Origin: Streptomyces celluloflavus
Lineage (GTDB): Bacteria; Actinomycetota; Actinomycetes; Streptomycetales; Streptomycetaceae
Assembly (NCBI GenBank): GCA_000720995.1
Contig: JOEL01000006.1
Coordinates: forward strand, 124,001 to 188,000
Direction of reading: 5' to 3'
DNA length: 64,000 nucleotides
The first letter of the stretch is position 1. Each line of letters begins with the position of its first letter. This document shows, piece after piece, positions 1 to 64,000 of this stretch. The notes under the pieces are model-generated. The model worked only from the letters and a program-made list of their open reading frames with translations, was not told where the DNA came from and ran no database searches. The translations under genes and the position numbers were made by a program.

Positions 1-278
1 AGGTCGCCGAGCCGGCCACCGGTGATCATGCCGCTCGCGTAGGCGAAGGCGTACCCGCCGACGATCAGTTCCAGGGCGGCCTGTCCGGCGTGCAGGCTCT
101 CGGAGAGCGAGGGCGCCGCGACATTGGCGACGAAGAAGTCGAACTGGGCCATGAAGACCGCGACGAGCAGCACGGCGAGCATGCGTCCGGTCCTCGGGGG
201 TGAGGCGGAGGCATCGGCGGCCGGTGCTGCCGGGGGCGGCGCCGCACCCGGGAGTGCGGCGGGGTTCTCCGTGGTCAT
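1..278 (-). CDS. MFS drug-export transporter, C-terminus cut off by the window
   Basis: Only the first 92 codons are present; the gene runs off base 1. The start is the ATG at 278, and the protein opens with a Pro/Ala-rich cytoplasmic tail followed by a hydrophobic first segment (MLAVLLVAVFMAQFDFFVANV) and the beginning of a second (ELIVGGYAFAYASGMITGG). The Asp in the FMAQFDFFVANVA stretch and the following GGRLGDL loop are the usual marks of DHA2-type (14-TM) proton-driven exporters. It is divergent from the Rrf2 regulator at 395, the common arrangement of an exporter and its repressor. Family assignment is sound; substrate is unknown. Confidence 0.8.
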   Translation of the reverse strand, partial: MTTENPAALPGAAPPPAAPAADASASPPRTGRMLAVLLVAVFMAQFDFFVANVAAPSLSESLHAGQAALELIVGGYAFAYASGMITGGRLGD

Positions 279-348
279 GGGTTCCCATCTCATCGACTAC
301 AGCGCACAGTCAGAGCATTGCGAGGTCGCCGCGACGAAGATTGACGCT

Positions 349-364
349 ATCATGGATGGATGAT
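349..364. promoter_or_regulatory. Candidate operator between MFS exporter and Rrf2 regulator
   Basis: A perfect inverted repeat ATCAT-N6-ATGAT lies in the 116-bp divergent gap, 31 bp before the Rrf2 start. A TTGACG hexamer begins just upstream at 341. Position and symmetry suggest a site for the adjacent Rrf2 protein, but the arms are only 5 bp, so this is tentative. Confidence 0.3.
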
Positions 365-394
365 GTCCACTATCTCGCCCCTTAGGATCGAGGC

Positions 395-850
395 ATGAAG
401 CTGTCTCAGGGAGTCGAGTGGAGCGTTCACTGCGCGGTCACCCTGGCGCAGACCTCGCCGGGTGTCTCGGTGTCGCGCCGGACCCTCGCCGAGCGCTACG
501 ACCTGCCCGAGGCATACCTGGCCAAACACCTCAAGGCCATGGTCTCCGCCGGTCTGCTGCACGCCACCACGGGGCCCAGGGGCGGGTTCCGGCTGGCGCG
601 CGCCTCCGAAGAGATCACCATGCTGGACGTGGTGGAGGCCATCGACGGCAGCGGACCGCAGTTCGTGTGCCAGGAGATCCGGCAGCGGGGCACCGCCGCG
701 CTGCCGCCCGAGCAGTGCCGGGAACGCTGCGGCGTCGCCCTCGCCCTGGACTCCGCCGCCGAGGCATGGCGCTCCTCGCTGCGCACGGTCACGATCGCCG
801 ACATCGTGGCCCGGCTCCCCGCCGGAGCACGCGCGCAGCTCCCGGCATAG
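395..850 (+). CDS. Rrf2-family transcriptional regulator
   Basis: The 151-aa protein has the Rrf2 winged-helix at residues 1-80: MKLSQGVEW start, recognition helix around LPEAYLAKHLKAM, then the wing GPRGGFRLAR. Three cysteines, C92, C108 and C112 (spacing C-X15-C-X3-C), sit in the loop where IscR, NsrR and RsrR bind an Fe-S cluster, although the spacing differs from IscR and NsrR. It could therefore sense redox state or nitric oxide, or act through thiols alone. It is transcribed away from the MFS exporter at 278 and is likely to control it. Confidence 0.85.
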   Translation: MKLSQGVEWSVHCAVTLAQTSPGVSVSRRTLAERYDLPEAYLAKHLKAMVSAGLLHATTGPRGGFRLARASEEITMLDVVEAIDGSGPQFVCQEIRQRGTAALPPEQCRERCGVALALDSAAEAWRSSLRTVTIADIVARLPAGARAQLPA

Positions 851-893
851 GGCCGACCGCGTACCGCGGTCCACCTCCACGCGCCCGCTCCGC

Positions 894-2807
894 TCAGTGG
901 AGCACACGGGCCAGTTTGACGCGGGAGTCCACATCGAGCTTCCGGTAGATCTGGCGCAGGTGGTAGTTGACGGTATGCGGGGAGCGCGAGACGCGGTTGG
1001 CCACCTGCTGGTTGGTCAGGCCCTCCGCCACCAGACGCGCGATGCCGTACTCGATCTCCGTCAGCTCGGACCGGGGCCGCGATCCGCTCGGCCGGCCCGG
1101 CCGCCTGCCCGGGCCCGTCGCGGTCGCGGATGCGGGAACGGGTGCCGGCACGGCCTTCCCGGCCCCCCGCGGACCGTCGCCCCCGGCCTTCCTGAGCAGC
1201 GATTCGACCCGGGTGACCGAGGCGAGCGCGCCGATGGCGCGATACCCCTCCAGCGCCGTCCCCAGATGCCGCCGGGCCGCGAGCCCGTCCCGCCGTTCCA
1301 GGAGCATCGTCCCCAGATCCTCGCTGGCCGCCGCGGCGGCCCAGGGAACACTGTGCTGAAGGGCCGCGTACTCCAAGGCGTCGGCGTCCTGGTGCAGCAG
1401 CCCCCAGGCGTGCCCGGCCGCCGCGGCGAGCCCCTGGTGCCCGGCGTTCTGGTCCGCGAGCCGCGCCGCCCGCCGGGTGACCGCCGCGGCCAGCGACTTC
1501 TCACCCGCGGCCCGGCACAGACGCACCAGATGCGCGGCTCCCCCGGCATCGAGCAGGAAGACGGACGCCTTGGTGAGCAGATCGGGGAAACGTTTTACCA
1601 GCAGCCCGACCGCCCCGGCCGCGTCCATACCGGCCGTGGTCACCCTGAAGTCGGCCCAGTCATGGCGCGCGGGCCGCAACGCACCGGGCTGGGCGACGAT
1701 TTCCGAGCGGGCCCGCCAGATCTGGTCCGCGGCCTCGGACCAGTGGCCCTGGGCGAGCGTCATCAGGGACAGCAGGGAGAGCCCATGCGCGGCGGCCAGG
1801 TGCGCGTCGACGCGCTGCGCCCTCGCCACCCCCGCGCGTATCTCCGCCTCGGCCTTCTCGGTACGGCCCGTACCCATGAGCAGCTGGCCGCGGGCGATCG
1901 ACGACTCGGCCAACGCCCAGGGGTGGTCGAGCCGTTCGGCCAGTTCCCGCGTACGGGCGAGGTGCACCTCGCCCTCCGTGAAGCGGCCGAGATGGATCAG
2001 CATGACGGCCAGGGTGTGCGACGGGTACGGACGCCAGGCGACGGGCAGGGCGTCCTGGTCCATCCGAAGGGCCTCGTGGCCCCACTCCAGCGCCTGGTCG
2101 ATGCGGCCCGCGGCCCAGTCCAGGTTCGCCAGGACCATGGCGGCGACGACGGAGACGGCGCTGCGCCCCCGGGTCGCGACGATCGCCCTCGCCCGGTCCC
2201 GCTGCTCCGTCTCACCGGGGCCGAACAGGGCGAGGATCTGCGCGGCATCGGTGTCGCCGCCCGCCGCGCGGCCGACGGGTGCGGGTGCCTGGGTCAGTGC
2301 CCGGCTCAACGCGACCTCGGTGTGCGGGTCGAGCGGCCGGCCGGGGTTTTCCCGGCACAGCAGCAGAGCCGACATCAGGGATTCCGGGGCCTGTTCGGCC
2401 ATTCGCCCCATCGGCAGGGACCGCTCGGTGGCGGCAGGCGGCTTCGGGCGGGCCTCGGTGCAAGGCGCGACCGCGGCCGGCTCGGCCGGCCGGTGCGGGG
2501 GCGCACCCCGCAGCAGAGCCTGCCGGACGGGGGCGGAGATCCGGGTGTTGAGCTTGCGGCGCAGGCCGGGCGAGCGGAACGCCAGCCCCTTCCCCCTGAA
2601 GCCGATGACGCCCGCCGCGATCGTCTCTTCGAGCGCCGACAGCATCGAGAGTGCCGTCACCGACTGCACCCGGGCGACCTCCTGGAGCGTGAACGCCTCG
2701 CCGACGAGCGCGGCGGCCTGGGCGAACTCCAGGGCGGGCTCGGACAGTTCGGCTAACTCCAGCAGCACGTCCAGCGGTGGTTCGTACGGTATCAAGTAGT
2801 CCGGCAT
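894..2807 (-). CDS. LuxR-family (LAL-like, no ATPase) transcriptional regulator with a TTA codon
   Basis: The 637-aa product ends in a LuxR helix-turn-helix (about residues 580-637; motif LTNQQVANRVSRSPHTVNYH). The rest is helical, TPR-like sequence related to the C-terminal part of large LAL regulators. No Walker A motif is visible, so the ATPase domain is absent. The ATG at 2807 has a GGGGGAA ribosome site 6 bases upstream and is preferred; an in-frame TTG at 2888 would add 27 residues. Leu18 is encoded by TTA (bases 2754-2756), so translation should need the bldA tRNA, which usually ties a gene to development or late growth. Target genes are unknown. Confidence 0.85.
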   Translation of the reverse strand: MPDYLIPYEPPLDVLLELAELSEPALEFAQAAALVGEAFTLQEVARVQSVTALSMLSALEETIAAGVIGFRGKGLAFRSPGLRRKLNTRISAPVRQALLRGAPPHRPAEPAAVAPCTEARPKPPAATERSLPMGRMAEQAPESLMSALLLCRENPGRPLDPHTEVALSRALTQAPAPVGRAAGGDTDAAQILALFGPGETEQRDRARAIVATRGRSAVSVVAAMVLANLDWAAGRIDQALEWGHEALRMDQDALPVAWRPYPSHTLAVMLIHLGRFTEGEVHLARTRELAERLDHPWALAESSIARGQLLMGTGRTEKAEAEIRAGVARAQRVDAHLAAAHGLSLLSLMTLAQGHWSEAADQIWRARSEIVAQPGALRPARHDWADFRVTTAGMDAAGAVGLLVKRFPDLLTKASVFLLDAGGAAHLVRLCRAAGEKSLAAAVTRRAARLADQNAGHQGLAAAAGHAWGLLHQDADALEYAALQHSVPWAAAAASEDLGTMLLERRDGLAARRHLGTALEGYRAIGALASVTRVESLLRKAGGDGPRGAGKAVPAPVPASATATGPGRRPGRPSGSRPRSELTEIEYGIARLVAEGLTNQQVANRVSRSPHTVNYHLRQIYRKLDVDSRVKLARVLH

Positions 2808-3618
2808 GCGAAGTTCCCCCACCAGCTTCGGTTCGGCCAGCTCTTGCGCTTGCTTCGTGAGTGTTACCGGCGGCCGGGCATGCGACAAGTCCGCTCCCCG
2901 TCCGGGCCGCCCGCGGATACCTCGGTGATACGGATGTGATACATGGTGCGTGAGTCGTCATGAGACCCGGAGGCGGGCTGGAAGGGCCGCGCATGGACGC
3001 CCCGCAAAAGGTGTCGAAACCCCGGCGGGGCCGCAGATGAACGTGTGGTGCGGCGGGGGAAGAGGGTTTTCGACGCGGACGCCGGGGACGGACGGCAGGT
3101 GGACGGCCGCCCGATGGCCGTCGTCCGGCGGCGAACGGATCGCACGAGTACGCGGCGGTCGGACAGGGTGGGGCAGACTTGGGCTCGTCCGGCGCCGGGT
3201 TCAGGCGACCCGAGCGCCGAAGCAGTGGCTGAGGCCAAGGTCGCCGATGCGGACGTTGCACGATGGCATGGGGACGCCTGTCCGGTCAGCCGAAGCGCCC
3301 GCCCGCCTTGTCGGCACTGTGCAGCACCAATCCGGCCGGGGCCTTCTTCGATGCCGGCCGGAACGGCCGCGGGCGCCGAGCCGGCGGACCGCAGGTCTGT
3401 GGCCAGGGCCCGCCGCCCTCCGGCCCCCAGCGCTCCGGTCACCTAAAGGACGTCTGATTAGACGCCTGATTACGCGTCAGTGGAGTCAGCAAAGGGTCAG
3501 CAAGTGTCTGATTGGACCTGGTCGCAGGCGCTCGCAACCGCGCATCGCCCCCGGCTCGCGAGCCGGCCATGGGGAGAGCATGGCCAACTCCTACGCCGAG
3601 CCAACGCGGTGCCGCGGC
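2808..3618. other. Long gap upstream of the LuxR regulator
   Basis: No convincing gene was found in about 810 bp. The open frames present overlap each other on both strands and lack recognisable protein sequence. The stretch 3440-3520 is A/T-richer and carries the short repeats listed separately. It may hold the promoter and leader of the LuxR gene. Confidence 0.5.
3452..3517. repeat. Pair of 12-bp near-identical repeats (GTCTGATT.GAC)
   Basis: GTCTGATTAGAC (3452-3463) recurs as GTCTGATTGGAC (3506-3517), one mismatch, 54 bp apart. A related CCTGATTACGCG lies between them. The first copy is itself an inverted repeat (GTCT-N4-AGAC). Repeated half-palindromes in an A/T-rich pocket suggest a protein-binding region; no protein can be named. 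Confidence 0.4.
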
Positions 3619-4584
3619 TCAGCGCTCCCTGCCCCGGGGCTTGAGCCGCACCGGCGGCAGCTCCGGCGCGAGCAGCCGTTCGCCGTCGTAGCCGTGTACG
3701 GCGCCGAAGCGGTCGCCGCCGTCGTTCCACGCGGTGCGGGCCTCGGCGATCTCGGTGTGGTTGCGGCCGATGAAGTTCCACCACATCACGATGTCCTCGG
3801 CGAACGGTTCGCCGCCGAGGAGCAGCAGGCTGCTGTCGGTGCCGGCGCGCAGCGGGAGTTCGGCGCGTCCGCAGCCGAGGTAGAGGAGCGCGCCGGGGGC
3901 CAGGGGGACGCCGTCGATCTCACATGCGCCGGAGATGGTCAGTGCCGCGTACTCGAAGTCCGGTTCGACCGGCAGCCGGGTGTCCGTACCGGCGGCGAGG
4001 ACGATATCGGCGCCGACGAGCGGGGAGTAGGTGGTGCCGGGCGAGGCGGCGCCGGCCAGCTCGCCGAGGATGACGGTGGCCGACAAGCCGCCGCCACCGG
4101 CGATCACCGGCAGCTCCGGGTGGTGTTCGAAGGCCGGGGCGATATGGCGGTGTTCGGCGGGGAGCGCCACCCACAGCTGGGCGCCGTGCAGCAGCGGCGT
4201 ATGGGCGCGGGGGGATTCCTCGGAGTGCGCGATGGCCCGTCCCGACGTCATCAGGCCCAGCTCGCGCGGCCGCACCGTCTGGAGGCTGCCGAGGCTGTCG
4301 CGGTGCAGCACCTCGCCCGCGTGCAGCCAGCTGACGGTCTGAAGGCCCATATGCGGATGCGGCGGCACCTGCATACCGGGTTCGTCGGCGATGTCGTCGG
4401 GTCCGTAGTGGTCGACGAAGCACCAGGCGCCGACCATGCGCCGCCCGAGGTTGGGCAGCAGGCGCCGGACGACGGTGCTCTCACCGAGGGGCACCTGTTT
4501 GCCCGGCTGAAGGTCGCGGACCGGACCCGTACGGCGGTTGCCGCCGCACAGGTTGGGCACGGGCTGGAGATCGAGGTTGCTCAT
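3619..4584 (-). CDS. Pirin-family cupin protein
   Basis: The 321-aa protein has the bicupin pirin architecture. The N-terminal cupin carries the metal-binding histidines in PPHPHMGLQT and LHRDSLG, followed by LMTSGRAIAHSE, all hallmarks of the family; the C-terminal cupin is less conserved. Some bacterial pirins have quercetin dioxygenase or regulatory roles, so the exact function is open. The gene starts 19 bp after the DDAH stop, so it is probably the last gene of the GntR-DDAH-pirin run. Confidence 0.88.
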   Translation of the reverse strand: MSNLDLQPVPNLCGGNRRTGPVRDLQPGKQVPLGESTVVRRLLPNLGRRMVGAWCFVDHYGPDDIADEPGMQVPPHPHMGLQTVSWLHAGEVLHRDSLGSLQTVRPRELGLMTSGRAIAHSEESPRAHTPLLHGAQLWVALPAEHRHIAPAFEHHPELPVIAGGGGLSATVILGELAGAASPGTTYSPLVGADIVLAAGTDTRLPVEPDFEYAALTISGACEIDGVPLAPGALLYLGCGRAELPLRAGTDSSLLLLGGEPFAEDIVMWWNFIGRNHTEIAEARTAWNDGGDRFGAVHGYDGERLLAPELPPVRLKPRGRER

Positions 4585-4603
4585 ACCGTCACGATAGGTG
4601 TGG

Positions 4604-5380
4604 TCACGCGTGCAGCTCGCGCAGACGTACGGACAGGCATGTCACGCAGCCCTCCAGCTTCTCGAACTCGCCGATGTCCACCGGCACCGGCCGGTACCCG
4701 AGGCCGGCGAAGAGTTCCGCGGTCCTCGGCGCGCCGGCGGCCATCAGCAGCTTGTCGCCGCCGAGCAGTACGACGTGTGCGCCGGACTCCTCCGGTACGG
4801 GCCGGAAGCGCGGGAAGACGCCGGGGTCGTCGACCAGGGGCGGGTAGCCGATGACGGTGCCGTCCGGCAGGGCGGTCACCGCGGACTTCAGATGCAGCAC
4901 CCGACTGACCGGCACGGCGACCACCGTGGCCCCCAACGGCTCGAAGACGGACCGGAGTTGGCGAATTCCCTCGGCGTTGGTGCGGCCGCCGCGGCCGACG
5001 TGGACGGTGTCGCCGGTCTTCAGGACGTCGCCGCCGTCGAGGGTGCCGGGCGCGCGGATCTCGGTGACGGAGCAGCCGAGCGCCTCGGCCGCGGCGCGGG
5101 CGCCTCGCGTCTCGGGCCTGCGGGAGTCCGCGCCGGGCCGGGTGATCAGCGCGACATCGCGGTACACGACCATGGTGTCCTCGACGAAGACCGCGTCCGG
5201 GCAGTCGTCGGCCGGGGGCACCTCGGTGAGCTGCCAGCCGTGGTCGCGCAGCGCCTGGACGTATCCCTCCCACTGGCGCAGCGCGAGCGCCGGGTCCACC
5301 GGCCGCCGGTCGATGTGGGTGACCAGCCCCTCGGCGAGGCGGGGTCCCGGACGGCGGACGAGGGCCTGCTGGCTGGGCAT
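4604..5380 (-). CDS. Dimethylarginine dimethylaminohydrolase (DDAH) family protein
   Basis: The ATG at 5380 is preceded by AAGGAG at good spacing and gives 258 aa. The guanidino-modifying fold is clear: PDAVFVEDTMVVYRDVALITRPG near residue 60, GTLDGGDVLKTGDTVHVG near 115, the active-site His in VLHLKSAVT, and the catalytic Cys248 in CVTCLSVRL near the end. DDAH hydrolyses methylated arginine to citrulline and methylamines; relatives deiminate other guanidines. It lies 80 bp after a GntR gene and 19 bp before pirin. Substrate preference cannot be read from sequence. Confidence 0.88.
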   Translation of the reverse strand: MPSQQALVRRPGPRLAEGLVTHIDRRPVDPALALRQWEGYVQALRDHGWQLTEVPPADDCPDAVFVEDTMVVYRDVALITRPGADSRRPETRGARAAAEALGCSVTEIRAPGTLDGGDVLKTGDTVHVGRGGRTNAEGIRQLRSVFEPLGATVVAVPVSRVLHLKSAVTALPDGTVIGYPPLVDDPGVFPRFRPVPEESGAHVVLLGGDKLLMAAGAPRTAELFAGLGYRPVPVDIGEFEKLEGCVTCLSVRLRELHA

Positions 5381-5460
5381 GCGTCTCCTTCGGTCGGGTG
5401 GCCGGTGCGGCGGTGGCCGGGGTCGCGAGGTGCAGTGTGCGGCAGGTGGGGCGGGGCCGC

Positions 5461-5850
5461 TCAGGTGCCCGGTTCGTACGTCGCGCGCAGGGCCTCCTCG
5501 ACGGCGGCGAGGGCGGCCCGCCGGTCCAGGCCGAGGCGGTGGGCGCGGCGTGCGTAGTCCGCGGCGGCCGCGGCGGCTTCCTTGTCGGCGGCGTCGCCGA
5601 CGGCCGCGATGAAGCTGCCGTTGCGGCCCCTGGTCTCGATCACACCGTCGGCCTCCAGGGCCCGGTAGGACTTGGCGACGGTGTTGGCGGCCAGCCCGAG
5701 TTCCTCGGCGAGGCCGCGGACGGTCGGCAGTTTGTGGCCGACCGGCAGGCGGCCGTCCCGGGCCTGGTCCGCGATCTGGGCGCGTACCTGCTCGAACGGC
5801 GCGTCGGCCGCCGCCGGATCGATGCTGATCTTCAGGTTCTGCGGGGACAC
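5461..5850 (-). CDS. GntR-family regulator, YtrA-type
   Basis: The GTG at 5850 has AGGAG nine bases upstream and gives 129 aa, the usual length of the short YtrA group. Residues 1-75 form the winged helix-turn-helix (APFEQVRAQIADQ, then LPTVRGLAEELGLAANTVAKSYRAL). The remaining 50 residues form a small helical tail rather than an effector domain. It is first in line before DDAH and pirin on the same strand. YtrA-type regulators usually control adjacent genes, often transporters; here DDAH is the nearest candidate. Confidence 0.85.
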   Translation of the reverse strand: MSPQNLKISIDPAAADAPFEQVRAQIADQARDGRLPVGHKLPTVRGLAEELGLAANTVAKSYRALEADGVIETRGRNGSFIAAVGDAADKEAAAAAADYARRAHRLGLDRRAALAAVEEALRATYEPGT

Positions 5851-5962
5851 GGCGGGCGCTCCTGGTGCTGGTGGTGGCGGGTCGGGTGCGCGGTTTTGTC
5901 GCATCCATTGTGCGCCAGGAGCGCCCGCCGTGCCGATACCGGTCCGTATGCCCTGCGGGTTA

Positions 5963-6007
5963 CCGGGGATACCGGTGTTGCCGGGGATACCGGGGATACC
6001 GGGGCTA
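5963..6007. repeat. 9-bp tandem repeat at the asnB stop codon
   Basis: Five consecutive 9-mers lie here: CCGGGGATA, CCGGTGTTG, CCGGGGATA, CCGGGGATA, CCGGGGCTA. The last copy contains the asnB stop codon. The array sits between asnB and the GntR gene and is likely to vary in copy number. Confidence 0.7.
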
Positions 6008-7855
6008 CAGCTCCAGGGTCGTCCCGGTCGTCCGCAGCCAGTTGTCCATGCCGAGGACCAGCTCGGCGCCCGGCCGGATGTCCATCGTCGCACCGGCCGC
6101 GGTGGACTCCGCGACGGCCGTGGCGTTCAGCAGCGGCCGGGCCGGTGCGTCGCGGTCGGCGGCCAGTTCCTTCAGTTCGGCGCGGAGCGCCTCGCCGTAA
6201 CGCGGGTCCTGGGTGCTGGGGTAGGGGCTCTTGACCCGGTCGGCGACCAGGTCGGGCAGCACATCGCGGACGGCGGCGCGCAGCAGCGACTTCTCGCGGC
6301 CGTCGAAGGTCTTCATCGACCAGGGGGTGTTGAAGACGTACTCGACGAGGCGGTGGTCGCAGAACGGCACCCGGACCTCCAGGCCGACGGCCATGCTGGC
6401 CCGGTCCTTGCGGTCCAGCAGGACCTGTACGAAGCGGGTCAGGTGCAGGTAGCTGATCTCGCGCATCCGGCGCTGGAGTCCGGTGTCGCTGTCCAGGTAG
6501 GGCACCTCGGCGAGCGCCTCGCGGTAGCGGCGGTTCTCGTAGCCGGGCAGGTCGAGCTTGGCGAGCAGCCCCTCGTCCAGCAGCGCCTCACGGGTGGCGT
6601 CGCCGCCGGAGAACCGGCCGGAGAGGCCCGCCGCGATCCAGGGGAAGGTGTCGGCGTTGACGGACGCGGGGTCGTGGAACCAGCGGTAGCCGCCGAAGAC
6701 CTCGTCCGCGGACTCGCCGGACAGTGCGACGGTCGACTGCTCGCGGACCGCCTTGAACAGGAGGTAGAGGGAGGTGTCGCCGTCACCGAAACCGTTGGGC
6801 AGGTCGCGGGCGGCCAGGACGGCGGCGCGGTGGCCGCGGTCCATCAGGGCGGCGGTGTCCAGGATGATGTCGTGGTGGTCGGAGCGGACGTGCTCGGCCA
6901 GGGCGTGCGCGTACGGCCCGTCGGGGGTGCCGCGCAGATCGTCGGCCTTGAAGTTCTCGGTGTAGCCGGTGAAGTCGACGGCGAACGAGCGCACCGGGCC
7001 ACTGCCCTGGGCGGCCAGCGCGCGGGCGGACAGCGCGGTGATGGCGGACGAGTCCAGGCCGCCGGAGAGCAGGGTGCACAGCGGCACATCGGCGATCAGC
7101 TGGCGGGCGACGATGTCGTCCAGCAGTTCGCGGACGCGCGCGATGGTGGTGTCGAGGTCGTCGGTGTGCTCGCGGGCCTCCAGCGCCCAGTAGCGCTTGA
7201 CGCTCACCCCGCCGCGGCCGGCCCGGACGATATGGCCGGGGCGCACCTCGTGCATGCCCTTGTAGACGGCGTGGCCGGGAGTCTTGGTGAAGGTGATCAG
7301 CTCGGCGAGGCCCTCGGCGTCGACGGTGGGGTGCACCGAGGGGTGGGCGAGTATCGCCTTGGGCTCGGAGCCGAAGAGAACACCGTCGGGGGTGGGGTAG
7401 TAGTAGAGCGGCTTGATGCCCATCCGGTCGCGGATCAGCAGGAGTTCCTCGGTCCGCGGGTCCCAGAGGGCGAAGGCGTACATACCGTTGAGCCGTTCGG
7501 CGAACGCCTCACCCCACTGAAGGTAGGCGTGCAGCACGACCTCGGTGTCGCTGCTGGTGCGGAAGGCGTGGCCCAGGGACTCCAGCTCGCTCCGGAGTTC
7601 GCGGTAGTTGTAGACCTCACCGCTGTACGTGGTGACGATCAGGGTGCGGCCGTCGTGCTCGACGGTCATGGGCTGCTTGCCGCCGTCGATGTCGATGACG
7701 GCGAGGCGCCGGTGGCCGAACGCGGCGTGGGTGTCGAGCCAGACGCCGCCGGCATCCGGGCCCCGGCAGGCCATCGTCTCGGTCATCGCCTCAAGGGTGC
7801 GGCGCTCGGTGGTGAGGTCTCGGTCGTAGGAAATCCATCCGGTTATTCCGCACAT
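6005..7855 (-). CDS. asnB: Asparagine synthetase (glutamine-hydrolysing)
   Basis: The ATG at 7855 has AAGAGGAG upstream and yields 616 aa beginning MCGITGWISY. Cys2 becomes the N-terminal nucleophile of the class II glutaminase domain (about residues 2-200; FGHRRLAVID and SGEVYNYREL). The synthetase domain follows with the pyrophosphate loop LLSGGLDSSAITAL. The enzyme makes asparagine from aspartate, glutamine and ATP in the cytoplasm. Some streptomycete paralogues amidate other substrates, but nothing here suggests a biosynthetic cluster. Confidence 0.93.
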   Translation of the reverse strand: MCGITGWISYDRDLTTERRTLEAMTETMACRGPDAGGVWLDTHAAFGHRRLAVIDIDGGKQPMTVEHDGRTLIVTTYSGEVYNYRELRSELESLGHAFRTSSDTEVVLHAYLQWGEAFAERLNGMYAFALWDPRTEELLLIRDRMGIKPLYYYPTPDGVLFGSEPKAILAHPSVHPTVDAEGLAELITFTKTPGHAVYKGMHEVRPGHIVRAGRGGVSVKRYWALEAREHTDDLDTTIARVRELLDDIVARQLIADVPLCTLLSGGLDSSAITALSARALAAQGSGPVRSFAVDFTGYTENFKADDLRGTPDGPYAHALAEHVRSDHHDIILDTAALMDRGHRAAVLAARDLPNGFGDGDTSLYLLFKAVREQSTVALSGESADEVFGGYRWFHDPASVNADTFPWIAAGLSGRFSGGDATREALLDEGLLAKLDLPGYENRRYREALAEVPYLDSDTGLQRRMREISYLHLTRFVQVLLDRKDRASMAVGLEVRVPFCDHRLVEYVFNTPWSMKTFDGREKSLLRAAVRDVLPDLVADRVKSPYPSTQDPRYGEALRAELKELAADRDAPARPLLNATAVAESTAAGATMDIRPGAELVLGMDNWLRTTGTTLEL

Positions 7856-8076
7856 GCTGGCGGCTCCTCTTCGGTCGGCGGCAGGCCACCGCATACCGGC
7901 GGCGGCTCGCGGCGATCACCGTACGCCCGGATAGTTGCACCTGCCACCTAAACCGGCGGAGCACCGTCCGGAATGAGCCACCCGGACGGCGGCGCCGGAA
8001 GCGGCGGGGGAAACGGCGCGGAAGCGGTACGGAAAGGGGAGGCGCCGGGGCACGCGGGAGCGTACTGTCCGCGGCC

Positions 8077-9003
8077 ATGATGCCCGCCGTACGCGCGTTC
8101 CGCCCTGCCGACGCCAAGGCCGTCGCCGACCTGCGGCGCGCCGTGCTGCCGTACCTGATCTCCACTCCGCAGGGCGTCGCCCGGCAGGTCACCACCGCTC
8201 CGGCGGCGCAGTGCCTGCGGCTGTTCGTCGCCGAGCTGGACGGCCGGATCGTGGGCGCGGTCCACAGCGGTCTGGTGCACGAGCTCGGCGCCCCGGGCCG
8301 GGCGGCGGCGACGCCGTTGGTCCATCCGGACCACCGGGGGCGGGGCGCGGGCGGCGCGCTGCTGACCGCGGCCGAGGCGCAGCTGACCGCGGCCGGCGCC
8401 ACCCGGCTCTTCGCCTGGGCGGCGGACGAGCCGGGCGCCCTGACCTTCGCGGCGCACCGCGGCTACCGCCGCACCCGTCCGGCCGGTTTTCTCCGGCTCG
8501 ATCTCGCGGACGCCCGCCTGCCGCCGCTCCCCGGCCGGCTGCCGCCGGGCGTCCGGCTCTGCACCGGCGCGGACTTCGGCGCCGATCCGTACCCGCTGTT
8601 CGCGGCGGACGCCGAGGCGGCGGCGGACGGACCGGGCGATACCGCCGGCGACGCCATGGCCTACGAGAACTGGCTGCTGCGCACCTGGGAGCATCCCGAC
8701 CACGACCTCGGTCTCACCACCGTGGTGACCGTCGACGGCGAGATCGCGGCCTGCACCCTCGCCACGACCGACGGACTCGGCCGCTACTCCTCCGGTACGA
8801 CCGGCACCCGCCGCGCCTTCGGGCGGGGGCCGGCCCGGCTCGCCGCGACGGACTCACTGCGCCGCGCCCGGGACGTCGGCTGCACCGAGGCGTTCACCGG
8901 CCACGACGCCGTGAACACCCCGATGCTCGCGATCAACCACGCCCTCGGCTACCGGCCGTACGCGGCCGGATGGCGCTGCGTGCGGGAGCTCGGGAGGGGG
9001 TGA
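8077..9003 (+). CDS. GNAT-family N-acetyltransferase, two GNAT halves
   Basis: The 308-aa protein starts MMPAVRAFRPADAKAV; no strong ribosome site is seen. The first half has the acetyl-CoA loop in VHPDHRGRGAGGALL and then AFAAHRGYRR-like sequence. The second half is a degenerate GNAT with DSLRRARDVGCTEAFTGHD and a final NHALGYRPYAAGWRCVREL. This layout matches tandem-GNAT proteins of actinomycetes with unknown substrates. It is divergent from asnB across 221 bp. Confidence 0.82.
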   Translation: MMPAVRAFRPADAKAVADLRRAVLPYLISTPQGVARQVTTAPAAQCLRLFVAELDGRIVGAVHSGLVHELGAPGRAAATPLVHPDHRGRGAGGALLTAAEAQLTAAGATRLFAWAADEPGALTFAAHRGYRRTRPAGFLRLDLADARLPPLPGRLPPGVRLCTGADFGADPYPLFAADAEAAADGPGDTAGDAMAYENWLLRTWEHPDHDLGLTTVVTVDGEIAACTLATTDGLGRYSSGTTGTRRAFGRGPARLAATDSLRRARDVGCTEAFTGHDAVNTPMLAINHALGYRPYAAGWRCVRELGRG

Positions 9004-9378
9004 CGCGGCGTCCCTCCGGTGGGACGGGTTGCGGCCTGTCGGGCGGGGCGGCGCCACGCCGGATGGCGGGGCGGCGCCACGCCGGGCGGCGGTTCCGGCG
9101 CCGGCGCCCCGCGGCCCCGTGACGGCGGCGCCGAACCGGGCGGCGGGTGGCCGGGACCGGTGGCGACGGCTCCGGTGTCCCTCCTTCCGTCGGGGCCCGG
9201 TCGCGCCGTACCGCCCGGCCCGCGGCCCGGCCCTCGCGCGTCGCGGCTGGACCACGCGGGGCGGGTTCCAGCGACGTCGACTCCCCAGGTGGCCCAGGGT
9301 CGCGGCTGAACCGTGCGGGGCGGGGCCGGGGGCGCGGCACGGCGCGCGCGGTCGGCCCGGCCGGCCGACGGGTGCGGG
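9004..9378. other. GC-rich convergent gap
   Basis: The 375 bp between the GNAT stop and the lipase stop show no supported gene. The stretch is over 75% G+C. It holds a 20-bp direct repeat, GCGGGGCGGCGCCACGCCGG, at 9043-9062 and 9066-9085. Confidence 0.55.
9043..9085. repeat. 20-bp perfect direct repeat
   Basis: GCGGGGCGGCGCCACGCCGG occurs twice, at 9043-9062 and 9066-9085, separated by 3 bp, just after the GNAT gene. Each copy contains GGCGCC. Confidence 0.75.
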
Positions 9379-10233
9379 TCAGCCGGACGCGCAGGTCGTC
9401 GGGGTGGCGTGGGCCGGGTCGAGGGCGTTGGCCGTCTCGTGGAAGGCGACGCCGTCGGCGAGCCCGATGGCCACGTGTTCGGCGAGGTCGGCCGGGCACA
9501 GGTCCTGGAGCAGGACGTTGTGGACGCCGGGGCCGTCGAGGAACTGCGTCCGGTAGGGCGTGACGACCTCGTCGTACCGGGTCGCGATGACGGTGTAGCG
9601 CACGCCCGGGACGGTGTCGCCGCCCGCGTTGAGGCGGCCCAGCATGTCCGATCCGGCGATCTGGTCGGTCAGGCCGGGGGTGAGGGTGCTGAGGTACTGC
9701 CGGGCTCCGGGGAACTGGTCCAGCAGCCGGGTCAGGCCGTCCAGATCGGTGCCGTGGTTGCTGGGGGCCAGCCCGATCAGCGCGTTCACCTTGTCCGCGC
9801 CCCCGTGGAACTTCAGGTACTCCCGCGGCATCATGCCGCCCTGCGAGTGGCCGACGATGTCGGTCTTCGCCGCCCCGGTGGCGGCCAGCACCCGGTCGAC
9901 GTACCCGGCGAGCTGCCGCGCCGACGTGTCCACCGCGCCCAGGCCGTGGAAGAACGGGACGCCGGGCAACTGACCGTAGTCGAGGGAGAAGACGCAGTAG
10001 CCGCGGGCCACCAGGTAGGGCGCGAGGCCGAGCCAGTTGTCGACGGCGTTGCCGAAGGTGCCGTGCACCAGGACCACCGGCCGGGGGTGCCGGGCGGAGG
10101 GCTTGCAGGAGAAGTTGTTCCAGCCGCTGCCGACGGTGGGGGTGCCGGCGGCGGCGGGCGCGGCCGTGGTGACGCCGATGGCCAGGACGAGGGCGGGGAG
10201 GACGGCGAGCAGGCGGGACCGGCGCAGCTTCAT
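9379..10233 (-). CDS. Secreted lipase-like alpha/beta hydrolase
   Basis: The 284-aa protein starts with a signal peptide (residues 1 to about 29, MKLRRSRLLAVLPALVLAIG, cleavage near APAAAG). The oxyanion-side motif VVLVHGTFGN lies at residues 53-62 and the nucleophile elbow GHSQGG at 128-133, with Ser130 as nucleophile. YDEVVTP near residue 230 and a His near 250 (GVHNVLL) can complete the triad. This is the pattern of exported triacylglycerol lipases and esterases (lipase class 2). AAGGAG precedes the ATG. Substrate is not predictable. Confidence 0.88.
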   Translation of the reverse strand: MKLRRSRLLAVLPALVLAIGVTTAAPAAAGTPTVGSGWNNFSCKPSARHPRPVVLVHGTFGNAVDNWLGLAPYLVARGYCVFSLDYGQLPGVPFFHGLGAVDTSARQLAGYVDRVLAATGAAKTDIVGHSQGGMMPREYLKFHGGADKVNALIGLAPSNHGTDLDGLTRLLDQFPGARQYLSTLTPGLTDQIAGSDMLGRLNAGGDTVPGVRYTVIATRYDEVVTPYRTQFLDGPGVHNVLLQDLCPADLAEHVAIGLADGVAFHETANALDPAHATPTTCASG

Positions 10234-10572
10234 ACGATGCTCCTTGCGGGTGAGGGGACTCCGAAGTGCTCGGTGAGCCGTTCACCTGCGATCCGGATCG
10301 CAAGGGTCATTACCGCTGACTGAGAGTCAAGTTACGGCCGGGTAAATGGCGTTACCAGCCATCCGGCAGTGAAGGAAGCCACACACGATCCTCACCGGGC
10401 GTCCGGGCTACGCCGCGTCCGTACCGTGCGCACACCTGGCCCGTCCGCCGTGTCCGGGCCGTTGTCGGTGGCGTCCCGTAGAGTCGGTGACGTGTGGTCC
10501 GAACGGCCGTTCACCTGGGAAGTCCATGGCCCGGGGAGCGGTTGCCGGGGAAGCCGACGAGGGGAGAGACCG
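10234..10572. other. Divergent promoter region, lipase and PPOX genes
   Basis: The 339 bp between two divergent genes include an A/T-richer pocket around 10310-10360 with repeated GTTAC words. No gene or clear operator was identified. Confidence 0.45.
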
Positions 10573-11211
10573 ATGGAGACGGCGGATCTGACGGGAATCG
10601 CGGAGATCACCTCCGAGGCGGAGCTGCGTGAGCTGATCGGCGAGCCGAGCGCGCACGCCGCGCACAAGACCCGGCGGCGGCTGCACGACATGGACCGCCA
10701 GTGGCTGGCGCACTCCCCGTTCTGCCTGATGGCGACGTCGGACGCGGAGGGCCGCTGCGACGTCTCGCCCAAGGGCGACCCCGCGGGCTTCACCCACGTC
10801 CTGGACGACACCACCCTGGTGATCCCGGACCGCCCCGGCAACAGGCGCCTGGACGGGTTCATGAACGTCCTCGGCAATCCGCATGTCGGGCTGAGCTACC
10901 TCCTGCCGGGGCGCGGCGACACGCTGCGTATCAACGGCCGCGCCCGGCTGCTGCGCGACGCCCCGTTCTTCGACGAGCTGATCGTCAAGGGCAACCGCCC
11001 GCGTCTCGCGCTGCTCGTCGAGGTCGAGGAGGTCTACTACCACTGCTCCAAGGCGTTCCTCCGCTCGGAGCTGTGGCAGCCGGAGACCTGGGAGCCGGAC
11101 GCGCTGCCCTCGCGGGCGCGGATCGTCAAGCGCGTCGAGGCCCAGGACGTCCCGCTGGAGGCCCTGGAGGAGCACTACGGCCCGCGGTACGGGGAGCGGC
11201 TGTACGGCTGA
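10573..11211 (+). CDS. Pyridoxamine 5'-phosphate oxidase-family flavoprotein (MSMEG_1061/DR2398 type)
   Basis: The ATG at 10573 follows GGGGAG and gives 212 aa. The split-barrel fold is recognisable: SPFCLMATSDAEGRCDVSPKGDP, LVIPDRPGNRRLDGFMNVLGNPHVGL, TLRINGRARLL, then VYYHCSKAFLRSELWQPE. This matches the subgroup of PPOX proteins binding FMN or F420, with unknown substrate; true PdxH activity is unlikely because the C-terminal PdxH signature is missing. Confidence 0.85.
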   Translation: METADLTGIAEITSEAELRELIGEPSAHAAHKTRRRLHDMDRQWLAHSPFCLMATSDAEGRCDVSPKGDPAGFTHVLDDTTLVIPDRPGNRRLDGFMNVLGNPHVGLSYLLPGRGDTLRINGRARLLRDAPFFDELIVKGNRPRLALLVEVEEVYYHCSKAFLRSELWQPETWEPDALPSRARIVKRVEAQDVPLEALEEHYGPRYGERLYG

Positions 11212-11269
11212 CGGTTGGTGGCCGGTGACTGGTGGCCGGTGGCCGGCCGTTGGTGAGCCGGCGGCCGGG

Positions 11270-12436
11270 TCAGTGGTCGCCGGTCTTCGCCGCCGGGTGT
11301 ACCGCGCCGGTGCCGAAGCGTGCCCTGGCCCGGTCGACGGCCGCCTCGATGCGGTGCGCCTTGTCGTCGGCCGGGTCGAACGTCAGCTGGTGTGCGGCGA
11401 GTTCGGCGGCGCAGAGGTCCTCCGCGCGCAGCGCGACGGAGCGCACCCGCGCCCGCTGCAGGCCGAGCGCGGTGTGCAGCGCGTAGGCCGCCGCGGTCAG
11501 CGCGGGTCCGTGCGCGGTCGGCTCGGCCAGCCGCCGGGTGCGGACCGTCGTGGAGCGGTCGGCGTAGCGGACGGTGAGGGTGAGCGCGCGGGCCACCTGC
11601 CCGCTCGCGCGCATCCGGGCCCCGAGGTCGTCGGCGAGCGAGAGCAGTGCCCGGCGGCGCCTGGCCGGGTCCAGTTCGTCGTGGACGAAGCGGTGTTCGG
11701 CGCCCAGGGAGCGGGTGGCCGCGTTGGGGGACACCGGCGTCGGGTCGATACCGCGCGCCCGCTCGTACACCGCGCGGCCCGCCTTGGCGCCGAGGATCCG
11801 CTGCAGGGTCGCGGGCGGTGCGGCGGCGATCCGCCCGACGCTGTCGAGTCCGTACGCGCACAGGAGGCGCGCGGTCGCGGGCCCGACGCCCTCCAGCGCC
11901 ACCGCCGGCCGGCGGGCGAGGAACGTGGCAACGGACCCGGTGTCCCCGGGGACGGTCCGGATCTCCCCGGGGGCCGCGCCCTGGGCCGCCATCCGCGCGA
12001 GCAGCGGGTTGGCGGCGACCCCGATCGTGCACCGTACGCCGTGCCACACCAGCGCGCGCAGCCGCACCAGTTCGGCGATGCCCGCCGCGTCCCGGCCGAA
12101 GTACCGCAGCGCCCCGCGGACATCGGCCAGCGCGGCATCGGGCGGCAGTGCCTCGACCACCGGCGTGAACTGCGCCAGCAGCCGCAGCAGCGCCGCGTAC
12201 TCCCCCGCGCTCACGGGGGTGTCGCCGGCGGCCCGGAAGCGTACGCAGAGCACCCCGGCCGGCCGCGGCACACCGGCGGACGGCGGGGTGACCGGCGGCA
12301 CCCCGGCGGACGGCGGTACGGCGGTACGGCCCTCGGCGGACGCCGGTGCGGACGGCTCCGGTGCGGACGGCTCCGGGACGGGCGGCTCCGGGACGAACGG
12401 TTCCGGTGCGGCGGACGGCCGCGGCGCGGCGGTCAT
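11270..12436 (-). CDS. Y-family DNA polymerase-like protein without catalytic acids (ImuB-like)
   Basis: The ATG at 12436 overlaps the dnaE2 stop by 4 bp (ATGA) and gives 388 aa. After a Pro-rich tail (residues 1-58, repeated PEPSAPEP) come Y-family palm and finger sequence and a thumb helix-hairpin-helix (ALEGVGPATARLLCAYGL). In place of the first catalytic Asp there is VLCVRFRAAGD, and the usual SIDE motif reads PPDA (Asp100 kept, Glu replaced by Ala101). It is therefore probably not an active polymerase, as in mycobacterial ImuB, which tethers DnaE2 to the beta clamp. No ImuA-type gene is adjacent. Confidence 0.82.
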   Translation of the reverse strand: MTAAPRPSAAPEPFVPEPPVPEPSAPEPSAPASAEGRTAVPPSAGVPPVTPPSAGVPRPAGVLCVRFRAAGDTPVSAGEYAALLRLLAQFTPVVEALPPDAALADVRGALRYFGRDAAGIAELVRLRALVWHGVRCTIGVAANPLLARMAAQGAAPGEIRTVPGDTGSVATFLARRPAVALEGVGPATARLLCAYGLDSVGRIAAAPPATLQRILGAKAGRAVYERARGIDPTPVSPNAATRSLGAEHRFVHDELDPARRRRALLSLADDLGARMRASGQVARALTLTVRYADRSTTVRTRRLAEPTAHGPALTAAAYALHTALGLQRARVRSVALRAEDLCAAELAAHQLTFDPADDKAHRIEAAVDRARARFGTGAVHPAAKTGDH

Positions 12437-15400
12437 CCCGCGCTCCCCGGGCTGGAGTGCCACAACTTGCGGCCGGTGGCGGCGCGTTCGCCCGGGGGCT
12501 GGAGGTCGGCCCACGGGTGCAGTTCGTAACCGGTCGGCAGCCGGATGGTCCGGGCCGGGGCGGCGACCGCCCCGGCCGCACCGCCGGAAGCGCCCGCCCC
12601 CGCGGTATGGTCCGCCCCGCCGGAACCGTCCGTCCCACCGGCTCCCTCCGTCTCCGCCGACTCTCCGCTCTCCTCTCCGGTCCGCTCGCCCTCTCCGTTC
12701 CCGGCCGCCTCTCCCGCACCCTCGTGGTCCCCGGGTTCCGCCGGCGGTCCGGCCGCCTGGTCCGGTCCTGCCGCGAGGCGGGCGGTGACCGCCTCCAGAC
12801 CGCCCTCGCGGCGCAGTTCGGCCAGTTCGGCGAGGTTCCACGCGGCGGCGCCGACCACGCTGAGGCTGCGCGGTCCGCGCCGCTGGACCGTGCCGCGCAC
12901 CAGCAGCAGCCAGGAGTGGAAGACGGTGTGCGCACAGACCTCAAGGGGACTGGGGGTATCCCCGGGGCCGCCGGAGCCCGGAGCGGCGTCGAAGAAGGCG
13001 CAGTCGACCAGCCCCGTACTGTCGTCGAGGGTCGTGAAGATGACCCGGCGGCCGGAGCGGATCGGCGGTGTCTGGGTGGCCGCCTTGGCCCCGGCGACCA
13101 GCACCGTCTCACCGTGTCCGGCGTCGCGCAGCAGCCGGGCCGGCAGGGCGCCCAGCTCCGCGAGGAACTCCTGGTGATCGGCCATCAGATGCCGGGAGGC
13201 GTCCATGCCCAGGACGCCCAGTTCGGCGCTGAGCCGTTCGGTGTCGCTCAGATCGGGCAGCCCCACCGGCTCGACCGTATCGGCCACCGCCGCCCGCCCG
13301 ACGGCCCCGCCGCCCGCCGTACCGCCGTCGCCTGCCGGGTCTCCGGCGTCGATGGCCCGGCCGGGCAGGGTCAGCTGTCCGGCCGGTGCGCTCCGCCGGC
13401 GGTGGTGCAGTTCGGCGATGTGCAGCAGCAGGTCCCGCCGGTTCGCGCCGAAGGCGTCCAACGCGCCCACCCGGGCCAGGCGTTCGGCCACCGGGCGACT
13501 CGGCCTGGCCCGCTGCCACAGGTCCTGGAGCGAGGTGTAGGGCTGCCCGTCCGCGATGCGCCGCGCCTCGGCCGCGCTCATCCCGTACACATCGGAGAGC
13601 GCGAGCCGCACCCCCCACACCCCGGAGCCGTCCCCGGAAGCCGCCTCGACCGGAGCCAAAACCGAACTCACACCAGACACCAGTTCGATTCGATGGGTGA
13701 TCGCCGACCGGTTCACATCCAGCGGCAGCACCGGCACCCCGCGCCGCCGCGCGTCCGCGAGCAGCAGCCGCTTCGGGTACATCCCGGGGTCGTGGGTGAG
13801 CAGTCCGGCGTAGAAGGCCGCGGGGTGGTGGGCCTTGAGCCAGGCGGACTGGTAGGTGGGCACCGCGAAGGCCACCGCGTGCGCCTTGCAGAAGCCGTAC
13901 GCCCCGAACGCCTCGACGATCTCCCAGGTGTGCGCGATCACCTCGGGCGCATACCCCCGCCGTTCGGCGCGTGCCACGAACCAGGCGCGCACCTTCTCCT
14001 GCGCCTCCGGCTGCGACAGCGCGCGCCGCCGCTCGTCCGCCTCGTCCCGCGCACAGCCCGTCATGATCCGCAGCGTCTCGATGATCTGCTCGTGGAACAC
14101 CACGACCCCGTAGGTCTCGCGCAGCGGTTCCGCCAGGTCGGGGTGCGGATAGCGGACGGCTCTGCGGCCGTGCCGGGCCTCGATGAAGGGCCGCACCATA
14201 TCGGCGGCGACCGGTCCCGGCCGGAACAGCGAGATATCGACCACCAGGTCGTGGAAGGTGCCGGGCTGGAGGCGGCCGACCAGGTCGCGCTGGCCGGGCG
14301 ATTCGATCTGGAAGCAGCCGAGCGTCTCGGTGGAGCGGATCAGGTCGTAGGTGGCCCGGTCGTCCGGCGGCACCTGCGCCGGGTCGTCCAGGTCGAGGCG
14401 GCGCCCGGTGGCCCGGCCGATCTCGGTGACCGCGTGCGCCATCGCGGACTGCATCCGCACACCCAGCACATCGAGCTTGAGCAGACCCAGGTCCTCGACG
14501 TCCTCCTTGTCGAACTGGGACATCACGATGGGGGTGCTCCCCCGGCCGTCCGCGCCCGCGCCGTCGGGGCCCGCGCCGTGGGTGGTCGGTACGACGGGCG
14601 TACGGTCCAGCAGCGAGGCGTCCGAGAGCAGCACCCCGCACGGGTGCATGGCGATCCCGCGCGGCAGCGCGTCCAGCGCCTCGACCAGCTGCCACAGCCG
14701 TTCACTCCCGGCCGCCGCCACCCCGCGCAGCTCCGGCAGTTCGGCCAGCGCCGCCCGCGCGTCCCGGGCCCGGATGTGCGGGAACGCCTTGGCGAGCCGG
14801 TCCACCTGCGCCGGGTCCATGCCCAGGGCGGCGCCCACGTCCCGTACGGCGTGCCGCACCCGGTAGGTCTCGGGCATCGAGACCGTCGCGACCCGCGCCG
14901 CGCCGAAGCGGTCGAAGATCGCGCGGTAGACCTCCAGCCGGCGGGCGGACTCGACGTCGATGTCGATGTCCGGCAGCGCGCGCCGCCGCTCGGACAGGAA
15001 GCGCTCCATCAGCAGCCCGTGTGCGACCGGGTCGGCGTGGGTGATGCCCAGGAGGTGGTTGACCAGGGAGCCGGCGCCGGATCCGCGGGCCGCGACCCGG
15101 ATGCCCATCTCCCGTATGTCGTCCACGACCCGGGCGACCGTCAGGAAGTACGAGGGGTAGCCGAGCCGTTCGATGGTGCGCAGCTCCTCGTGCAGCCGCG
15201 TCCAGTGCTCGCGGTCGCGGTCGTAGCCGCGCAGCACCATCCCGGCGGCGCAGCGTGAGCGCAGCACCCGGGCGGCGGTGCGGTGGCCGGCGCCGACCAG
15301 CCGCGGTTCGGGGAAGTGGACCCGGCCGAGCCCGAGGTCGTCCTCCGGGTCGACCCGGCAGGCGCCCGCGGTCTCCTCGGTCATGGTGAGCAGCCGGTGG

Positions 15401-16245
15401 GCGAGGTCGTGCCGGAACCCGGCCGCCTCGGCGATCCGCCCGGCGGTGCGGCGCATCGCGGCAGCGTCCTTGAGCCACCGCTCGCCGGTGTCCCGGGCCT
15501 CGGGGCGGTGCCGGTCCACCGGGACCAGGCGGCGGGCGGAGTCCAGTACGTCGGCGACCGGGCCCTGGCCGGGGTCGGCGTAGCGGACCGCGTTGGTCAG
15601 GACGGCGCGGATGCCCTGGTCGACGGCGAAGCCGAGGGTGCGGGCGGCCAGCCGGAGCGAGCCGGGGCCGCTGCCGTCGCGGCCGTGGTCGACGATCTCC
15701 AGGCGCAGCGCGTCGCCGTACAGCTCGCGCCAGGGGGCGACGATCCGGGCGGCCCGGTCCGGGCGCCCGGCGGCCAGCGCCCGGCCCACGTCGGAGTCCG
15801 GTCCGAGCAGCACGGTCAGCCCGTCCGCGGCGGACTCCAGGGCGTGCCACGGGAGGACCGGCCGTTCGGCCCGGTCCGCGTGCGCGGCCGAGACCAGCCG
15901 GCACAGGGCGGCCCAGCCGGCCGCGCCGTCGCGGGCCAGGAAGACGGCGCGGGCCGCGGACTCGTCGAGGAAGGCGCCGCCGCGTACCGGGGTGCGCCGC
16001 CGCGCGGCGGGCGCCGGCGCCGAGGGGCGGCCCGCCACGGCGAGTCCGGTGCCGAACAGCGGGCGGATACCGGCCGCGGCGGCGGCCTTGGCGAACCGGA
16101 CGGCTCCGGAGAGCCCGTCCCGGTCGGTCAGCGCGAGGGCGTCCATGCCCCGTTCGGCGGCGCGCTCGGCGAGCCGCTCCGGGTGGGAGGCGCCGTAGCG
16201 CAGGGAGAACCCCGAAGCGGTGTGCAGATGCGTGAACCCTGACAT
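12433..16245 (-). CDS. dnaE2: Error-prone DNA polymerase DnaE2 (C-family alpha subunit)
   Basis: The ATG at 16245 lies 5 bases from AGGAGG and gives 1270 aa; a GTG 6 bases upstream is too close to the ribosome site. The PHP domain comes first (FTHLHTASGFSLRYGASHP), then the polymerase core with the catalytic acids in RRALPDIDIDVES, the thumb and finger helices, an OB-fold near residue 1040 (VLVAGAKAATQTPPIRSGRR) and the DnaE2 terminal signature LWHSSPGSAG. A roughly 70-residue Gly/Glu-rich linker interrupts the end. DnaE2 carries out translesion synthesis. It is coupled to the ImuB-like gene and preceded by a LexA-type box. Confidence 0.92.
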   Translation of the reverse strand: MSGFTHLHTASGFSLRYGASHPERLAERAAERGMDALALTDRDGLSGAVRFAKAAAAAGIRPLFGTGLAVAGRPSAPAPAARRRTPVRGGAFLDESAARAVFLARDGAAGWAALCRLVSAAHADRAERPVLPWHALESAADGLTVLLGPDSDVGRALAAGRPDRAARIVAPWRELYGDALRLEIVDHGRDGSGPGSLRLAARTLGFAVDQGIRAVLTNAVRYADPGQGPVADVLDSARRLVPVDRHRPEARDTGERWLKDAAAMRRTAGRIAEAAGFRHDLAHRLLTMTEETAGACRVDPEDDLGLGRVHFPEPRLVGAGHRTAARVLRSRCAAGMVLRGYDRDREHWTRLHEELRTIERLGYPSYFLTVARVVDDIREMGIRVAARGSGAGSLVNHLLGITHADPVAHGLLMERFLSERRRALPDIDIDVESARRLEVYRAIFDRFGAARVATVSMPETYRVRHAVRDVGAALGMDPAQVDRLAKAFPHIRARDARAALAELPELRGVAAAGSERLWQLVEALDALPRGIAMHPCGVLLSDASLLDRTPVVPTTHGAGPDGAGADGRGSTPIVMSQFDKEDVEDLGLLKLDVLGVRMQSAMAHAVTEIGRATGRRLDLDDPAQVPPDDRATYDLIRSTETLGCFQIESPGQRDLVGRLQPGTFHDLVVDISLFRPGPVAADMVRPFIEARHGRRAVRYPHPDLAEPLRETYGVVVFHEQIIETLRIMTGCARDEADERRRALSQPEAQEKVRAWFVARAERRGYAPEVIAHTWEIVEAFGAYGFCKAHAVAFAVPTYQSAWLKAHHPAAFYAGLLTHDPGMYPKRLLLADARRRGVPVLPLDVNRSAITHRIELVSGVSSVLAPVEAASGDGSGVWGVRLALSDVYGMSAAEARRIADGQPYTSLQDLWQRARPSRPVAERLARVGALDAFGANRRDLLLHIAELHHRRRSAPAGQLTLPGRAIDAGDPAGDGGTAGGGAVGRAAVADTVEPVGLPDLSDTERLSAELGVLGMDASRHLMADHQEFLAELGALPARLLRDAGHGETVLVAGAKAATQTPPIRSGRRVIFTTLDDSTGLVDCAFFDAAPGSGGPGDTPSPLEVCAHTVFHSWLLLVRGTVQRRGPRSLSVVGAAAWNLAELAELRREGGLEAVTARLAAGPDQAAGPPAEPGDHEGAGEAAGNGEGERTGEESGESAETEGAGGTDGSGGADHTAGAGASGGAAGAVAAPARTIRLPTGYELHPWADLQPPGERAATGRKLWHSSPGSAG

Positions 16246-16353
16246 CCGCACCTCCTGCGCTCAGCCGCCCCCTGACCGGTTCCGGGTTCCGTGCCGGTCC
16301 CGGTCGCTCTTCGGCCCCGGGCCCCTCGTTTCCTTTTCCACCATAACCCTTGC

Positions 16354-16369
16354 TCGAACATTCGTACGA
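16354..16369. promoter_or_regulatory. LexA (SOS) box upstream of dnaE2
   Basis: TCGAACATTCGTACGA matches the actinobacterial LexA consensus TCGAAC-N4-GTTCGA at 11 of 12 defined positions. It lies 109 bp upstream of the dnaE2 ATG and about 180 bp from the divergent membrane-protein gene. The adjoining TTCGTACGAA (16361-16370) is itself a perfect palindrome. LexA repression fits the known damage induction of dnaE2/imuB cassettes. Confidence 0.75.
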
Positions 16370-16545
16370 ACGCGGACGGAGGTGCTCCCTCTCGCCGCCG
16401 TCGGCCGGCCCGCCCGATCTGCGCGATCCCGCCGCCTGCCGGAAGATATGGGGACAAAGGATCACGGCGTGCTCCCGGCCCCGGCCCGGCGCGGGCCCGG
16501 CGTGCCCCGGCGTGATCCCGGCATGGATGTGGCGAGGAGCGGCGC

Positions 16546-17634
16546 ATGGCCACGATGGACGACGGCACCCGCACCACCTTCCTCGGGGAGGTGAAGAGCG
16601 CGGTGTCGACCCGGGCCGCGCTGCTGGTGATCGGCGTACTGGGCCTGATGGCCGCGTTCATCACGTCGTACACCGGCGCGTTCCACCACCCGAAACCGAC
16701 CGACGTACCGCTCGCCGTGGTCGCCCCCGCGCAGGTGAGCGGGGAACTGGTGCGGAAACTGGACCAGTTGCCCGGCTCCCCCCTGGCTCCGCGCGCGGTG
16801 TCCTCCGAGGCGGCCGCGGTGCACCAGATCGAGAACCGGGAGATCGATGCCGCGCTGATCGTCGAGGTGTCCGGCAGCACCGACCGGCTGCTCGTCGCGA
16901 GCGGCGGCGGCGCCTCGCTGTCACAGGCGGTCGAGGCGGTCGTCGGCGCGGCCGAGAAGGCGCAGCAGCGCACCGTGCGCACGGTGGACGTGGCGCCCGC
17001 GGCGCACGGCGACGGCCGCAGCCTGTCGTCCTTCTACCTCGTCGTGGGCTGGTGTGTCGGCGGCTATCTGTGCGCCGCGATCCTGGCGATCAGCGCCGGG
17101 GCGCGCCCCTCCAACGGGCAGCGGGCGGTCATCAGGCTGGCCGTGCTCGCGCTCTACGCGATCGCCGCGGGCCTGGTCGGCGCGATCATCGTCGGCCCGG
17201 TGCTCGACGCGCTGCCCGGCAGCCTCTTCGGGCTGTGGGGGCTCGGCGCCCTGACCGTCTTCGCCGTGGGGGCCACGACCCTGGCCTTCCAGGGGCTGCT
17301 GGGCATCATCGGCATCGGCCTGGCGATCCTGGTGATCGTGGTGCTGGGCAATCCGAGCGCGGGCGGCGCCTATCCGTATCCGCTGCTGCCGCCGTTCTGG
17401 CGGGCGATCGGGCCCGCGCTGCCGCCGGGCGCGGGCACCTGGGCGGCGCGCTCCCTCGCGTACTTCCGGGGCAACGCGATGACCGGACCGCTGCTGGTGC
17501 TCTCCGCCTGGGCGGCGGGCGGCGCCCTGCTCACCCTCACACTCGCGGTGTTCCGTTCGAGGCGCGAAGGAAGCGGCGGCCGGCCCCGGCGCAGGGCCCG
17601 GCCGGCCGGCCGACCGCCTGCCCCGACCGACTGA
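16546..17634 (+). CDS. ABC-2-like membrane protein (DUF3533-like)
   Basis: The 362-aa protein starts at an ATG 6 bases after GAGGAG. The topology resembles YhgE/Pip and DUF3533 proteins: one N-terminal TM helix (residues about 25-42, ALLVIGVLGLMAAFITSY), a roughly 120-residue external domain, then five TM segments from about 165 to 340 and a basic tail. No ATPase is adjacent, so it may work alone or with a distant partner. The role is unknown; the family is associated with export or envelope stress. Confidence 0.75.
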   Translation: MATMDDGTRTTFLGEVKSAVSTRAALLVIGVLGLMAAFITSYTGAFHHPKPTDVPLAVVAPAQVSGELVRKLDQLPGSPLAPRAVSSEAAAVHQIENREIDAALIVEVSGSTDRLLVASGGGASLSQAVEAVVGAAEKAQQRTVRTVDVAPAAHGDGRSLSSFYLVVGWCVGGYLCAAILAISAGARPSNGQRAVIRLAVLALYAIAAGLVGAIIVGPVLDALPGSLFGLWGLGALTVFAVGATTLAFQGLLGIIGIGLAILVIVVLGNPSAGGAYPYPLLPPFWRAIGPALPPGAGTWAARSLAYFRGNAMTGPLLVLSAWAAGGALLTLTLAVFRSRREGSGGRPRRRARPAGRPPAPTD

Positions 17635-17719
17635 CCTACGCGGAACGGGTACGACACCGCGCGGGGCGCGCTCGCCCGCGCACCCCGCGCGTTCCGCCGC
17701 CCCCTCCGCGTCGCCGCGA

Positions 17720-18484
17720 TCACATATGCGTTCCGCCGTCGATCCGGATCTCCGTACCGGTGATGAACGCACCGTCCTGCGAGGCGAGCATCGCGATGAC
17801 CCCGGCGACGGTTTCCGGGCCCGCGAACCCCTTGCCGATGGCCGGCAGCAGCTTGCCGAACAGGCTCGGGTCGGCGTCCTCGGGCAGGCCCGGGTCGAGG
17901 GTCATCCCGGACTGTATGGAGCCCGGCGCCACACAGACCGCGCGCAGCCCCTGCTTGGCGTACTCGCTCGCGATGGCGTGCGTGAGGGACTGGATGCCGC
18001 CCTTGCTCGCCGCGTATGCCGCCATGTACGGGTGCGCGAACGAGGCGGAGGTGGAGCTGAAGTTGACCACGACGGGTGACCGGCCCGCGAGCAGGGCGGG
18101 CAGCGCCTCCCGGATCATCAGGAAGGTGCCGGTGAGGTTGACCGAGATGATCTTGTTGAAGAAGTCCAGGCCGGTCTCGTGGGTGTGCGAGGCGCGCAGG
18201 ATGCCGGCCGCGTTGACCAGGACGTCCAGACCGCCGAGGCCGGACACCGCGGCCGCGACGCCGGTCCGGACCGCCGCCTCGTCGGAGATGTCCAGCACCG
18301 CGGTCACCAGCCGGTCGCCGCCGCCGTCCGCGGCGGCGCGCTCGGCGGTGGCCCGCAGGCCCGCCGCGTCGATGTCCGCCGCCACCACCCGGCCGCCCTC
18401 GGCGAGGATCCGGTGGACGGTGGCCTGTCCGATGCCCGAGCCGGCCCCGGTGATCAGTACGCGGCGCCCGTCGAAACGCTCCAT
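17720..18484 (-). CDS. Short-chain dehydrogenase/reductase
   Basis: The ATG at 18484 has GGGAG upstream and gives 254 aa. The Rossmann motif TGAGSGIG (residues about 11-18), the NAAG motif (LVNAAGIL), the catalytic Ser of NFSSTSAS and the YAASKGG pair (Tyr and Lys) are all intact. The C-terminus GTEIRIDGGTHM matches the FabG-like classical SDRs. It is divergent from a TetR gene across a 131-bp operator region and is probably its target. Substrate unknown. Confidence 0.88.
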   Translation of the reverse strand: MERFDGRRVLITGAGSGIGQATVHRILAEGGRVVAADIDAAGLRATAERAAADGGGDRLVTAVLDISDEAAVRTGVAAAVSGLGGLDVLVNAAGILRASHTHETGLDFFNKIISVNLTGTFLMIREALPALLAGRSPVVVNFSSTSASFAHPYMAAYAASKGGIQSLTHAIASEYAKQGLRAVCVAPGSIQSGMTLDPGLPEDADPSLFGKLLPAIGKGFAGPETVAGVIAMLASQDGAFITGTEIRIDGGTHM

Positions 18485-18552
18485 GGTGCTGCTCCCTTTC
18501 CCTGGGTGTGTGCGCCCTCTCCGGGCACGTTTGTCCGCACGGTACGCCGACA

Positions 18553-18594
18553 TGGCATGTTGTGCCACATTCGCGTGACATGCCAAAGTGTCAC
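18553..18594. promoter_or_regulatory. TetR operator region between SDR and TetR genes
   Basis: Two overlapping perfect inverted repeats occur in the divergent gap: TGGCATGT-N17-ACATGCCA (18553-18585) and GTGACA-N8-TGTCAC (18575-18594). The second is only 21 bp from the TetR start, the placement expected for autorepression and joint control of the SDR gene. Confidence 0.65.
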
Positions 18595-18615
18595 CACGCT
18601 CCGTAAGCTGGGCCC

Positions 18616-19305
18616 ATGTCCACCGCGCCCCGCACCGCACCCCCCACACGCTCCGCCCGCCCCTCCCTCACCGAGCGGCGCAAGGCCGAGACCCAGCTGG
18701 AGATCGCCCGCACCGCGGCGGCCCTGTTCGCCGAGCGCGGCGCCGGGGTCACCGCCGAGGAGATCGCGCGCGCCGCGGGCGTCGCACCGCGCACCTTCTA
18801 CCGCTACTTCCGCACCAAGGAGGACGCGGTGGCGCCGCTGCTCGCCGTCGGGGTGCGGCGGTGGATCGACGATCTGGCCGGGCCGGCGGCCGGGCCGCAC
18901 CCGCCGTCCGTACGTGAGGCGCTGGAGCGGGCGGCGCGGCGGGCACTGACTCCGGCCGGGCCGGAGGCCGAGGAGGCACTGCGCTGGACCCGCGGGCTGC
19001 TGCGCGCGATGCCCGGTGATCCGGCGCTGCGCGCGGTCTGGCACCGTGTGCACCACGAGTCCGAGGAGGCGCTGATCCCGGTCCTGGCCCGGCTGACCGG
19101 CGCCGGCCCACTGGCGGTACGGCTCGCCGCGGCCGCCGCGAACACCGCACTGCGGGTCGCGGTGGAGGTATGGGCCGCCGGCGACGAGCCGGCGGACGGC
19201 CCGCAGGGGCCCGCGGAGCTGGTGACGCGCGGTATGCGGGCCCTGACGGCGGGGCTGCCGGAGCTGGACGGCCGGCGGCCGGATCCGGCCACGCGGCGGG
19301 ACTGA
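18616..19305 (+). CDS. TetR-family transcriptional regulator
   Basis: The 229-aa protein has the TetR N-terminal HTH at residues 24-75 (LEIARTAAALFAERGAGVTAEEIARAAGVAPRTFYRYFRTKED). The helical ligand-binding domain follows, with no recognisable ligand signature. It starts at the ATG at 18616 and faces the SDR gene. It most likely represses itself and the SDR through the inverted repeats just upstream. Confidence 0.9.
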   Translation: MSTAPRTAPPTRSARPSLTERRKAETQLEIARTAAALFAERGAGVTAEEIARAAGVAPRTFYRYFRTKEDAVAPLLAVGVRRWIDDLAGPAAGPHPPSVREALERAARRALTPAGPEAEEALRWTRGLLRAMPGDPALRAVWHRVHHESEEALIPVLARLTGAGPLAVRLAAAAANTALRVAVEVWAAGDEPADGPQGPAELVTRGMRALTAGLPELDGRRPDPATRRD

Positions 19306-19340
19306 ACCGGCCGGCGGAGGGGTGCGGCACACCGGGCCGC

Positions 19341-19387
19341 GTGCGGGAGGGCCGCCCGGTACCTGATACCGGGCGGCCCTCCTGCAC
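19341..19387. terminator. Strong bidirectional stem-loop terminator (TetR / adhE)
   Basis: A perfect 16-bp stem (19346-19361 with 19367-19382, arm GGAGGGCCGCCCGGTA) closes a 5-base loop. One wobble and four more pairs extend it outwards. It stands between the converging TetR and adhE genes, 35 bp after the TetR stop. Confidence 0.85.
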
Positions 19388-19414
19388 GGGGCCGTCACGC
19401 CCCGCACCGCGGTC

Positions 19415-22060
19415 TCACTTCTCTCCGGCCGCGTCCTGCGTCGTGCCGTAGTACGCCTGCTTCATCAGCCGCTGCATGTCGTCGGTCATCGGCATCCGCG
19501 GGTTGGCGGGCGCGCACTGGTCGGCGTAGGCGTTCATGGCCTGCTGCGGGAGGGCCGCGAGGAACTCCTGCTCGTCGACGCCCTGCTCCTGGAAGGAGGC
19601 GGGGATACCGCACCGGGTGCGCAGGTCCTCGATGGCGCGGGCGTAGGACTCCACGCCCTCCGCCGCGGTCGCGGCGGGCAGGCCCAGCATCTTCGCGATC
19701 TCCTGGAACCGCTCCGGGGCGCGGTAGACCTCCGCCTTCGGCCAGGGGGTGGCCTTGCCGGTGAGCTGTCCGTTGTGCCGGATGACATGCGGCAGGAGGA
19801 GGGCGTTGGTCCGGCCGTGGGCGACGTGGAAGGTGTTGCCCAGGGTGTGGGCCATGGCGTGGACCATGCCGAGGAAGGCGTTGGCGAAGGCCATACCGGC
19901 CACCGTCGAGGCGTTGTGCATCTTCTCCCGGGCCTCGGGGTCCTCGGCGCCGTGCACGACGCAGCGCTCCAGGTTCTCGAAGATCAGCTTGATGGCCTGG
20001 AGGCAGAGGCCGTCGGTGTAGTCGTTGGAGTAGACCGAGACGTACGCCTCGGTGGCGTGGGTCAGGGCGTCGAAGCCCGAGTCCGCGGTGACGGTCGCCG
20101 GGAGGTTCATCGGCAGCACCGGGTCGACGATGGCGACGTCCGGCGTGAGCGCGTAGTCCGCCAGCGGGTACTTCTGGGCGGCCGCGGGGTCGGAGATGAC
20201 GGCGAAGGGGGTGACCTCCGAGCCGGTGCCCGAGGTGGTCGGGATGGCGACCAGCCGGGCCTTCTCGCCCAGCGAGGGGAACTTGAAGGCGCGCTTGCGG
20301 ATGTCGAAGAACTTCTCCTTGGTGTCGGCGAACTCGACCTCGGGACGCTCGTACATCAGCCACATGATCTTGGCCGCGTCCATCGCCGAGCCGCCGCCGA
20401 GCGCGATGATGGTGTCCGGCTGGAAGTCGCGCAGCTGCGCGGCGCCCGCCTGGACGGTGGAGAGCTCCGGGTTGGGTTCGACGCTGTCGATGACCTGGAG
20501 GACGACGGCCGAGGGGCGGCCCTGGAGGATGTCGGTCACCTTCTGGACGAAGCCGAGGGCCGACATGGTCTTGTCGGTGACGATCGAGACCCGCTTGAGG
20601 CCGTCCATCTCACCGAGGTAGCGCAGCGAGTTGCGCTCGAAGTAGATCTTCGGCGGGACCTTGAACCACTGCATGTTGTTGTTCCGCCGTCCGATGCGCT
20701 TGACGTTGATGAGATTGACCGCGGTGACGTTCCCGGCGACGGAGTTGTGCCCGTACGAACCGCAGCCGAGGGTGAGCGAGGGCAGGAAGGCGTTGTAGAC
20801 ATCGCCGATGCCGCCGAAGGTCGAGGGCGAGTTGACGATCACCCGGATCGCCTTGACCCGCTTGCCGAACTCCTCGGCCAGCTCCTCGCTCGCGGTGTGG
20901 ATCGCGGCGCTGTGTCCCAGCCCGCCCAACTCGACCATCTGCGCGGCGAGTTCCATGCCCAGCTCGGTGGAGCCGGCCCGCAGGCAGGCCAGGATCGGCG
21001 AGAGCTTCTCGCGGGTCAGCGGCTCGCCCTCACCGACCTCGGCGCACTCCGCGACGAGGACCGAGGTGCCCTCCGGGACGGTGAAACCGGCCTGTTCGGC
21101 GATCCACTGCGGGGACTTGCCGACGACCGCGGCGTTCAGCTTGGCGCCGGCGCAGTTGTTGGCGAAGGCCGTGGTGCCGAAGACGTACTCCTCCAGCATG
21201 GTCTTCTCGGCCGGGGCGAGGACGTGCGCGCCGAGCTTGCGCAGCTCCGCGAGGCCCTGGTCGTAGATCTCCTTGTCGAAGATGACGGCCTGCTCGGAGG
21301 CGCAGACCATGCCGTTGTCGAACGCCTTGGAGAGCACGATGTCGTGGATGGCGCGGGCCAGGTCCGCGCTCTTGTGGACATAGGCGGGGACGTTGCCCGC
21401 GCCGACGCCGAGGGCCGGCTTGCCGCACGAGTAGGCCGCCTTGACCATGGCGTTGCCGCCGGTGGCGAGGATCGTGGAGACGCCGTCGTGGTGCATCAGG
21501 CTGTCGGTGGCCGCCATCGAAGGCTCCTCGATCCACTGCACACAGTGCTCGGGGGCGCCCGCCGCGAGCGCCGCGTCCCGGACGATCCGGGCCGCCTCGG
21601 CGCTGCACTTCTGGGCGGAGGGGTGGAAGGCGAAGATGACCGGATTACGGGTCTTGAGGGCGATCAGCGCCTTGAAAACGGTCGTCGAGGTGGGGTTGGT
21701 GACCGGGGTCATCGCACAGATCACACCGACCGGTTCGGCGATCTCGGTGATGCCGTTCAGCTCGTCGCGGCGGATGACGCCGGCCGTCTTGAGGCCCGCC
21801 ATGGAGTGGGTGACGTGCTCACAGGCGAAGAGGTTCTTCACGGCCTTGTCCTCGAACAGGCCCCGGCCGGTCTCCGCCACCGCCTGGCGGGCGAGCTCAC
21901 CATGCGCGGCGAGCGCCGCGAGCGATGCCTTCATGACGATGTGGTCGACCTGCTCCTGGGTGAACTCCTCGAACTGGCCGAGGGCCTTCAGCGCCCCCTG
22001 GACAAGGCCATCGACCGCTTCCACTGCGGGGGTCGGTGCGGTGTTCTCCGTGGCCTGCAT
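19415..22060 (-). CDS. adhE: Bifunctional acetaldehyde-CoA/alcohol dehydrogenase
   Basis: The ATG at 22060 has AAGGAGG 7 bases upstream and gives 881 aa, the standard AdhE length. The N-terminal aldehyde dehydrogenase half holds the catalytic Cys in FDNGMVCASEQ. The C-terminal iron alcohol dehydrogenase half begins near residue 465 with GGGSAMDAAK and GTGSEVTPFAV, and its metal-binding histidines are in FDALTHATEAY and MAHTLGNTFHVAHG. The enzyme reduces acetyl-CoA to ethanol with NADH, or runs in reverse. It is not expected in an obligate aerobe; a Rex-type site upstream fits control by NADH/NAD+. Confidence 0.93.
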   Translation of the reverse strand: MQATENTAPTPAVEAVDGLVQGALKALGQFEEFTQEQVDHIVMKASLAALAAHGELARQAVAETGRGLFEDKAVKNLFACEHVTHSMAGLKTAGVIRRDELNGITEIAEPVGVICAMTPVTNPTSTTVFKALIALKTRNPVIFAFHPSAQKCSAEAARIVRDAALAAGAPEHCVQWIEEPSMAATDSLMHHDGVSTILATGGNAMVKAAYSCGKPALGVGAGNVPAYVHKSADLARAIHDIVLSKAFDNGMVCASEQAVIFDKEIYDQGLAELRKLGAHVLAPAEKTMLEEYVFGTTAFANNCAGAKLNAAVVGKSPQWIAEQAGFTVPEGTSVLVAECAEVGEGEPLTREKLSPILACLRAGSTELGMELAAQMVELGGLGHSAAIHTASEELAEEFGKRVKAIRVIVNSPSTFGGIGDVYNAFLPSLTLGCGSYGHNSVAGNVTAVNLINVKRIGRRNNNMQWFKVPPKIYFERNSLRYLGEMDGLKRVSIVTDKTMSALGFVQKVTDILQGRPSAVVLQVIDSVEPNPELSTVQAGAAQLRDFQPDTIIALGGGSAMDAAKIMWLMYERPEVEFADTKEKFFDIRKRAFKFPSLGEKARLVAIPTTSGTGSEVTPFAVISDPAAAQKYPLADYALTPDVAIVDPVLPMNLPATVTADSGFDALTHATEAYVSVYSNDYTDGLCLQAIKLIFENLERCVVHGAEDPEAREKMHNASTVAGMAFANAFLGMVHAMAHTLGNTFHVAHGRTNALLLPHVIRHNGQLTGKATPWPKAEVYRAPERFQEIAKMLGLPAATAAEGVESYARAIEDLRTRCGIPASFQEQGVDEQEFLAALPQQAMNAYADQCAPANPRMPMTDDMQRLMKQAYYGTTQDAAGEK

Positions 22061-22618
22061 GGCAGGTCCTCCTTGGCTGGACCGGTTTCCTGATGCCTCC
22101 ATCAGACCTCCGTCCGGACCCGCGAACTGTCCGCGAATGCCCCTTTTTGTGCGGACCAAAGTCCCTTCAAGATCGGAACGGGACCGTCAATATGCCGCCT
22201 GACCTGCAAGAACAGGGGAGGACCTAGGACCCTTGGAAGCTCGTGAAAACTTTCACAAGTTTCCTGCCATCGGGCCGGTGCGAGGCATCCGCTATCGGCA
22301 TAAGCCAGTCTTGACACCCCAGGCCCTGCCTTCGGGCCAATCGGCGGAGATCGAATCCCTCCCGAACGATCGGTCGGCGGCCGGATTCACTCCCTTCCGA
22401 GCCGCCCGGCACCTCGCCGGGGGTCACCGGCGGCGCCGCATCCCCGCTGGCCGCACACGGTGCCCGCACCACTCCCCCACACTTCCCCCGCATTTGTTCA
22501 CGCCATTACCCACTGCTTTCACCTATCGACTCAAAGCGATCGGCCGGGGTGCGTTCACTGTGCGCTTGGGCCAGACTCCCGTCCGGTATCTGCACCTTCG
22601 AGCAAGGGAGTGTTCGTC
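22061..22618. other. Divergent regulatory region, adhE and SSI genes
   Basis: The 558 bp contain the Rex-type operator (listed separately) and no supported gene; frames crossing it are shadows or extensions without protein-like sequence. The adhE leader would be about 150 bases long. Confidence 0.55.
22241..22258. promoter_or_regulatory. Rex operator upstream of adhE
   Basis: TCGTGAAAACTTTCACAA matches the Rex consensus TTGTGAA-N4-TTCACAA at 13 of 14 defined positions. It is about 180 bp upstream of the adhE start. Rex represses such sites when NAD+ is high and releases them when NADH rises under low oxygen. Confidence 0.85.
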
Positions 22619-23083
22619 ATGCGGTACATCACCGGCGGAATCGCGCTCGGCGCGGCACTGGTTTTCGGTGCCCTCGCCACCACCGCACCGGCCACCGCCG
22701 CACCCACCGCACCCACCACCGCACCGGCGCAGTCGGCGCGGACCACCGGGCTCTACGCCCCGACGGCGCTGGTACTGACCGTCGGCCAGGGCGAGAGCCG
22801 CGCGACCGCCACGGTGCAGCGCGCGGTGACGCTCAGCTGCGCGCCGTCGGCGAGCGGCAGCCACCCGGACCCCAAGGCCGCCTGCGCCCAGCTGCGTTCG
22901 GTATCCGGTGACTTCACCGAGGTGACCGAGGCCGGGACGACGGGCCGGGTGTGTACCAAGGAGTGGGCCCCCATCGTGGTCACCGCGGACGGCGTCTGGC
23001 AGGGCAGCCGGGTGTCCTACACGTACACCTTCGCCAACTCCTGCGCGATGACGGACGGCAAGGGCTCGGTCTTCGAGTTCTGA
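22619..23083 (+). CDS. Secreted subtilisin inhibitor (SSI family), Lys at P1
   Basis: The 154-aa precursor has a signal peptide (residues 1 to about 28, cut after ATAA) and a mature SSI domain (from about [13 protein letters not shown]). All four cysteines (C74, C89, C112, C142) are present for the two disulfides. The reactive site falls in VCTKEWAP: aligning with the Met73 P1 of classical SSI makes Lys114 the P1 residue, which predicts trypsin-like targets as well as subtilisin. AAGGGAG precedes the ATG. It is convergent with a streptogrisin gene. Confidence 0.92.
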
Positions 23084-23113
23084 CCGCTCCCCGCCAGGCC
23101 CCAGGTTCCAGGT

Positions 23114-23142
23114 CCCCGGACGCCGGACGGCGGCGTCCGGGG
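23114..23142 (+). terminator. Stem-loop terminator after the SSI gene
   Basis: A perfect 12-bp stem CCCCGGACGCCG / CGGCGTCCGGGG closes a 5-base loop, 30 bp after the SSI stop. There is no U-tract, as is usual in streptomycetes. Confidence 0.85.
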
Positions 23143-23220
23143 ATCGTCGGGTGGGGGCCGATGGGCCGGGGCCGGGCACCGGGAAGGGCCGGGCGGAGGA
23201 TGCGGGCGTCGCGCTCCAAC

Positions 23221-23370
23221 AAGTCGCCCCGGACGGACCGGTGGCCGATGGGCGGACGACGGACGGAGGTACCACCGGTGAACGGACGACGGACGGAGGT
23301 GCCGCCAGTGGCCGGGCAACGGACGGAGGTACCCCCGGTGACCGCACGACGGACCGGCAGGCGGCCGGAT
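23221..23370. repeat. 30-bp tandem repeat (minisatellite)
   Basis: Three clear units (23251-23280, 23281-23310, 23311-23340) share the core GACGGACGGAGGT.CC.CC; partly matching units flank them on each side. The period of exactly 30 would keep a reading frame (RTTDGGTTGE-like decapeptides on the plus strand), but no convincing gene contains it. Confidence 0.8.
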
Positions 23371-23409
23371 ACCGGCACCGACAGCCGGCGGAATGCGGGC
23401 ACCGGCAGG

Positions 23410-23448
23410 CACCGGCCCCCGGATGTCGAGCAGGTCCGGGGGCCGGTG
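23410..23448 (-). terminator. Stem-loop terminator after the streptogrisin D-like gene
   Basis: A perfect 14-bp stem CACCGGCCCCCGGA / TCCGGGGGCCGGTG with an 11-base loop lies 51 bp beyond the protease stop. Confidence 0.85.
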
Positions 23449-23498
23449 CCGGTGCCGTACGGGCCGGAGCCCGGCGGCACGGTGCGGTGCGGTGCGGG

Positions 23499-24563
23499 TC
23501 AGCCGATCTGCGCGCCGTAGGCCGCCAGGGCCGCCGGAACCGGCTGGAAGAAGGTCTCGCCGCCCGACGAGCAGTCGCCGCTGCCGCCGGAGGTGAGGCC
23601 GAGCGCGGTGCCGCCGTCGAAGAGCGCGCCGCCGCTGTCACCGGGCTCGGCGCAGACATCGGTCTGGATCAGACCGTTGACCGTGCCCTCCTGGTAGTTG
23701 ACGGTGGCGTTCAGCGCCTTGACGGTGCCGTCGTGCACCTGGCTGGTGCTGCCGCTGCGGGTCACGTGCTCGCCCACCGTGGCATCCCCGGCCTGGGTGA
23801 TCTGCTGGGTGCTGCCGTTGTAGAGGTCCACCTCGCTCGGGTGCGCGGTGTTCGCCGTGTACTTGGCGATGGAGTAGTCGTTGCCCGGGAACGTGGACTG
23901 GTCGGTGGTCGCGATCTCCGAGCCGCCCTGCTGGTCGGACCAGCTCTGCACGGCGTTGCCGCAGTGGCCGGCCGTCAGGAAGTACGGCTGGCCGTCCTTG
24001 ACGACGTTGAAGCCGAGCGAGCAGCGGGCGGTGCTGCCCCAGATCGCGTCGCCACCGGCGATGAGGGTCTTGAACTCGCCCTTGCTCTGGCGGAGTTCGG
24101 CCTTGTCGCCGAGGGCGCCCACCACCTTGGTGAGCTGGTTCAGCTCGGCGCCCCGGACCGTGCGGTCGGCGGTCACCAGAACCTTGTTGCTCCGCGGGTC
24201 GACCGACCAGGCCGTGCCGGGGATCGTCGCCTTCGCCTTCAGCGTCCGGCGGGCCGTGTCGAGCTGGGCGAGCGTGTGCTTGACGAGTCTCGCCTCCGCC
24301 CCCTTGGCCCGGACGGCCTTGGCGGCCGTCTCGTCCACGACGTTGACCACGAGCTTGTGGGCCTTGGCGTCATAGAACGAGCCGGCCGTACCGGTCTTGA
24401 ACTGGGCCGCCAGCGCGGTCGCCGCGGCGGGGGTCAGCCGGTCCGCGGTGGGGGCCGTCGCCGCCTGGGCGCTGGTCATGGTGAGAGTGGCGGTGGCGGC
24501 CAGGGCCAGCGCGCCCGCGCCGCCCAGGACGGCGCGCCGCTTGGGTATGCGTCGGTGCTTCAA
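23499..24563 (-). CDS. sprD: Streptogrisin D-like secreted serine protease
   Basis: The TTG at 24563, 7 bases after GGGAGG, starts MKHRRIPKRR, the usual streptogrisin opening. The 354-aa precursor has a signal peptide (to about residue 35, SAQA), an alpha-lytic-type propeptide (about 36-167) and a mature S1 protease from Ile168 (IAGGDAIWGS). The triad is His200 (LTAGHC), Asp229 (NDYS) and Ser310 (EPGDSGG). The mature sequence resembles streptogrisin D most closely, hence the symbol. It is exported, folds with its pro-region and self-cleaves. Confidence 0.9.
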   Translation of the reverse strand: MKHRRIPKRRAVLGGAGALALAATATLTMTSAQAATAPTADRLTPAAATALAAQFKTGTAGSFYDAKAHKLVVNVVDETAAKAVRAKGAEARLVKHTLAQLDTARRTLKAKATIPGTAWSVDPRSNKVLVTADRTVRGAELNQLTKVVGALGDKAELRQSKGEFKTLIAGGDAIWGSTARCSLGFNVVKDGQPYFLTAGHCGNAVQSWSDQQGGSEIATTDQSTFPGNDYSIAKYTANTAHPSEVDLYNGSTQQITQAGDATVGEHVTRSGSTSQVHDGTVKALNATVNYQEGTVNGLIQTDVCAEPGDSGGALFDGGTALGLTSGGSGDCSSGGETFFQPVPAALAAYGAQIG

Positions 24564-25222
24564 CTCAGAGCCTCCCGTGGGGGGATGGGCCCGCTCTGTG
24601 GGGAGATACGGACCCGGAGAGTGTGGGGAACTCGGGACACGGACGCATCCGCCCCGCGTCACAGCACCTCGGGGAGTCGCGTCCATGCCAACGTGCGGAC
24701 CGAGTATTCCCACCGCCCCAGTCGCGCACAAGACCGAATTCCGGTCTCCGGTACGGGAGTTGACCGTTCCGCCGGATTGCGGACACAGCGTGGTCCGCGC
24801 ACGTCGCGCCCGATCACGGACAGCGATGACCACAGGGGGCGCCCACGGGCACGCAGGGGGTGAGGACTACACCTGTCCGGAAACCATCCGCCTCATCCGG
24901 CCCCCGCGAATCCCCCACCACTCCCCCGGTTCCGTCCGCGACCACGGCCCACCGTCCGGCCCCGGACGGCGTGACCGCCATATCCGCCCACGTCAACGGC
25001 CCCGAAGTCCCCGCAGCCCCCACCGCAAGGCAACTGCCAGTGCTACCCGGACCGTGGGCTCAGCGGCGAAGTCCTCGGCTCCGGTGACGAGTTCGGCGGC
25101 GTCCCGACCGAGGCGCGTCATCTCGTGCGTCGCTCCATCCGGGTGGGCGCACCTCTGCCCAGCTACGGAGAGCTACTCCTCAGGAAGCGAACGGCCGGCC
25201 TCGGGGTGGTGCGGCAGCGCCC
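24564..25222. other. 660-bp gap upstream of the streptogrisin D-like gene
   Basis: This holds the protease promoter side and no firm gene. One plus-strand frame ending at 25271 reads protein-like (DEFGGVPTEARHLVRRSI, then PLPSYGELLLRKRT) but has no good start and runs into the HAD gene end. It may be a decayed gene fragment. Confidence 0.4.
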
Positions 25223-25873
25223 TTATGCCGGTGTACCGATGGCGTGGTGGATCGCGGCGGCGGCGGCGTGAGCGGCATGGGTGGGCCGGTAGGAATCCTG
25301 GGTCCAGGGGCGGCCGTCCGTCACCCACACACTTCGGAGTCCGAGCGCGTCGGCGCCCGCGATATCGGCGTGCGGTGAATCCCCGATGACCCACGCGCCC
25401 GGCAGGGGGACGCCGACGATCGCGGCTGCCGCCCGGAAGATCTCCGGTTCCGGCTTCTTGTGGCCGACGTCTTCGGAGACGACCCAGCCCTGGACGAGCT
25501 GGTCGAGTCCGGTGTTACGGATCTTCCCTTCCTGCTGGACGGTGCGGCCGTTGGTGACGATGACGCACGTCCAGCCGTCCGCCCGCGCGCTGCCCAGCGC
25601 CTCGCGGGAGGACCGCGCCAGGACGACGCGATCGGCGGCGCCGGTGTCGAGCAGCGCACGGATGGCGGCGGTCGGCACCACGTCGCCGTATCGGCCGGTC
25701 AGGGCCGCGGCGACGTCGTGACGCGCGGTATAGCCACCGGCGTCGACGGACATCACCCACATGAGGTCGGCGGCGGGCAGGGAGTGCTCGGCGAGGAAGT
25801 GCGCGACGGCGGCGCGGAAGGCCGCATCGCGGTCGACAAGGGTGTTGTCGAGATCCAGCAGCAGCAACGGCAT
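25223..25873 (-). CDS. HAD-family hydrolase
   Basis: The 216-aa protein has the HAD motifs in order: I LLLLDLDNTLVDRD (Asp nucleophile near residue 7), II VIVTNGRT, III the Lys of VGHKKPEPEIF, and IV VIGDSPHADIAGA. A C1-type cap lies between I and II. This is the pattern of phosphoglycolate phosphatase/haloacid dehalogenase-like phosphatases. It starts 57 bp after the slipin stop on the same strand and may share its transcript. Substrate unknown. Confidence 0.9.
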   Translation of the reverse strand: MPLLLLDLDNTLVDRDAAFRAAVAHFLAEHSLPAADLMWVMSVDAGGYTARHDVAAALTGRYGDVVPTAAIRALLDTGAADRVVLARSSREALGSARADGWTCVIVTNGRTVQQEGKIRNTGLDQLVQGWVVSEDVGHKKPEPEIFRAAAAIVGVPLPGAWVIGDSPHADIAGADALGLRSVWVTDGRPWTQDSYRPTHAAHAAAAAIHHAIGTPA

Positions 25874-25930
25874 GAGCGGCAGTGGACCACGGCCTGCGGC
25901 AGGTCGTTCGGGAGGTCCTACGGCAGGGTC

Positions 25931-26953
25931 TTACGGCAGGTCCTCCGCCTCGGGGAGCGTCTCCAGCTCGGGCGAGAGCACACCGCCGTCGCCGCTCGTG
26001 GTGACCTCGACGCCCTCCACGGCCTCCACGGCCTCGACGGCCTCCCGCGACGCGACCGGCGGCTGCCACTGCTGCTCCACCGGGACCTGCTCCTGGGTCT
26101 GGTCCTGAACCTGGGCCTCGACCTGAGCCTGGCTCCCGGCCTGGGCCTGGGTCCGGGCCGCGGCCTCGGCCTGGGCCGTCTGCGCCTGGGCCTGGAGTCC
26201 GGAGCGCTCCAGGAAGCGCAGCAGCTCCACCGGGAACGGCAGCACGAGGGTCGAGTTCTTCTCGGCGGCGACCGCCACCACGGTCTGCAGCAGCCGCAGT
26301 TGGAGCGCCGCGGGCTGGCCGGACATCGCCTGGGCCGCCTCGGCGAGCTTCTTCGACGCCTGCAACTCGGCGTCGGCGTTGATGACCCGGGCGCGCCGGT
26401 CCCGGGTCGCCTCCGCCTGGCGCGCCATCGACCGCTTCATCGTCTCCGGCAGCGAGACGTCCTTGATCTCCACCCGGTCGATCTGTACGCCCCAGCCCAG
26501 CGCCGGGCTGTCGATCATCACCGCGAGGCCCTGATTGAGCTTCTCGCGGTTGGAGAGCAGATCGTCCAGATCGCTCTTGCCGATGATCGAGCGCAGCGAG
26601 GTCTGGGCGACCTGGGAGACCGCGAAGCGGTAGTCCTCGACCTCGATGACCGCGTCGGCGGCGTCCACGACCTTGAAATAGACCACCGCGTCGACCCGGA
26701 CCGTGACGTTGTCGCGGGTGATGCCCTCCTGGGCGGGCACCGGCATCGTGACGATCTGCATATTGACCTTGCGCATCCGGTCGATGCCCGGAACGATCAT
26801 GGTGAATCCCGGCGCGCGCACCTCGGACGCCAGCCGCCCCAGCCGGAGCACCACACCACGCTCGTACTGCTTGACCACGCGCGCCGCCGCCATGAGATAC
26901 ACCACGCCCGCCGAGGCGAGCGCCACTCCGGCCGTCACCAGTTCTCCGACCAT
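25931..26953 (-). CDS. Slipin/SPFH (band 7) membrane protein
   Basis: The 340-aa protein begins with a TM helix (about residues 5-25), followed by the SPFH domain: QYERGVVLRLGRL, PGFTMIVPGIDRMRKVNMQ, TRDNVTVRVDAVVYFKV, and a coiled-coil QAEATRDRRARVINADAELQA. From about residue 245 the tail is low complexity with repeated QAQ/QVQ and EAVEAVEAVEG stretches. Slipins form membrane rings that scaffold microdomains and often pair with NfeD, which is not seen here. The ATG at 26953 and a GTG just before it are both possible. Confidence 0.87.
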   Translation of the reverse strand: MVGELVTAGVALASAGVVYLMAAARVVKQYERGVVLRLGRLASEVRAPGFTMIVPGIDRMRKVNMQIVTMPVPAQEGITRDNVTVRVDAVVYFKVVDAADAVIEVEDYRFAVSQVAQTSLRSIIGKSDLDDLLSNREKLNQGLAVMIDSPALGWGVQIDRVEIKDVSLPETMKRSMARQAEATRDRRARVINADAELQASKKLAEAAQAMSGQPAALQLRLLQTVVAVAAEKNSTLVLPFPVELLRFLERSGLQAQAQTAQAEAAARTQAQAGSQAQVEAQVQDQTQEQVPVEQQWQPPVASREAVEAVEAVEGVEVTTSGDGGVLSPELETLPEAEDLP

Positions 26954-27276
26954 CACGGCCCCCAGACATTAGCCGTTCGCTGCCCGATTCACACTCTTTA
27001 TCATGGTATGCCCGGGTCGGTGAGCGGGCGAGAGCCCTGCCGGGCACGGGCCGGGCACCCCCGCCCACGGCCGACGACACCGGCTCGCCCGTGATCCTTT
27101 CGACGGCCGCAACGGGCCCCCGGCCGCCGAGCACGCGACAGGACCCCCGTCCGCCGACGAACGGGGGCCCCGCCACTGCCGGACCACAGCGTGACCGCCT
27201 CAGCGGGTCACCAGGCCGGCAGCGGATCAGTACCAGGCCGGCGCCGGACCGGCAGCGGTCCGGCAGCGGTCCGGAA
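26954..27276. other. Gap between slipin and the streptogrisin B-like gene
   Basis: The 323 bp contain the slipin promoter side and a stem-loop at 27246-27261. No gene is supported. Confidence 0.5.
27246..27261 (-). terminator. Short hairpin after the streptogrisin B-like gene
   Basis: GGACCG-GCAG-CGGTCC forms a perfect 6-bp stem 15 bp beyond the protease stop; GCAGCGGTCCG then repeats directly. It is a modest terminator candidate. Confidence 0.45.
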
Positions 27277-28182
27277 TCAGTAGACGCTCACGCCGTAGGC
27301 GCTGAGCGCCTCCGTGACCGGCTGGAAGAACGTCGTGCCGCCGGAGGTGCAGTCGCCGCTGCCGCCGGAGGTCAGGCCCAGGGCGGTGGTCCCGGAGTAG
27401 AGCGGGCCGCCGCTGTCGCCGGGTTCGGCGCAGACGGTGGTCTGGATCAGACCGGAGACGATGTCGCCGTTGCCGTAGTTGACGGTGGCGTTGAGCCCGG
27501 TGACCTTGCCGCTGTGGATGCCGGTGGTGGAGCCGCGGCGGGTGACCGTCTGGCCGACCGACGGGGTGCCGGCGCTGGTGATGTCCTGGCTGCCGACCGT
27601 CCCCTCGTGGCTGACGGAGGAGGTGTACTTCACGATGCCGTAGTCGTTGCCGGGGAAGCTGGATCCGGTCGTCGGGCCGATGCTCGTGGTGTGCGCCGCG
27701 CTGGTGTACCAGGGCGGGTTGCCCTCGGTGCAGTGACCGGCCGTCAGGAAGTAGTACGTGTTGCCGCTGCGGACGTTGAAGCCGAGCGAGCAGCGCCAGC
27801 TGGGGGCGTAGATGGCGTCGCCGCCGGAGATGAGGGTGCGCAGGGTGCCCGCGGTGCGCTGGATTTGTACGGCGCCCGCGTTGCCGCCCGCGGCCTGCTC
27901 GATCTTGGTGATCTGCTCCTGGGAGACGGTGCGGTCGGCCGTGACGACGAGAGTGTGCGACTTCTGGTCGACGACCCAGGCGGTGCCGGGGACATCCGCG
28001 GCGCGTACCGCGCTGTCGGCGGCGGAGAGCTGGGCGGCGCTGAACGTCTTGGTGGGGGACGGGTCCTGGGCGTTGGCGGTCGGGATGGCGACGGCTCCGA
28101 GGGCCACCAGTCCGGACGCCACGGCGAGCAGCCGGATGCGTCTGGTCACGCCGCTGCGGGGGGTGGTGCGCTCGTTCCTCAC
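27277..28182 (-). CDS. sprB: Streptogrisin B-like secreted serine protease
   Basis: The GTG at 28182 lies about 5 bases after GGAGGA and gives a 301-aa precursor: signal peptide to about residue 38 (TANA), propeptide 39-117, mature protease from Ile118 ([10 protein letters not shown]). The triad is His150, Asp180 and Ser257 ([12 protein letters not shown]). The mature part (184 aa, ending [11 protein letters not shown]) is very close to Streptomyces griseus protease B, a chymotrypsin-like enzyme. The pro-region is much shorter than that of the D-like neighbour at 23499. Confidence 0.92.
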
Positions 28183-28472
28183 GTGATTCCTCCGAGGGGA
28201 TCGATGGGCCGCCGGTGGGCGACCCGTGAGGCGCAGGCGAAGGGCATCCGGGAATCCGCACGTGTCATTTTCCGCATGCCCCTGACAAGCGCTGAGCGGG
28301 AGTCTCGGGGACGTCACCCCCTGGGCGCAAGAGGGCCACGCCCGTACACCCGGCCGGGCACCCGGATGTACGCACCCGGATGTACGCACCACTCATCCGG
28401 CCGCGCACGCCGCCGCCCCGGCAGCCCCGGCCGGGCTGCCGGGGCGGTGTCCTCGGCGGATGGTGGGTCGGA

Positions 28473-29264
28473 TCAGCGGGCGCGCAGGTCGCGCTCACCG
28501 GCCCGCAGCGCGAACGGCAGGGTGTTGCCGGGCGGCGGGAAGGGGCAGATGAAGTGGTCGGCGAAGGCGCAGGGCGGCAGCACGACACGGTTGAGATCGA
28601 CGGTGACGGTGCCGTCCTCGGCGGGCGCCGGGGGCCGCAGGAAGCGGAAGCGGTAGCTCTCGTCGCCGCTGGTGGTGTCGGCGAACACCGCCCACAGGGA
28701 GCCGTCGGCCTCGACCGCGGCCTGCACGGTGTGCTCGTCGCCGTCCAGCGTGAAGGCCAGTTCGCCGGCCAGGCCGAAGCCGCGCCGCTGTCCGTCGGCG
28801 TTGGGCACCCGGACGGTGCGCTCCTGCGGATACGGGCGGAAGAGGCCGGGCCGCACCCAGCGGGCGTCATACGGGTAGACCTCGATTCCGGTGAACGCGC
28901 GGCGGGTCGCGGCGTCCGGGTCGTAGTCGCGTACCGCCCACAGCCCCTCGCGGCGCAGCACCGGCAGCCGCCGCTCGCCCCACGCCACCCGGGCCCGTGC
29001 CGCCGCGCCGTCCTCGCCGAGCCGGACCTCGCCGGACGGCGGTGTGCCGTCGACGGTGAGCCCGTCGCCCGCGCCGGTCCGCAGCACGACCTGGTCGCCG
29101 TCCTCGGTCCAGCGGCCCGGCAGCCCCTCGATCCGGCCGTCGGGATGGTCGGCGAGCCAGTGGGTGCCGGTCAGGGCGAGCGGTCCGTACGGCCGGGAGA
29201 CCTTCGCGGTGCGCCGCTCGCGCCAGTCCTGCCACTCCTGAGGTGCTCGTGTACCGGTGCTCAT
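28473..29264 (-). CDS. DUF1684 family protein
   Basis: The 263-aa protein starts at the ATG at 29264, 5 bp after the monooxygenase stop, as the last gene of the eight-gene minus-strand run. Diagnostic DUF1684 sequence is present: the WRERR and LTGTHWLADHPDGRIEGLPG start, WAVRDYDPDAATRRAF, and the end motif LNRVVLPPCAFADHFICPFPPPGN with its cysteines. No signal peptide is seen. The family has no known biochemical role; here its coupling to flavin monooxygenases and an importer suggests a part in handling the imported compound. Confidence 0.87.
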   Translation of the reverse strand: MSTGTRAPQEWQDWRERRTAKVSRPYGPLALTGTHWLADHPDGRIEGLPGRWTEDGDQVVLRTGAGDGLTVDGTPPSGEVRLGEDGAAARARVAWGERRLPVLRREGLWAVRDYDPDAATRRAFTGIEVYPYDARWVRPGLFRPYPQERTVRVPNADGQRRGFGLAGELAFTLDGDEHTVQAAVEADGSLWAVFADTTSGDESYRFRFLRPPAPAEDGTVTVDLNRVVLPPCAFADHFICPFPPPGNTLPFALRAGERDLRAR

Positions 29265-29269
29265 GGCGG

Positions 29270-30733
29270 TCAACCCTTCTCGGCCGGGCGTACGGGATCC
29301 GGCAGTCCCAGATGGGAGCGCAGCGTCCGGCCGCGGTATTCCGTGCGGAACGCGCCGCGTTCCTGGAGGAGCGGTACGACGCGGTCGACGAAGTCGTCCA
29401 GGCCGCCGGGCGTCAGATGCGGGACGAGGATGAACCCGTCGGCGGCGTCGGTGCGCACGAAGGCGTCCATCTCCGCCGCGACGGCCGCCGGTGTGCCGAT
29501 GAAGGACTGCCGGCCGGTGGTCTCGATGACGGTTTCGCGCAGGGACAGGCCCTTGGCCCGGGAGAGCGCCCGCCACCGGTCGGCGACGGCCTTCGGATCG
29601 CCGTGCCGGACGCGGCCCTGCGCCAGCTCGCTACCGGGGTCCGGGTCGATGTCGGGCAGCGGGCCGTCGGGGTCGTAGGAGGACAGGTCGACGCCCCAGA
29701 TCTGCTCCGCGGCGAGCAGCGCGTTCTGCGGCGAGACCTGGCTGCGGCGGATCTCGGCGGCGTGCTCCTGGGCCTCGGCCGCGGTGTCGCCGAGGACGAC
29801 GGTGACACCCGGCATGATCTTGAGGTCGTCGGGCCGCCGGCCGTACGCCGCGAGCCGGCCCTTGACGTCGGCGTAGAAGGCGCGGCCGGCCTCCGGTCCG
29901 CTGTGCCGGGTGAAGATGACATCGGCGGACGAGGCGGCGAACTCCCGGCCCTCGGACGAGTCCCCGGCCTGGATGACGACCGGATGGCCCTGGGGGCTGC
30001 GCGGGACGGTGAACTCGCCGTGGATGTCGAAGTGCCGGCCGCGGTGCGCGAACGGCCGGGGCACGCCGTCGTCCGTCCAGGAGTCCCACAACTCCCGTGC
30101 GGTGGCGACGAATTCGACGGCCCGGGAATAGCGTTGGGCCCGGTCGAGATAGCCGCCGCGGCGGAAGTTCTCGCCGGTGAACGCGTCGGAGGTGGTGACG
30201 GCGTTCCAGGCGGCCCGGCCGCCGCTGAGGTGGTCGAGGGAGGCCAGCCGGCGGGCGAGTTCATAGGGCTCGTTGAAGGTGGTGTTCACGGTGGCGGCCA
30301 GGCCCAGCCGGTCGGTGACCGCCGCCAGGGCGTTCAGCACGGTGATCGACTCGGGCCTGCCGAGCACGTCGAGGTCGTGGATACGGCCCTTGTGCTCGCG
30401 CAGCCGCAGCCCCTCGGCGAGGAAGAAGAAGTCGAACAGGCCGCGCTCGGCGGTGTGGGCGAGGTGTTCGAACGAGGAGAAGGCGATCTGGCTCTTCGAC
30501 CGGTCATCGGCCCAGACGGTGGTGTTGTTGACACCGGGAAAGTGCGCCGCCAGGTGCATCTGTCTGCGGCCGTGCGGGGGCGCGGTGGTGCGCCCGTACG
30601 GGGAGGCGGCGGTGCGGCCGGGTCCGGTGGGTGCCGGGCCACCGGGAGCCGGTCGGCCGGAGGCCGGTCCGCCAGAGGCCGGTCCACTGGGCGTCGGCCC
30701 ACTGGGCGTCGGTCCGCTGGGGTTCGGGTTCAT
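29270..30733 (-). CDS. NtaA/SnaA/DszA-family flavin-dependent monooxygenase
   Basis: The ATG at 30733 sits 7 bases after GGAGG and gives 487 aa. An unusual tail (residues 1-57) repeats PSGPT/ASGGP units; the enzyme proper starts at about MHLAAHFPGVNN. Luciferase-like (LLM) TIM-barrel motifs follow: AERGLFDFFFLAEGL, NTTFNEPYELARRLASLDHLSGGRAAWNAVTT, and HPVVIQAGDSSEGREFAA. The family uses FMNH2 from a separate reductase to oxidise C-S, C-N or sulfone bonds (DszA, SnaA, NtaA, YtnJ). Its start overlaps the upstream LLM stop by one base (TGATG). Confidence 0.9.
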   Translation of the reverse strand: MNPNPSGPTPSGPTPSGPASGGPASGRPAPGGPAPTGPGRTAASPYGRTTAPPHGRRQMHLAAHFPGVNNTTVWADDRSKSQIAFSSFEHLAHTAERGLFDFFFLAEGLRLREHKGRIHDLDVLGRPESITVLNALAAVTDRLGLAATVNTTFNEPYELARRLASLDHLSGGRAAWNAVTTSDAFTGENFRRGGYLDRAQRYSRAVEFVATARELWDSWTDDGVPRPFAHRGRHFDIHGEFTVPRSPQGHPVVIQAGDSSEGREFAASSADVIFTRHSGPEAGRAFYADVKGRLAAYGRRPDDLKIMPGVTVVLGDTAAEAQEHAAEIRRSQVSPQNALLAAEQIWGVDLSSYDPDGPLPDIDPDPGSELAQGRVRHGDPKAVADRWRALSRAKGLSLRETVIETTGRQSFIGTPAAVAAEMDAFVRTDAADGFILVPHLTPGGLDDFVDRVVPLLQERGAFRTEYRGRTLRSHLGLPDPVRPAEKG

Positions 30734-31791
30734 CACGATGCCTCCCGGGCGAGGGCGTAGCGGTTGGCGGGGCGCGGCAGGCCGAGGTGCTCGCGCAGCG
30801 TGGCGCCGGGGTAGAAGCGGCGCAGCAGGCAGCGGTGCTGGAGCACCGGGACGGTGCCGTCGACGAGCAGGGCGAGGTCGCGCCCGGGGTCCGCGAACCG
30901 CAGGTGGAAGCCGTCGGCGGCGCCGTCCGCGTACCAGTCGCCGAGCAGTTCGGCGAGCCCGACGGCATCGCCCGAGCAGTGCAGTTCGACCGGCAGCGAG
31001 GCGAGGACGACCAACTGGCCGGGGTCGCGGCCGTGCGCGCGGGCGAGCTCGCGCAGTTCGGCGCGGACGGCACCGGCGCTCTGCGGGTCCGCGGCCCGGA
31101 CCAGCGCGACATCGGCGTACGCGGCGGCCACCTCCCGTACGGCCCGTTCGGCGCCGGCCGTCTCCCCGGTCGCGTCCACGACCGTGACGGGGTGGCCCTG
31201 CGGCGGCCGAGGGACGGTGGAGGGACCGCGGACGGAGAAGTGCGTACCGGCGAAGTCGACGTAGTGCAGTCGGTCCCGGTCGACGAAGCGGCCGGTCGCC
31301 CGGTCGCGGATCTCGGCGCCGTCCTCCCAGCTGTCCCACAGCCGCGCGGCGACGTCGGCTGCCTCGCCCGCCTCCCGCCACGCCGCGGCGGGCGGCTCGG
31401 CGGCCCGGCGGCCGAAGAGCGCGGCCTCGGCCTCGGTGGTGGACACCTCGGCCTGCCAGCCGGCCCGGCCGCGGCTGACCCAGTCCAGGGTGCTGACGGC
31501 GGTGGAGACGTGGAACGGCTCGGTGTGGGTGGTGGTGACGGCCGGGACCAGGCCGATCCGCTCGGTCGCGGGGGCGACGCGGGCCAGCACGGCGAGCGCG
31601 TCGAGGCCCGGCCGGGTCAGGCTGTCGCCGAGGGTGACGAAGTCGAGGACACCGCGCTCGGCGAGCCGCGCCAGGCGGACGAAATGCGCCGCGTCGTAGC
31701 GGTCGGTGCGGTCCGGCCGGTCCGCGCGGGCGGCCGGCCGCGGGTGCTCCAGCGCGACGGACAGGTGGAGGGGGCGGGGGGATGCGGACAT
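30733..31791 (-). CDS. LLM-class flavin-dependent oxidoreductase
   Basis: The 352-aa protein has the luciferase-like barrel: RYDAAHFVRLARLAERGVLDFVTLGDSL, TTHTEPFHVSTAVSTLDWVSRGRAGW, and the AALWDSW-like RLWDSWEDGAEIRD segment. The sequence DWVSRGRAGWQAEVS parallels the next enzyme in the operon, so the two are related but divergent. It starts 23 bp after the binding-protein stop. It probably acts in series or as a partner with the NtaA-type enzyme; substrate unknown. Confidence 0.87.
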   Translation of the reverse strand: MSASPRPLHLSVALEHPRPAARADRPDRTDRYDAAHFVRLARLAERGVLDFVTLGDSLTRPGLDALAVLARVAPATERIGLVPAVTTTHTEPFHVSTAVSTLDWVSRGRAGWQAEVSTTEAEAALFGRRAAEPPAAAWREAGEAADVAARLWDSWEDGAEIRDRATGRFVDRDRLHYVDFAGTHFSVRGPSTVPRPPQGHPVTVVDATGETAGAERAVREVAAAYADVALVRAADPQSAGAVRAELRELARAHGRDPGQLVVLASLPVELHCSGDAVGLAELLGDWYADGAADGFHLRFADPGRDLALLVDGTVPVLQHRCLLRRFYPGATLREHLGLPRPANRYALAREAS

Positions 31792-31814
31792 GGGTGAGCC
31801 TTCCGTGCGCCGGG

Positions 31815-32783
31815 TCAGTTCGCTGTCTTGGGCAGGCCGGGCGGGTTGATCCGCGAGGTCTTCAGGGCCTCGCCGCCGAGCCCCCAGCGCGCCAGCACCT
31901 TGCCGTACCGGCCGTCGTCGATGACCTTCCGGAGTGCGGCGGCATAGGCACCGACCAGGCCGCTGCCCTTCTTCGTGGTGGCGGCGATCTCGCCCTGGAG
32001 GCCGCGGCCGCCGCCGGAGAAGGTCCCGGCGACCTCGGTCAGGCCCGCGGTGCCGACGTGGTAGGCGACGGACGGGTTCGGTCCGAAGTAGCCGTCGATC
32101 CGGCCCGATTGCAGGGCGAGGTAGGTGTCGGAGCTCTTCTGGAAGTACTTGATGTCGACCGGTTTACGGCCGGCCTTCTCGTTCTCCTCGCTCCACTCGA
32201 CGAGGATCTTCTCCTGGTTGGTGCCGGAGCCGACCGCGACGGTCCGGCCCGCGACGTCCTTCGCGCCGCGCACCCGCCAGCCGCTGCCCTTCTTCGTCTC
32301 CAGCGCCAGCTCGTCCAGCCGGTAGGTCGCGAAGTCGTACTTCTCCTTGCGCTCCTCGGTGACGGTGACGTTGGAGAAGACCGCGTCGAGTCTGCCGCTG
32401 TCCAGGCCGACGAAGAGGTTCTCCCAGGACAGCGGGGTGAACTCGGCCTTCAGGCCGAGGGTGTCGGCGACGAGGGTGGCGAGGTCCTCCTCGACGCCGA
32501 TGAGGGTCCGGTCGTCGGAGGCGTAGAAGGTCAGCGGCGGTGAGCTGTCGGCGCCCACGCCGATGCGCAGCACACCGGCGTCCCGGACCCGGGCGGGCAC
32601 CAGGGCGGCGAGCGCCGGGTCCCGCTGCCCGCGGACGCGGTGCTGGTCGGGGCCGGTATTGATCTTCGACCCCGGGGGGCCCGCGGCGACGCTCCCGGTC
32701 ACCGCGTCACCGCTGCCGCAGGCGGTGAGCAGTACGGATCCGGCGGCGAGCGCGAGGGCGGCGGTCAGAGTGCGGCGGTTCAA
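31815..32783 (-). CDS. ABC transporter solute-binding lipoprotein (family 3)
   Basis: The TTG at 32783 is 7 bases after AGGAG and gives 322 aa. The lipoprotein signal ends in LTAC with Cys22. The mature part has the amino-acid-type binding fold: GVLRIGVGADSSPPLTFYA, FTPLSWENLFVGLDSGRLDAVFSNVTVTEERKEKYDF, DVAGRTVAVGSGTNQEK, LQSGRIDGYF. Family 3 proteins bind polar amino acids and derivatives, including cystine and S-modified cysteines. It is encoded 57 bp after its ATPase. Confidence 0.92.
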   Translation of the reverse strand: MNRRTLTAALALAAGSVLLTACGSGDAVTGSVAAGPPGSKINTGPDQHRVRGQRDPALAALVPARVRDAGVLRIGVGADSSPPLTFYASDDRTLIGVEEDLATLVADTLGLKAEFTPLSWENLFVGLDSGRLDAVFSNVTVTEERKEKYDFATYRLDELALETKKGSGWRVRGAKDVAGRTVAVGSGTNQEKILVEWSEENEKAGRKPVDIKYFQKSSDTYLALQSGRIDGYFGPNPSVAYHVGTAGLTEVAGTFSGGGRGLQGEIAATTKKGSGLVGAYAAALRKVIDDGRYGKVLARWGLGGEALKTSRINPPGLPKTAN

Positions 32784-32840
32784 CTCGGGGCTCCTGGGGA
32801 TGAGGGGGCCGGGGACGGCCGGACGGGGGACGGCGGCACG

Positions 32841-33638
32841 TCAGAGGACCTTGGACAGAAAGGACTTGGTGCGCTCGTGGCGGGGGTGGTCGAGGACCTG
32901 GCCGGGCGGCCCCTGTTCGACGATCCGGCCGCCGTCCATGAAGACGACGGTGTCGGCGACCTCGCGGGCGAAGCCGATCTCATGGGTGACGACGATCATG
33001 GTGGTGCCCTGCCGCGCCAGGTCCTTGATGACCGCCAGGACCTCGCCGACCAGCTCCGGGTCGAGGGCCGAGGTCGGCTCGTCGAAGAGCAGCAGCTTCG
33101 GTTCCAGGGCGAGCGCGCGGGCGATGGCGACCCGCTGCTGCTGACCGCCGGAGAGCTGCCGCGGATAGGCGTCGGCCTTGTCGGCGAGGCCCACCCGGTC
33201 CAGCAGGGCGCGCGCGGTCGCGAGGACGTCCTTCCGCGGGCGGCGCAGCGCGGCGAGGGGCGCCTCGGTGATGTTGTCCAGGACCGTCAGATGCGGGAAG
33301 AGGTTGAAGTTCTGGAAGACGAAGCCGATATGGGTGCGCTGCTTGAGGATCTCCCGTTCGCGCAGTTCGTAGAGCTTGTCGCCGGAGCGCCGGTAGCCGA
33401 CCAGCGCGCCGTCCACGCTGATCCGGCCGCTGTCGACCTTCTCCAGGTGGTTGATGGTGCGCAGCAGGGTGGACTTGCCGGAGCCGGAGGGGCCCAGGAC
33501 GACCGCGACCTCACCGGTGCGCACCTGGAGGTCGATACCGCGCAGCACCTCCAGCGCGCCGAAGCTCTTGTGGACGGCGCGGACCTCGACCATCGGCCGG
33601 GTTCCGGCGGGCGGCGCGGGGGTGGTGGCGGTGCTCAT
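32841..33638 (-). CDS. ABC transporter ATP-binding protein, polar amino acid type
   Basis: The 265-aa ATPase has Walker [11 protein letters not shown]-loop [17 protein letters not shown], signature [16 protein letters not shown], Walker [15 protein letters not shown] and the switch His in [14 protein letters not shown], the arrangement of GlnQ/HisP-type subunits. The ATG overlaps the stop of permease B by ATGA. It is the only ATPase at the locus, so it probably serves both permeases. Confidence 0.94.
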
Positions 33639-34534
33639 CGGGTGGCTCCCTTGGCGAAGTGGCGTTCGACGTAGTGCTGGAGGACGGAGAGCACGGTGGT
33701 CAGCAGGACGTACCAGGCGGTGGCCACCATCAGCAGCGGGACGACCCGGCCGTTCCGTCCGTAGATGACCTGGACCTGGTAGAAGAGTTCGCCGATCGCC
33801 ATGACGGAGACGATCGAGGTGCCCTTGAAGAGGGAGATGACCTCGTTGGCGGCGTTCGGCAGGATCGCGCGCATCGCCTGGGGCAGCACGATGCGGCGCA
33901 GCTGCCGCGGCCTGGGGATGCCCAGCGCGGCCGCGGCCTCCAACTGGCCGCCGTCCACGGCCAGTACCCCGCCGCGCACGATCTCCGCGGCGTACGCGGC
34001 CTGGTGCAGGGCGAGGCCGAGTACCGCCGCGCTCATCGCGCCGACCAGGCCCATGGTGTCGAAGGAGAAGAAGCCGGGGCCGAAGGGGATACCGAAGTCC
34101 AGGCGCTTGTAGAGGTAGGCGAGGTTGAACCAGAACAGCAGCTGGACGATGAGCGGGATGGAGCGGAAGGCCCAGATGTAGCCGAAGGCGACGGCCCTGA
34201 GGAAGGGGCTCGCGGACAGCCGCATGAAGGCCAGCACGATCCCGAGGGCGAAGCCGAGGACGGTGCCGTAGACGGTGAGCTGGAGGGTGACCCAGACCGC
34301 GCGGACGACGGTCTCCGCGGTGAAGAACTGCGCGAACACCCCCCATTCCCAGGCCGGGTTGGTGAGCAGGCCGTGCGCGAACTGGGCGAGCAGCACGGCC
34401 GTCACCACGATGGCGGCCCACCGCCAGGGGTGGCGTACGGGGACGACCTTCAGCGCCGCCGGGTCGTCGTCCGCCGGCGGCCCGGTCCGCCGCGGGGCGG
34501 TGCGGTCGAGGGGTGGATCACTGGTCAGCGGCAT
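33635..34534 (-). CDS. ABC transporter permease B, polar amino acid type
   Basis: The 299-aa permease has an extended cytoplasmic N-terminus (about 35 residues, ending [10 protein letters not shown]), four to five TM segments and the EAA loop [28 protein letters not shown] that contacts the ATPase. It overlaps the FAD/NAD(P)-binding gene by 17 bp and the ATPase by 4 bp. It is closely similar in plan to permease A at 36431, so the two probably form a heterodimer. Confidence 0.93.
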
Positions 34535-36434
34535 GGGAGTCCTCGGGAGTGGGTGCGGTGCGGACGGCGGCGGGGACCGGCGGGGCGGGGTGAGAACCGG
34601 CGGGCGGTGGGGTCCGGTCCCGCAGGAAGGTGAGCAGCGCCCGCGCGGTCGCGTCGTTCTGCCGGAAGGCGGGGGCATTGGTACGGGGGCGGGCGAAGGC
34701 GCCGCCGGAGCGGGCGTCGGTGTGCGGGCCGAGGGCGAAGCGGCGGGGGTGCGGGCGGCCCGCCCGGTCCAGGATCCGGCCGTCGGCGGCGGCCACGGCC
34801 AGCAGTCCGGCGGCCGTGGACGCGGCGCCTTCGGAGTGCAGTCCGCGCAGCAGGGCGTCCCGGGTGCGCGCGACCGTCGGTTCCGGCAGCCGCGCCTCCA
34901 CCAGCGCGCGGGCCTCGACCGACGCCCCCGGCACGCTGGCGCTCTCGGCGCGGAAGACCCCGCGCCGTTCGTCGGCGGTGACGGTGGTGTCCGCGCCGAG
35001 GAAGCGCACCACCCCGGCCCGGGAGAGCGCGAGCAGCTGGCGCAGCCGGGGGCCGGGCGGTCCGGAGGCGAGGTAGCTGAAGAAGCCGTGCCACCAGGGG
35101 CCGCGGTCGCCGATGCGGATCAGTTGCCCGTACACCGACAGCAGGGCGTGGAAGACCGCCAGGTCGGGGCTGTGCGCGGGGTCGTGGCGGCGGGCGAGAT
35201 CGGCCTCGATGTAGCGGCGCAACCCGTCTTGCAGGGCGTCGGCGTCGCGGTAGCGGACCCCGGCCAGCGGATGGTCCAGGGCGGCCAGGTCGAGGCGGTC
35301 GGCGGGGTCCGGGACCGAGGCGCCGACCAGGGCCTGGAGTGCGGCGCTGCCCGGGTCGGCGGCGGCGTACTTCTCCTCGAAGTCGGGCCAGTTGACGCGG
35401 GTGCGCTCCGGATGGGCGGTGAACAGCCGGTGGTAGTGGGCGAAGCCCAGTTCCTTGTCGATCAGCGGCCGGATGTCGCGCTCGAAGTCGATGCCGTCGG
35501 GCCGGGCGAGCAGCGCGTCGAGCTGCGCGGGCCCGAAGAAGCGGGGCAGCGGCGGCCGTTCGCCGGGCAGCTCGTAGCCGATCTTGGAGTGGTAGGGCAC
35601 TCCGCGCCGCGATCCGACGTGCAGGACGGGTTCGCGCCCCGAGGGCCGGTAGGTCAGCTCGCCGCCGGCGCCGGTCGTGTAGCTGCCGCCGCGCCCCTCG
35701 GTGAGCAGCACCATCAGGTCGACGAAGGCCAGCCCGAAGCCGCGGACGAGCACCGGCTCGCCGGGGCGCAGCGCGGTGAGATCGCTGTCGGCGGTGAAGG
35801 CGGGCGGCAGATGGGTCAGCCCGTGCCGGTCGGCGAAGGCGGTCAGCGCCCGCTGCTCGGGCGGCGGGGTCGACTCCAGATGGCCGAGGGTGAGCACGAC
35901 GAGGTCGGCGACGAGCGGTGTGGGGCACCCCGCCAGCCACACCTGTTGCCGTCCGTCGCGCGCTCCGGCGAGGCGTACGGCGGTGCGCCGGTGTTCGTGG
36001 ACGGCGATGCGCGGGGGCAGCGCGGCCACCGACCGCTCGTACACCCAGCTCAGATACGCGCTCTGCAGCCGCCGGGCGGCGAAGTCCTGCGGTCCCAGGG
36101 CCGCGAGGTCCGCGGCGAGGCCGGGTGCGACGCGTATCCCGCCGTCGCGCACCGCGCGGGCCCAGGCGGCGAGCGAGGGGCCGGGCCGCACCGGGCCCTC
36201 CTGCCGCACGGTCTCGTCGGTGAACATGGTGACGTCCTCGGCCAGGGAGTTCATCCACAGCAGCGGGGACTGGTCGTGGCGCCAGATGCGGCCGCCGCCG
36301 GGCGGATGCGGATCGACGAGATGCAGGTCCAGCGGCCGGTCGCCGTACAGTTCGGCGGCGTTGGCGGCGATGCGCTCGACCAGTCCGGTGCCGCGCGGCC
36401 CGGCTCCCACGATCACCACGGAGGGCCTCGTCAT
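34518..36434 (-). CDS. FAD/NAD(P)-binding protein (NAD_binding_9 type) inside an ABC operon
   Basis: The 638-aa protein starts with a dinucleotide fold, PSVVIVGAGPRGTGLVERIA, and has GGRIWRHDQSPLLWMNSLAEDV and FGLAFVDLMVLLTEGRGG further in, typical of PF13454-like proteins sometimes labelled as hydroxyacylglutathione- or adenylate-associated. It is sandwiched between the two permease genes (4-bp overlap with A, 17-bp with B), so it must be made with the transporter. It might oxidise the substrate or feed electrons to the flavin monooxygenases; neither is shown. Confidence 0.82.
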   Translation of the reverse strand: MTRPSVVIVGAGPRGTGLVERIAANAAELYGDRPLDLHLVDPHPPGGGRIWRHDQSPLLWMNSLAEDVTMFTDETVRQEGPVRPGPSLAAWARAVRDGGIRVAPGLAADLAALGPQDFAARRLQSAYLSWVYERSVAALPPRIAVHEHRRTAVRLAGARDGRQQVWLAGCPTPLVADLVVLTLGHLESTPPPEQRALTAFADRHGLTHLPPAFTADSDLTALRPGEPVLVRGFGLAFVDLMVLLTEGRGGSYTTGAGGELTYRPSGREPVLHVGSRRGVPYHSKIGYELPGERPPLPRFFGPAQLDALLARPDGIDFERDIRPLIDKELGFAHYHRLFTAHPERTRVNWPDFEEKYAAADPGSAALQALVGASVPDPADRLDLAALDHPLAGVRYRDADALQDGLRRYIEADLARRHDPAHSPDLAVFHALLSVYGQLIRIGDRGPWWHGFFSYLASGPPGPRLRQLLALSRAGVVRFLGADTTVTADERRGVFRAESASVPGASVEARALVEARLPEPTVARTRDALLRGLHSEGAASTAAGLLAVAAADGRILDRAGRPHPRRFALGPHTDARSGGAFARPRTNAPAFRQNDATARALLTFLRDRTPPPAGSHPAPPVPAAVRTAPTPEDSHAADQ

Positions 36435-37345
36435 CGGGCACCGGCCGTACCGCGCGCGTAGTGCCGCTCGACGTAGTGCTGGCCGACGCCGAGCACCGAG
36501 GTGACCACGACGTACCAGATGGTGGCGACCAGCAGCAGCGGGATGACCTGGTAGGTGCGGTGGTAGACCAGCTGGACGGAGTAGAGCAGGTCCTGTACGG
36601 CGATCACGCTGACGATGGAGGTGCCCTTGAGCGTGCCGATCAGCATGTTGCCGGCCGGTGGCACGATCGCCCGCATCGCCTGCGGCAGCACGATGCGGCG
36701 CAGCCGCCGCCAGGCGCCGAGCCCGAGCGCCTGGGCGGCCTCCAGCTGGCCCTTCTCGACGGAGAGGAGGCCGCCGCGGACGACCTCGGCGGCGTACGCG
36801 GCCTCGTGCAGGGTGAGGCCGATGATGGCGATGGTGACCGGGCCGAGCAGGTTCACGGTCTTGACGGTGAGGAGTTCCGGGCCGAACGGGATGCCGATGC
36901 CGAGTTGCGGATAGAGCGCGCCGATGTTGAACCAGAACAGCAGCTGGACCAGGACCGGCATCGAGCGGAAGAGCCAGATGTAGCCCCAACTGACGCTCCG
37001 CAGCACCTTGTTGGACGACATCCGCAGCACTGCCAGCAGGGTGCCCAGCACAAAGCCGAGCGCCGTCACCAGCACGGTCAGCCACAGCGTGAGCCCGAGG
37101 CCGCGCAGTACGGCGGTGGTGGTGAAGTACTCGCCGACGACGCCCCACTGGAAGGCGTCGTTGCGGACGAGGGAGTTGACGTCCATGGCGAGCAGCAGCA
37201 CCACGGCGGCGGCGGTCCACTGGCCGGTGCGGCGCACGGGGACGACCTTGAGGGCGTCCGCGGCGGGTGGTGCGCCAGGAGGGTCGAGGGGGCGGTGATC
37301 CGGTGACGCGGACGGATCGGACAACACTGCGTCGTTCACAGGCAT
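36431..37345 (-). CDS. ABC transporter permease A, polar amino acid type
   Basis: The 304-aa permease is first in the minus-strand operon. After a 40-residue Pro-rich tail ending VVPVRRTGQW come TM segments and the EAA loop [28 protein letters not shown]. The segments [15 protein letters not shown] and [16 protein letters not shown] parallel permease B almost residue for residue. The ATG at 37345 has GGAG about 10 bases upstream. Its stop overlaps the FAD protein start by ATGA. Confidence 0.93.
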   Translation of the reverse strand: MPVNDAVLSDPSASPDHRPLDPPGAPPAADALKVVPVRRTGQWTAAAVVLLLAMDVNSLVRNDAFQWGVVGEYFTTTAVLRGLGLTLWLTVLVTALGFVLGTLLAVLRMSSNKVLRSVSWGYIWLFRSMPVLVQLLFWFNIGALYPQLGIGIPFGPELLTVKTVNLLGPVTIAIIGLTLHEAAYAAEVVRGGLLSVEKGQLEAAQALGLGAWRRLRRIVLPQAMRAIVPPAGNMLIGTLKGTSIVSVIAVQDLLYSVQLVYHRTYQVIPLLLVATIWYVVVTSVLGVGQHYVERHYARGTAGAR

Positions 37346-37455
37346 GCGCGAAGGCTCCGTGGATTCAACGATCTGACACGGGAGTTGAGCGCCTTCACAC
37401 AGGCGGAACGGGTCGCGCCCCTCAGCACGACCGCCCCTTGAGGCTATGAGGGGCA

Positions 37456-37485
37456 GGCTATGGGGTGAACACGCCTCATTGTCAA
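37456..37485 (-). promoter_or_regulatory. Candidate promoter of the minus-strand transporter operon
   Basis: On the minus strand TTGACA (37485-37480) is followed 18 bp later by ATAGCC (37461-37456), about 110 bp before the permease A start. The -35 is perfect and the -10 is weak. Confidence 0.35.
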
Positions 37486-37536
37486 TGCCGTCCACACTGT
37501 GAGCGAGGGAGCGCTGCGCGGTTGACGTGGAAACGG

Positions 37537-37629
37537 ATGCCTGTTCCACTTGGTCGCATGTATGCATGGCAGCGGCTGGTCACCCGCGACCACATCGACC
37601 TCGGTCGTGTGTGGTCGTCTTCCTGTTGA
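37537..37629 (+). CDS. Putative Cys-ending leader peptide of sulfur-type operons
   Basis: A 30-codon frame (ATG at 37537; a second ATG at 37558) ends RDHIDLGRVWSSSC and then TGA. The pattern H-x-D-L-x-R-V-x-S...C matches short leader peptides found upstream of sulfur-uptake and LLM-monooxygenase operons in streptomycetes. They are thought to sense cysteinyl-tRNA by ribosome stalling or coupling. It reads toward the plus-strand genes (LLM remnant, GNAT, binding protein), 263 bp upstream of them. Too short for ordinary gene callers; the identification rests on the motif. Confidence 0.7.
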   Translation: MPVPLGRMYAWQRLVTRDHIDLGRVWSSSC

Positions 37630-37892
37630 GCTGACGCCCTGCCCTGAAGCCCGCCGCCGATAAGGCCGGGCCGTTTCGCGGTTCTCCTCTCCCGTTACCG
37701 CGCGCCTTCACACTTCGCGCCGCCACTCGGCGCACCCCTCCCCTCGCCTGTCCCGGAACCCGGGCGCCCCGGCGTCCCCCGGTTCCTCCTTGTCCACCCT
37801 GTCCACGGCTGTTCCCGCCTCCACGGGTCGCTGTTCGCTGTTCACGTTCACTGTTTCCCCGTTCCGCCGGCACGCTCGAAGAAGGGCGCGGT

Positions 37893-38093
37893 ATGCGCTT
37901 CGGCGTCTTGACCTTGACCGACCACGTCCCGGACCCACCGTCCGGGCACCGCTTCACCCCGTACGCCACCGGTCCGTACGCGCCCGGTCCGTGCGGACCC
38001 GCCCCGCGCGTATGCCGCCGCCCGGCCGCCGGACTCGCGCTATCCACAAGGGAGTTGGGCTCCCCCGCGGCCGACGCCGGGGCGGTCCGGTGA
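37893..38093 (+). pseudogene. Truncated LLM monooxygenase remnant coupled to GNAT
   Basis: A 66-codon frame begins MRFGVLTLTDHVPDPPSGHR, the exact N-terminal style of LLM flavin oxidoreductases (first barrel strand), after GAAGAAGG. It then loses all family sequence and becomes Pro/Gly-rich. Its TGA overlaps the GTG of the GNAT gene (GTGA). The simplest reading is an internal deletion that removed about 300 codons while keeping start, frame and coupling. It could alternatively be a leader-like small protein. Confidence 0.55.
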
Positions 38094-38596
38094 CCGGCGC
38101 GCCCCGGCCGCCGTACGCGGCCGCCCCGACCGTCCTGCACACCACCGTCACCGATCCGCTCGCCCGCCCACTGCTGGACGAACTCACCCACGAGTACCGC
38201 ACCCGGTACGAGAAGCCCGTCGATCTGAGCCTGGAGTACCCGCCCGAGGAGTTCACCCCGCCGCGGGGCGCGTTCCTGCTGCTCCTGGCGGACGGCGGTC
38301 CGGTCGCCGGCGGTGCGTACCGCCGCTACGACGCGCACACCGCCGAGTTCAAACGGATCTGGACGCACTCCGCGCACCGCCGCCGCGGTCTGGCCCGGCG
38401 GGTGCTGGACGTCCTGGAACGGGACGCCGCCGACCGCGGCTACACCCGTGTCTACCTCACGACCGGCCCCCGCCAGCCCGAGGCCAAGGGGCTCTATCTC
38501 GCCGCGGGCTACCGCCCGTTGTTCGACCCGACCGCCGACCCGGAGACGATCGGCCCGCTGCCGTTCGAGAAGCACCTGGAGATCCCCCGCCCATGA
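38090..38596 (+). CDS. GNAT-family N-acetyltransferase
   Basis: The GTG at 38090 overlaps the upstream stop (GTGA) and gives 168 aa. GNAT motifs are clear: GGAYRRYDAHTAEFKRIWTHSAHRRRGLARRVLDVLE with the acetyl-CoA loop HRRRGLA, then YTRVYLTTGPRQPEAKGLYLAAGY. Its stop overlaps the next binding-protein start by ATGA, tying it to solute import. By analogy with SnaA/YtmI in the B. subtilis S-alkylcysteine pathway it may acetylate an imported S-modified cysteine; that is inference. Confidence 0.85.
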   Translation: MTGAPRPPYAAAPTVLHTTVTDPLARPLLDELTHEYRTRYEKPVDLSLEYPPEEFTPPRGAFLLLLADGGPVAGGAYRRYDAHTAEFKRIWTHSAHRRRGLARRVLDVLERDAADRGYTRVYLTTGPRQPEAKGLYLAAGYRPLFDPTADPETIGPLPFEKHLEIPRP

Positions 38597-39561
38597 CCAC
38601 CACCACGCCCCGCGACCGGGCGGCGCGCGCCCCGCGGCCCCGCACCACCGCGCCGCGCGCCGCCGCCCTCCTCGCCACCGCCGTCCTGGCGCTCACCGCC
38701 TGCGGCTCGGGCGGTGCGGCCGGCGCGGCGGGACCGGCCGCCGCCGAGGTCCCGACGACGGACGTGGTCTCCGGCGTCACGGAGGACCCGGCCGCCGCGA
38801 AACTGCTGCCCGCGGACGTCCGCGCCCGGGGCACCCTCGCCCTGGCCGCCAGCGTCGGCACCCCGCCGGGCGCCACCTATCTCCCCGACGGCACGACCGT
38901 GGCCGGCCAGGACATCGACTTCGCGGACGCGGTCGGCAAGGTCCTCGGCCTGAAGCTCACCCGCGAGGTGGCGAGCTTCGAGGCGATCCTGCCCGCCCTC
39001 GACAGCGGCAAGTACGACCTGGCCACCGGCAACTTCGGCGTCACCGAGGAGCGCCGCAAGACCATCGACTTCGTCACGTACATCAACGACGGCCAGGGCT
39101 TCGCGGTCCGCGCGGACAGCCCGCTGAAGAAGGTCACCGCGCTGCCGCAGCTGTGCGGACTGACCGTCGCCACCGGCGCCGGCACCACCTTCGAGGCGAC
39201 GCTGGAGGACAACCGGCACCGGTGCCGGGACGCCGGAAAGCCGCCGTACGACGTCAAGACCTACGCCGACCAGGGCGCACTGTGGATCTCGCTGCAGCAG
39301 GGGCGCAGCGATGTGGTGATGAGCACCATCAACGGGCTGCGCTACGCCGTGCGGCAGCAGCAGGGCCTGCGGTTCCTCAACGAGTTCAAGCGGCTGGACG
39401 TCGGCTTCGCGTTCAAGAAGGGCTCCCCGCTGGCGCCCGCCGTCCAGGCCGCGGTCAACCGGCTGAAGGCGGACGGCACCTACGACCGGATCCTGAAGAA
39501 GTGGGGCACCGGCGCCTCGGCCGTCACCACCTCGCGGATCAGCCCGCCGGAGATCCGCTGA
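38593..39561 (+). CDS. Second ABC solute-binding lipoprotein (family 3)
   Basis: The 322-aa precursor has a lipobox LTAC (Cys37) after a longer basic N-terminus. The mature part shows the family-3 fold: GTLALAASVGTPPGATYLPDG, GQDIDFADAVGKVLGL, LPALDSGKYDLATGNFGVTEERRKTIDF, VATGAGTTFEATLED. Two mature cysteines (about 197 and 216) could form a disulfide. No second permease or ATPase follows, so it probably docks with the divergent importer, giving one importer with two receptors. Confidence 0.9.
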   Translation: MTTTTPRDRAARAPRPRTTAPRAAALLATAVLALTACGSGGAAGAAGPAAAEVPTTDVVSGVTEDPAAAKLLPADVRARGTLALAASVGTPPGATYLPDGTTVAGQDIDFADAVGKVLGLKLTREVASFEAILPALDSGKYDLATGNFGVTEERRKTIDFVTYINDGQGFAVRADSPLKKVTALPQLCGLTVATGAGTTFEATLEDNRHRCRDAGKPPYDVKTYADQGALWISLQQGRSDVVMSTINGLRYAVRQQQGLRFLNEFKRLDVGFAFKKGSPLAPAVQAAVNRLKADGTYDRILKKWGTGASAVTTSRISPPEIR

Positions 39562-39817
39562 CCCCGGTCCGGGCGGCCCGTCCGCACCGGCCCCGATCCC
39601 ACCGGCCGCGCACCGCCACCGCCCGTCCGCACCGACCGTGACACCCGTCGTACTGTCAGTTCGCCACGGGGGCGCGTGCGCTGACACCGCGCCACCCACT
39701 TTGCACCAGATGTGTCACGAACCCCCCGTGCGGCGGGTATCCGCTTGGCGCTCGCTCCGCATCATGAACGACCATAGGGAGACGAAACACAGAAACCGCG
39801 GGTGAGAGGAGGCGTCC

Positions 39818-40276
39818 ATGGGATCGGTGCGCAGGGCGAGTGCCTGGCTTGGGCTCGTCGACGACAACGATGACGAGCGCTACTACGACGACGACTACGC
39901 CGAGGGGTCCGGTTCCGCGTCCACGGACTCGGCCGGCAGCTCCTGGGTGACCGACCCACGGGCCCGGGTGACCGACGAGGCGGCCCAGGACCAGGGCACC
40001 CGTATCGCCACGGTCACCCCGGACGGCTTCCGGGACGCCCGCGGTATCGGTGAGCTGTTCCGGGAGGGCGTCCCGGTGATCGTCAACCTGACGGCCATGG
40101 AGTCCTCCGACGCCAAGCGCGTGGTGGACTTCGTCGCCGGGCTGACCTTCGGGCTGCGCGGTTCGATCGAGCGGGTCGCCCCCCGGGTGTTCCTGCTCAC
40201 CCCGCCGGACTACAAGGTGCTCAACGGCGAGGCCGCCGGTCACCGCAGGACCGGCGGCTTCTTCAACCAGAACTGA
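39818..40276 (+). CDS. SepF-family cell-division protein, paralogue type
   Basis: The 152-aa protein starts at an ATG after GAGAGGAGG. Residues 1-50 carry an N-terminal amphipathic stretch and an acidic linker ([16 protein letters not shown]). The SepF core follows: [64 protein letters not shown]. SepF anchors FtsZ to the membrane. Because it lies outside the division (dcw) cluster and next to metabolic genes, it is probably one of the extra SepF-like proteins of streptomycetes that modulate septation. Confidence 0.9.
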
Positions 40277-40328
40277 GGCAGGGCCGCTCACCGGAGGCCG
40301 GCCGTCGGCCCGCGCCCGGCGCCACCGC

Positions 40329-41525
40329 TCAGCGGAAGGCGTCGAGACCGGTGAGCGCCTTGCCCAGTACCAGCTGATGCATCTCGACGGTGCCCTCGTA
40401 GGTGAGCACCGATTCCAGATTCGTCGCATGCCGCATGACGGGGTATTCGAGCGAGATCCCGTTGGCGCCCAGGATCGTCCGGGCGGTGCGGCAGATCTCG
40501 ATCGCCTCGCGGACGTTGTTCAGCTTGCCGAAGCTGATCTGCTCCGGGCGCAGCTTCCCGGCGTCCAGACGCCGCCCCAGATGGTGGGCGAGCAGGATTC
40601 CCTTGTGCAGTTCGACCGCCATGTCGGCGAGCTTGGCCTGGGTGAGCTGGAAGCCGCCGATGGGCTTGCCGAACTGCTCGCGCGTCCCGGCGTACTCCAG
40701 CGCCGCCTCGAAGCAGGACCGCGCAGCCCCCATCGCGCCCCACACGATCCCGTAGCGGGCGTGGCTCAGGCAGTGCAGCGGACCGCGCAGCCCGGTGACC
40801 TCCGGCAGTACCGCGTCGGCCGGCAGCCGCACCTCGTCCAGGACGAGTTCGCTGGTGACCGAGGCGCGCAGGGACCATTTGCGGGTGATCTCGGGGGCCG
40901 AGAACCCCGGGGTGTCGGTGGGTACGACGAAACCCCGGATGCCGTCGTCGGTCCGGGCCCACACCACCGCGACACCGGCCACCGAGCCGTTGGTGATCCA
41001 CATCTTGCGCCCGGTCAGCACCCAGTCGGTGCCGTCCTTCCGGGCGTGGGTGCGCATCCCGGCGGGGTCGGAGCCGTGGTCGGGCTCGGTCAGCCCGAAG
41101 CAGCCGATGACCTCGCCGGCCGCCATCCTCGGCAGCCACTCCTGCTTCTGCTCCTTGGAGCCGAAGCGCCAGATCGCGTACATGGCGAGCGAGCCCTGCA
41201 CGGAGACCAGCGAGCGGATGCCGGAGTCGGCGGCCTCCAGCTCCAGGCAGGCCAGGCCGTACTGGACGGCGGAGGCGCCCGCGCAGCCGTAGCCGGTCAG
41301 GGACATGCCGAGCGCGCCCAGGGAGCCCAGCTCCCGGGCCAGTTCGCGGATGCCGGGGAGTTCGCCGCGCTCGTACCAGTCGGCGATATGCGGCAGGACA
41401 CGGTCGGCGGCCCACCGGCGGACGGTGCCGCGGACGGCGCGGTCCTCGTCGGTGAGCAGGTCGTCCAGGCCCAGCGGGTCGCTGGGGTCGAACGGCGGAA
41501 GCGTCGAGGGCGGCTGTGCGGGCAT
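40329..41525 (-). CDS. Acyl-CoA dehydrogenase (glutaryl-CoA dehydrogenase-like)
   Basis: The ATG at 41525 lies 7 bases after GGAGG and gives 398 aa. Acyl-CoA dehydrogenase signatures are present: FGLTEPDHGSDPAGM (FAD/substrate loop), KMWITNG, and TREQFGKPIGGFQLTQAKLADM. The catalytic Glu is in LTYEGTVEMHQLVLGKALTG. The EPDHGSDP loop and the YEGT motif are typical of the glutaryl-CoA dehydrogenase branch, which couples oxidation with decarboxylation in lysine or tryptophan breakdown. A conserved Arg for the second carboxylate was not checked. Confidence 0.9.
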   Translation of the reverse strand: MPAQPPSTLPPFDPSDPLGLDDLLTDEDRAVRGTVRRWAADRVLPHIADWYERGELPGIRELARELGSLGALGMSLTGYGCAGASAVQYGLACLELEAADSGIRSLVSVQGSLAMYAIWRFGSKEQKQEWLPRMAAGEVIGCFGLTEPDHGSDPAGMRTHARKDGTDWVLTGRKMWITNGSVAGVAVVWARTDDGIRGFVVPTDTPGFSAPEITRKWSLRASVTSELVLDEVRLPADAVLPEVTGLRGPLHCLSHARYGIVWGAMGAARSCFEAALEYAGTREQFGKPIGGFQLTQAKLADMAVELHKGILLAHHLGRRLDAGKLRPEQISFGKLNNVREAIEICRTARTILGANGISLEYPVMRHATNLESVLTYEGTVEMHQLVLGKALTGLDAFR

Positions 41526-41686
41526 GGCGGGGCCTCCGGCAGGTTCGGCGCACACAAAACTAGCAGTGGTAGTTGGCGTGCCGACGGTACGGCCCCCGGC
41601 GCCGTCCGGGCAAGGGTCACCACCGCGCGGCGGGGCGCGGCGGACCCGGGGGGACGGAAGGGGAGGAGAGGAACGTCCGGCGGCCG

Positions 41687-43315
41687 TCAGCGGCCGGAGC
41701 CCGCCGGGGCGGGTTCGCTGTCGCAGCCGGCGCCCGTGGCGGTGTCGCCCTCGGCCCGCTCCGCGGAGTCCGCGGCCCGGCGCGGCAGCCGCAGCGCGAT
41801 GGCCGCACCGACCAGCAGCAGCAGGGCGCTGCTGACGAGGGTGATGTGCAGCCCGCGGATGAAGGAGTCCCGGGCCGCCTCGCGCAGCGCGGCCCTGGCC
41901 GATTCGCCGAGCCCCGCCGCCACCTTGTACGCCTCACCGAGCGAATGCGACGCCGCGGCGGAGGACCGCTCGGAGACGCCGTCGACATGGGAGAGGCCCG
42001 GGGCGTAGGCCGCGTTCATCACGCTGCCGAGCAGCGCGACACCGATACCGGCGCCGAGCTGGTAGGAGGTCTCCCCGATGGCCGCGGCGCCGCCGGCCTG
42101 CGCCGCGGGCGCCTCGCTGAGCATCGACTCGTAGGCGCCGAAGAGCGTGCTCTGGAAACCGAAGCCGAGCAGCACGAAGCCGAGGGAGAGCAGCCAGACG
42201 CGGTCCTGGTCGTTCATCGCGGTCAGGCAGAGCACCGCGGCGGCGGTGAGGACGAACCCGAGGGAGACCATCGCCCGCGGGCCGACGGCCTGCAGCACCC
42301 GCGAACCGGCGAGCCCGGCGGCCATCGCGGCGAAGACCAGCGGCAGCATCCGCAGTCCGGTCTCCAGCGGGCTCAGTCCGAGGACGAGCTGGAGGTACTG
42401 GACGGCGATCAGCTGGAGGCCGACGAGCGCGAGCATCGCCAGCACGATGCAGCCGACGGAGGTGCCGAACGCGGGGCGGGCGAAGAGCCGCATATCGAGC
42501 AGCGGATGCTCGCGCCTGCGCTGGCGGCGGACGAAGAGGATCAGCAGCAGGGTGCCGATGACGATGGGGCCGAGCGTGGTAAGGCCGAGGACGGCCGTAC
42601 CGCTGCCGATCCGCTTCACGCCCAGGACGATGCCCAGCACGCCCAGCGCCGCGATAACCGTGCCGACCAGGTCCCAGGGGCCGTTGCGCTCGCCCCGCGA
42701 CTCCGGCAGCAGCCAGCGTCCCACCAGGAACATGACAGCCATCATCGGGATGTTGATGAGGAAGACCGAGCCCCACCAGAAGTTCTCGACGAGGAAACCG
42801 CCGAGGACCGGGCCGATGGCGGCGCCGACCGCGGCCACCGCGCTCCACACGCCGATCGCGACCGCGCGCTCCCGCCGGTCGGGGAAGACCTGGCGCAGGA
42901 TCGACAGCGTCGCGGGCATGATCATCGCGCCGCCGATGCCGAGCAGCGCACGGGCCGCCATCAGGATCTGCGGATTCGGGGCCAGCGCCGCGGCGGCCGA
43001 GGCCAGCGCGAACAGGCCGTAGCCGAGGAGCAGTATGCGCCGGCGGCCGACGCGGTCGCCGAGCGTGCCGAAGAGGATCAGCAACGACGCCGCTATCAGC
43101 GGATAGACGTCCACGATCCAGAGCAGTTCCACCGGGCCGGGGCGCAGGTCCTCGGTGACGGAGGGCACGGCCACGTACAGGATCGTGGTGTCCAGTGCGA
43201 CGAAGAGCAGGCTGACGCAGAGCACGATCAGCACGGTCCAGCGGTTCACGCCGCCGCCTGGAAGCCGGGGAACACCAGCCGTCCGTCCACTGCCGGACGC
43301 GGTCGTCCCGGACAT
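41687..43315 (-). CDS. MFS exporter, DHA2 (14-TM) family
   Basis: The ATG at 43315 is 7 bases after AGGAGG and gives 542 aa. Motif A (GTLGDRVGRRRILLLG) and motif C (GAAIGPVLGGFLVENFWWGSVFLINIP) are intact, and 14 hydrophobic segments can be traced. The N-terminal motif LFVALDTTILYVAVPSV with its acidic residue is typical of EmrB/QacA drug exporters. No regulator is adjacent; the mannosyltransferase-like gene is divergent. Substrate unknown. Confidence 0.92.
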   Translation of the reverse strand: MSGTTASGSGRTAGVPRLPGGGVNRWTVLIVLCVSLLFVALDTTILYVAVPSVTEDLRPGPVELLWIVDVYPLIAASLLILFGTLGDRVGRRRILLLGYGLFALASAAAALAPNPQILMAARALLGIGGAMIMPATLSILRQVFPDRRERAVAIGVWSAVAAVGAAIGPVLGGFLVENFWWGSVFLINIPMMAVMFLVGRWLLPESRGERNGPWDLVGTVIAALGVLGIVLGVKRIGSGTAVLGLTTLGPIVIGTLLLILFVRRQRRREHPLLDMRLFARPAFGTSVGCIVLAMLALVGLQLIAVQYLQLVLGLSPLETGLRMLPLVFAAMAAGLAGSRVLQAVGPRAMVSLGFVLTAAAVLCLTAMNDQDRVWLLSLGFVLLGFGFQSTLFGAYESMLSEAPAAQAGGAAAIGETSYQLGAGIGVALLGSVMNAAYAPGLSHVDGVSERSSAAASHSLGEAYKVAAGLGESARAALREAARDSFIRGLHITLVSSALLLLVGAAIALRLPRRAADSAERAEGDTATGAGCDSEPAPAGSGR

Positions 43316-43527
43316 GCACGTACCTCCTGTCATGCTCTCGCGGCCACTGATCAGGGCACGAAAACGCCCCGGGGGAACCGGCGGCACGGGCGAGTTGAGA
43401 CGTCAGACTACGCGAGTCCCCAGGGGCGCCGCGTGGCTCACCTCACGATGAGACGCGCATCGCAGGGCTCCGCGTTCCCCCACCGGCCCTCGCCACGCGC
43501 TCTTCGGTCACCTGGATAATCGACCGG

Positions 43528-44721
43528 ATGAACGATCCCGCCTCCACGGCCGCCCCCGGCCGGACCTCACCGCGGCCCGCCGTACGGGCCGCGCTGCGCC
43601 GCGCCGCACCCGCCCTGGCGGTGTACGCGGCGATCCGGCTGCTGGGCCTCGTCGTGCTCGCCATCTGGTCGACGGCGAACGGCAAGGACTGGCACACGCT
43701 GCTCACCGCCCGCTGGGACTCGCTCTGGTACACCCGGGTCGCCGAGCAGGGCTACGGCTACACCGTCCAGTTGGCCAACGGCGACGTCCACTCCAACCTG
43801 GCGTTCTTCCCGCTGCTCCCGTGGCTGGAGCGCGGTCTGTCCGCGATCTCGCCGCTGTCCGCCGCCGACGCCGGGATGGTGGTGGCCTGGCTGACGTCGC
43901 TCGCCGCGGCCTGGGCGCTGTACGCGACCGGCGAGCGGCTGCACTCCCCGCGCGCGGGGGTGGCCCTGGCGGCGCTGTGGGCGGCGCTGCCGGTCGGGAT
44001 CGTGCAGTCGATGGCGTATTCGGAGTCCCTGTTCACCGCCCTCGCGGCCTGGGCCGGGTACTCCGTGCTGACCGGCCGCTGGGTGGCGGCCGGCGTACTG
44101 GCCTCGCTGGCCGGGCTGACCCGGCCGGTGGGCGCCGCGGTCGTCGCCGCCGTCTGGATCACCGCCGCGGTGACCCTGTGGCGGGAGCGGGCCGACGGCG
44201 CCGGGCTGCGCGCGGCCCTCCGGGAGCGGCACCGCGGCCTGATACCGGGCGTCGTGCTCGCACCGCTCGGCTTCTGCGGCTACTTCCTGTGGGTCGCGGC
44301 CCGGCAGGGCAGCCTCACCGGCTATCTGGACGTCCAGGCCGGCTGGCACAACGGCTTCGACGGCGGGATCGCCTTCGGCTCGTTCCTCTGGCACCTGCTG
44401 TCGGGCCCCGCCTTCCCGGCCGGACTCGGACTGCTCATCGGCGTCGCGCTGGTGATCTGGCTGTACGTGCGCGGCGTACGGCAGGGCCAGCCGCTGCCGC
44501 TGGTGGTCTACGGCGGCATCGTCCTGCTGCTCGCGCTGACCGCCAAGGGCTACTTCGGCTCCAAGCCGCGGCTGATGATGCCGGCCTATCCCCTGCTGCT
44601 GCCGCTCGCGGTGGGACTGGCGCGGTGGCGTCCGGTGCGCTCCTGGGCGGTCGTCGGCGCGGTCGCGGTGGGCTCGGCGGTGTACGGGGCGTTCTGGCTG
44701 AACGGTTCGGGCCCTCCGTGA
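43528..44721 (+). CDS. Membrane mannosyltransferase-like protein (PIG-V/GT-C fold)
   Basis: The 397-aa protein has about nine TM segments and the GT-C style first loop LTARWDSLWYTRVAEQGYGY, with acidic residues after TM1. FFPLLPWLERGL and QSMAYSESLFTALAAWAGY are typical of the bacterial PIG-V-related family, which uses polyprenyl-phosphate sugar. Near the end, GSKPRLMMPAYPLLLPLA is also conserved. Sugar and acceptor are unknown. It starts at the ATG at 43528, 212 bp from the divergent MFS gene. Confidence 0.83.
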   Translation: MNDPASTAAPGRTSPRPAVRAALRRAAPALAVYAAIRLLGLVVLAIWSTANGKDWHTLLTARWDSLWYTRVAEQGYGYTVQLANGDVHSNLAFFPLLPWLERGLSAISPLSAADAGMVVAWLTSLAAAWALYATGERLHSPRAGVALAALWAALPVGIVQSMAYSESLFTALAAWAGYSVLTGRWVAAGVLASLAGLTRPVGAAVVAAVWITAAVTLWRERADGAGLRAALRERHRGLIPGVVLAPLGFCGYFLWVAARQGSLTGYLDVQAGWHNGFDGGIAFGSFLWHLLSGPAFPAGLGLLIGVALVIWLYVRGVRQGQPLPLVVYGGIVLLLALTAKGYFGSKPRLMMPAYPLLLPLAVGLARWRPVRSWAVVGAVAVGSAVYGAFWLNGSGPP

Positions 44722-44987
44722 CCGGGAGATTCCCCTCCGTGAGCACCGCGCCCCGGGAAAACGCTCGCGACACCCGTGCGAATCGGAGATAAAATCCGCC
44801 CGCGGAAAAGCAGATAAAGCGCCGACGGCGCAACGCCCGAGCGCTCCGATGGGAATCCAAAACGTTCATAATTCCCTTCCGAATCCGTGTGCCGAAGACA
44901 CGGTTGAGACACATTCCACATCACATCGTCATTACAAAGCTCACAGTTTGACCAAGCACCTACATCACACGCGGTAACGTCGATTGA

Positions 44988-46016
44988 GTGCGTACCGATG
45001 ACAAGCTCGACCAGATGGAGGAGCGCCCGACCGACCGCGCCCGACCACGCATGACCCGGACCCGCCTGTGGCTGTTCGGGGGCACGCTGGCGGTGTACTT
45101 CGCGATCGTCGTCGGAGTGCTGGCCAACACATGGCTGGTCACGTTCGACTGGCAGCTCATGTTCTTCCGGCCGTACAAGCAGTGGCCGGCGATCCACGAG
45201 TTCCTGGACTACTTCGTCGTCCTGGGGCAGCGCGGACCCACCGCGGTGGCGGTGGCGGCCTGGCTGGGCTGGCGCTGCTGGCGGCAGCGCAACCTCCACC
45301 CGCTGCTGGTGCTGGGCGCCTCGCTGCTGCTGCTGAACATGACGGTGGGCGCCGCCAAGCTCGGCATGGGCCGGCTCGGCCCGCACTACGCGACGACGGT
45401 CGGCGCCAACGAGATGTGGCTGGGCGGCGATATATTTCCCTCGGGTCACACCGCGAACGCCGTGGTCACCTGGGGTGTGCTGGCCTATCTGGCCACCACG
45501 CCGCTGCGCCGCCGGACGCTGTCGGTGATCGCCGCGTTGGGCGCGCTCGGCGTCGGCATGACCACCGTCTACCTCGGTACGCACTGGGTCAGCGACGTCC
45601 TGCTCGGCTGGGCCGCCGGTCTGCTGGTACTGCTCGCGCTGCCGTGGCTGGAGCCCGCGATGACCCTGGCGGAGGACCGTCTGATGGGTCTGCTGCTGCG
45701 GCTGTGGCTGCGGCGCCCCGAGTCGCTGCGCGGCCCGCTGCCGGCCGGTCTGCCGGCACCCGTCTCGCGGCAGCGTGTCGCCCCGGACGGCGAGGTGCTC
45801 GTCCGCGAGACCGTCGGCGCCGGTACGGGCGGCCGTGGCGGTACCGCCCGCACCCCGGACGGCCGCCCGCACCACCCGCCCCGGCCGCACACCACCCGTG
45901 CGGAGCGTTCACCTGTCACCCCGGCGGGCAGCCGACGGCCGCCGCACGCGGACCGTGTCCCGCGCGCCACACCGCTGAGCCCGACATCCGGGCGCGGCCG
46001 CAACGGGACCGGCTGA
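44988..46016 (+). CDS. PAP2-family membrane phosphatase, variant motifs
   Basis: The 342-aa protein (GTG at 44988; an ATG at 45015 is possible) has six TM segments and a 90-residue basic, disordered tail. PAP2 motif 2 is intact (DIFPSGHTANAV) and motif 3 keeps the His and Asp (YLGTHWVSDVLLGW). Motif 1 reads KLGMGRLGPH, so the expected RP is GP, and the Arg before motif 3 is Thr. Lipid phosphatase activity may therefore be altered. A/T-rich sequence upstream (44800-44960) probably holds the promoter. Confidence 0.87.
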   Translation: MRTDDKLDQMEERPTDRARPRMTRTRLWLFGGTLAVYFAIVVGVLANTWLVTFDWQLMFFRPYKQWPAIHEFLDYFVVLGQRGPTAVAVAAWLGWRCWRQRNLHPLLVLGASLLLLNMTVGAAKLGMGRLGPHYATTVGANEMWLGGDIFPSGHTANAVVTWGVLAYLATTPLRRRTLSVIAALGALGVGMTTVYLGTHWVSDVLLGWAAGLLVLLALPWLEPAMTLAEDRLMGLLLRLWLRRPESLRGPLPAGLPAPVSRQRVAPDGEVLVRETVGAGTGGRGGTARTPDGRPHHPPRPHTTRAERSPVTPAGSRRPPHADRVPRATPLSPTSGRGRNGTG

Positions 46017-46063
46017 CCGCCCCCTGACCGCGGGGCCGGTACGCACACCCGCTTCCCCGCATC

Positions 46064-46105
46064 GAAGGCCCCGGCCGCTCCCCCTCGGGAGCAGCCGGGG
46101 CCTTC
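46064..46105. terminator. Bidirectional terminator (PAP2 / I78)
   Basis: GAAGGCCCCGGC (46064-46075) pairs with GCCGGGGCCTTC (46094-46105), and GCTCCC/GGGAGC extends it inside. It lies between the converging PAP2 and I78-type genes. Confidence 0.88.
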
Positions 46106-46122
46106 GCCGTACACCGCCGCCG

Positions 46123-46338
46123 TCAGCCCTTCCAGCAGCGGTGCACCCGGCCGTCCCGGACCTCGAAATTGAGCCGGCCACCCAGGTATTCCATGGTGAT
46201 CACCGTGCCCGGTGCCAGCGAGCGGACCGTGCTCCAGCCTCGCGTGCGGGCCCGGTCCTCGGCGTCCTGCCCGGCCAGACCGACGTACACCTCGATGTCG
46301 TCCTCGGGTTCGTTCAGGGGGTGCGGTACGGGTGCCAT
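46123..46338 (-). CDS. I78-family peptidase-inhibitor-like small protein
   Basis: The ATG at 46338 gives 71 aa; a longer frame from 46416 adds 26 residues without family similarity. The core EDDIEVYVGLAGQDAEDRARTRGWSTVRSLAPG, then VITMEYLGGRLNFEVRDGRVHRCWKG, matches inhibitor family I78, relatives of the potato inhibitor I fold. No signal peptide is seen, so an intracellular role is likely. Targets are unknown. Confidence 0.82.
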   Translation of the reverse strand: MAPVPHPLNEPEDDIEVYVGLAGQDAEDRARTRGWSTVRSLAPGTVITMEYLGGRLNFEVRDGRVHRCWKG

Positions 46339-47186
46339 GGCAGCCACCGTAGGCGGCCGCGCCGACGTGCGGAAGTCCCTTCCTTCCCATACGACGATGA
46401 CCTCCCGGTCCGCCATTGGTCACACTTGTGTCACAGCTAAGGCTGCTGCGTTTGCCGGAACTTCGCTCACCCATACGGGCCATCCGATGCCGCAACCGGG
46501 TGGAAAATGAAGTCGGCGGAATTCGGCCTTGATCAAACCTGAAACGAGTTGCCGTCACCCCGGACAGCACCGGATGCCGTTCGGAAAACAATCCGTCGCC
46601 GGCCCGGGATTCCCGTTACCCGAAGTCCTTTATCGGCCGTCCGGTAATTGGCCAACGACACACATCCCACACACATTTTCCGCACATCATCCCCCACAGG
46701 GGCGGACCGGGCGCGGTGGGCAGGACGGTGCGTTCGCCGCCCCGGCGCGCGGCGGACAGCGGGGCCCGTCGAGCGCTTCCGGGGCCCTGGCGGACGGATC
46801 GAGGTACACCGCCGCCCCTGCCGCCGAGGCGCGCGGCGGCACCGTCGCCCGCCGCGCGGAGAGCCTGGGTGGAGGCGCCCCCGGAGACGTACCTGGCGAG
46901 GTCCTTGGCGAGGTCCTGGGCGAGTCTCTCGGCAGGCGGAGTGGCGAGTGCCCAGCGCGGGCCGCGTGGACGCTGTGCGGGCGATCCGGTCCGCGCAGGA
47001 GGTACGCCGGTCTGCGCGGTCCACGTCCCGGGGCGGGGTGGACGCGCCGAGGCGGGGTGGACGCGGCAGCCGAGCCCGCGCGGACCGTCGGTATCCCGGC
47101 GGTCCGGCCTGGCGCTCCGGCCCGCCGCGAGCCTCCCGGCCGTCGCCGACAGCCGCTGGCCCCGGTCTCCGGTCCCCCGCCTGCCG
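46339..47186. other. 850-bp gap without a supported gene
   Basis: The left half (46400-46700) is A/T-rich and suits promoters. The right half is over 75% G+C with short direct repeats (GGCGGGGTGGACGCG twice near 47033-47065 and GGCGAGGTCCT twice near 46895-46920). The long frames there are Arg/Pro-rich shadows. Confidence 0.5.
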
Positions 47187-48227
47187 TCAGCCCGCGGCCG
47201 GCCGGGCCGGGCCCGCGACCCGTATCGCCAGGTCGTTGTCGTACGTGTAGTAAGGGCCGACCGTGAACTCGCCCGCCGCGGCCGGCACCGGCAGCGCCGG
47301 GTAGCTGACGGCCCGCTTCTTGTCCGGGAGGTCGTCCAGGAGACGGGCGATGCGGACCGGACGCGCACCCTCGGCGGGCCGCAGCCACAGGTCCCACGGC
47401 TCGTCGCCGCCCGCCCAGCGGGCGGCCAGCTCCTCGTACGGCAGGGTGAAGGTGAAGTCCCGGCCCTCGACGGTCAGCGGGACGGTGACGGTGGCCGGAC
47501 CGGCGCCACCGGGCGCGCCGTCCGCCGCCGGGGTACGCCGCGCGCGGGCCTCGGCCCGCGCCCCGGCGGCCGGGGCGGCGCCGTACAGCCGGCCGGAGAC
47601 CGTCAGGCCCTCGGGCGCCACCAGGATGTCGCCGGCCTCGGCATGCGGGCCGCGCAGCCAGCTGCGCAGCGCGAGATTGCCGAACCTGGTCGCGTACGGG
47701 ATGCGCACGCCGAGCCGGCCGATGCCCGCCAGCGGTCGGCGGCCCACCAGTGGCCGCAGGTCGTTGACGCCCGGCAGCAGGCGCCGCGGCTCGCGGCCGT
47801 CGCCCAGGTCCGCGTAGGCGTGCCAGCGGCCCTCGGCGAGCGCGACGGTGCTGGGCAGTACGGCGCGCAGCCGGCCCGAGCCGTTCGGCCCGAGGGGCAG
47901 CCGCACCTCGTCGGCCGCGCCCTCATCGCCGCGCAACCGCAGCACCAGCGCCGCGCTCCAGGTGGTGTCGGCGTCCTGAGGCGCGGTCAGATCGAAGGTG
48001 AGGCCGCCCGCGGAGTCCGCGATGCAGTCGGCCCGCAGCTCCCCCGCCACCGGCGCTTCGCGCCCTTCCCGGCCGGCCGCCGGTCCGCCGCCCGTGAGCC
48101 CCGGCCCTGCGCCCTCCGGCCCGGTGTCCTCCGGCCCGGTGTCCTCCGGAACGTCCGGCCCCGGGCCGCTGCCCCCGGGCTCGTCGGCCTCGGCTCCGGC
48201 CGCGGGCAGCCACGTCGACGCGTTCAT
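47187..48227 (-). CDS. Conserved hypothetical protein, probable cell-surface carbohydrate context
   Basis: The 346-aa protein has an acidic, Pro/Gly-rich N-terminal third and then beta-rich sequence in two similar parts: GLTFDLTAPQDADTTWSAALVLRLRG... and TVTVPLTVEGRDFTFTLPYEELAARW, ending FTVGPYYTYDNDLAIRVAG. I do not recognise a catalytic motif. The ATG overlaps the stop of a glycosyltransferase remnant (ATGA), so in relatives the pair is probably a glycosyltransferase with this partner. Function unknown. Confidence 0.75.
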   Translation of the reverse strand: MNASTWLPAAGAEADEPGGSGPGPDVPEDTGPEDTGPEGAGPGLTGGGPAAGREGREAPVAGELRADCIADSAGGLTFDLTAPQDADTTWSAALVLRLRGDEGAADEVRLPLGPNGSGRLRAVLPSTVALAEGRWHAYADLGDGREPRRLLPGVNDLRPLVGRRPLAGIGRLGVRIPYATRFGNLALRSWLRGPHAEAGDILVAPEGLTVSGRLYGAAPAAGARAEARARRTPAADGAPGGAGPATVTVPLTVEGRDFTFTLPYEELAARWAGGDEPWDLWLRPAEGARPVRIARLLDDLPDKKRAVSYPALPVPAAAGEFTVGPYYTYDNDLAIRVAGPARPAAG

Positions 48228-48541
48228 CCCGTCCGCACCTCTCTCACCACGGCACCCGCCGCGTCCTCGGTGGCGTATGCGCCGCTCGACAGTGCGCCCC
48301 GGGCGCACCACGGGGCACCGCCCCACCGGTGGCCGGGCGCCGGGGCTGCGCCGCCGCGGGCGGGGCCGCTCTCCCGGAGGTCCGGGAGCCGCCGCGGGCC
48401 GGGGACCGGCGCGGCGCGGTGGCGCCGTACGGGGACGGTCCCGGCGCCGTGCCGCGCGGCCCCGGTACGGGCCGGGGTGCGGGCCGTCCGGAGCTCTTCC
48501 CCGACGCCGTGGGCGTGGTGAATCAGGAGTGAGAGGTGCAT
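48224..48541 (-). pseudogene. Truncated glycosyltransferase remnant
   Basis: The frame opens MHLSLLIHHAHGVGEELRTA, close to the GT4 N-terminus (LLIHNAYGVGGTIRTT type) in streptomycetes, then degrades into Pro/Arg/Gly-rich sequence. It ends EDAAGAVVREVRTG with a TGA overlapping the next ATG. At 105 aa it is about a quarter of a GT4 enzyme, so an internal deletion with retained coupling is likely. The GGT sugar/phosphate loop is replaced by GEEL, so activity is not expected. Confidence 0.5.
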
Positions 48542-48763
48542 CCCGTCCGTCCTGTGTCCCTGCTCTTCCGGTCGTGCCTGGCCGTCCCGTCCCCGCGGCT
48601 CGCCACCGGCCCTCGGTGACGTCACGCGTCCAACTACTGAACGTCAGGACCGCGCGCGAGGGTTCCGAGTTGAGGGCTTTCGCCAAGTTGTGCCGCGAAA
48701 GTTAGGGCATCGGTAGGCGGGCTGGGCAACCACACGGCCGCGCGATGCGTCCGGCCGTCGGCC

Positions 48764-49351
<588 letters not shown>

Positions 49352-49630
49352 TCACGTTAGGCAGCCGTACGGCGCGGACCGGCGGCGCCGCGCGCGGGGT
49401 GCGGCCGGCCCACCCGGTCCGGTGTACGCGGCACCGCCACCTGCGCCAGGTATTGCGCGCAAATTGACGGTGCGTGACCGGTTTCGGGACGCCTTTTCAC
49501 CGATTCCCCCTGGGCGCCGAATGGTTCGATTCCGTTCCCGTCCACGCGTGACCCCTGCCCGAGCTCGCCCGTTGTTGTTCTACGAGCCGGGAGACCGCCC
49601 GGCCGCCGCTCAGAAAACGAGGAGCCACCC

Positions 49631-50428
49631 GTGCCGCGCATGCTCGACGTCAGTGACGACGTTCGCGCCGAGATCGGCGATGAAGAGGCCGACCGACTGC
49701 TGGCCGGTAACGGCGCCCCCGGCAGCTACGACTGCACCTCCTGCCGCACCCCGGGCGACAGTGAGCAGGAGCGCACCAGCACCGTCCTGTTCGTGGGCGA
49801 GGAGACCGCGGTGCTCGCGTTCGCGCACGCGACGTGCATTCCCTCGCAGGTCGTCCCGGTGTCGGAGGAGCAGCTCCAGGGAGCCGTGCGCTCCATCACC
49901 GGCGAGGACACCGCCGGTGCGGCGCCCGCACCGAGCACACCGATCCCCACCGGCGACCGCCAGGCGACCCTCGGCATCACCTGCGGCCTGGTGCTCATCG
50001 AGAGCGAGCTGCGCCCCGCGCTGGTCGTCGAGCCCAACGGCCCGATCGCCCGCCCCGGTTCGGTGAGCCTGGACGACGACTTCCTTCCCCTCCTCCTGGA
50101 GCAGGGCTTCCACGCGGTGAAGGACATGAACGAACTGCCCGTCCTGAATCCGGGCTGGTCCGCACTGCTGGCCATGGGCAAGCTGCACGCCGTCCTGCAG
50201 CCGGGCTCGGCCGGCAGCCAGTCCGCGTGGTGGCAGGCCCATCAGCCGCTGGCCGTCTCCGACGGCTGGCGCGCCGCCGCGAACAAGGCGCAGAGCGTGC
50301 TGATGTACGCCGCGCCGGCGGGCACCATCGGGCACCAGCCGCGGGAGGACCTGATGCGGCAGGCGCTGGAGCAGGCGGCCGCGCAGGGCGTCCTGGTCGC
50401 CGCGATGATGCCGCTGGCCGGCACCTGA
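49631..50428 (+). CDS. Conserved streptomycete hypothetical protein
   Basis: The GTG at 49631 is 6 bases after GAGGAG and gives 265 aa. A CxxC (DCTSCRTP) near residue 34 could bind metal. The middle is DRQATLGITCGLVLIESELRPALVVEPNGPIARPGS, and the end (QGVLVAAMMPLAGT) follows a helical segment. No signal peptide or known catalytic motif was found. I do not recognise a function. Confidence 0.8.
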   Translation: MPRMLDVSDDVRAEIGDEEADRLLAGNGAPGSYDCTSCRTPGDSEQERTSTVLFVGEETAVLAFAHATCIPSQVVPVSEEQLQGAVRSITGEDTAGAAPAPSTPIPTGDRQATLGITCGLVLIESELRPALVVEPNGPIARPGSVSLDDDFLPLLLEQGFHAVKDMNELPVLNPGWSALLAMGKLHAVLQPGSAGSQSAWWQAHQPLAVSDGWRAAANKAQSVLMYAAPAGTIGHQPREDLMRQALEQAAAQGVLVAAMMPLAGT

Positions 50429-50459
50429 CCGGTCCGGCGCACCGCCGGACCGGCACACC

Positions 50460-50507
50460 GCACGCGGGGGCAGCACCGCCTGATACGGCGGTCCTGCCCC
50501 CGCGTGC
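50460..50507 (+). terminator. Long stem-loop terminator
   Basis: GCACGCGGGGGCAG (50460-50473) pairs with CTGCCCCCGCGTGC (50494-50507), and ACCGCC/GGCGGT forms an inner stem. It lies 32 bp after the hypothetical gene. Confidence 0.88.
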
Positions 50508-50617
50508 ATCCATTTCCGCCCGAAAAGCCGCATCCCGACGGCATCGGGATCGTTTGCACATACGTGCACACATACGACGCTTCTTCGCGTGCCCCGTACC
50601 CTCCCCCGATTCCCGGT

Positions 50618-50902
50618 ATGCGCCCGCCGCATGATCCGGGAGCGCACACCGGCCTCGGTTCGGCGACGCCGATCTACGACGCGCTGTACGCCGAGTACCG
50701 CCGCTCCTTCCGGGCGCTGCCCGGGGACCGTACGGACGAGCCACCGGGCCCGGAGCTGCTCGGCGGTCACCGGGACTGGGCCCGGACGACGGCGTCGTCC
50801 GGCCACTGGGAGGTCGTGGCCCGGCAGCCGTACCCCTTCCGGGGCCATGTCCCGGCGGCACTGCCGCCGGGGCCGCGCGACTCCCGGCTGCACGGGCGCT
50901 GA
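50618..50902 (+). CDS. Small conserved streptomycete protein
   Basis: The 94-aa protein from the ATG at 50618 carries GLGSATPIYDALYAEYRRSFRALPGDR, a stretch familiar from short streptomycete proteins of unknown role. A longer frame from 50504 exists but crosses the A/T-richer promoter area with no protein-like content. It converges on der. Confidence 0.65.
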   Translation: MRPPHDPGAHTGLGSATPIYDALYAEYRRSFRALPGDRTDEPPGPELLGGHRDWARTTASSGHWEVVARQPYPFRGHVPAALPPGPRDSRLHGR

Positions 50903-50929
50903 ACGCCCGCCGCGGCCGGGCCGCCGCCG

Positions 50930-52390
50930 CTACTTCTTCCGGCCGCGCTTCTCGCGCACCCGCACGGAGAGGTGGATCGGCGTCCCCTCGAAGCCGAACT
51001 CCTCGCGCAGCCGGCGCTCGATGAAGCGTCGGTAGCCGGCCTCCAGGAACCCCGAGGCGAAGAGCACGAAGCGCGGCGGCTTCGTGCCGGCCTGGGTGCC
51101 GAAGAGGATGCGGGGCTGCTTGCCGCCGCGGATCGGGTGCGGGTGGGAGGCGACGATCTCGCCGAGGAAGGCGTTCAGCCGACCGGTCGGGATACGGGTC
51201 TCCCACCCGGCAAGCGCGGTCTCGATCGCCGGGACCAGCTTCTCCATGTGCCGTCCGGTGCGCGCGGAGACGTTCACCCGCATCGCCCACGGGATCTGCA
51301 CGAGGTCGCGCTCGATCTCCCGCTCCAGGTAGAAGCGGCGCTCCTCGTCGAGGTTGTCCCACTTGTTGTACGCGATGACCAGGGCGCGCCCGGCCTCCAC
51401 GGCCATCGTGATGATCCGCTGGTCCTGGACGCTGATGGAATCGCTGGCGTCGATCAGGACGACCGCGACCTCGGCCTTCTCCACGGCCGCCGCGGTGCGC
51501 AGCGAGGCGTAGTAGTCGGCGCCCTCCTGGAGGTGGACCCGGCGGCGGATACCGGCGGTGTCCACGAACTTCCAGGTCTTGCCGCCGAGTTCGATCAGCT
51601 CGTCGACCGGGTCGCGGGTGGTGCCGGCCATCTCGTTGACGACCACCCGCTCCTCGCCCGCGACCTTGTTGAGCAGCGACGACTTGCCGACGTTCGGACG
51701 GCCGATCAGCGCGATCCGGCGGGGGCCGCCGAGTGCGGCGCCGAAGGTCTGCGCGGGCGCCTCGGGCAGCGCCTCCAGGACGGCGTCCAGCATGTCGCCG
51801 GTACCGCGGCCGTGCAGCGCCGAGACCGGGTGCGGCTCGCCGAGGCCCAGCGACCACAGCGCGGTGGCGTCGGCCTCACCGGACAGGCCGTCGACCTTGT
51901 TGGCGACCAGGACGACGGGCTTGCCGGAGCGGCGCAGCAGCTTGACGACGGCCTCGTCGGTGTCGGTGGCGCCGACCTTGGAGTCCACGACGAAGACGAC
52001 CGCGTCCGCGGCCTCGATGGCGAATTCGGCCTGGAGGGCGACGGACGCGTCGATGCCGAGGACGTCCTGCTCCCAGCCGCCGGTGTCCACGACCTTGAAA
52101 CGGCGGCCGTTCCAGTCGGCCTCGTAGGTGACGCGGTCGCGGGTGACGCCCGGCTTGTCCTCGACGACGGCCTCACGGCGGCCGATGATGCGGTTCACCA
52201 GGGTCGACTTGCCGACGTTGGGGCGGCCGACGACGGCGAGGACGGGCAGCGGTCCGTGCCCCGCCGCGGCGATGTCGCCCTCGACCTCCTCGGGGTCGAA
52301 GCCTTCCTCCGCGGCGAGCTGCATGAACTCCGCGTACTCGGCGTCGCCAAGCGCACCGTGCTCGTCGCCGGTGTGGATCTGGTCGTTCAT
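50930..52390 (-). CDS. der: Ribosome-assembly GTPase Der (EngA)
   Basis: The 486-aa protein has an N-terminal extension of about 45 acidic residues, then two GTPase domains, each with GRPNVGKS(T/S), DTGGWE or DTAGIRRR, and NKVD/NKWD. A C-terminal KH-like domain ([11 protein letters not shown]-like [29 protein letters not shown]) completes the double-Era layout. It acts in 50S maturation. It heads the conserved der-plsC-cmk-tyrA block but is separated from plsC by about 95 bp. Confidence 0.95.
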
Positions 52391-52486
52391 GAAGTCCGTT
52401 CCTCGCCCTACTGAAATATGCGGCTGGCGCCGCGTGGCTTCGTCATCGGTGGACCGCCCGCAGGCGGCCCACTACTCAAGTGTCGG

Positions 52487-53143
52487 TCAGCGCCCGGTCA
52501 GGCGCCTGGCCGCCGCCAGGTGGGCGGTCAGCCGCTCCTGGATCCGCACGGTCGCCTCGTCCAGCGCCTTGCGGGTGCGCCGCCCACTGCCGTCGCCCGC
52601 CTCGAAGCCGTCACCGAAGACGACGTCGACGCGGCCGCGCAGTGGCGGCACGGCCGGGGTGAGCCGGCTCTTGCGGTCCGTACTGCCGAGCACCGCGACC
52701 GGGACGACCGGGGCCCCGGAACGCACCGCGAAGTAGGCGAGGCCGGCCCGCAGGGACGCGAAATCCCCCTCGCCGCGCGTGCCTTCCGGGAAGATGCCCA
52801 GCACTCCGCCGGCCTCCAGCACCCCGAGTGCGTCGGTGATCGCTTTGCGGTCGGTGGTGTCGCGGTCCACCTTCAGCTGCCCGATGCCGCGCAGGAACGG
52901 GTCCAGCGGGCCGACGAAGGCTTCCTTCTTGATCAGGAAGTGCACCGGCCGCGGCGCGGTGCCCATCAGCATCGGGCCGTCGAGGGCGTGCGCGTGATTG
53001 ACCGCGAGGATCACGGGGCCCGCGGACGGTACCCGCCAGGCGCCCAGCACCCGGGGCTTCCAGAGCCCGTACATCAGGCCGATGCCGATCCGGCGGCCGA
53101 CCGCGGCGCCCGCCGGGCTCGGTGCCGTGCCGCGTCCGGTCAC
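52487..53143 (-). CDS. 1-acyl-glycerol-3-phosphate acyltransferase-like (PlsC family)
   Basis: The GTG at 53143 overlaps the cmk stop (GTGA) and gives 218 aa. The acyltransferase motifs are NHAHALDGPML (HxxxxD form), FLIKKEAF, IGQLKVDRDTTDRKA and FPEGTRGEG. It acts in phospholipid synthesis at the membrane. The cmk-plsC pairing is standard in actinobacteria. A Pro/Arg-rich C-terminal helix follows. Confidence 0.9.
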   Translation of the reverse strand: MTGRGTAPSPAGAAVGRRIGIGLMYGLWKPRVLGAWRVPSAGPVILAVNHAHALDGPMLMGTAPRPVHFLIKKEAFVGPLDPFLRGIGQLKVDRDTTDRKAITDALGVLEAGGVLGIFPEGTRGEGDFASLRAGLAYFAVRSGAPVVPVAVLGSTDRKSRLTPAVPPLRGRVDVVFGDGFEAGDGSGRRTRKALDEATVRIQERLTAHLAAARRLTGR

Positions 53144-53859
53144 CGGGTGACCCCGGCCCGTTCGGCGCAGGCACCCTCGATAAGGGTGACCACGCACTCG
53201 ATGACCTGGTCCAGCGTCAGGTCGGTGGTGTCCACCTCGACGGCGTCGGCGGCCTTGGCCAGCGGGGAGGTCTTCCGGGAGGAGTCGGCGGCGTCCCGCT
53301 TGATCAGCGCCTCGCGGGTGGCGGCCAGGTCGCCGGCCTCCTTGCCCTTGAGTTCGCCGCTGCGGCGGGCCGCCCGCGCCTCGGCCGAGGCGGTCAGGAA
53401 AACCTTGAGGTCGGCGTCGGGCAGGACGGTGCTGCCGATATCCCGGCCCTCCACGACGATGCCGTGCGGCGCCTCGGCGGCGATACCGCGCTGGAGGTCG
53501 GTGATCAGGGTGCGCACCTCGGGGACGGCGCTGACGGCGCTGACCGCGGCGGTGACCTCCTGGGTCCGGATGGGGCCCGCGGCGTCCAGACCGTCCACCG
53601 AGATCGTCGGGGCGGCCGGGTCGGTGCCGGAGACGATCACGGGCTTGGCGGAGGCGTCGGCCACCGCGGTCGCGTCGTTCACGTCGATGCCGTTGGAGAG
53701 CATCCACCAGGTGATGGCGCGGTACTGGGCGCCGGTGTCCAGGTAGCCGAGGCCGAGCTTGGCCGCCACGGCCCTGGACGTGCTGGATTTGCCCGTGCCG
53801 GCAGGTCCGTCGATGGCGACGATCACTGCGGCCGGGGCGGTCCGGGCGGCGGTTTCCAC
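53140..53859 (-). CDS. cmk: Cytidylate kinase
   Basis: Walker A (DGPAGTGKSST) is at residues 17-27, with LGYLDTGAQYRAITWW and the GIVVEGRDIGSTVLPDADLKVFLTASAEARAARR lid region following; the length of 239 aa is normal. The GTG at 53859, 11 bases after AAAGG, is preferred over one 12 bases upstream that touches the ribosome site. It phosphorylates CMP and dCMP. Confidence 0.93.
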   Translation of the reverse strand: METAARTAPAAVIVAIDGPAGTGKSSTSRAVAAKLGLGYLDTGAQYRAITWWMLSNGIDVNDATAVADASAKPVIVSGTDPAAPTISVDGLDAAGPIRTQEVTAAVSAVSAVPEVRTLITDLQRGIAAEAPHGIVVEGRDIGSTVLPDADLKVFLTASAEARAARRSGELKGKEAGDLAATREALIKRDAADSSRKTSPLAKAADAVEVDTTDLTLDQVIECVVTLIEGACAERAGVTR

Positions 53860-53956
53860 GGTGACGAACACCTTTCTCGTACACAGGGCGGCGGGCTGAG
53901 GCCATACAGACCTCGCACAAGGTTACTGGCTCACCCGCGCCCCGCCGTCCATGGTG

Positions 53957-55042
53957 TCACTGCCGGATGGACCAGCCCCGTTCGCGCAGCTCCGCGGTGA
54001 GCACCGGCACCGCCTGCGGCTCGACCATGAGCTGGATGAAGCCCGCCTGCTGGCCGGTGGCGTGTTCGATACGGACGTCTTCGATGTTGACCGCGGCGCG
54101 GCCGGCGTCGGCGAAGATCCGGGCCAGCTCGCCCGGCTGGTCGCCGATGTAGACGGCGACGTTCTCGTACACGGCCGGGGCGGTGCCGTGCTTGCCCGGC
54201 ACCCGCTCGCGGCCGGCGTTGCCGCGCCGCAGCACGTCCTCGATACCGTCGGCGCCGGCCCCGCGCGCGTCCTTGTCGTCGCTCTCCAGGGCGCGCAGCG
54301 ACCGTACGGTCTCGTCCAGGTCGGCGGCGACCTCGGCGAGCACATCGGCGACCGGGCCGGGGTTGGCGGACAGGATGTCGATCCACATCGCCGGGTCGGA
54401 GGCGGCGATCCGGGTCACATCCCGGATGCCCTGGCCGCACAGCCGTACGGCGGTCTCGTCGGCGCCCTTGAGGCGGGCGGCGACGAGGCTGGAGAGCAGC
54501 TGCGGGGTGTGCGAGACCAGGGCCACGGCGCGGTCGTGGGCGTCCGCGTCCATCACCACCGGGACGGCACGGCAGAGCGCCACCAGCTCCAGGGCGAGGT
54601 TCAGGACCTCGGTGTCGCCGTCGCGGGGCGGGGTCAGCACCCACGGCCGGCCCTCGAAGAGGTCGGCGGCCGCGGCCAGCGGTCCCGAACGCTCCTTGCC
54701 GGCCATCGGGTGCGTACCGAGATAGCGGGACAGGTCGCAGCCCGCCGCCTCCAGCTCGCGGCGCGGGCCGCCCTTGACGCTCGCGACGTCGAGGTATGCG
54801 CGCGCCACGCCGCGCCGCATCGCCTCGGCGAGCGCCGTCGCGACATGGGCGGGCGGCACGGCGACGATGGCCAGATCGACCGGGCCGGGGGGCGCCTCGG
54901 CGATGCCCGCACCGAGCGCGGCAGCCGTCCGGGCCTGGGCCTGGTCGTGGTCCTCCAGGAACACCTGCACACCCCGCGCGTGCAGTGCGAGCGCGGCCGA
55001 GGTGCCGATCAGGCCCGTACCGATGACGAGGGCGGTCCTCAC
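53957..55042 (-). CDS. tyrA: Prephenate dehydrogenase with ACT domain
   Basis: The GTG at 55042 overlaps the aroH stop (GTGA) and gives 361 aa. The Rossmann fold GTGLIGTSAALAL, THPMAGKERSG and DAHDRAVALVSHTPQLLSS define the enzyme. A C-terminal ACT domain (VYENVAVYIGDQPGELARIFADAGRAAVNIEDVRIEHA) probably gives tyrosine feedback control. It makes 4-hydroxyphenylpyruvate from prephenate, directly following the chorismate mutase gene. Confidence 0.94.
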   Translation of the reverse strand: MRTALVIGTGLIGTSAALALHARGVQVFLEDHDQAQARTAAALGAGIAEAPPGPVDLAIVAVPPAHVATALAEAMRRGVARAYLDVASVKGGPRRELEAAGCDLSRYLGTHPMAGKERSGPLAAAADLFEGRPWVLTPPRDGDTEVLNLALELVALCRAVPVVMDADAHDRAVALVSHTPQLLSSLVAARLKGADETAVRLCGQGIRDVTRIAASDPAMWIDILSANPGPVADVLAEVAADLDETVRSLRALESDDKDARGAGADGIEDVLRRGNAGRERVPGKHGTAPAVYENVAVYIGDQPGELARIFADAGRAAVNIEDVRIEHATGQQAGFIQLMVEPQAVPVLTAELRERGWSIRQ

Positions 55043-55401
55043 TGCGCGATGTCCTTCCGCAGCGCCCCGGCGGCGCCGAGGTAGACGTGGGCGATCCCGG
55101 TCTTGGACAGACCGGTCTCGACATGGGCGAGCACCCGCACCACGCGCTCCATGGCGCCGGTGACGTCCAGCTCCTGGGCGCAGATCAGCGGGACGTCCGT
55201 GATGCCCAGGCCGCGCGCGGCGGCGGCCGGGAAGTCGCTGTGCAGATCGGGGGTGGCGGTGAACCACACACTGATCAGGTCGTCGGGGACGAGGCTGTTG
55301 CGCTCCAGGATGGCGGTGAGCAGCTCCGCGACCCGCTCCCGCATGTGCTCCGCGTCGTCCCGCTCCAGCTGGACGGCCCCGCGGACCGCTCGTACCGCCA
55401 C
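55039..55401 (-). CDS. aroH: Chorismate mutase, AroH class
   Basis: The GTG at 55401 lies 7 bases after GGGAG and gives 120 aa, the AroH length. The fold is clear: VRAVRGAVQLERDD, ISVWFTATPDLHSDFPAAAARGLGITDVPLICAQELDV and HVYLGAAGALRKDI. The Arg of RGAVQ and of RVVRVLAH line the site. It converts chorismate to prephenate, feeding TyrA at once through the overlapping gene. Confidence 0.94.
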   Translation of the reverse strand: MAVRAVRGAVQLERDDAEHMRERVAELLTAILERNSLVPDDLISVWFTATPDLHSDFPAAAARGLGITDVPLICAQELDVTGAMERVVRVLAHVETGLSKTGIAHVYLGAAGALRKDIAQ

Positions 55402-55788
55402 GTCACTGCTCCCTGTGTTGTGTACCGCTTCCGACGTGCCCCCGCACGCACGGTCAAGCGTATCCAGGGGCACCGACAGCCGTGCGCGGCGCCCGTCCGC
55501 CCCGTGCCGCACCGGAACCGGGTGGCGGCCACCGCCCCACCCGCCGCCGATTCGCCATGGCCACGGGTCACGGCCTGGTCGCCGAGCACACCGGCGGTGC
55601 GTAGAGGCGAGCACGGAGGGCTTCTGCCAGGGATGGACGGTTCCGCGAACCGGCGCCCGGTGAACGGGGCGCCGCGAGCCCGGTCGCCCGGGACGGACGG
55701 CGACTCCCGGGCTCCGGTGCACGGGTCCCGTACGGCGACCGGGCCTCCCGTACGCGGCCGGAATGGGCGGCCCGTGGGCCGCGCCCTC

Positions 55789-56925
55789 CTAGAGCTCGAC
55801 CTCGCGCATCAGCATGCCGACCTCGGTGTTGGTCATCCGGCGCAGCCAGCCGGACTTCTGGTCGCCCAGGGCGATCGGGCCGAAGCTCGTCCGGACGAGC
55901 TTGTCGACCGGGAAACCGGCCTCGTCGAGCATCCGGCGCACGATGTGCTTACGGCCCTCGTGGAGCGTGACCTCGACGAGGTAGTTCTTGCCGGTGTTCT
56001 CCACGACCCGGAAGTGGTCGGCGCGGGCGTAGCCGTCCTCCAGCTGGATGCCGTCCTTGAGCTGCTTGCCCAGGTCGCGCGGGAGCGGGCCCTGGATCGC
56101 GGCGAGGTAGGTCTTCTTGACGCCGTAGCGCGGGTGCGTCAGGCGGTGGGCCAGTTCACCGTGGTTGGTGAGCAGAATGATGCCCTCGGTCTCGGTGTCC
56201 AGCCGGCCGACGTGGAACAGCCGCGTCTCGCGGTTGGTGACGTAGTCGCCCAGGCACTGGCGGCCGTCGGGGTCCTCCATCGTGGAGACGACACCGGCCG
56301 GCTTGTTCAGCGCGAAGAAGAGGTACGACTGGGTGGCGACGGTCAGGCCGTCGACCTTGACCTCGTCCTTCTCCGGGTCGACCCGGACGCCCTGCTCCCT
56401 GACGATCCGGCCGTTGACCTCGACCCGCGCCTGATCGATCAGCTCCTCGCAGGCCCGCCGCGAGCCCATACCGGCCCTGGCCAGCACCTTCTGGAGCCGC
56501 TCGCCTTCCTGGTCTCCGAAGGTCTTGGGGGTCTTGATCTGCGGCTTGTCGTGGCGGGCGCGGTTGCGCTCCTCCACCTGGGCGTCGTACTCACGGGGCC
56601 GCGCCGGGGCCTGGCCGCGGCCGCGCCCCGCTCCGCCCCGGGCGCCGGGGCCGGACTTCGCTCCCGTACGGGGGCCGCCCTTGGCGCCGCCGCGGGCCGC
56701 CGCGCCCCGGCTGCCGCCCTTCGGCGCGCCCTTGCGCTCGTCGTCGCGGCCCGCGCCGCCCTGGCCACCGGATCCACCCACGTCGTAGCGGCGCTCCTCG
56801 GGACGGGGCCGGCCCGCGCGCTTCTGCTGGTCGTCGCGGCCCCCCGTGCCCGAACGCCGGCGGTCACCGCCGGCGCCCGCGCCTCCGTTGTTCCGGTTTC
56901 CGCTGTTCCTGCCGCTGCTTCGCAT
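55789..56925 (-). CDS. rluB: 23S rRNA pseudouridine synthase, RluB/RsuA type
   Basis: The 378-aa protein carries a 125-residue Gly/Arg-rich disordered tail, an S4 domain (RLQKVLARAGMGSRRACEELI) and the synthase domain with catalytic Asp in FHVGRLDTETEGIILLTNHG. The tail is much longer than in RluB of Gram-negatives. The ATG at 56925 overlaps the scpB stop by one base (TGATG). Target position on rRNA is inferred from the family. Confidence 0.9.
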   Translation of the reverse strand: MRSSGRNSGNRNNGGAGAGGDRRRSGTGGRDDQQKRAGRPRPEERRYDVGGSGGQGGAGRDDERKGAPKGGSRGAAARGGAKGGPRTGAKSGPGARGGAGRGRGQAPARPREYDAQVEERNRARHDKPQIKTPKTFGDQEGERLQKVLARAGMGSRRACEELIDQARVEVNGRIVREQGVRVDPEKDEVKVDGLTVATQSYLFFALNKPAGVVSTMEDPDGRQCLGDYVTNRETRLFHVGRLDTETEGIILLTNHGELAHRLTHPRYGVKKTYLAAIQGPLPRDLGKQLKDGIQLEDGYARADHFRVVENTGKNYLVEVTLHEGRKHIVRRMLDEAGFPVDKLVRTSFGPIALGDQKSGWLRRMTNTEVGMLMREVEL

Positions 56926-57737
56926 CAATGATCCGTCTGAGAGTCGCCGCTGTCGTCTACGTCGAACGACGGGATACCTTCCGGGGAGTCACCCTCGACC
57001 GCGTCCGCCTCCGGGAGGAACGGTGCGAGCTCCGGGAGCTCGTCCAGGCCGCGCAGGCCCATCCGCTCCAGAAAGTAATTCGTCGTCCTGTACAGGATCG
57101 CACCTGTTTCAGGTTCCGTCCCCGCCTCCGCCACCAGACCGCGCTGGAGGAGGGTGCGCATCACGCCGTCGCAGTTCACGCCGCGTACGGCCGAAATCCG
57201 GGAACGGCTGACCGGCTGACGGTACGCGACCACGGCCAGAGTCTCCAACGCGGCCTGCGTGAGCCGGGCCTGCTGCCCGTCCAGGACGAAGCTCTCCACC
57301 GCGTCCGCGTACGCGGCCCGGGAGGAGAACCGCCAGCCGCCGGCCACCAGCCGCAGCTCGAAACCGCGGCCCTGGCGGGCGTACTCGTCGGACAGCTCGC
57401 GCAGGGCCAGCGCGACGGCACGGCGGGGCCGCTGCAAGACCCTGGCCAGGTGCTCCTCGGTCGCGGGCTCGTCGACGACCATGAGGACGGCCTCCAGGGC
57501 CGGCTTCAGCGCCAGCTCCGCGACGCCCAGCGCCCCGGCGGGCGCCGTCGCGGCCCGCTCCTGCGGACCGGGCTCCGCGCCGTGCCCCACACCGGGCGGG
57601 GCGCTGCTCGCCGCTCGGCCGTACGCATCGGCCGTGCCGATCGCGTCGGCCGTATCCGTCGTGGCGGCGTCACCCGTTCCGTACGTGCCGACTCCGTATG
57701 TGTCGTCGCTCTCGCCTGCCTCGTGCCCGCCGGTCAC
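56925..57737 (-). CDS. scpB: Chromosome segregation/condensation protein ScpB
   Basis: The GTG at 57737 overlaps the scpA stop (GTGA) and gives 270 aa. An 80-residue Gly/Asp/Thr-rich tail precedes the two winged helices: LKPALEAVLMVVDEPATEEHLARVL and LTQAALETLAVVAYRQPVSRSRISAVRGVNCDGVMRTLLQRGLV. It forms the condensin SMC-ScpA-ScpB kleisin complex. Confidence 0.93.
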   Translation of the reverse strand: MTGGHEAGESDDTYGVGTYGTGDAATTDTADAIGTADAYGRAASSAPPGVGHGAEPGPQERAATAPAGALGVAELALKPALEAVLMVVDEPATEEHLARVLQRPRRAVALALRELSDEYARQGRGFELRLVAGGWRFSSRAAYADAVESFVLDGQQARLTQAALETLAVVAYRQPVSRSRISAVRGVNCDGVMRTLLQRGLVAEAGTEPETGAILYRTTNYFLERMGLRGLDELPELAPFLPEADAVEGDSPEGIPSFDVDDSGDSQTDH

Positions 57738-58804
57738 GTGCGCTCCGTCTCCGTTCCGTCCTCGTCCTCTGCTGCTCTTTCCGCCTCGGCCGGCTCGTCC
57801 GGCATCGGCGCCTCGGTGGCGCGCGCGTCCGGTTTCCGGTCGAACTCGTCGGTGACGACCGGGTCGGCGTCCGTCGTACCCGTCCAGCGGACCGTCAGCG
57901 GCCCCAGGGCCTCCTCCTGGTCCAGCGCCACCACGCGCTCCCGGTAGAGCTCCAGCAGCGCCAGGAAACGGGCCACGACGGTGAGGGTGTCCGGCGCGTC
58001 CGCGACCAGTTCCCCAAAACCGGCCTCGCCCGCCTCCCGCAGCCGCGCCACCACCACCTCGGCCTGCTCCCGCACGCTCACCAGCGGCGCGTGGATGTGG
58101 TCGAGGTGGAGCTGCGGCCTGGCCCTGGGCCGCATCGCCCGCACCGCCAGTTCGGCGAACCCGGCCGTCCCGATACTGATGACGACCTCGGGCAGCAGCT
58201 CGGCGTGGTGCGGCTCCAGTCCGACCGTACGGGGGAAGCGGCGCGCCTCGTCCGCCAGCCGCCCGCTGAAGATGTCCGCGATCCGTTTGTACGCGCGGTA
58301 CTGGAGCAGCCGGGCGAAGAGCAGGTCGCGGGCCTCCAGCAGGGCCAGATCCGCCTCGTCCTCGACCTCGGCGGCGGGCAGCAGCCGGGCCGCCTTCAGG
58401 TCCAGCAGCGTCGCCGCGACGACCAGGAACTCGGTGGTCTGGTCCAGGTCCCAGTCCGGCCCCATGGCGCGGATGTGCGCCATGAATTCGTCCGTCACCC
58501 GCGACAGCGCGACCTCGGTGACGTCCATCTTGTGCCGGGAGATCAGCTGGAGGAGCAGATCGAAGGGGCCCTCGAAGTTGTCCAGCCGGACGGTGAACCT
58601 GCCGTCGTCGCCCCCGGGGGACGGTGCTCCGTCCGGTGCCGGCCCCCGCGGCTCGTCCGGACCACGGGGAGGTGCCGCCGACGGCCCGTCCCCGGGGGCG
58701 GGCGGCTCGGCGGGCCGGCCGGGATCCGGTTCGCCGTCCGGCCCGCGGCCGATGGTGCGCCGCGGCGCGCGGAGGGAGCGGGCGTCGTCGTTGGTCGTCG
58801 GCAT
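57734..58804 (-). CDS. scpA: Segregation/condensation protein ScpA (kleisin)
   Basis: The 356-aa protein has a Pro-rich N-terminus (about 65 residues), then the kleisin signature FTVRLDNFEGPFDLLLQLISRHKMDVTEVALSRVTDEFM and a winged C-terminus (PDTLTVVARFLALLELYRERVVALDQEE). It closes the SMC ring in chromosome organisation. The ATG at 58804 has only a weak ribosome site. Confidence 0.93.
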   Translation of the reverse strand: MPTTNDDARSLRAPRRTIGRGPDGEPDPGRPAEPPAPGDGPSAAPPRGPDEPRGPAPDGAPSPGGDDGRFTVRLDNFEGPFDLLLQLISRHKMDVTEVALSRVTDEFMAHIRAMGPDWDLDQTTEFLVVAATLLDLKAARLLPAAEVEDEADLALLEARDLLFARLLQYRAYKRIADIFSGRLADEARRFPRTVGLEPHHAELLPEVVISIGTAGFAELAVRAMRPRARPQLHLDHIHAPLVSVREQAEVVVARLREAGEAGFGELVADAPDTLTVVARFLALLELYRERVVALDQEEALGPLTVRWTGTTDADPVVTDEFDRKPDARATEAPMPDEPAEAERAAEDEDGTETERT

Positions 58805-58970
58805 CGCGGTCCATGGTGCTGCGGTCCCCGCGCCGGGGCGACGGGCTGGTCACGGGCGGGATTCCCGGCGGCTCCGCCAGGGGTGCCCCGCCGAAAAGGC
58901 AGGCTATCCCGCCGGTCCGCCCCGCCGGGAACGCCGCACGGCCGGGGCCCCGGCGGGGCGGCAGGACGTC

Positions 58971-59621
58971 CTAGCGTCCGCGCAACCGCCGTACGAGGAT
59001 GCTGGCGTCGCCGCGCGACTCCAGGTCGGCGAGGACGACGGCCACCGCCTCGCGGACGATCCGGCCGCGGTCGACGGCGAGGCCGTGCTCACCGCGCAGC
59101 ACCAGACGCGCGTGTTCGAGGTCCATGAGCTCCTCGGCGGAGACATAGACGGTGATCTTCTCGTCGTGCCGCTCCCGGCCGCTGGGGCGCCGGTTGGCCC
59201 CGCGGCCGCCGCGACGGCGGCCCGTCCCGGCCGCCTCTTGACCGTTCTGTCCGGCCTGTCCGGTCGAGCCGGTCTGGCCTGGCGTCCCGGCGGGCTGGCC
59301 CGCCTGGTGGCGGTGACCCTTGGGGCCTCCCTGGTCCGCCTCGCGGCCGCTGTGCTCGGCCGGGGCGCCGGCCGGAGCGTCCGTACCCGCGCCCGGCCCA
59401 CCGTCGGCGGCCGACGGGCCACCGGCCTCCGGCTGCCGCAGCCGGACGGCGGTGGACGCCTCCGGCGCGTCCACGGCCGGATCGGCCTCGCCGGCCGGCG
59501 CGGGCACCCGGGGTGCCTCGCCGCCGGCCGCGGAGCCGTTCACCGCGCGGCGGGGAGACGAGGACTGGAGCCCCATCCCCCCGGTGGTGCGGAACAGTTC
59601 GTCGGCTCCGGGCAGACTCAC
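58971..59621 (-). CDS. ParA-coupled DNA-binding-like protein with a ribbon-helix-helix-like C-terminus
   Basis: The GTG at 59621 overlaps the parA stop (GTGA); a GTG at 59633 is the alternative. The 216-aa protein begins SLPGADELFRTTGGMGL, then has about 110 low-complexity residues, and ends with KITVYVSAEELMDLEHARLVLRGEHGLAVDRGRIVREAVAVVLADLES, which resembles a ribbon-helix-helix plus helix. No ParB domain is present, so this may be the cognate centromere/adaptor partner of the orphan ParA. Confidence 0.75.
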   Translation of the reverse strand: MSLPGADELFRTTGGMGLQSSSPRRAVNGSAAGGEAPRVPAPAGEADPAVDAPEASTAVRLRQPEAGGPSAADGGPGAGTDAPAGAPAEHSGREADQGGPKGHRHQAGQPAGTPGQTGSTGQAGQNGQEAAGTGRRRGGRGANRRPSGRERHDEKITVYVSAEELMDLEHARLVLRGEHGLAVDRGRIVREAVAVVLADLESRGDASILVRRLRGR

Positions 59622-60781
59622 TCGGCGTGACACCGGGCGAGCACCTCCCTGGCGAGCTGACGGTAGGCGGCGGCACCGACGGAGTTGGAGGCGTACGTGG
59701 TGATCGGCTCGCCTGCGACGGTGGTCTCGGGGAAGCGGACCGTACGCCCGATGACGGTGTGGTAGACGTGATCGTCGAAGGCTTCCACGACGCGTGCCAG
59801 GACCTCGCGACTGTGCACGGTGCGGGAGTCGTACATCGTCGCCAGGATGCCGTCCAGCTCCAGTTCGGGGTTGAGCCGCTCCTGGACCTTCTCGATCGTC
59901 TCGGTGAGCAGCGCCACCCCGCGCAGCGCGAAGAACTCGCACTCCAGCGGGACGATGACCTTGTGAGCCGCGGTCAGCGCGTTGACGGTGAGCAGACCGA
60001 GCGAGGGCTGGCAGTCGATGACGATGTAGTCGTAGTCGGCCAGCAGCGGCTTGAGCGCCCGCTGCAAGGTCGATTCGCGCGCGACCTCGCTGACCAGCTG
60101 GACCTCCGCCGCCGACAAGTCGATATTGCTGGGCAGCAGGTCCATGTTGGGGACCGCGGTCTTCAGCAGCACCTCGTCGGCCGACATACCCCGCTCCATG
60201 AGCAGGTTGTAGACCGTCAGGTCGAGCTCCATCGGGTTGACGCCGAGGCCGACCGAGAGCGCGCCCTGCGGGTCGAAGTCGACGAGCAGTACGCGTCGTC
60301 CGTATTCGGCGAGGGCGGCGCCCAGGTTGATGGTCGAGGTGGTCTTGCCGACCCCGCCCTTCTGGTTGCACATCGCGATGATCTTGGCGGGGCCGTGATC
60401 CGTCAGCGGTCCCGGGATCGGGAAGTACGGGAGCGGGCGCCCGGTCGGGCCGACCCGTTCGCGGCGCTGGCGCGCGGCGTCCGGCGCGAGCGTCGCCGCG
60501 TATTCGGGGTCCGGCTCGTACTCCGCGTCCGGGTCGTAGAAGTGCCCCTCGGGCAGGTCGTCGTAGTCGGCGAGTCGGGCGCGTTCTCCACTGCCCCGGT
60601 CGCCGGCCGTGGCGTTCACGTGATGGCCGTCCATGCTGTGGTGGGCTGTCGTGGTCATGCCCTGACGGGCTGCGAAGGTGTGGACTGCGACGGAGCCGAC
60701 AGCCTCCGGCCCCGAGGGACCTGGGCCCCGTCCAACCGCTCCTGGCCGGCCACCTCCGGGAGTAAATGTCGACTCATTCAC
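59618..60781 (-). CDS. parA: Orphan ParA-family ATPase
   Basis: The 387-aa protein from a GTG at 60781 (AAGGAGG 11 bases upstream) has a 130-residue extension and then the deviant Walker A CNQKGGVGKTTST (Lys141, Lys146). LLVDFDPQGALSVGLGVNP and the switch IVIDCQPSLGLLTVNALTA follow. It lies with scpA/scpB rather than with parB near the origin, so it is not the canonical segregation ParA. Confidence 0.92.
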   Translation of the reverse strand: MNESTFTPGGGRPGAVGRGPGPSGPEAVGSVAVHTFAARQGMTTTAHHSMDGHHVNATAGDRGSGERARLADYDDLPEGHFYDPDAEYEPDPEYAATLAPDAARQRRERVGPTGRPLPYFPIPGPLTDHGPAKIIAMCNQKGGVGKTTSTINLGAALAEYGRRVLLVDFDPQGALSVGLGVNPMELDLTVYNLLMERGMSADEVLLKTAVPNMDLLPSNIDLSAAEVQLVSEVARESTLQRALKPLLADYDYIVIDCQPSLGLLTVNALTAAHKVIVPLECEFFALRGVALLTETIEKVQERLNPELELDGILATMYDSRTVHSREVLARVVEAFDDHVYHTVIGRTVRFPETTVAGEPITTYASNSVGAAAYRQLAREVLARCHAE

Positions 60782-61122
60782 AAGTCGTCTTACCTCCTTG
60801 GATGTGACCAGGAAACTTATCGATAGGTCAGCGTGGCACCATGCCGACGGTTGGCGACTCTATGGCGTGTCGGGCATCCGCAGCAACACAATCCACCGGA
60901 CCCGGCGCGATGTGTCGGTAACGGAACCCCGCAATGTCAAGGGTGCAAGCGGCATGAGCCCGATGTTTCGAGGGTGGGCGAAGCGGTTAAAGGGTTACGT
61001 TCACGGCGAGTTGGGAGCCGCCGGCCCGGCGACGGGGTCTCGGCGTGTCGCACACGCGACCGGCCGGGCCTTGTCGACAAGGCCCGGCCGGTGGTACAGC
61101 GTTGACGTGCGCGCTTGACGCG
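60782..61122. other. Gap between parA and ald
   Basis: The 341 bp hold the parA promoter region (A/T-richer around 60800-60830, with palindrome TATCGATA at 60818-60825) and the large palindrome listed next. No gene is supported. Confidence 0.5.
61059..61092 (-). terminator. Perfect 34-bp palindrome after ald
   Basis: Two 17-base arms, ACCGGCCGGGCCTTGTC and its exact reverse complement, abut with no loop bases, 31 bp beyond the ald stop. As RNA this is a very strong hairpin, so it is probably the ald terminator. Confidence 0.85.
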
Positions 61123-62247
61123 TCAGCCGAGCAGCGTGCGCAACTCGATCGATTCCAGACCGTGCGCCTCGGCGACGGAGGTGTAGACCACCTTGCCGTC
61201 GTGCGTGTTCAGGCCCTTGGCCAGCGCCGGGTCACGGCGCAGCGCCTCGACCCAGCCGCGGTTCGCCAGCTCCACGATGTAGGGCAGCGTCGCGTTGGTG
61301 AGCGCGTAGGTGGAGGTGTTCGGGACCGCGCCGGGCATGTTGGCGACGCAGTAGAAGACCGAGTTGTGGACCGGGAAGGTCGGCTCGGCATGCGTCGTGG
61401 GGCGGGAGTCCTCGAAGCAGCCGCCCTGGTCGATCGCAATGTCGACAAGGACACTTCCGGGCTTCATCTTGGCGACGAGCTCGTTGGTGACCAGCTTGGG
61501 GGCCTTGGCGCCGGGGATCAGGACGGCACCGACGACGAGGTCGGCCTCGACGACGGCCTTCTCCAGCTCGTAGGCGTTGGAGACGATCGTCTGCACCTTG
61601 GTGCCGAAAATCTTGTCCGCCTCGCGGAGCTTGTTGATGTCCTTGTCGAGCAGCGTGACGTGGAAGCCGAGGCCCACGGCGATCTGCACGGCGTTCCAGC
61701 CGGAGACGCCGCCGCCGATGACGACGGCCTTGCCCGCGGAGACACCGGGGACGCCGCCGGGCAGCACGCCGCGGCCGCCGGCCTGGCGCATCAGGTGGTA
61801 CGCGCCGACCTGCGGGGCGATCCGGCCCGCGACCTCGGACATCGGGGCGAGCAGCGGCAGCTGGCGGCCGGCCGTCTCGACGGTCTCGTAGGCGATGGCG
61901 GTGGTGCCGGAGGCCAGCAGCGCGTCCGTGCACTCCCGGGAGGCCGCGAGGTGCAGGTAGGTGAAGAGGGTCTGGTCCTTGCGGAGGCGGTGGTACTCCT
62001 CGGCGATCGGCTCCTTGACCTTCAGCAGCAGGTCGGCGGTGGCCCAGACCTCGTCGGCGGTGTCCAGGATGCCGGCGCCGGCCGCGGCGTACTCCTCGTT
62101 CGTGATGGACGAGCCGAGACCGGCGTCCTTCTCGACGAAGACCTGGTGGCCGTGGCGGACGAGCTCATGCACTCCGGCGGGCGTGATAGCCACCCGGAAC
62201 TCGTTGTTCTTGACCTCGCGGGGGATGCCGACCTTCACGTCGATCAC
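61123..62247 (-). CDS. ald: Alanine dehydrogenase
   Basis: The GTG at 62247 gives 374 aa (MIDVKVGIPREVKNNEFRV); a second GTG 9 bases later is possible. Motifs include the substrate Lys in DLLLKVKEP, His in YLHLAASRE, NAD loop GGGVSGWNAVQIA, and DQGGCFEDSRPTTHAEP. It interconverts alanine and pyruvate with NAD(H), a nitrogen- and redox-linked reaction. Its stop is followed by the 34-bp palindrome. Confidence 0.95.
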   Translation of the reverse strand: MIDVKVGIPREVKNNEFRVAITPAGVHELVRHGHQVFVEKDAGLGSSITNEEYAAAGAGILDTADEVWATADLLLKVKEPIAEEYHRLRKDQTLFTYLHLAASRECTDALLASGTTAIAYETVETAGRQLPLLAPMSEVAGRIAPQVGAYHLMRQAGGRGVLPGGVPGVSAGKAVVIGGGVSGWNAVQIAVGLGFHVTLLDKDINKLREADKIFGTKVQTIVSNAYELEKAVVEADLVVGAVLIPGAKAPKLVTNELVAKMKPGSVLVDIAIDQGGCFEDSRPTTHAEPTFPVHNSVFYCVANMPGAVPNTSTYALTNATLPYIVELANRGWVEALRRDPALAKGLNTHDGKVVYTSVAEAHGLESIELRTLLG

Positions 62248-62404
62248 GGTCCTTGGAAGAGTGCTTGCAGGAGAATCCATCCCTCATGCCAGGCATGGGG
62301 AACCGACCGCGAAGAACGCGGTGGATCCAGTCTATTGAAGGATCTCCTGTTGTCTAGCCTTGCAAAGCCATAAATTTCGTGAGGCGTGCTACCGATTTCG
62401 TAGG

Positions 62405-64000
62405 TCACTGCGGGTGATCTTCGAGGAGCCGCTCCCCCACGGCCCGGTGGAGCCGTGCGGCTGCTGGGTCGCCGAGCCGTTCGAGGGTGTCCGCAATCCG
62501 CAGTTGCAACGCCGCTTCCAGCCTCCCGTCGCCCGCGTTCCGGGCGAGGTGCACCGCCTCGCGACAGGTCCGCAGCGCCTCCTCGGGCCGGCCCGCGTAC
62601 TCCTGCACCCGCGCCACCTCACCGGCCGCCCGCGCCTGACCCACGAGATCCCCGAGCCTGCGGTACGTGCCGGCGGCGGCCCGCCACTCCCGCAGCGCCT
62701 CGCCCCACCGCCCCGCGTAGGTGTGCGCGCCGCCGATCCGGCCGTGCAGCCGCGCCGCGTCCGCGCTCTCACCGCGGGTGAGCCGCAGCTCCAGCGCCCG
62801 CCCGTACCAGTCGGCGGCCCGCTGCCAGTCGCCCAGCTCGCCGTACGTACCGCCCAGCGACTCCAGCGCCCGGCCGGTGGCCACCGGGTCCTTGACCGAA
62901 CGGGCCACCGCCAGCGCGGCCCGGTAACGGGTGAGCGCGTCCGTGTTCCGCCCGGCCTGGCCGTCCAGGTCCGCGAGGTTGAGCAGGGCGGCCGCCTTCT
63001 CGTGCGGCAGGCCGCGCCGTTCGGCGACCTCCAGGACGAGCCCGTGCAGGACATAGAGGTCCGGCGCGGCCGCCGGGCCCCGGTGCACGAGCAGCGTCCT
63101 GGTCAGCGCGGCCATCAACCGCCGGTCCAGGGTGTCGAGTTCACCGTCCGCGACGGCGATCCGGGCCGCGTCGAGCAGCGCCGCGCGGCGGCCGCGCAGC
63201 CACTCGGCGGCGGACTCGCGGGAGGCAAAGCGCAGCGAGCGCGGCAGCCCGGCCGTCTTCTGCCGGACGGCGGAATCGGCCGGTTCGCCCATCGCCCGGC
63301 AGGACAGGAGCAGCCGGACGGTCCGCTCCAGCATCCGGGCGCGGGCCAGCTGGACATCGGCGGGCCGCTCGTGCTCCTGGAGCAGCGCCCGCACCATCGC
63401 CTCCAGGCAGCCGGGCAGCCGGTAGCGGGGGTGTGACGCGGTCTCGGCGGTCCGGGCCGCGGCGGGCCCGTCGTCCTGCGGGGCCGGGCCCGCCGCGGCG
63501 CCCTCCGCCCGCAGCAGGCCCAGCGTGGCGAAGTCGCGCAGCGCCGCCCCGGCCGCGGCGACCGAGCAGCCGGCCAGCGCGGACGCGAGGTGCGCGTCCA
63601 CCAGGCCGGCCGGTGCCAGGGTGAGCAGCCGCAGTATCCGGGCGGCCGGCGGCGGCAGCGCCTCGTAGGCCAGCCGGAAGGCGCGGTGCAGCGGACGGGC
63701 GCCGGTGGGCAGATCCGGCGGCAGGTCGATGGCGCGCAGCGCCTTGCGCAGGTCGGAGAGCGACGCCCGGGGGCGGGCCGCGAGCCAGCCGCCGGCCAGT
63801 TCCAGTGCGGCGGGCCGGCCGCCGCACTCCTCGGCGACGGATTCCGCGGTGCGCGGATCCACGGCGATCCGGGTCGGTCCCACGTAGCGGCGGAGGATGG
63901 CGACCGCGGCGGCGCACTCCAGACCGCCGAGGGCGCACGGCCGCACGTCCGGGACGCCGGTCAGCGGTCCGTGGGAGACCACCACGACCAGGGAGTCCGA
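62405..64000 (-). CDS. STAND/TPR regulator, N-terminus cut off by the window
   Basis: The frame is open to base 64000, so the start lies outside. The fragment begins within the NB-ARC-like NTPase region (DSLVVVVSHGPLTG, then LECAAAVAILRRYVG and CGGRPAALELAGGW), continues with a winged helix and ends in about five TPR repeats (residues 330-520; AALLNLADLDGQAGRNTDALTRYRAAL). Such proteins include AfsR/SARP and similar signal-transduction ATPases. Whether a DNA-binding domain lies upstream cannot be seen. Confidence 0.8.
   Translation of the reverse strand, partial: SDSLVVVVSHGPLTGVPDVRPCALGGLECAAAVAILRRYVGPTRIAVDPRTAESVAEECGGRPAALELAGGWLAARPRASLSDLRKALRAIDLPPDLPTGARPLHRAFRLAYEALPPPAARILRLLTLAPAGLVDAHLASALAGCSVAAAGAALRDFATLGLLRAEGAAAGPAPQDDGPAAARTAETASHPRYRLPGCLEAMVRALLQEHERPADVQLARARMLERTVRLLLSCRAMGEPADSAVRQKTAGLPRSLRFASRESAAEWLRGRRAALLDAARIAVADGELDTLDRRLMAALTRTLLVHRGPAAAPDLYVLHGLVLEVAERRGLPHEKAAALLNLADLDGQAGRNTDALTRYRAALAVARSVKDPVATGRALESLGGTYGELGDWQRAADWYGRALELRLTRGESADAARLHGRIGGAHTYAGRWGEALREWRAAAGTYRRLGDLVGQARAAGEVARVQEYAGRPEEALRTCREAVHLARNAGDGRLEAALQLRIADTLERLGDPAAARLHRAVGERLLEDHPQ

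Follow-up and report, generated by a model that had tools for sequence, protein, structure and literature searches.

Which task is served by a divergent locus lying in a 64,000-nucleotide window of Streptomyces celluloflavus DNA, and how closely does it follow the ytm genes of Bacillus subtilis, which we take to run snaA-tcyJKLMN-cmoO/J? Gene frames were set from codon-position GC and HMM scans, and gene starts were assigned separately. The resulting coordinates and families (Table 1) bear out the ten-gene divergent locus first proposed from the letters alone. As proposed there too, the FAD/NAD(P)-binding protein has 638 aa and lies between the permeases, but its frame had to be corrected: the 638-aa ORF at 34525-36441 is in the wrong frame, and the right one encodes a product of the same length. 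Scanning the proteins encoded in 28.4-39.6 kb revealed neither an amidohydrolase nor a flavin kinase, in agreement with the earlier claim. The flanking genes scanned encode an S1 protease (27277-28392), SepF, an acyl-CoA dehydrogenase and an MFS protein. Among the titles listed in literature searches, none deals with this island, and a single paper turned up for DUF1684.

Table 1. Genes and regulatory features of the divergent locus (positions in the window).
Feature	Position	Strand	Evidence
DUF1684 protein, 263 aa	28473-29264	-	PF07920, E 3.8e-39
LLM2, NtaA/DmoA-family FMN-dependent monooxygenase	29270 to about 30733, start uncertain	-	TIGR03860 above cut-off
LLM1, degenerate NtaA-type protein	30733-31791	-	TIGR03860 below cut-off
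SBP-B, family-3 substrate-binding lipoprotein	31815-32783	-	PF00497, E 2e-24
ABC ATPase, TcyN-like	32841-33638	-	PF00005; NF008428 below cut-off
PermB, polar-amino-acid type permease	33635-34534	-	PF00528
FAD/NAD(P)-binding class B-type monooxygenase	34518-36434	-	PF13454, E 2.5e-38
PermA, polar-amino-acid type permease	36431-37345	-	PF00528
5'UTR of the minus operon	37343-37455	-	30-sequence alignment
Start-site hairpin; GUGUGAAGGC pairs with the SD/start region of PermA	37391-37400	-	
Hairpin with GCUGAGGGGC in the 5'UTR	37417-37426	-	
TTGACA, putative -35 of the minus operon	37480-37485	-	sequence
TTGACG, putative -35 of leaderless promoter	37522-37527	+	31 nt 5' of the leader ATG
Leader peptide ORF MYAWQRLVTRDHIDLGRVWSSSC, 23 codons, terminal Cys (TGT)	37558-37629	+	resembles NF042936/NF042934
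Second copy of GCGCCTTCACAC	37702-37713	+	direct repeat of 37389-37400
GNAT acetyltransferase, optional part	about 38090-38596	+	PF00583
SBP-A, family-3 substrate-binding lipoprotein	38593-39561	+	PF00497, E 9e-27

Operon neighbourhoods were compared, as the sequence-only reading had suggested, around 80 named relatives of the FAD gene, 66 with enough flank and 14 with too little. Among the 66 loci, LLM1 was near the FAD gene in 58, LLM2 in 53, DUF1684 in 50, the ATPase in 41, PermA and SBP-A in 39 each, PermB in 26, SBP-B in 22 and GNAT in 9; absences are upper bounds, because the relatives' genes were called with a simple GC3 caller and tblastn. Because LLM1, LLM2, DUF1684 and transporter genes recur in this way, the grouping is not due to chance. 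A core of FAD, LLM1, LLM2 and DUF1684 genes without any transporter gene was seen in 10/66 loci, the FAD gene being present in all by construction. In other families, the FAD gene is near LLM1 and LLM2 in four loci (L072, L201, L204, L205), and in four of eight contexts it stands without other island genes (L202, L203, L208, L209, of which L202 and L209 are short).

Between the two divergent operons sits a short ORF that had been overlooked in the sequence-only reading. It occurs in 79 of the 80 named loci and, besides the window, in 40 of the 41 relatives with FAD identity of at least 57%. Its codons TGT, GGT and GTG are fixed in 41/41, and the TTGACG -35 element is conserved in the alignment rows listed. 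Both leader models match below their cut-offs: NF042936 with E 1.2e-4 and 21.6 bits (cut-off 45), NF042934 with E 0.034 and 13.8 bits (cut-off 27). Genome-wide, model score alone is not significant (E 0.0089 and 1.78, respectively), and sub-cut-off matches were also found in 5 and 10 of 14 control genomes. Elsewhere in this genome, the seven best NF042934 matches lie ahead of genes for cysteine dioxygenase, cysteine synthase, sulfite/PAPS reductase, an ssu group that includes an SsuD-like LLM, rhodanese, flavin reductase and an SDF symporter. The island leader itself recurs as a second copy, ahead of an SsuD-like LLM. What was found is a conserved, putatively translated short ORF with a terminal Cys ahead of sulfur genes, as expected of Cys leader peptides. 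As in the mycobacterial Cys-responsive leaderless leader peptides (NF042936, Ms4527A; Canestrari 2020), a short leaderless-type ORF with Cys near its end is followed by sulfur genes. In contrast to these, which carry a polycysteine run, the island leader has a single conserved Cys (TGT), heads a divergent locus and scores below the model cut-off. Since 34/113 leaders have no SBP-A or GNAT behind them, 23 of these having no same-strand ORF within 700 nt, and since leaders also occur in genomes without an island-type FAD gene (L228), the target of the leader is not always evident. Overall, we regard a sulfur function of the island as strongly supported at the sequence level, with the Cys leader among the evidence.

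The sequence-only reading had counted two flavin monooxygenases. LLM2 fits this description: it scores 406.1 bits with TIGR03860 (cut-off 279.7), keeps the FMN residues T120 and Y142 in 35/36 and Q195 in 33/36 aligned sequences, and has YtnJ/CmoJ as its closest PDB match (E 1.3e-82), followed by 7e36_B. LLM1 does not appear to be a second catalytic one. It reaches 223.5 bits with the same model, below the cut-off, and its FMN positions are substituted (T by V116 and Y by W138, each in 35/40). LLM1 matches 7e36_A (NtfO1) over residues 31-345. The two proteins look like one heterodimer, LLM1 being the candidate cofactor-less partner and LLM2 the candidate C-S cleaving subunit; a CmoO-like sulfoxidase would therefore be missing. 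The sequence parallel with the NtfO1-NtfO2 heterodimeric LLM (7E36, PMC8027225) lies in one FMN-type chain joined to one shorter degenerate chain, whereas the substrate of NtfO1-NtfO2 is a polyketide and LLM1/LLM2 sit in the island context. An SsuD-like LLM is present elsewhere in the genome (L211). TIGR03860 also holds NTA monooxygenase, and 3sdo and 5dqp are among the PDB matches of LLM2, so that the island might break down a compound free of sulfur, for instance an aminopolycarboxylate (NTA/EDTA-like), for carbon or nitrogen. The Cys leader with its sulfur regulon, the rank of YtnJ as nearest PDB match and the SufS-like cysteine desulfurase adjoining the FAD gene in L205 make this very improbable.

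For the importer, the top or near-top curated models are cystine ones, and no transporter part passes a curated cystine-family cut-off: the ATPase reaches 322 bits with NF008428 (cut-off 406), and the cystine and ectoine permease models for PermB, as well as the EhuC and cystine permease models for PermA, stay below theirs. In the binding proteins, the carboxylate Arg is invariant (R154 in 30/30 SBP-A, R145 in 22/22 SBP-B), and the position of the ammonium-binding Asp is T245 in 30/30 and P235 in 22/22. Both proteins lack the Asp expected to contact an unblocked amino group, which hints at N-acylated ligands. A sulfonate (taurine) substrate, raised by SsuABC-like genes in L070, was set aside, since the island's own binding proteins belong to family 3. 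A deacetylase, like GNAT, is mostly missing nearby.

These data bear on the proposal that the island is a plain Streptomyces ytm/cmo version, in which free S-alkylcysteines would be imported and acetylated by GNAT, one LLM would sulfoxidise and the other cleave, with FAD protein and DUF1684 as accessories. The same kinds of genes are indeed found within one locus, LLM2 is close to YtnJ, GNAT adjoins the FAD gene in other families too (L072, L201, L207), and the SsuD-like LLM located between leader and GNAT in L070 and L078 could be a sulfoxidase. Such a version is nevertheless unlikely in view of the FMN residues lost in LLM1, the rarity of GNAT, the missing ammonium Asp and the core that occurs without a transporter gene. 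Together with the cystine-model scores below cut-off, the first three of these also speak against the one-to-one ytm match claimed at first. Sulfur-linked import and breakdown, the other part of that claim, is upheld by the Cys leader, by the sulfur genes that follow its counterparts elsewhere in this genome and by the closeness of LLM2 to YtnJ/CmoJ; the better half of the earlier reading was its streptomycete version with a different chemistry or substrate. Compared with ytmI-ytnM S-alkylcysteine salvage, as outlined in PMC10863075, the island shares an amino-acid type ABC importer, an LLM near CmoJ/YtnJ and, in some loci, GNAT. It differs by the absence of a CmoO-like second active LLM, glutaredoxin, amidohydrolase and flavin kinase from the proteins scanned in the locus, by the added FAD monooxygenase, DUF1684 and Cys leader, and by the lost ammonium site. 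An NtaA-like monooxygenase, GNAT and ABC importer are also shared with the yxe/scm S-(2-succino)cysteine operon, as outlined in PMC9706529; no deacetylase was seen in the island, and FAD protein, LLM1 and DUF1684 are extra. Judged by its sequences, the island is built partly from other enzymes than the Bacillus pathway it resembles.

The best and only PDB relative of the FAD protein is the L-aspartate N-hydroxylase 8cp2 (E 1.1e-92), homologous over residues 5-602. R14 and the catalytic N62 are kept in 43/43 island proteins, corresponding to the Asn62 and Arg13 shared with 8CP2 and the CreE/FzmM/PcxL group. In contrast, the aspartate-binding Arg/Asn cluster is mostly lost in the 43 proteins, with R409, R412, N413 and R416 of the substrate site replaced, whereas in 7/10 paralogs three positions still carry R. 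Next to the lost R416, an Arg occupies position 440 in 36/43. In a tree, the island proteins form a clade separate from the 8cp2 group. The protein is a candidate S- or N-oxygenase; that its characterised relative is an N-hydroxylase counts against the S-oxygenase role. It might instead N-oxygenate the amine of a sulfur amino acid to an oxime or nitro group, labilising the C-S bond for beta-elimination, while the LLM pair would have another substrate, either a second compound or the thiol portion set free. The PDB relationship and the conserved catalytic residues favour this route, which we consider doubtful given the separate clade, the lost aspartate-site arginines and the poor fit of a free amine substrate with binding proteins devoid of the ammonium Asp.

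The DUF1684 protein has a C-terminal Cx7C pair, C232/C240, each conserved in more than 95% of 35 aligned sequences. The Cx7C of a haloarchaeal DUF1684 is termed a thiol relay motif in the text of PMC9426492, and the island protein is a candidate thiol relay or sulfenic acid reductase.

Very probably, this conserved Streptomyces block serves to take up amino-acid derivatives that contain sulfur and to remove the sulfur from them when cysteine is scarce. The observed genes, their conservation, the leader class and the residue losses enter one explanation that we favour at somewhat better than even chances, namely that cysteine S-conjugates are salvaged under cysteine control by oxidative breakage of the C-S bond, with non-orthologous components. 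Counting against it, besides the N-hydroxylase kinship of the FAD protein, are the leader's lack of genome-wide significance by model score, the leaders without an evident target, the Arg at position 440, the scarcity of GNAT and deacetylase nearby and the FAD genes that stand apart from other island genes. The family-3 ABC transporter modules would import a carboxylated cysteine S-conjugate whose amine is probably blocked (mercapturate, N-acetylcysteine S-conjugate), or which GNAT would acetylate inside. The FAD monooxygenase would then oxygenate the substrate, most likely at sulfur. CmoJ/YtnJ cleaves alkylcysteine sulfoxides, as stated in PMC10863075, and the LLM1/LLM2 heterodimer, with LLM2 as FMN-binding subunit, may break the sulfoxide C-S bond in the same manner, its reduced flavin being supplied by a reductase encoded elsewhere in the genome. 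DUF1684 would reduce the resulting cysteine sulfenic acid. At low Cys-tRNA, ribosomes would stall at the leader Cys codon and expression would presumably rise.

The region upstream of the minus operon was also compared. Of the 41 upstream regions listed, 38 contain TTGACA; L036 is without it, and the others have variants. For the conserved 5'UTR, 37 sequences were extracted, 30 of which make up alignment A2, no 5'UTR being recognisable by pattern in L036, L069, L078 and L079; L076, with an N gap, was left out of alignment A3. In the 30 sequences, 91.2% of cells were paired versus 34-49% in slid controls, for a structure named by hand and then counted, a procedure that favours this structure. 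The RNAalifold consensus does not contain the start-site hairpin. Model R1, built on the RNAalifold structure, has one significant place in the genome, that of the island, and Rfam gave no match to the 5'UTR at E up to 10. The repeat CCTTCACAC was found upstream in 69/113 loci, downstream in 65/113 and in both places in 53/113, as compared to 4/5650 and 24/5650 in shuffles. Over all loci, pairing each leader transcript with its own divergent mRNA gave better results than swapped combinations (36 loci, p 0.0004), but within clades own pairs were no better (p 0.70, 0.90, 1.0), and a duplex-energy test of this pairing was negative. RNA-RNA pairing was rejected on these grounds and survives as a bold reading. 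It enters a joint proposal that we hold to be distinctly improbable: in mercapturate salvage, an N-hydroxylase lineage would have turned S-oxygenase, a cofactor-less LLM paralog would aid the cleaving subunit, the Cx7C DUF1684 would recycle sulfenic acid, and the repeat in the leader transcript, complementary to the hairpin sequestering the start site of the divergent mRNA, would switch that operon on in trans.

The salvage reading would give a common task, the recovery of sulfur from cysteine conjugates by soil actinomycetes, to four families about which little is understood: the CreE-like FAD clade, still uncharacterised, an LLM pair in which one member is degenerate, DUF1684, and the orphan-like Cys leader peptides. 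Mycothiol detoxification releases mercapturates, and if the binding sites have been read correctly, the island would connect this process with the recycling of sulfur. The leader and 5'UTR may also serve as a ready reporter of cysteine limitation in Streptomyces.

All ten genes listed by the sequence-only reading are present in the window, arranged as a minus-strand operon and a divergent plus side (see table). The FAD/NAD(P)-binding monooxygenase (FAD) matched in 89 of the 150 relatives searched, many of these matches being paralogs of about 40% identity. Sixty stretches of at most 20 kb each were fetched; all 41 relatives with FAD identity of at least 57% showed synteny, mostly adjoining SepF and acyl-CoA dehydrogenase. 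The best 80 loci listed from named genomes were all from Streptomyces, Kitasatospora or Actinacidiphila, a scan that says nothing on taxonomic range. Gene sets were counted in the 66 of these with sufficient flank. The most frequent set was ATPase, DUF1684, the NtaA-type proteins LLM1 and LLM2, permease PermA and binding protein SBP-A (12/66); DUF1684, LLM1 and LLM2 without any transporter gene came to 10/66, and every part except GNAT to 9/66. These frequencies indicate module-wise loss around a core of FAD and the LLM pair. Across the class, 40 of 296 sampled genomes had a FAD match at E ≤1e-90. Among eight contexts from other families, LLM1 and LLM2 lay near FAD in four (L072, L201, L204, L205) and not in the other four (L202, L203, L208, L209); close by, L205 also encodes an SsuD-like LLM together with proteins resembling a SufS cysteine desulfurase and a GST. 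The island is real and conserved. In L035 and L049, DUF1684 is followed by relatives of two S1 proteases of the window.

Features and their positions (unprefixed: window, G000:C6:124001-188000; G000, the window's genome)
Feature	Position	Strand	Basis or remark
PermA, FAD, PermB, ATPase, SBP-B, LLM1, LLM2, DUF1684 (in this order)		-	frames fixed by codon-position GC and HMM scans
Leader ORF, GNAT, SBP-A (in this order)		+	frames of GNAT and SBP-A fixed by codon-position GC and HMM scans
Two alpha-lytic-protease-like S1 proteases	27277-28392; 23499-24833	-	with prodomain
Second leader-class copy (L211)	G000:C18:65200-72300		heads SsuD-like LLM starting MPVEFLGIAATNDGSE
Second FAD of the genome (L074)	G000:C5:24196-26067
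Protein with Cys-rich tail	L037 11656-12861; L044 15365-16615	opposite to leader

The leader, MYAWQRLVTRDHIDLGRVWSSSC, matched the Cys leader peptide models NF042936 (E 1.2e-4) and NF042934 (E 0.034) below cut-off, with E 0.0089 and 1.78, respectively, at whole-genome scale; among 14 control genomes, sub-cut-off matches occurred in 5 and 10. It was found in the window and in 40 of 41 syntenic relatives (exception, L070), as well as in 79 of the best 80 named loci, and because of this conservation we take it as real. Its Cys (TGT), Gly (GGT) and second Val (GTG) codons were fixed in 41/41 sequences, those for Thr, Arg and Ser being variable. A DNA pattern for the leader class matched 66 of 150 relatives and zero controls. 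In the window, a TTGACG box 31 nt upstream of the ATG suggests a leaderless transcript; Cys-responsive leaderless ORFs are known in mycobacteria, as cited in PMC9031893. In L070 and L078, the SsuD-like LLM gene of L211 sits between leader and GNAT.

Elsewhere in the genome, the best 7 of 14 NF042934 matches were inspected. Five precede what are plainly sulfur genes: cysteine dioxygenase, cysteine synthase, sulfite/PAPS reductase, an ABC permease with SsuD-like LLM, and rhodanese; in the cysteine synthase case, a small protein judged CysO-like by eye comes first. Of the remaining two, one precedes a flavin reductase and the other an SDF symporter, which by inference fit a sulfur role through flavin supply and TcyP-like uptake, respectively. 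Counting against a simple role of the leader, both SBP-A and GNAT were absent in 34 of 113 loci, 23 of which had zero ORFs called on the leader's strand within 700 nt, and in G060, a genome without island-type FAD, an orphan leader (L228) adjoins SepF and acyl-CoA dehydrogenase. Either the leader persists after its genes are lost or it has another function. Several relatives carry, between leader and SepF, a protein of about 400 aa with a very Cys-rich tail, absent from the window.

In 30 aligned relatives, the 5′UTR of the divergent operon showed two hairpins, GCUGAGGGGC and GUGUGAAGGC paired with GCCUUCGCAU, the latter covering SD and AUG. Pairs were formed in 91.2% of cells as compared to 34-49% in slid controls. 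Both pair sides had changed in 16 cells (shuffled mean 6.1; 0/500 shuffles), a modest covariation since most pairs vary one-sidedly or little. Rfam gave no match to the 5′UTR at E up to 10; a genome search with model R1 retrieved solely this 5′UTR (E 1.2e-16; next best 0.99).

In both binding proteins the carboxylate Arg is kept (R154 in 30/30 SBP-A, R145 in 22/22 SBP-B). The Asp of four aligned solved chains (6h30, 4zv1, 5t0w, 4f3p), which we take to bind the alpha-ammonium, is replaced by T245 in 30/30 SBP-A and P235 in 22/22 SBP-B. Together, these replacements raise the idea of an N-blocked ligand.

YtnJ ranked first in the PDB for LLM2, then NtfO2 (7e36_B). For LLM1, 3sdo and YtnJ scored highest and the full-length match was NtfO1 (7e36_A). 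NtfO1 and NtfO2 form a heterodimer in which FMN was docked into the NtfO2 chain (PMC8027225). At the NtfO2 FMN positions, LLM2 keeps T120 (35/36), Y142 (35/36) and Q195 (33/36), position H151 being mostly Arg (29/36); LLM1 has V116 (35/40), W138 (35/40) and, in the 37/40 sequences shown, one of V, I, A, L and F at position 205.

The only PDB relative of FAD was L-aspartate N-hydroxylase 8cp2 (PMC10404684). R409, R412 and N413 of 8cp2 correspond to L432 (43/43), Y435 (42/43) and G436 (38/43), and R416 to V, I, T or P at position 439 in the 36/43 shown; residue 440 is Arg in 36/43. The aspartate-site arginines are also absent from 3 of 10 FAD paralogs. In the tree, island FADs form one group (93/91), and 8cp2 groups among paralogs with L074 (100/100 branch), possibly a nitrosuccinate-type enzyme.

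In B. subtilis, CmoO sulfoxidises and CmoJ (YtnJ) cleaves N-acetyl-S-alkylcysteine, leaving a sulfenic acid that needs reduction (PMC10863075). In the island, LLM2 is the candidate for the CmoJ role, FAD would replace CmoO, DUF1684 would be a candidate reductant and FMNH2 could come from the flavin reductase behind another leader. The DUF1684 protein carries C232 and C240; the Cx7C of a haloarchaeal DUF1684 was assigned to a thiol relay group in PMC9426492. For Rhodococcus IGTS8, NtaA-like proteins (one being ScmK), TcyC and FliY/TcyA appear in a table as probable sulfur acquisition proteins (PMC8557817). The sulfur link of the island is well supported; its proposed equivalence with the ytm set is partly refuted. 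The full mechanistic scheme is doubtful, and we lean only slightly towards the statement that combines it with Cys-controlled scavenging. Taken by itself, sulfur scavenging under Cys control is very probably what the island does.
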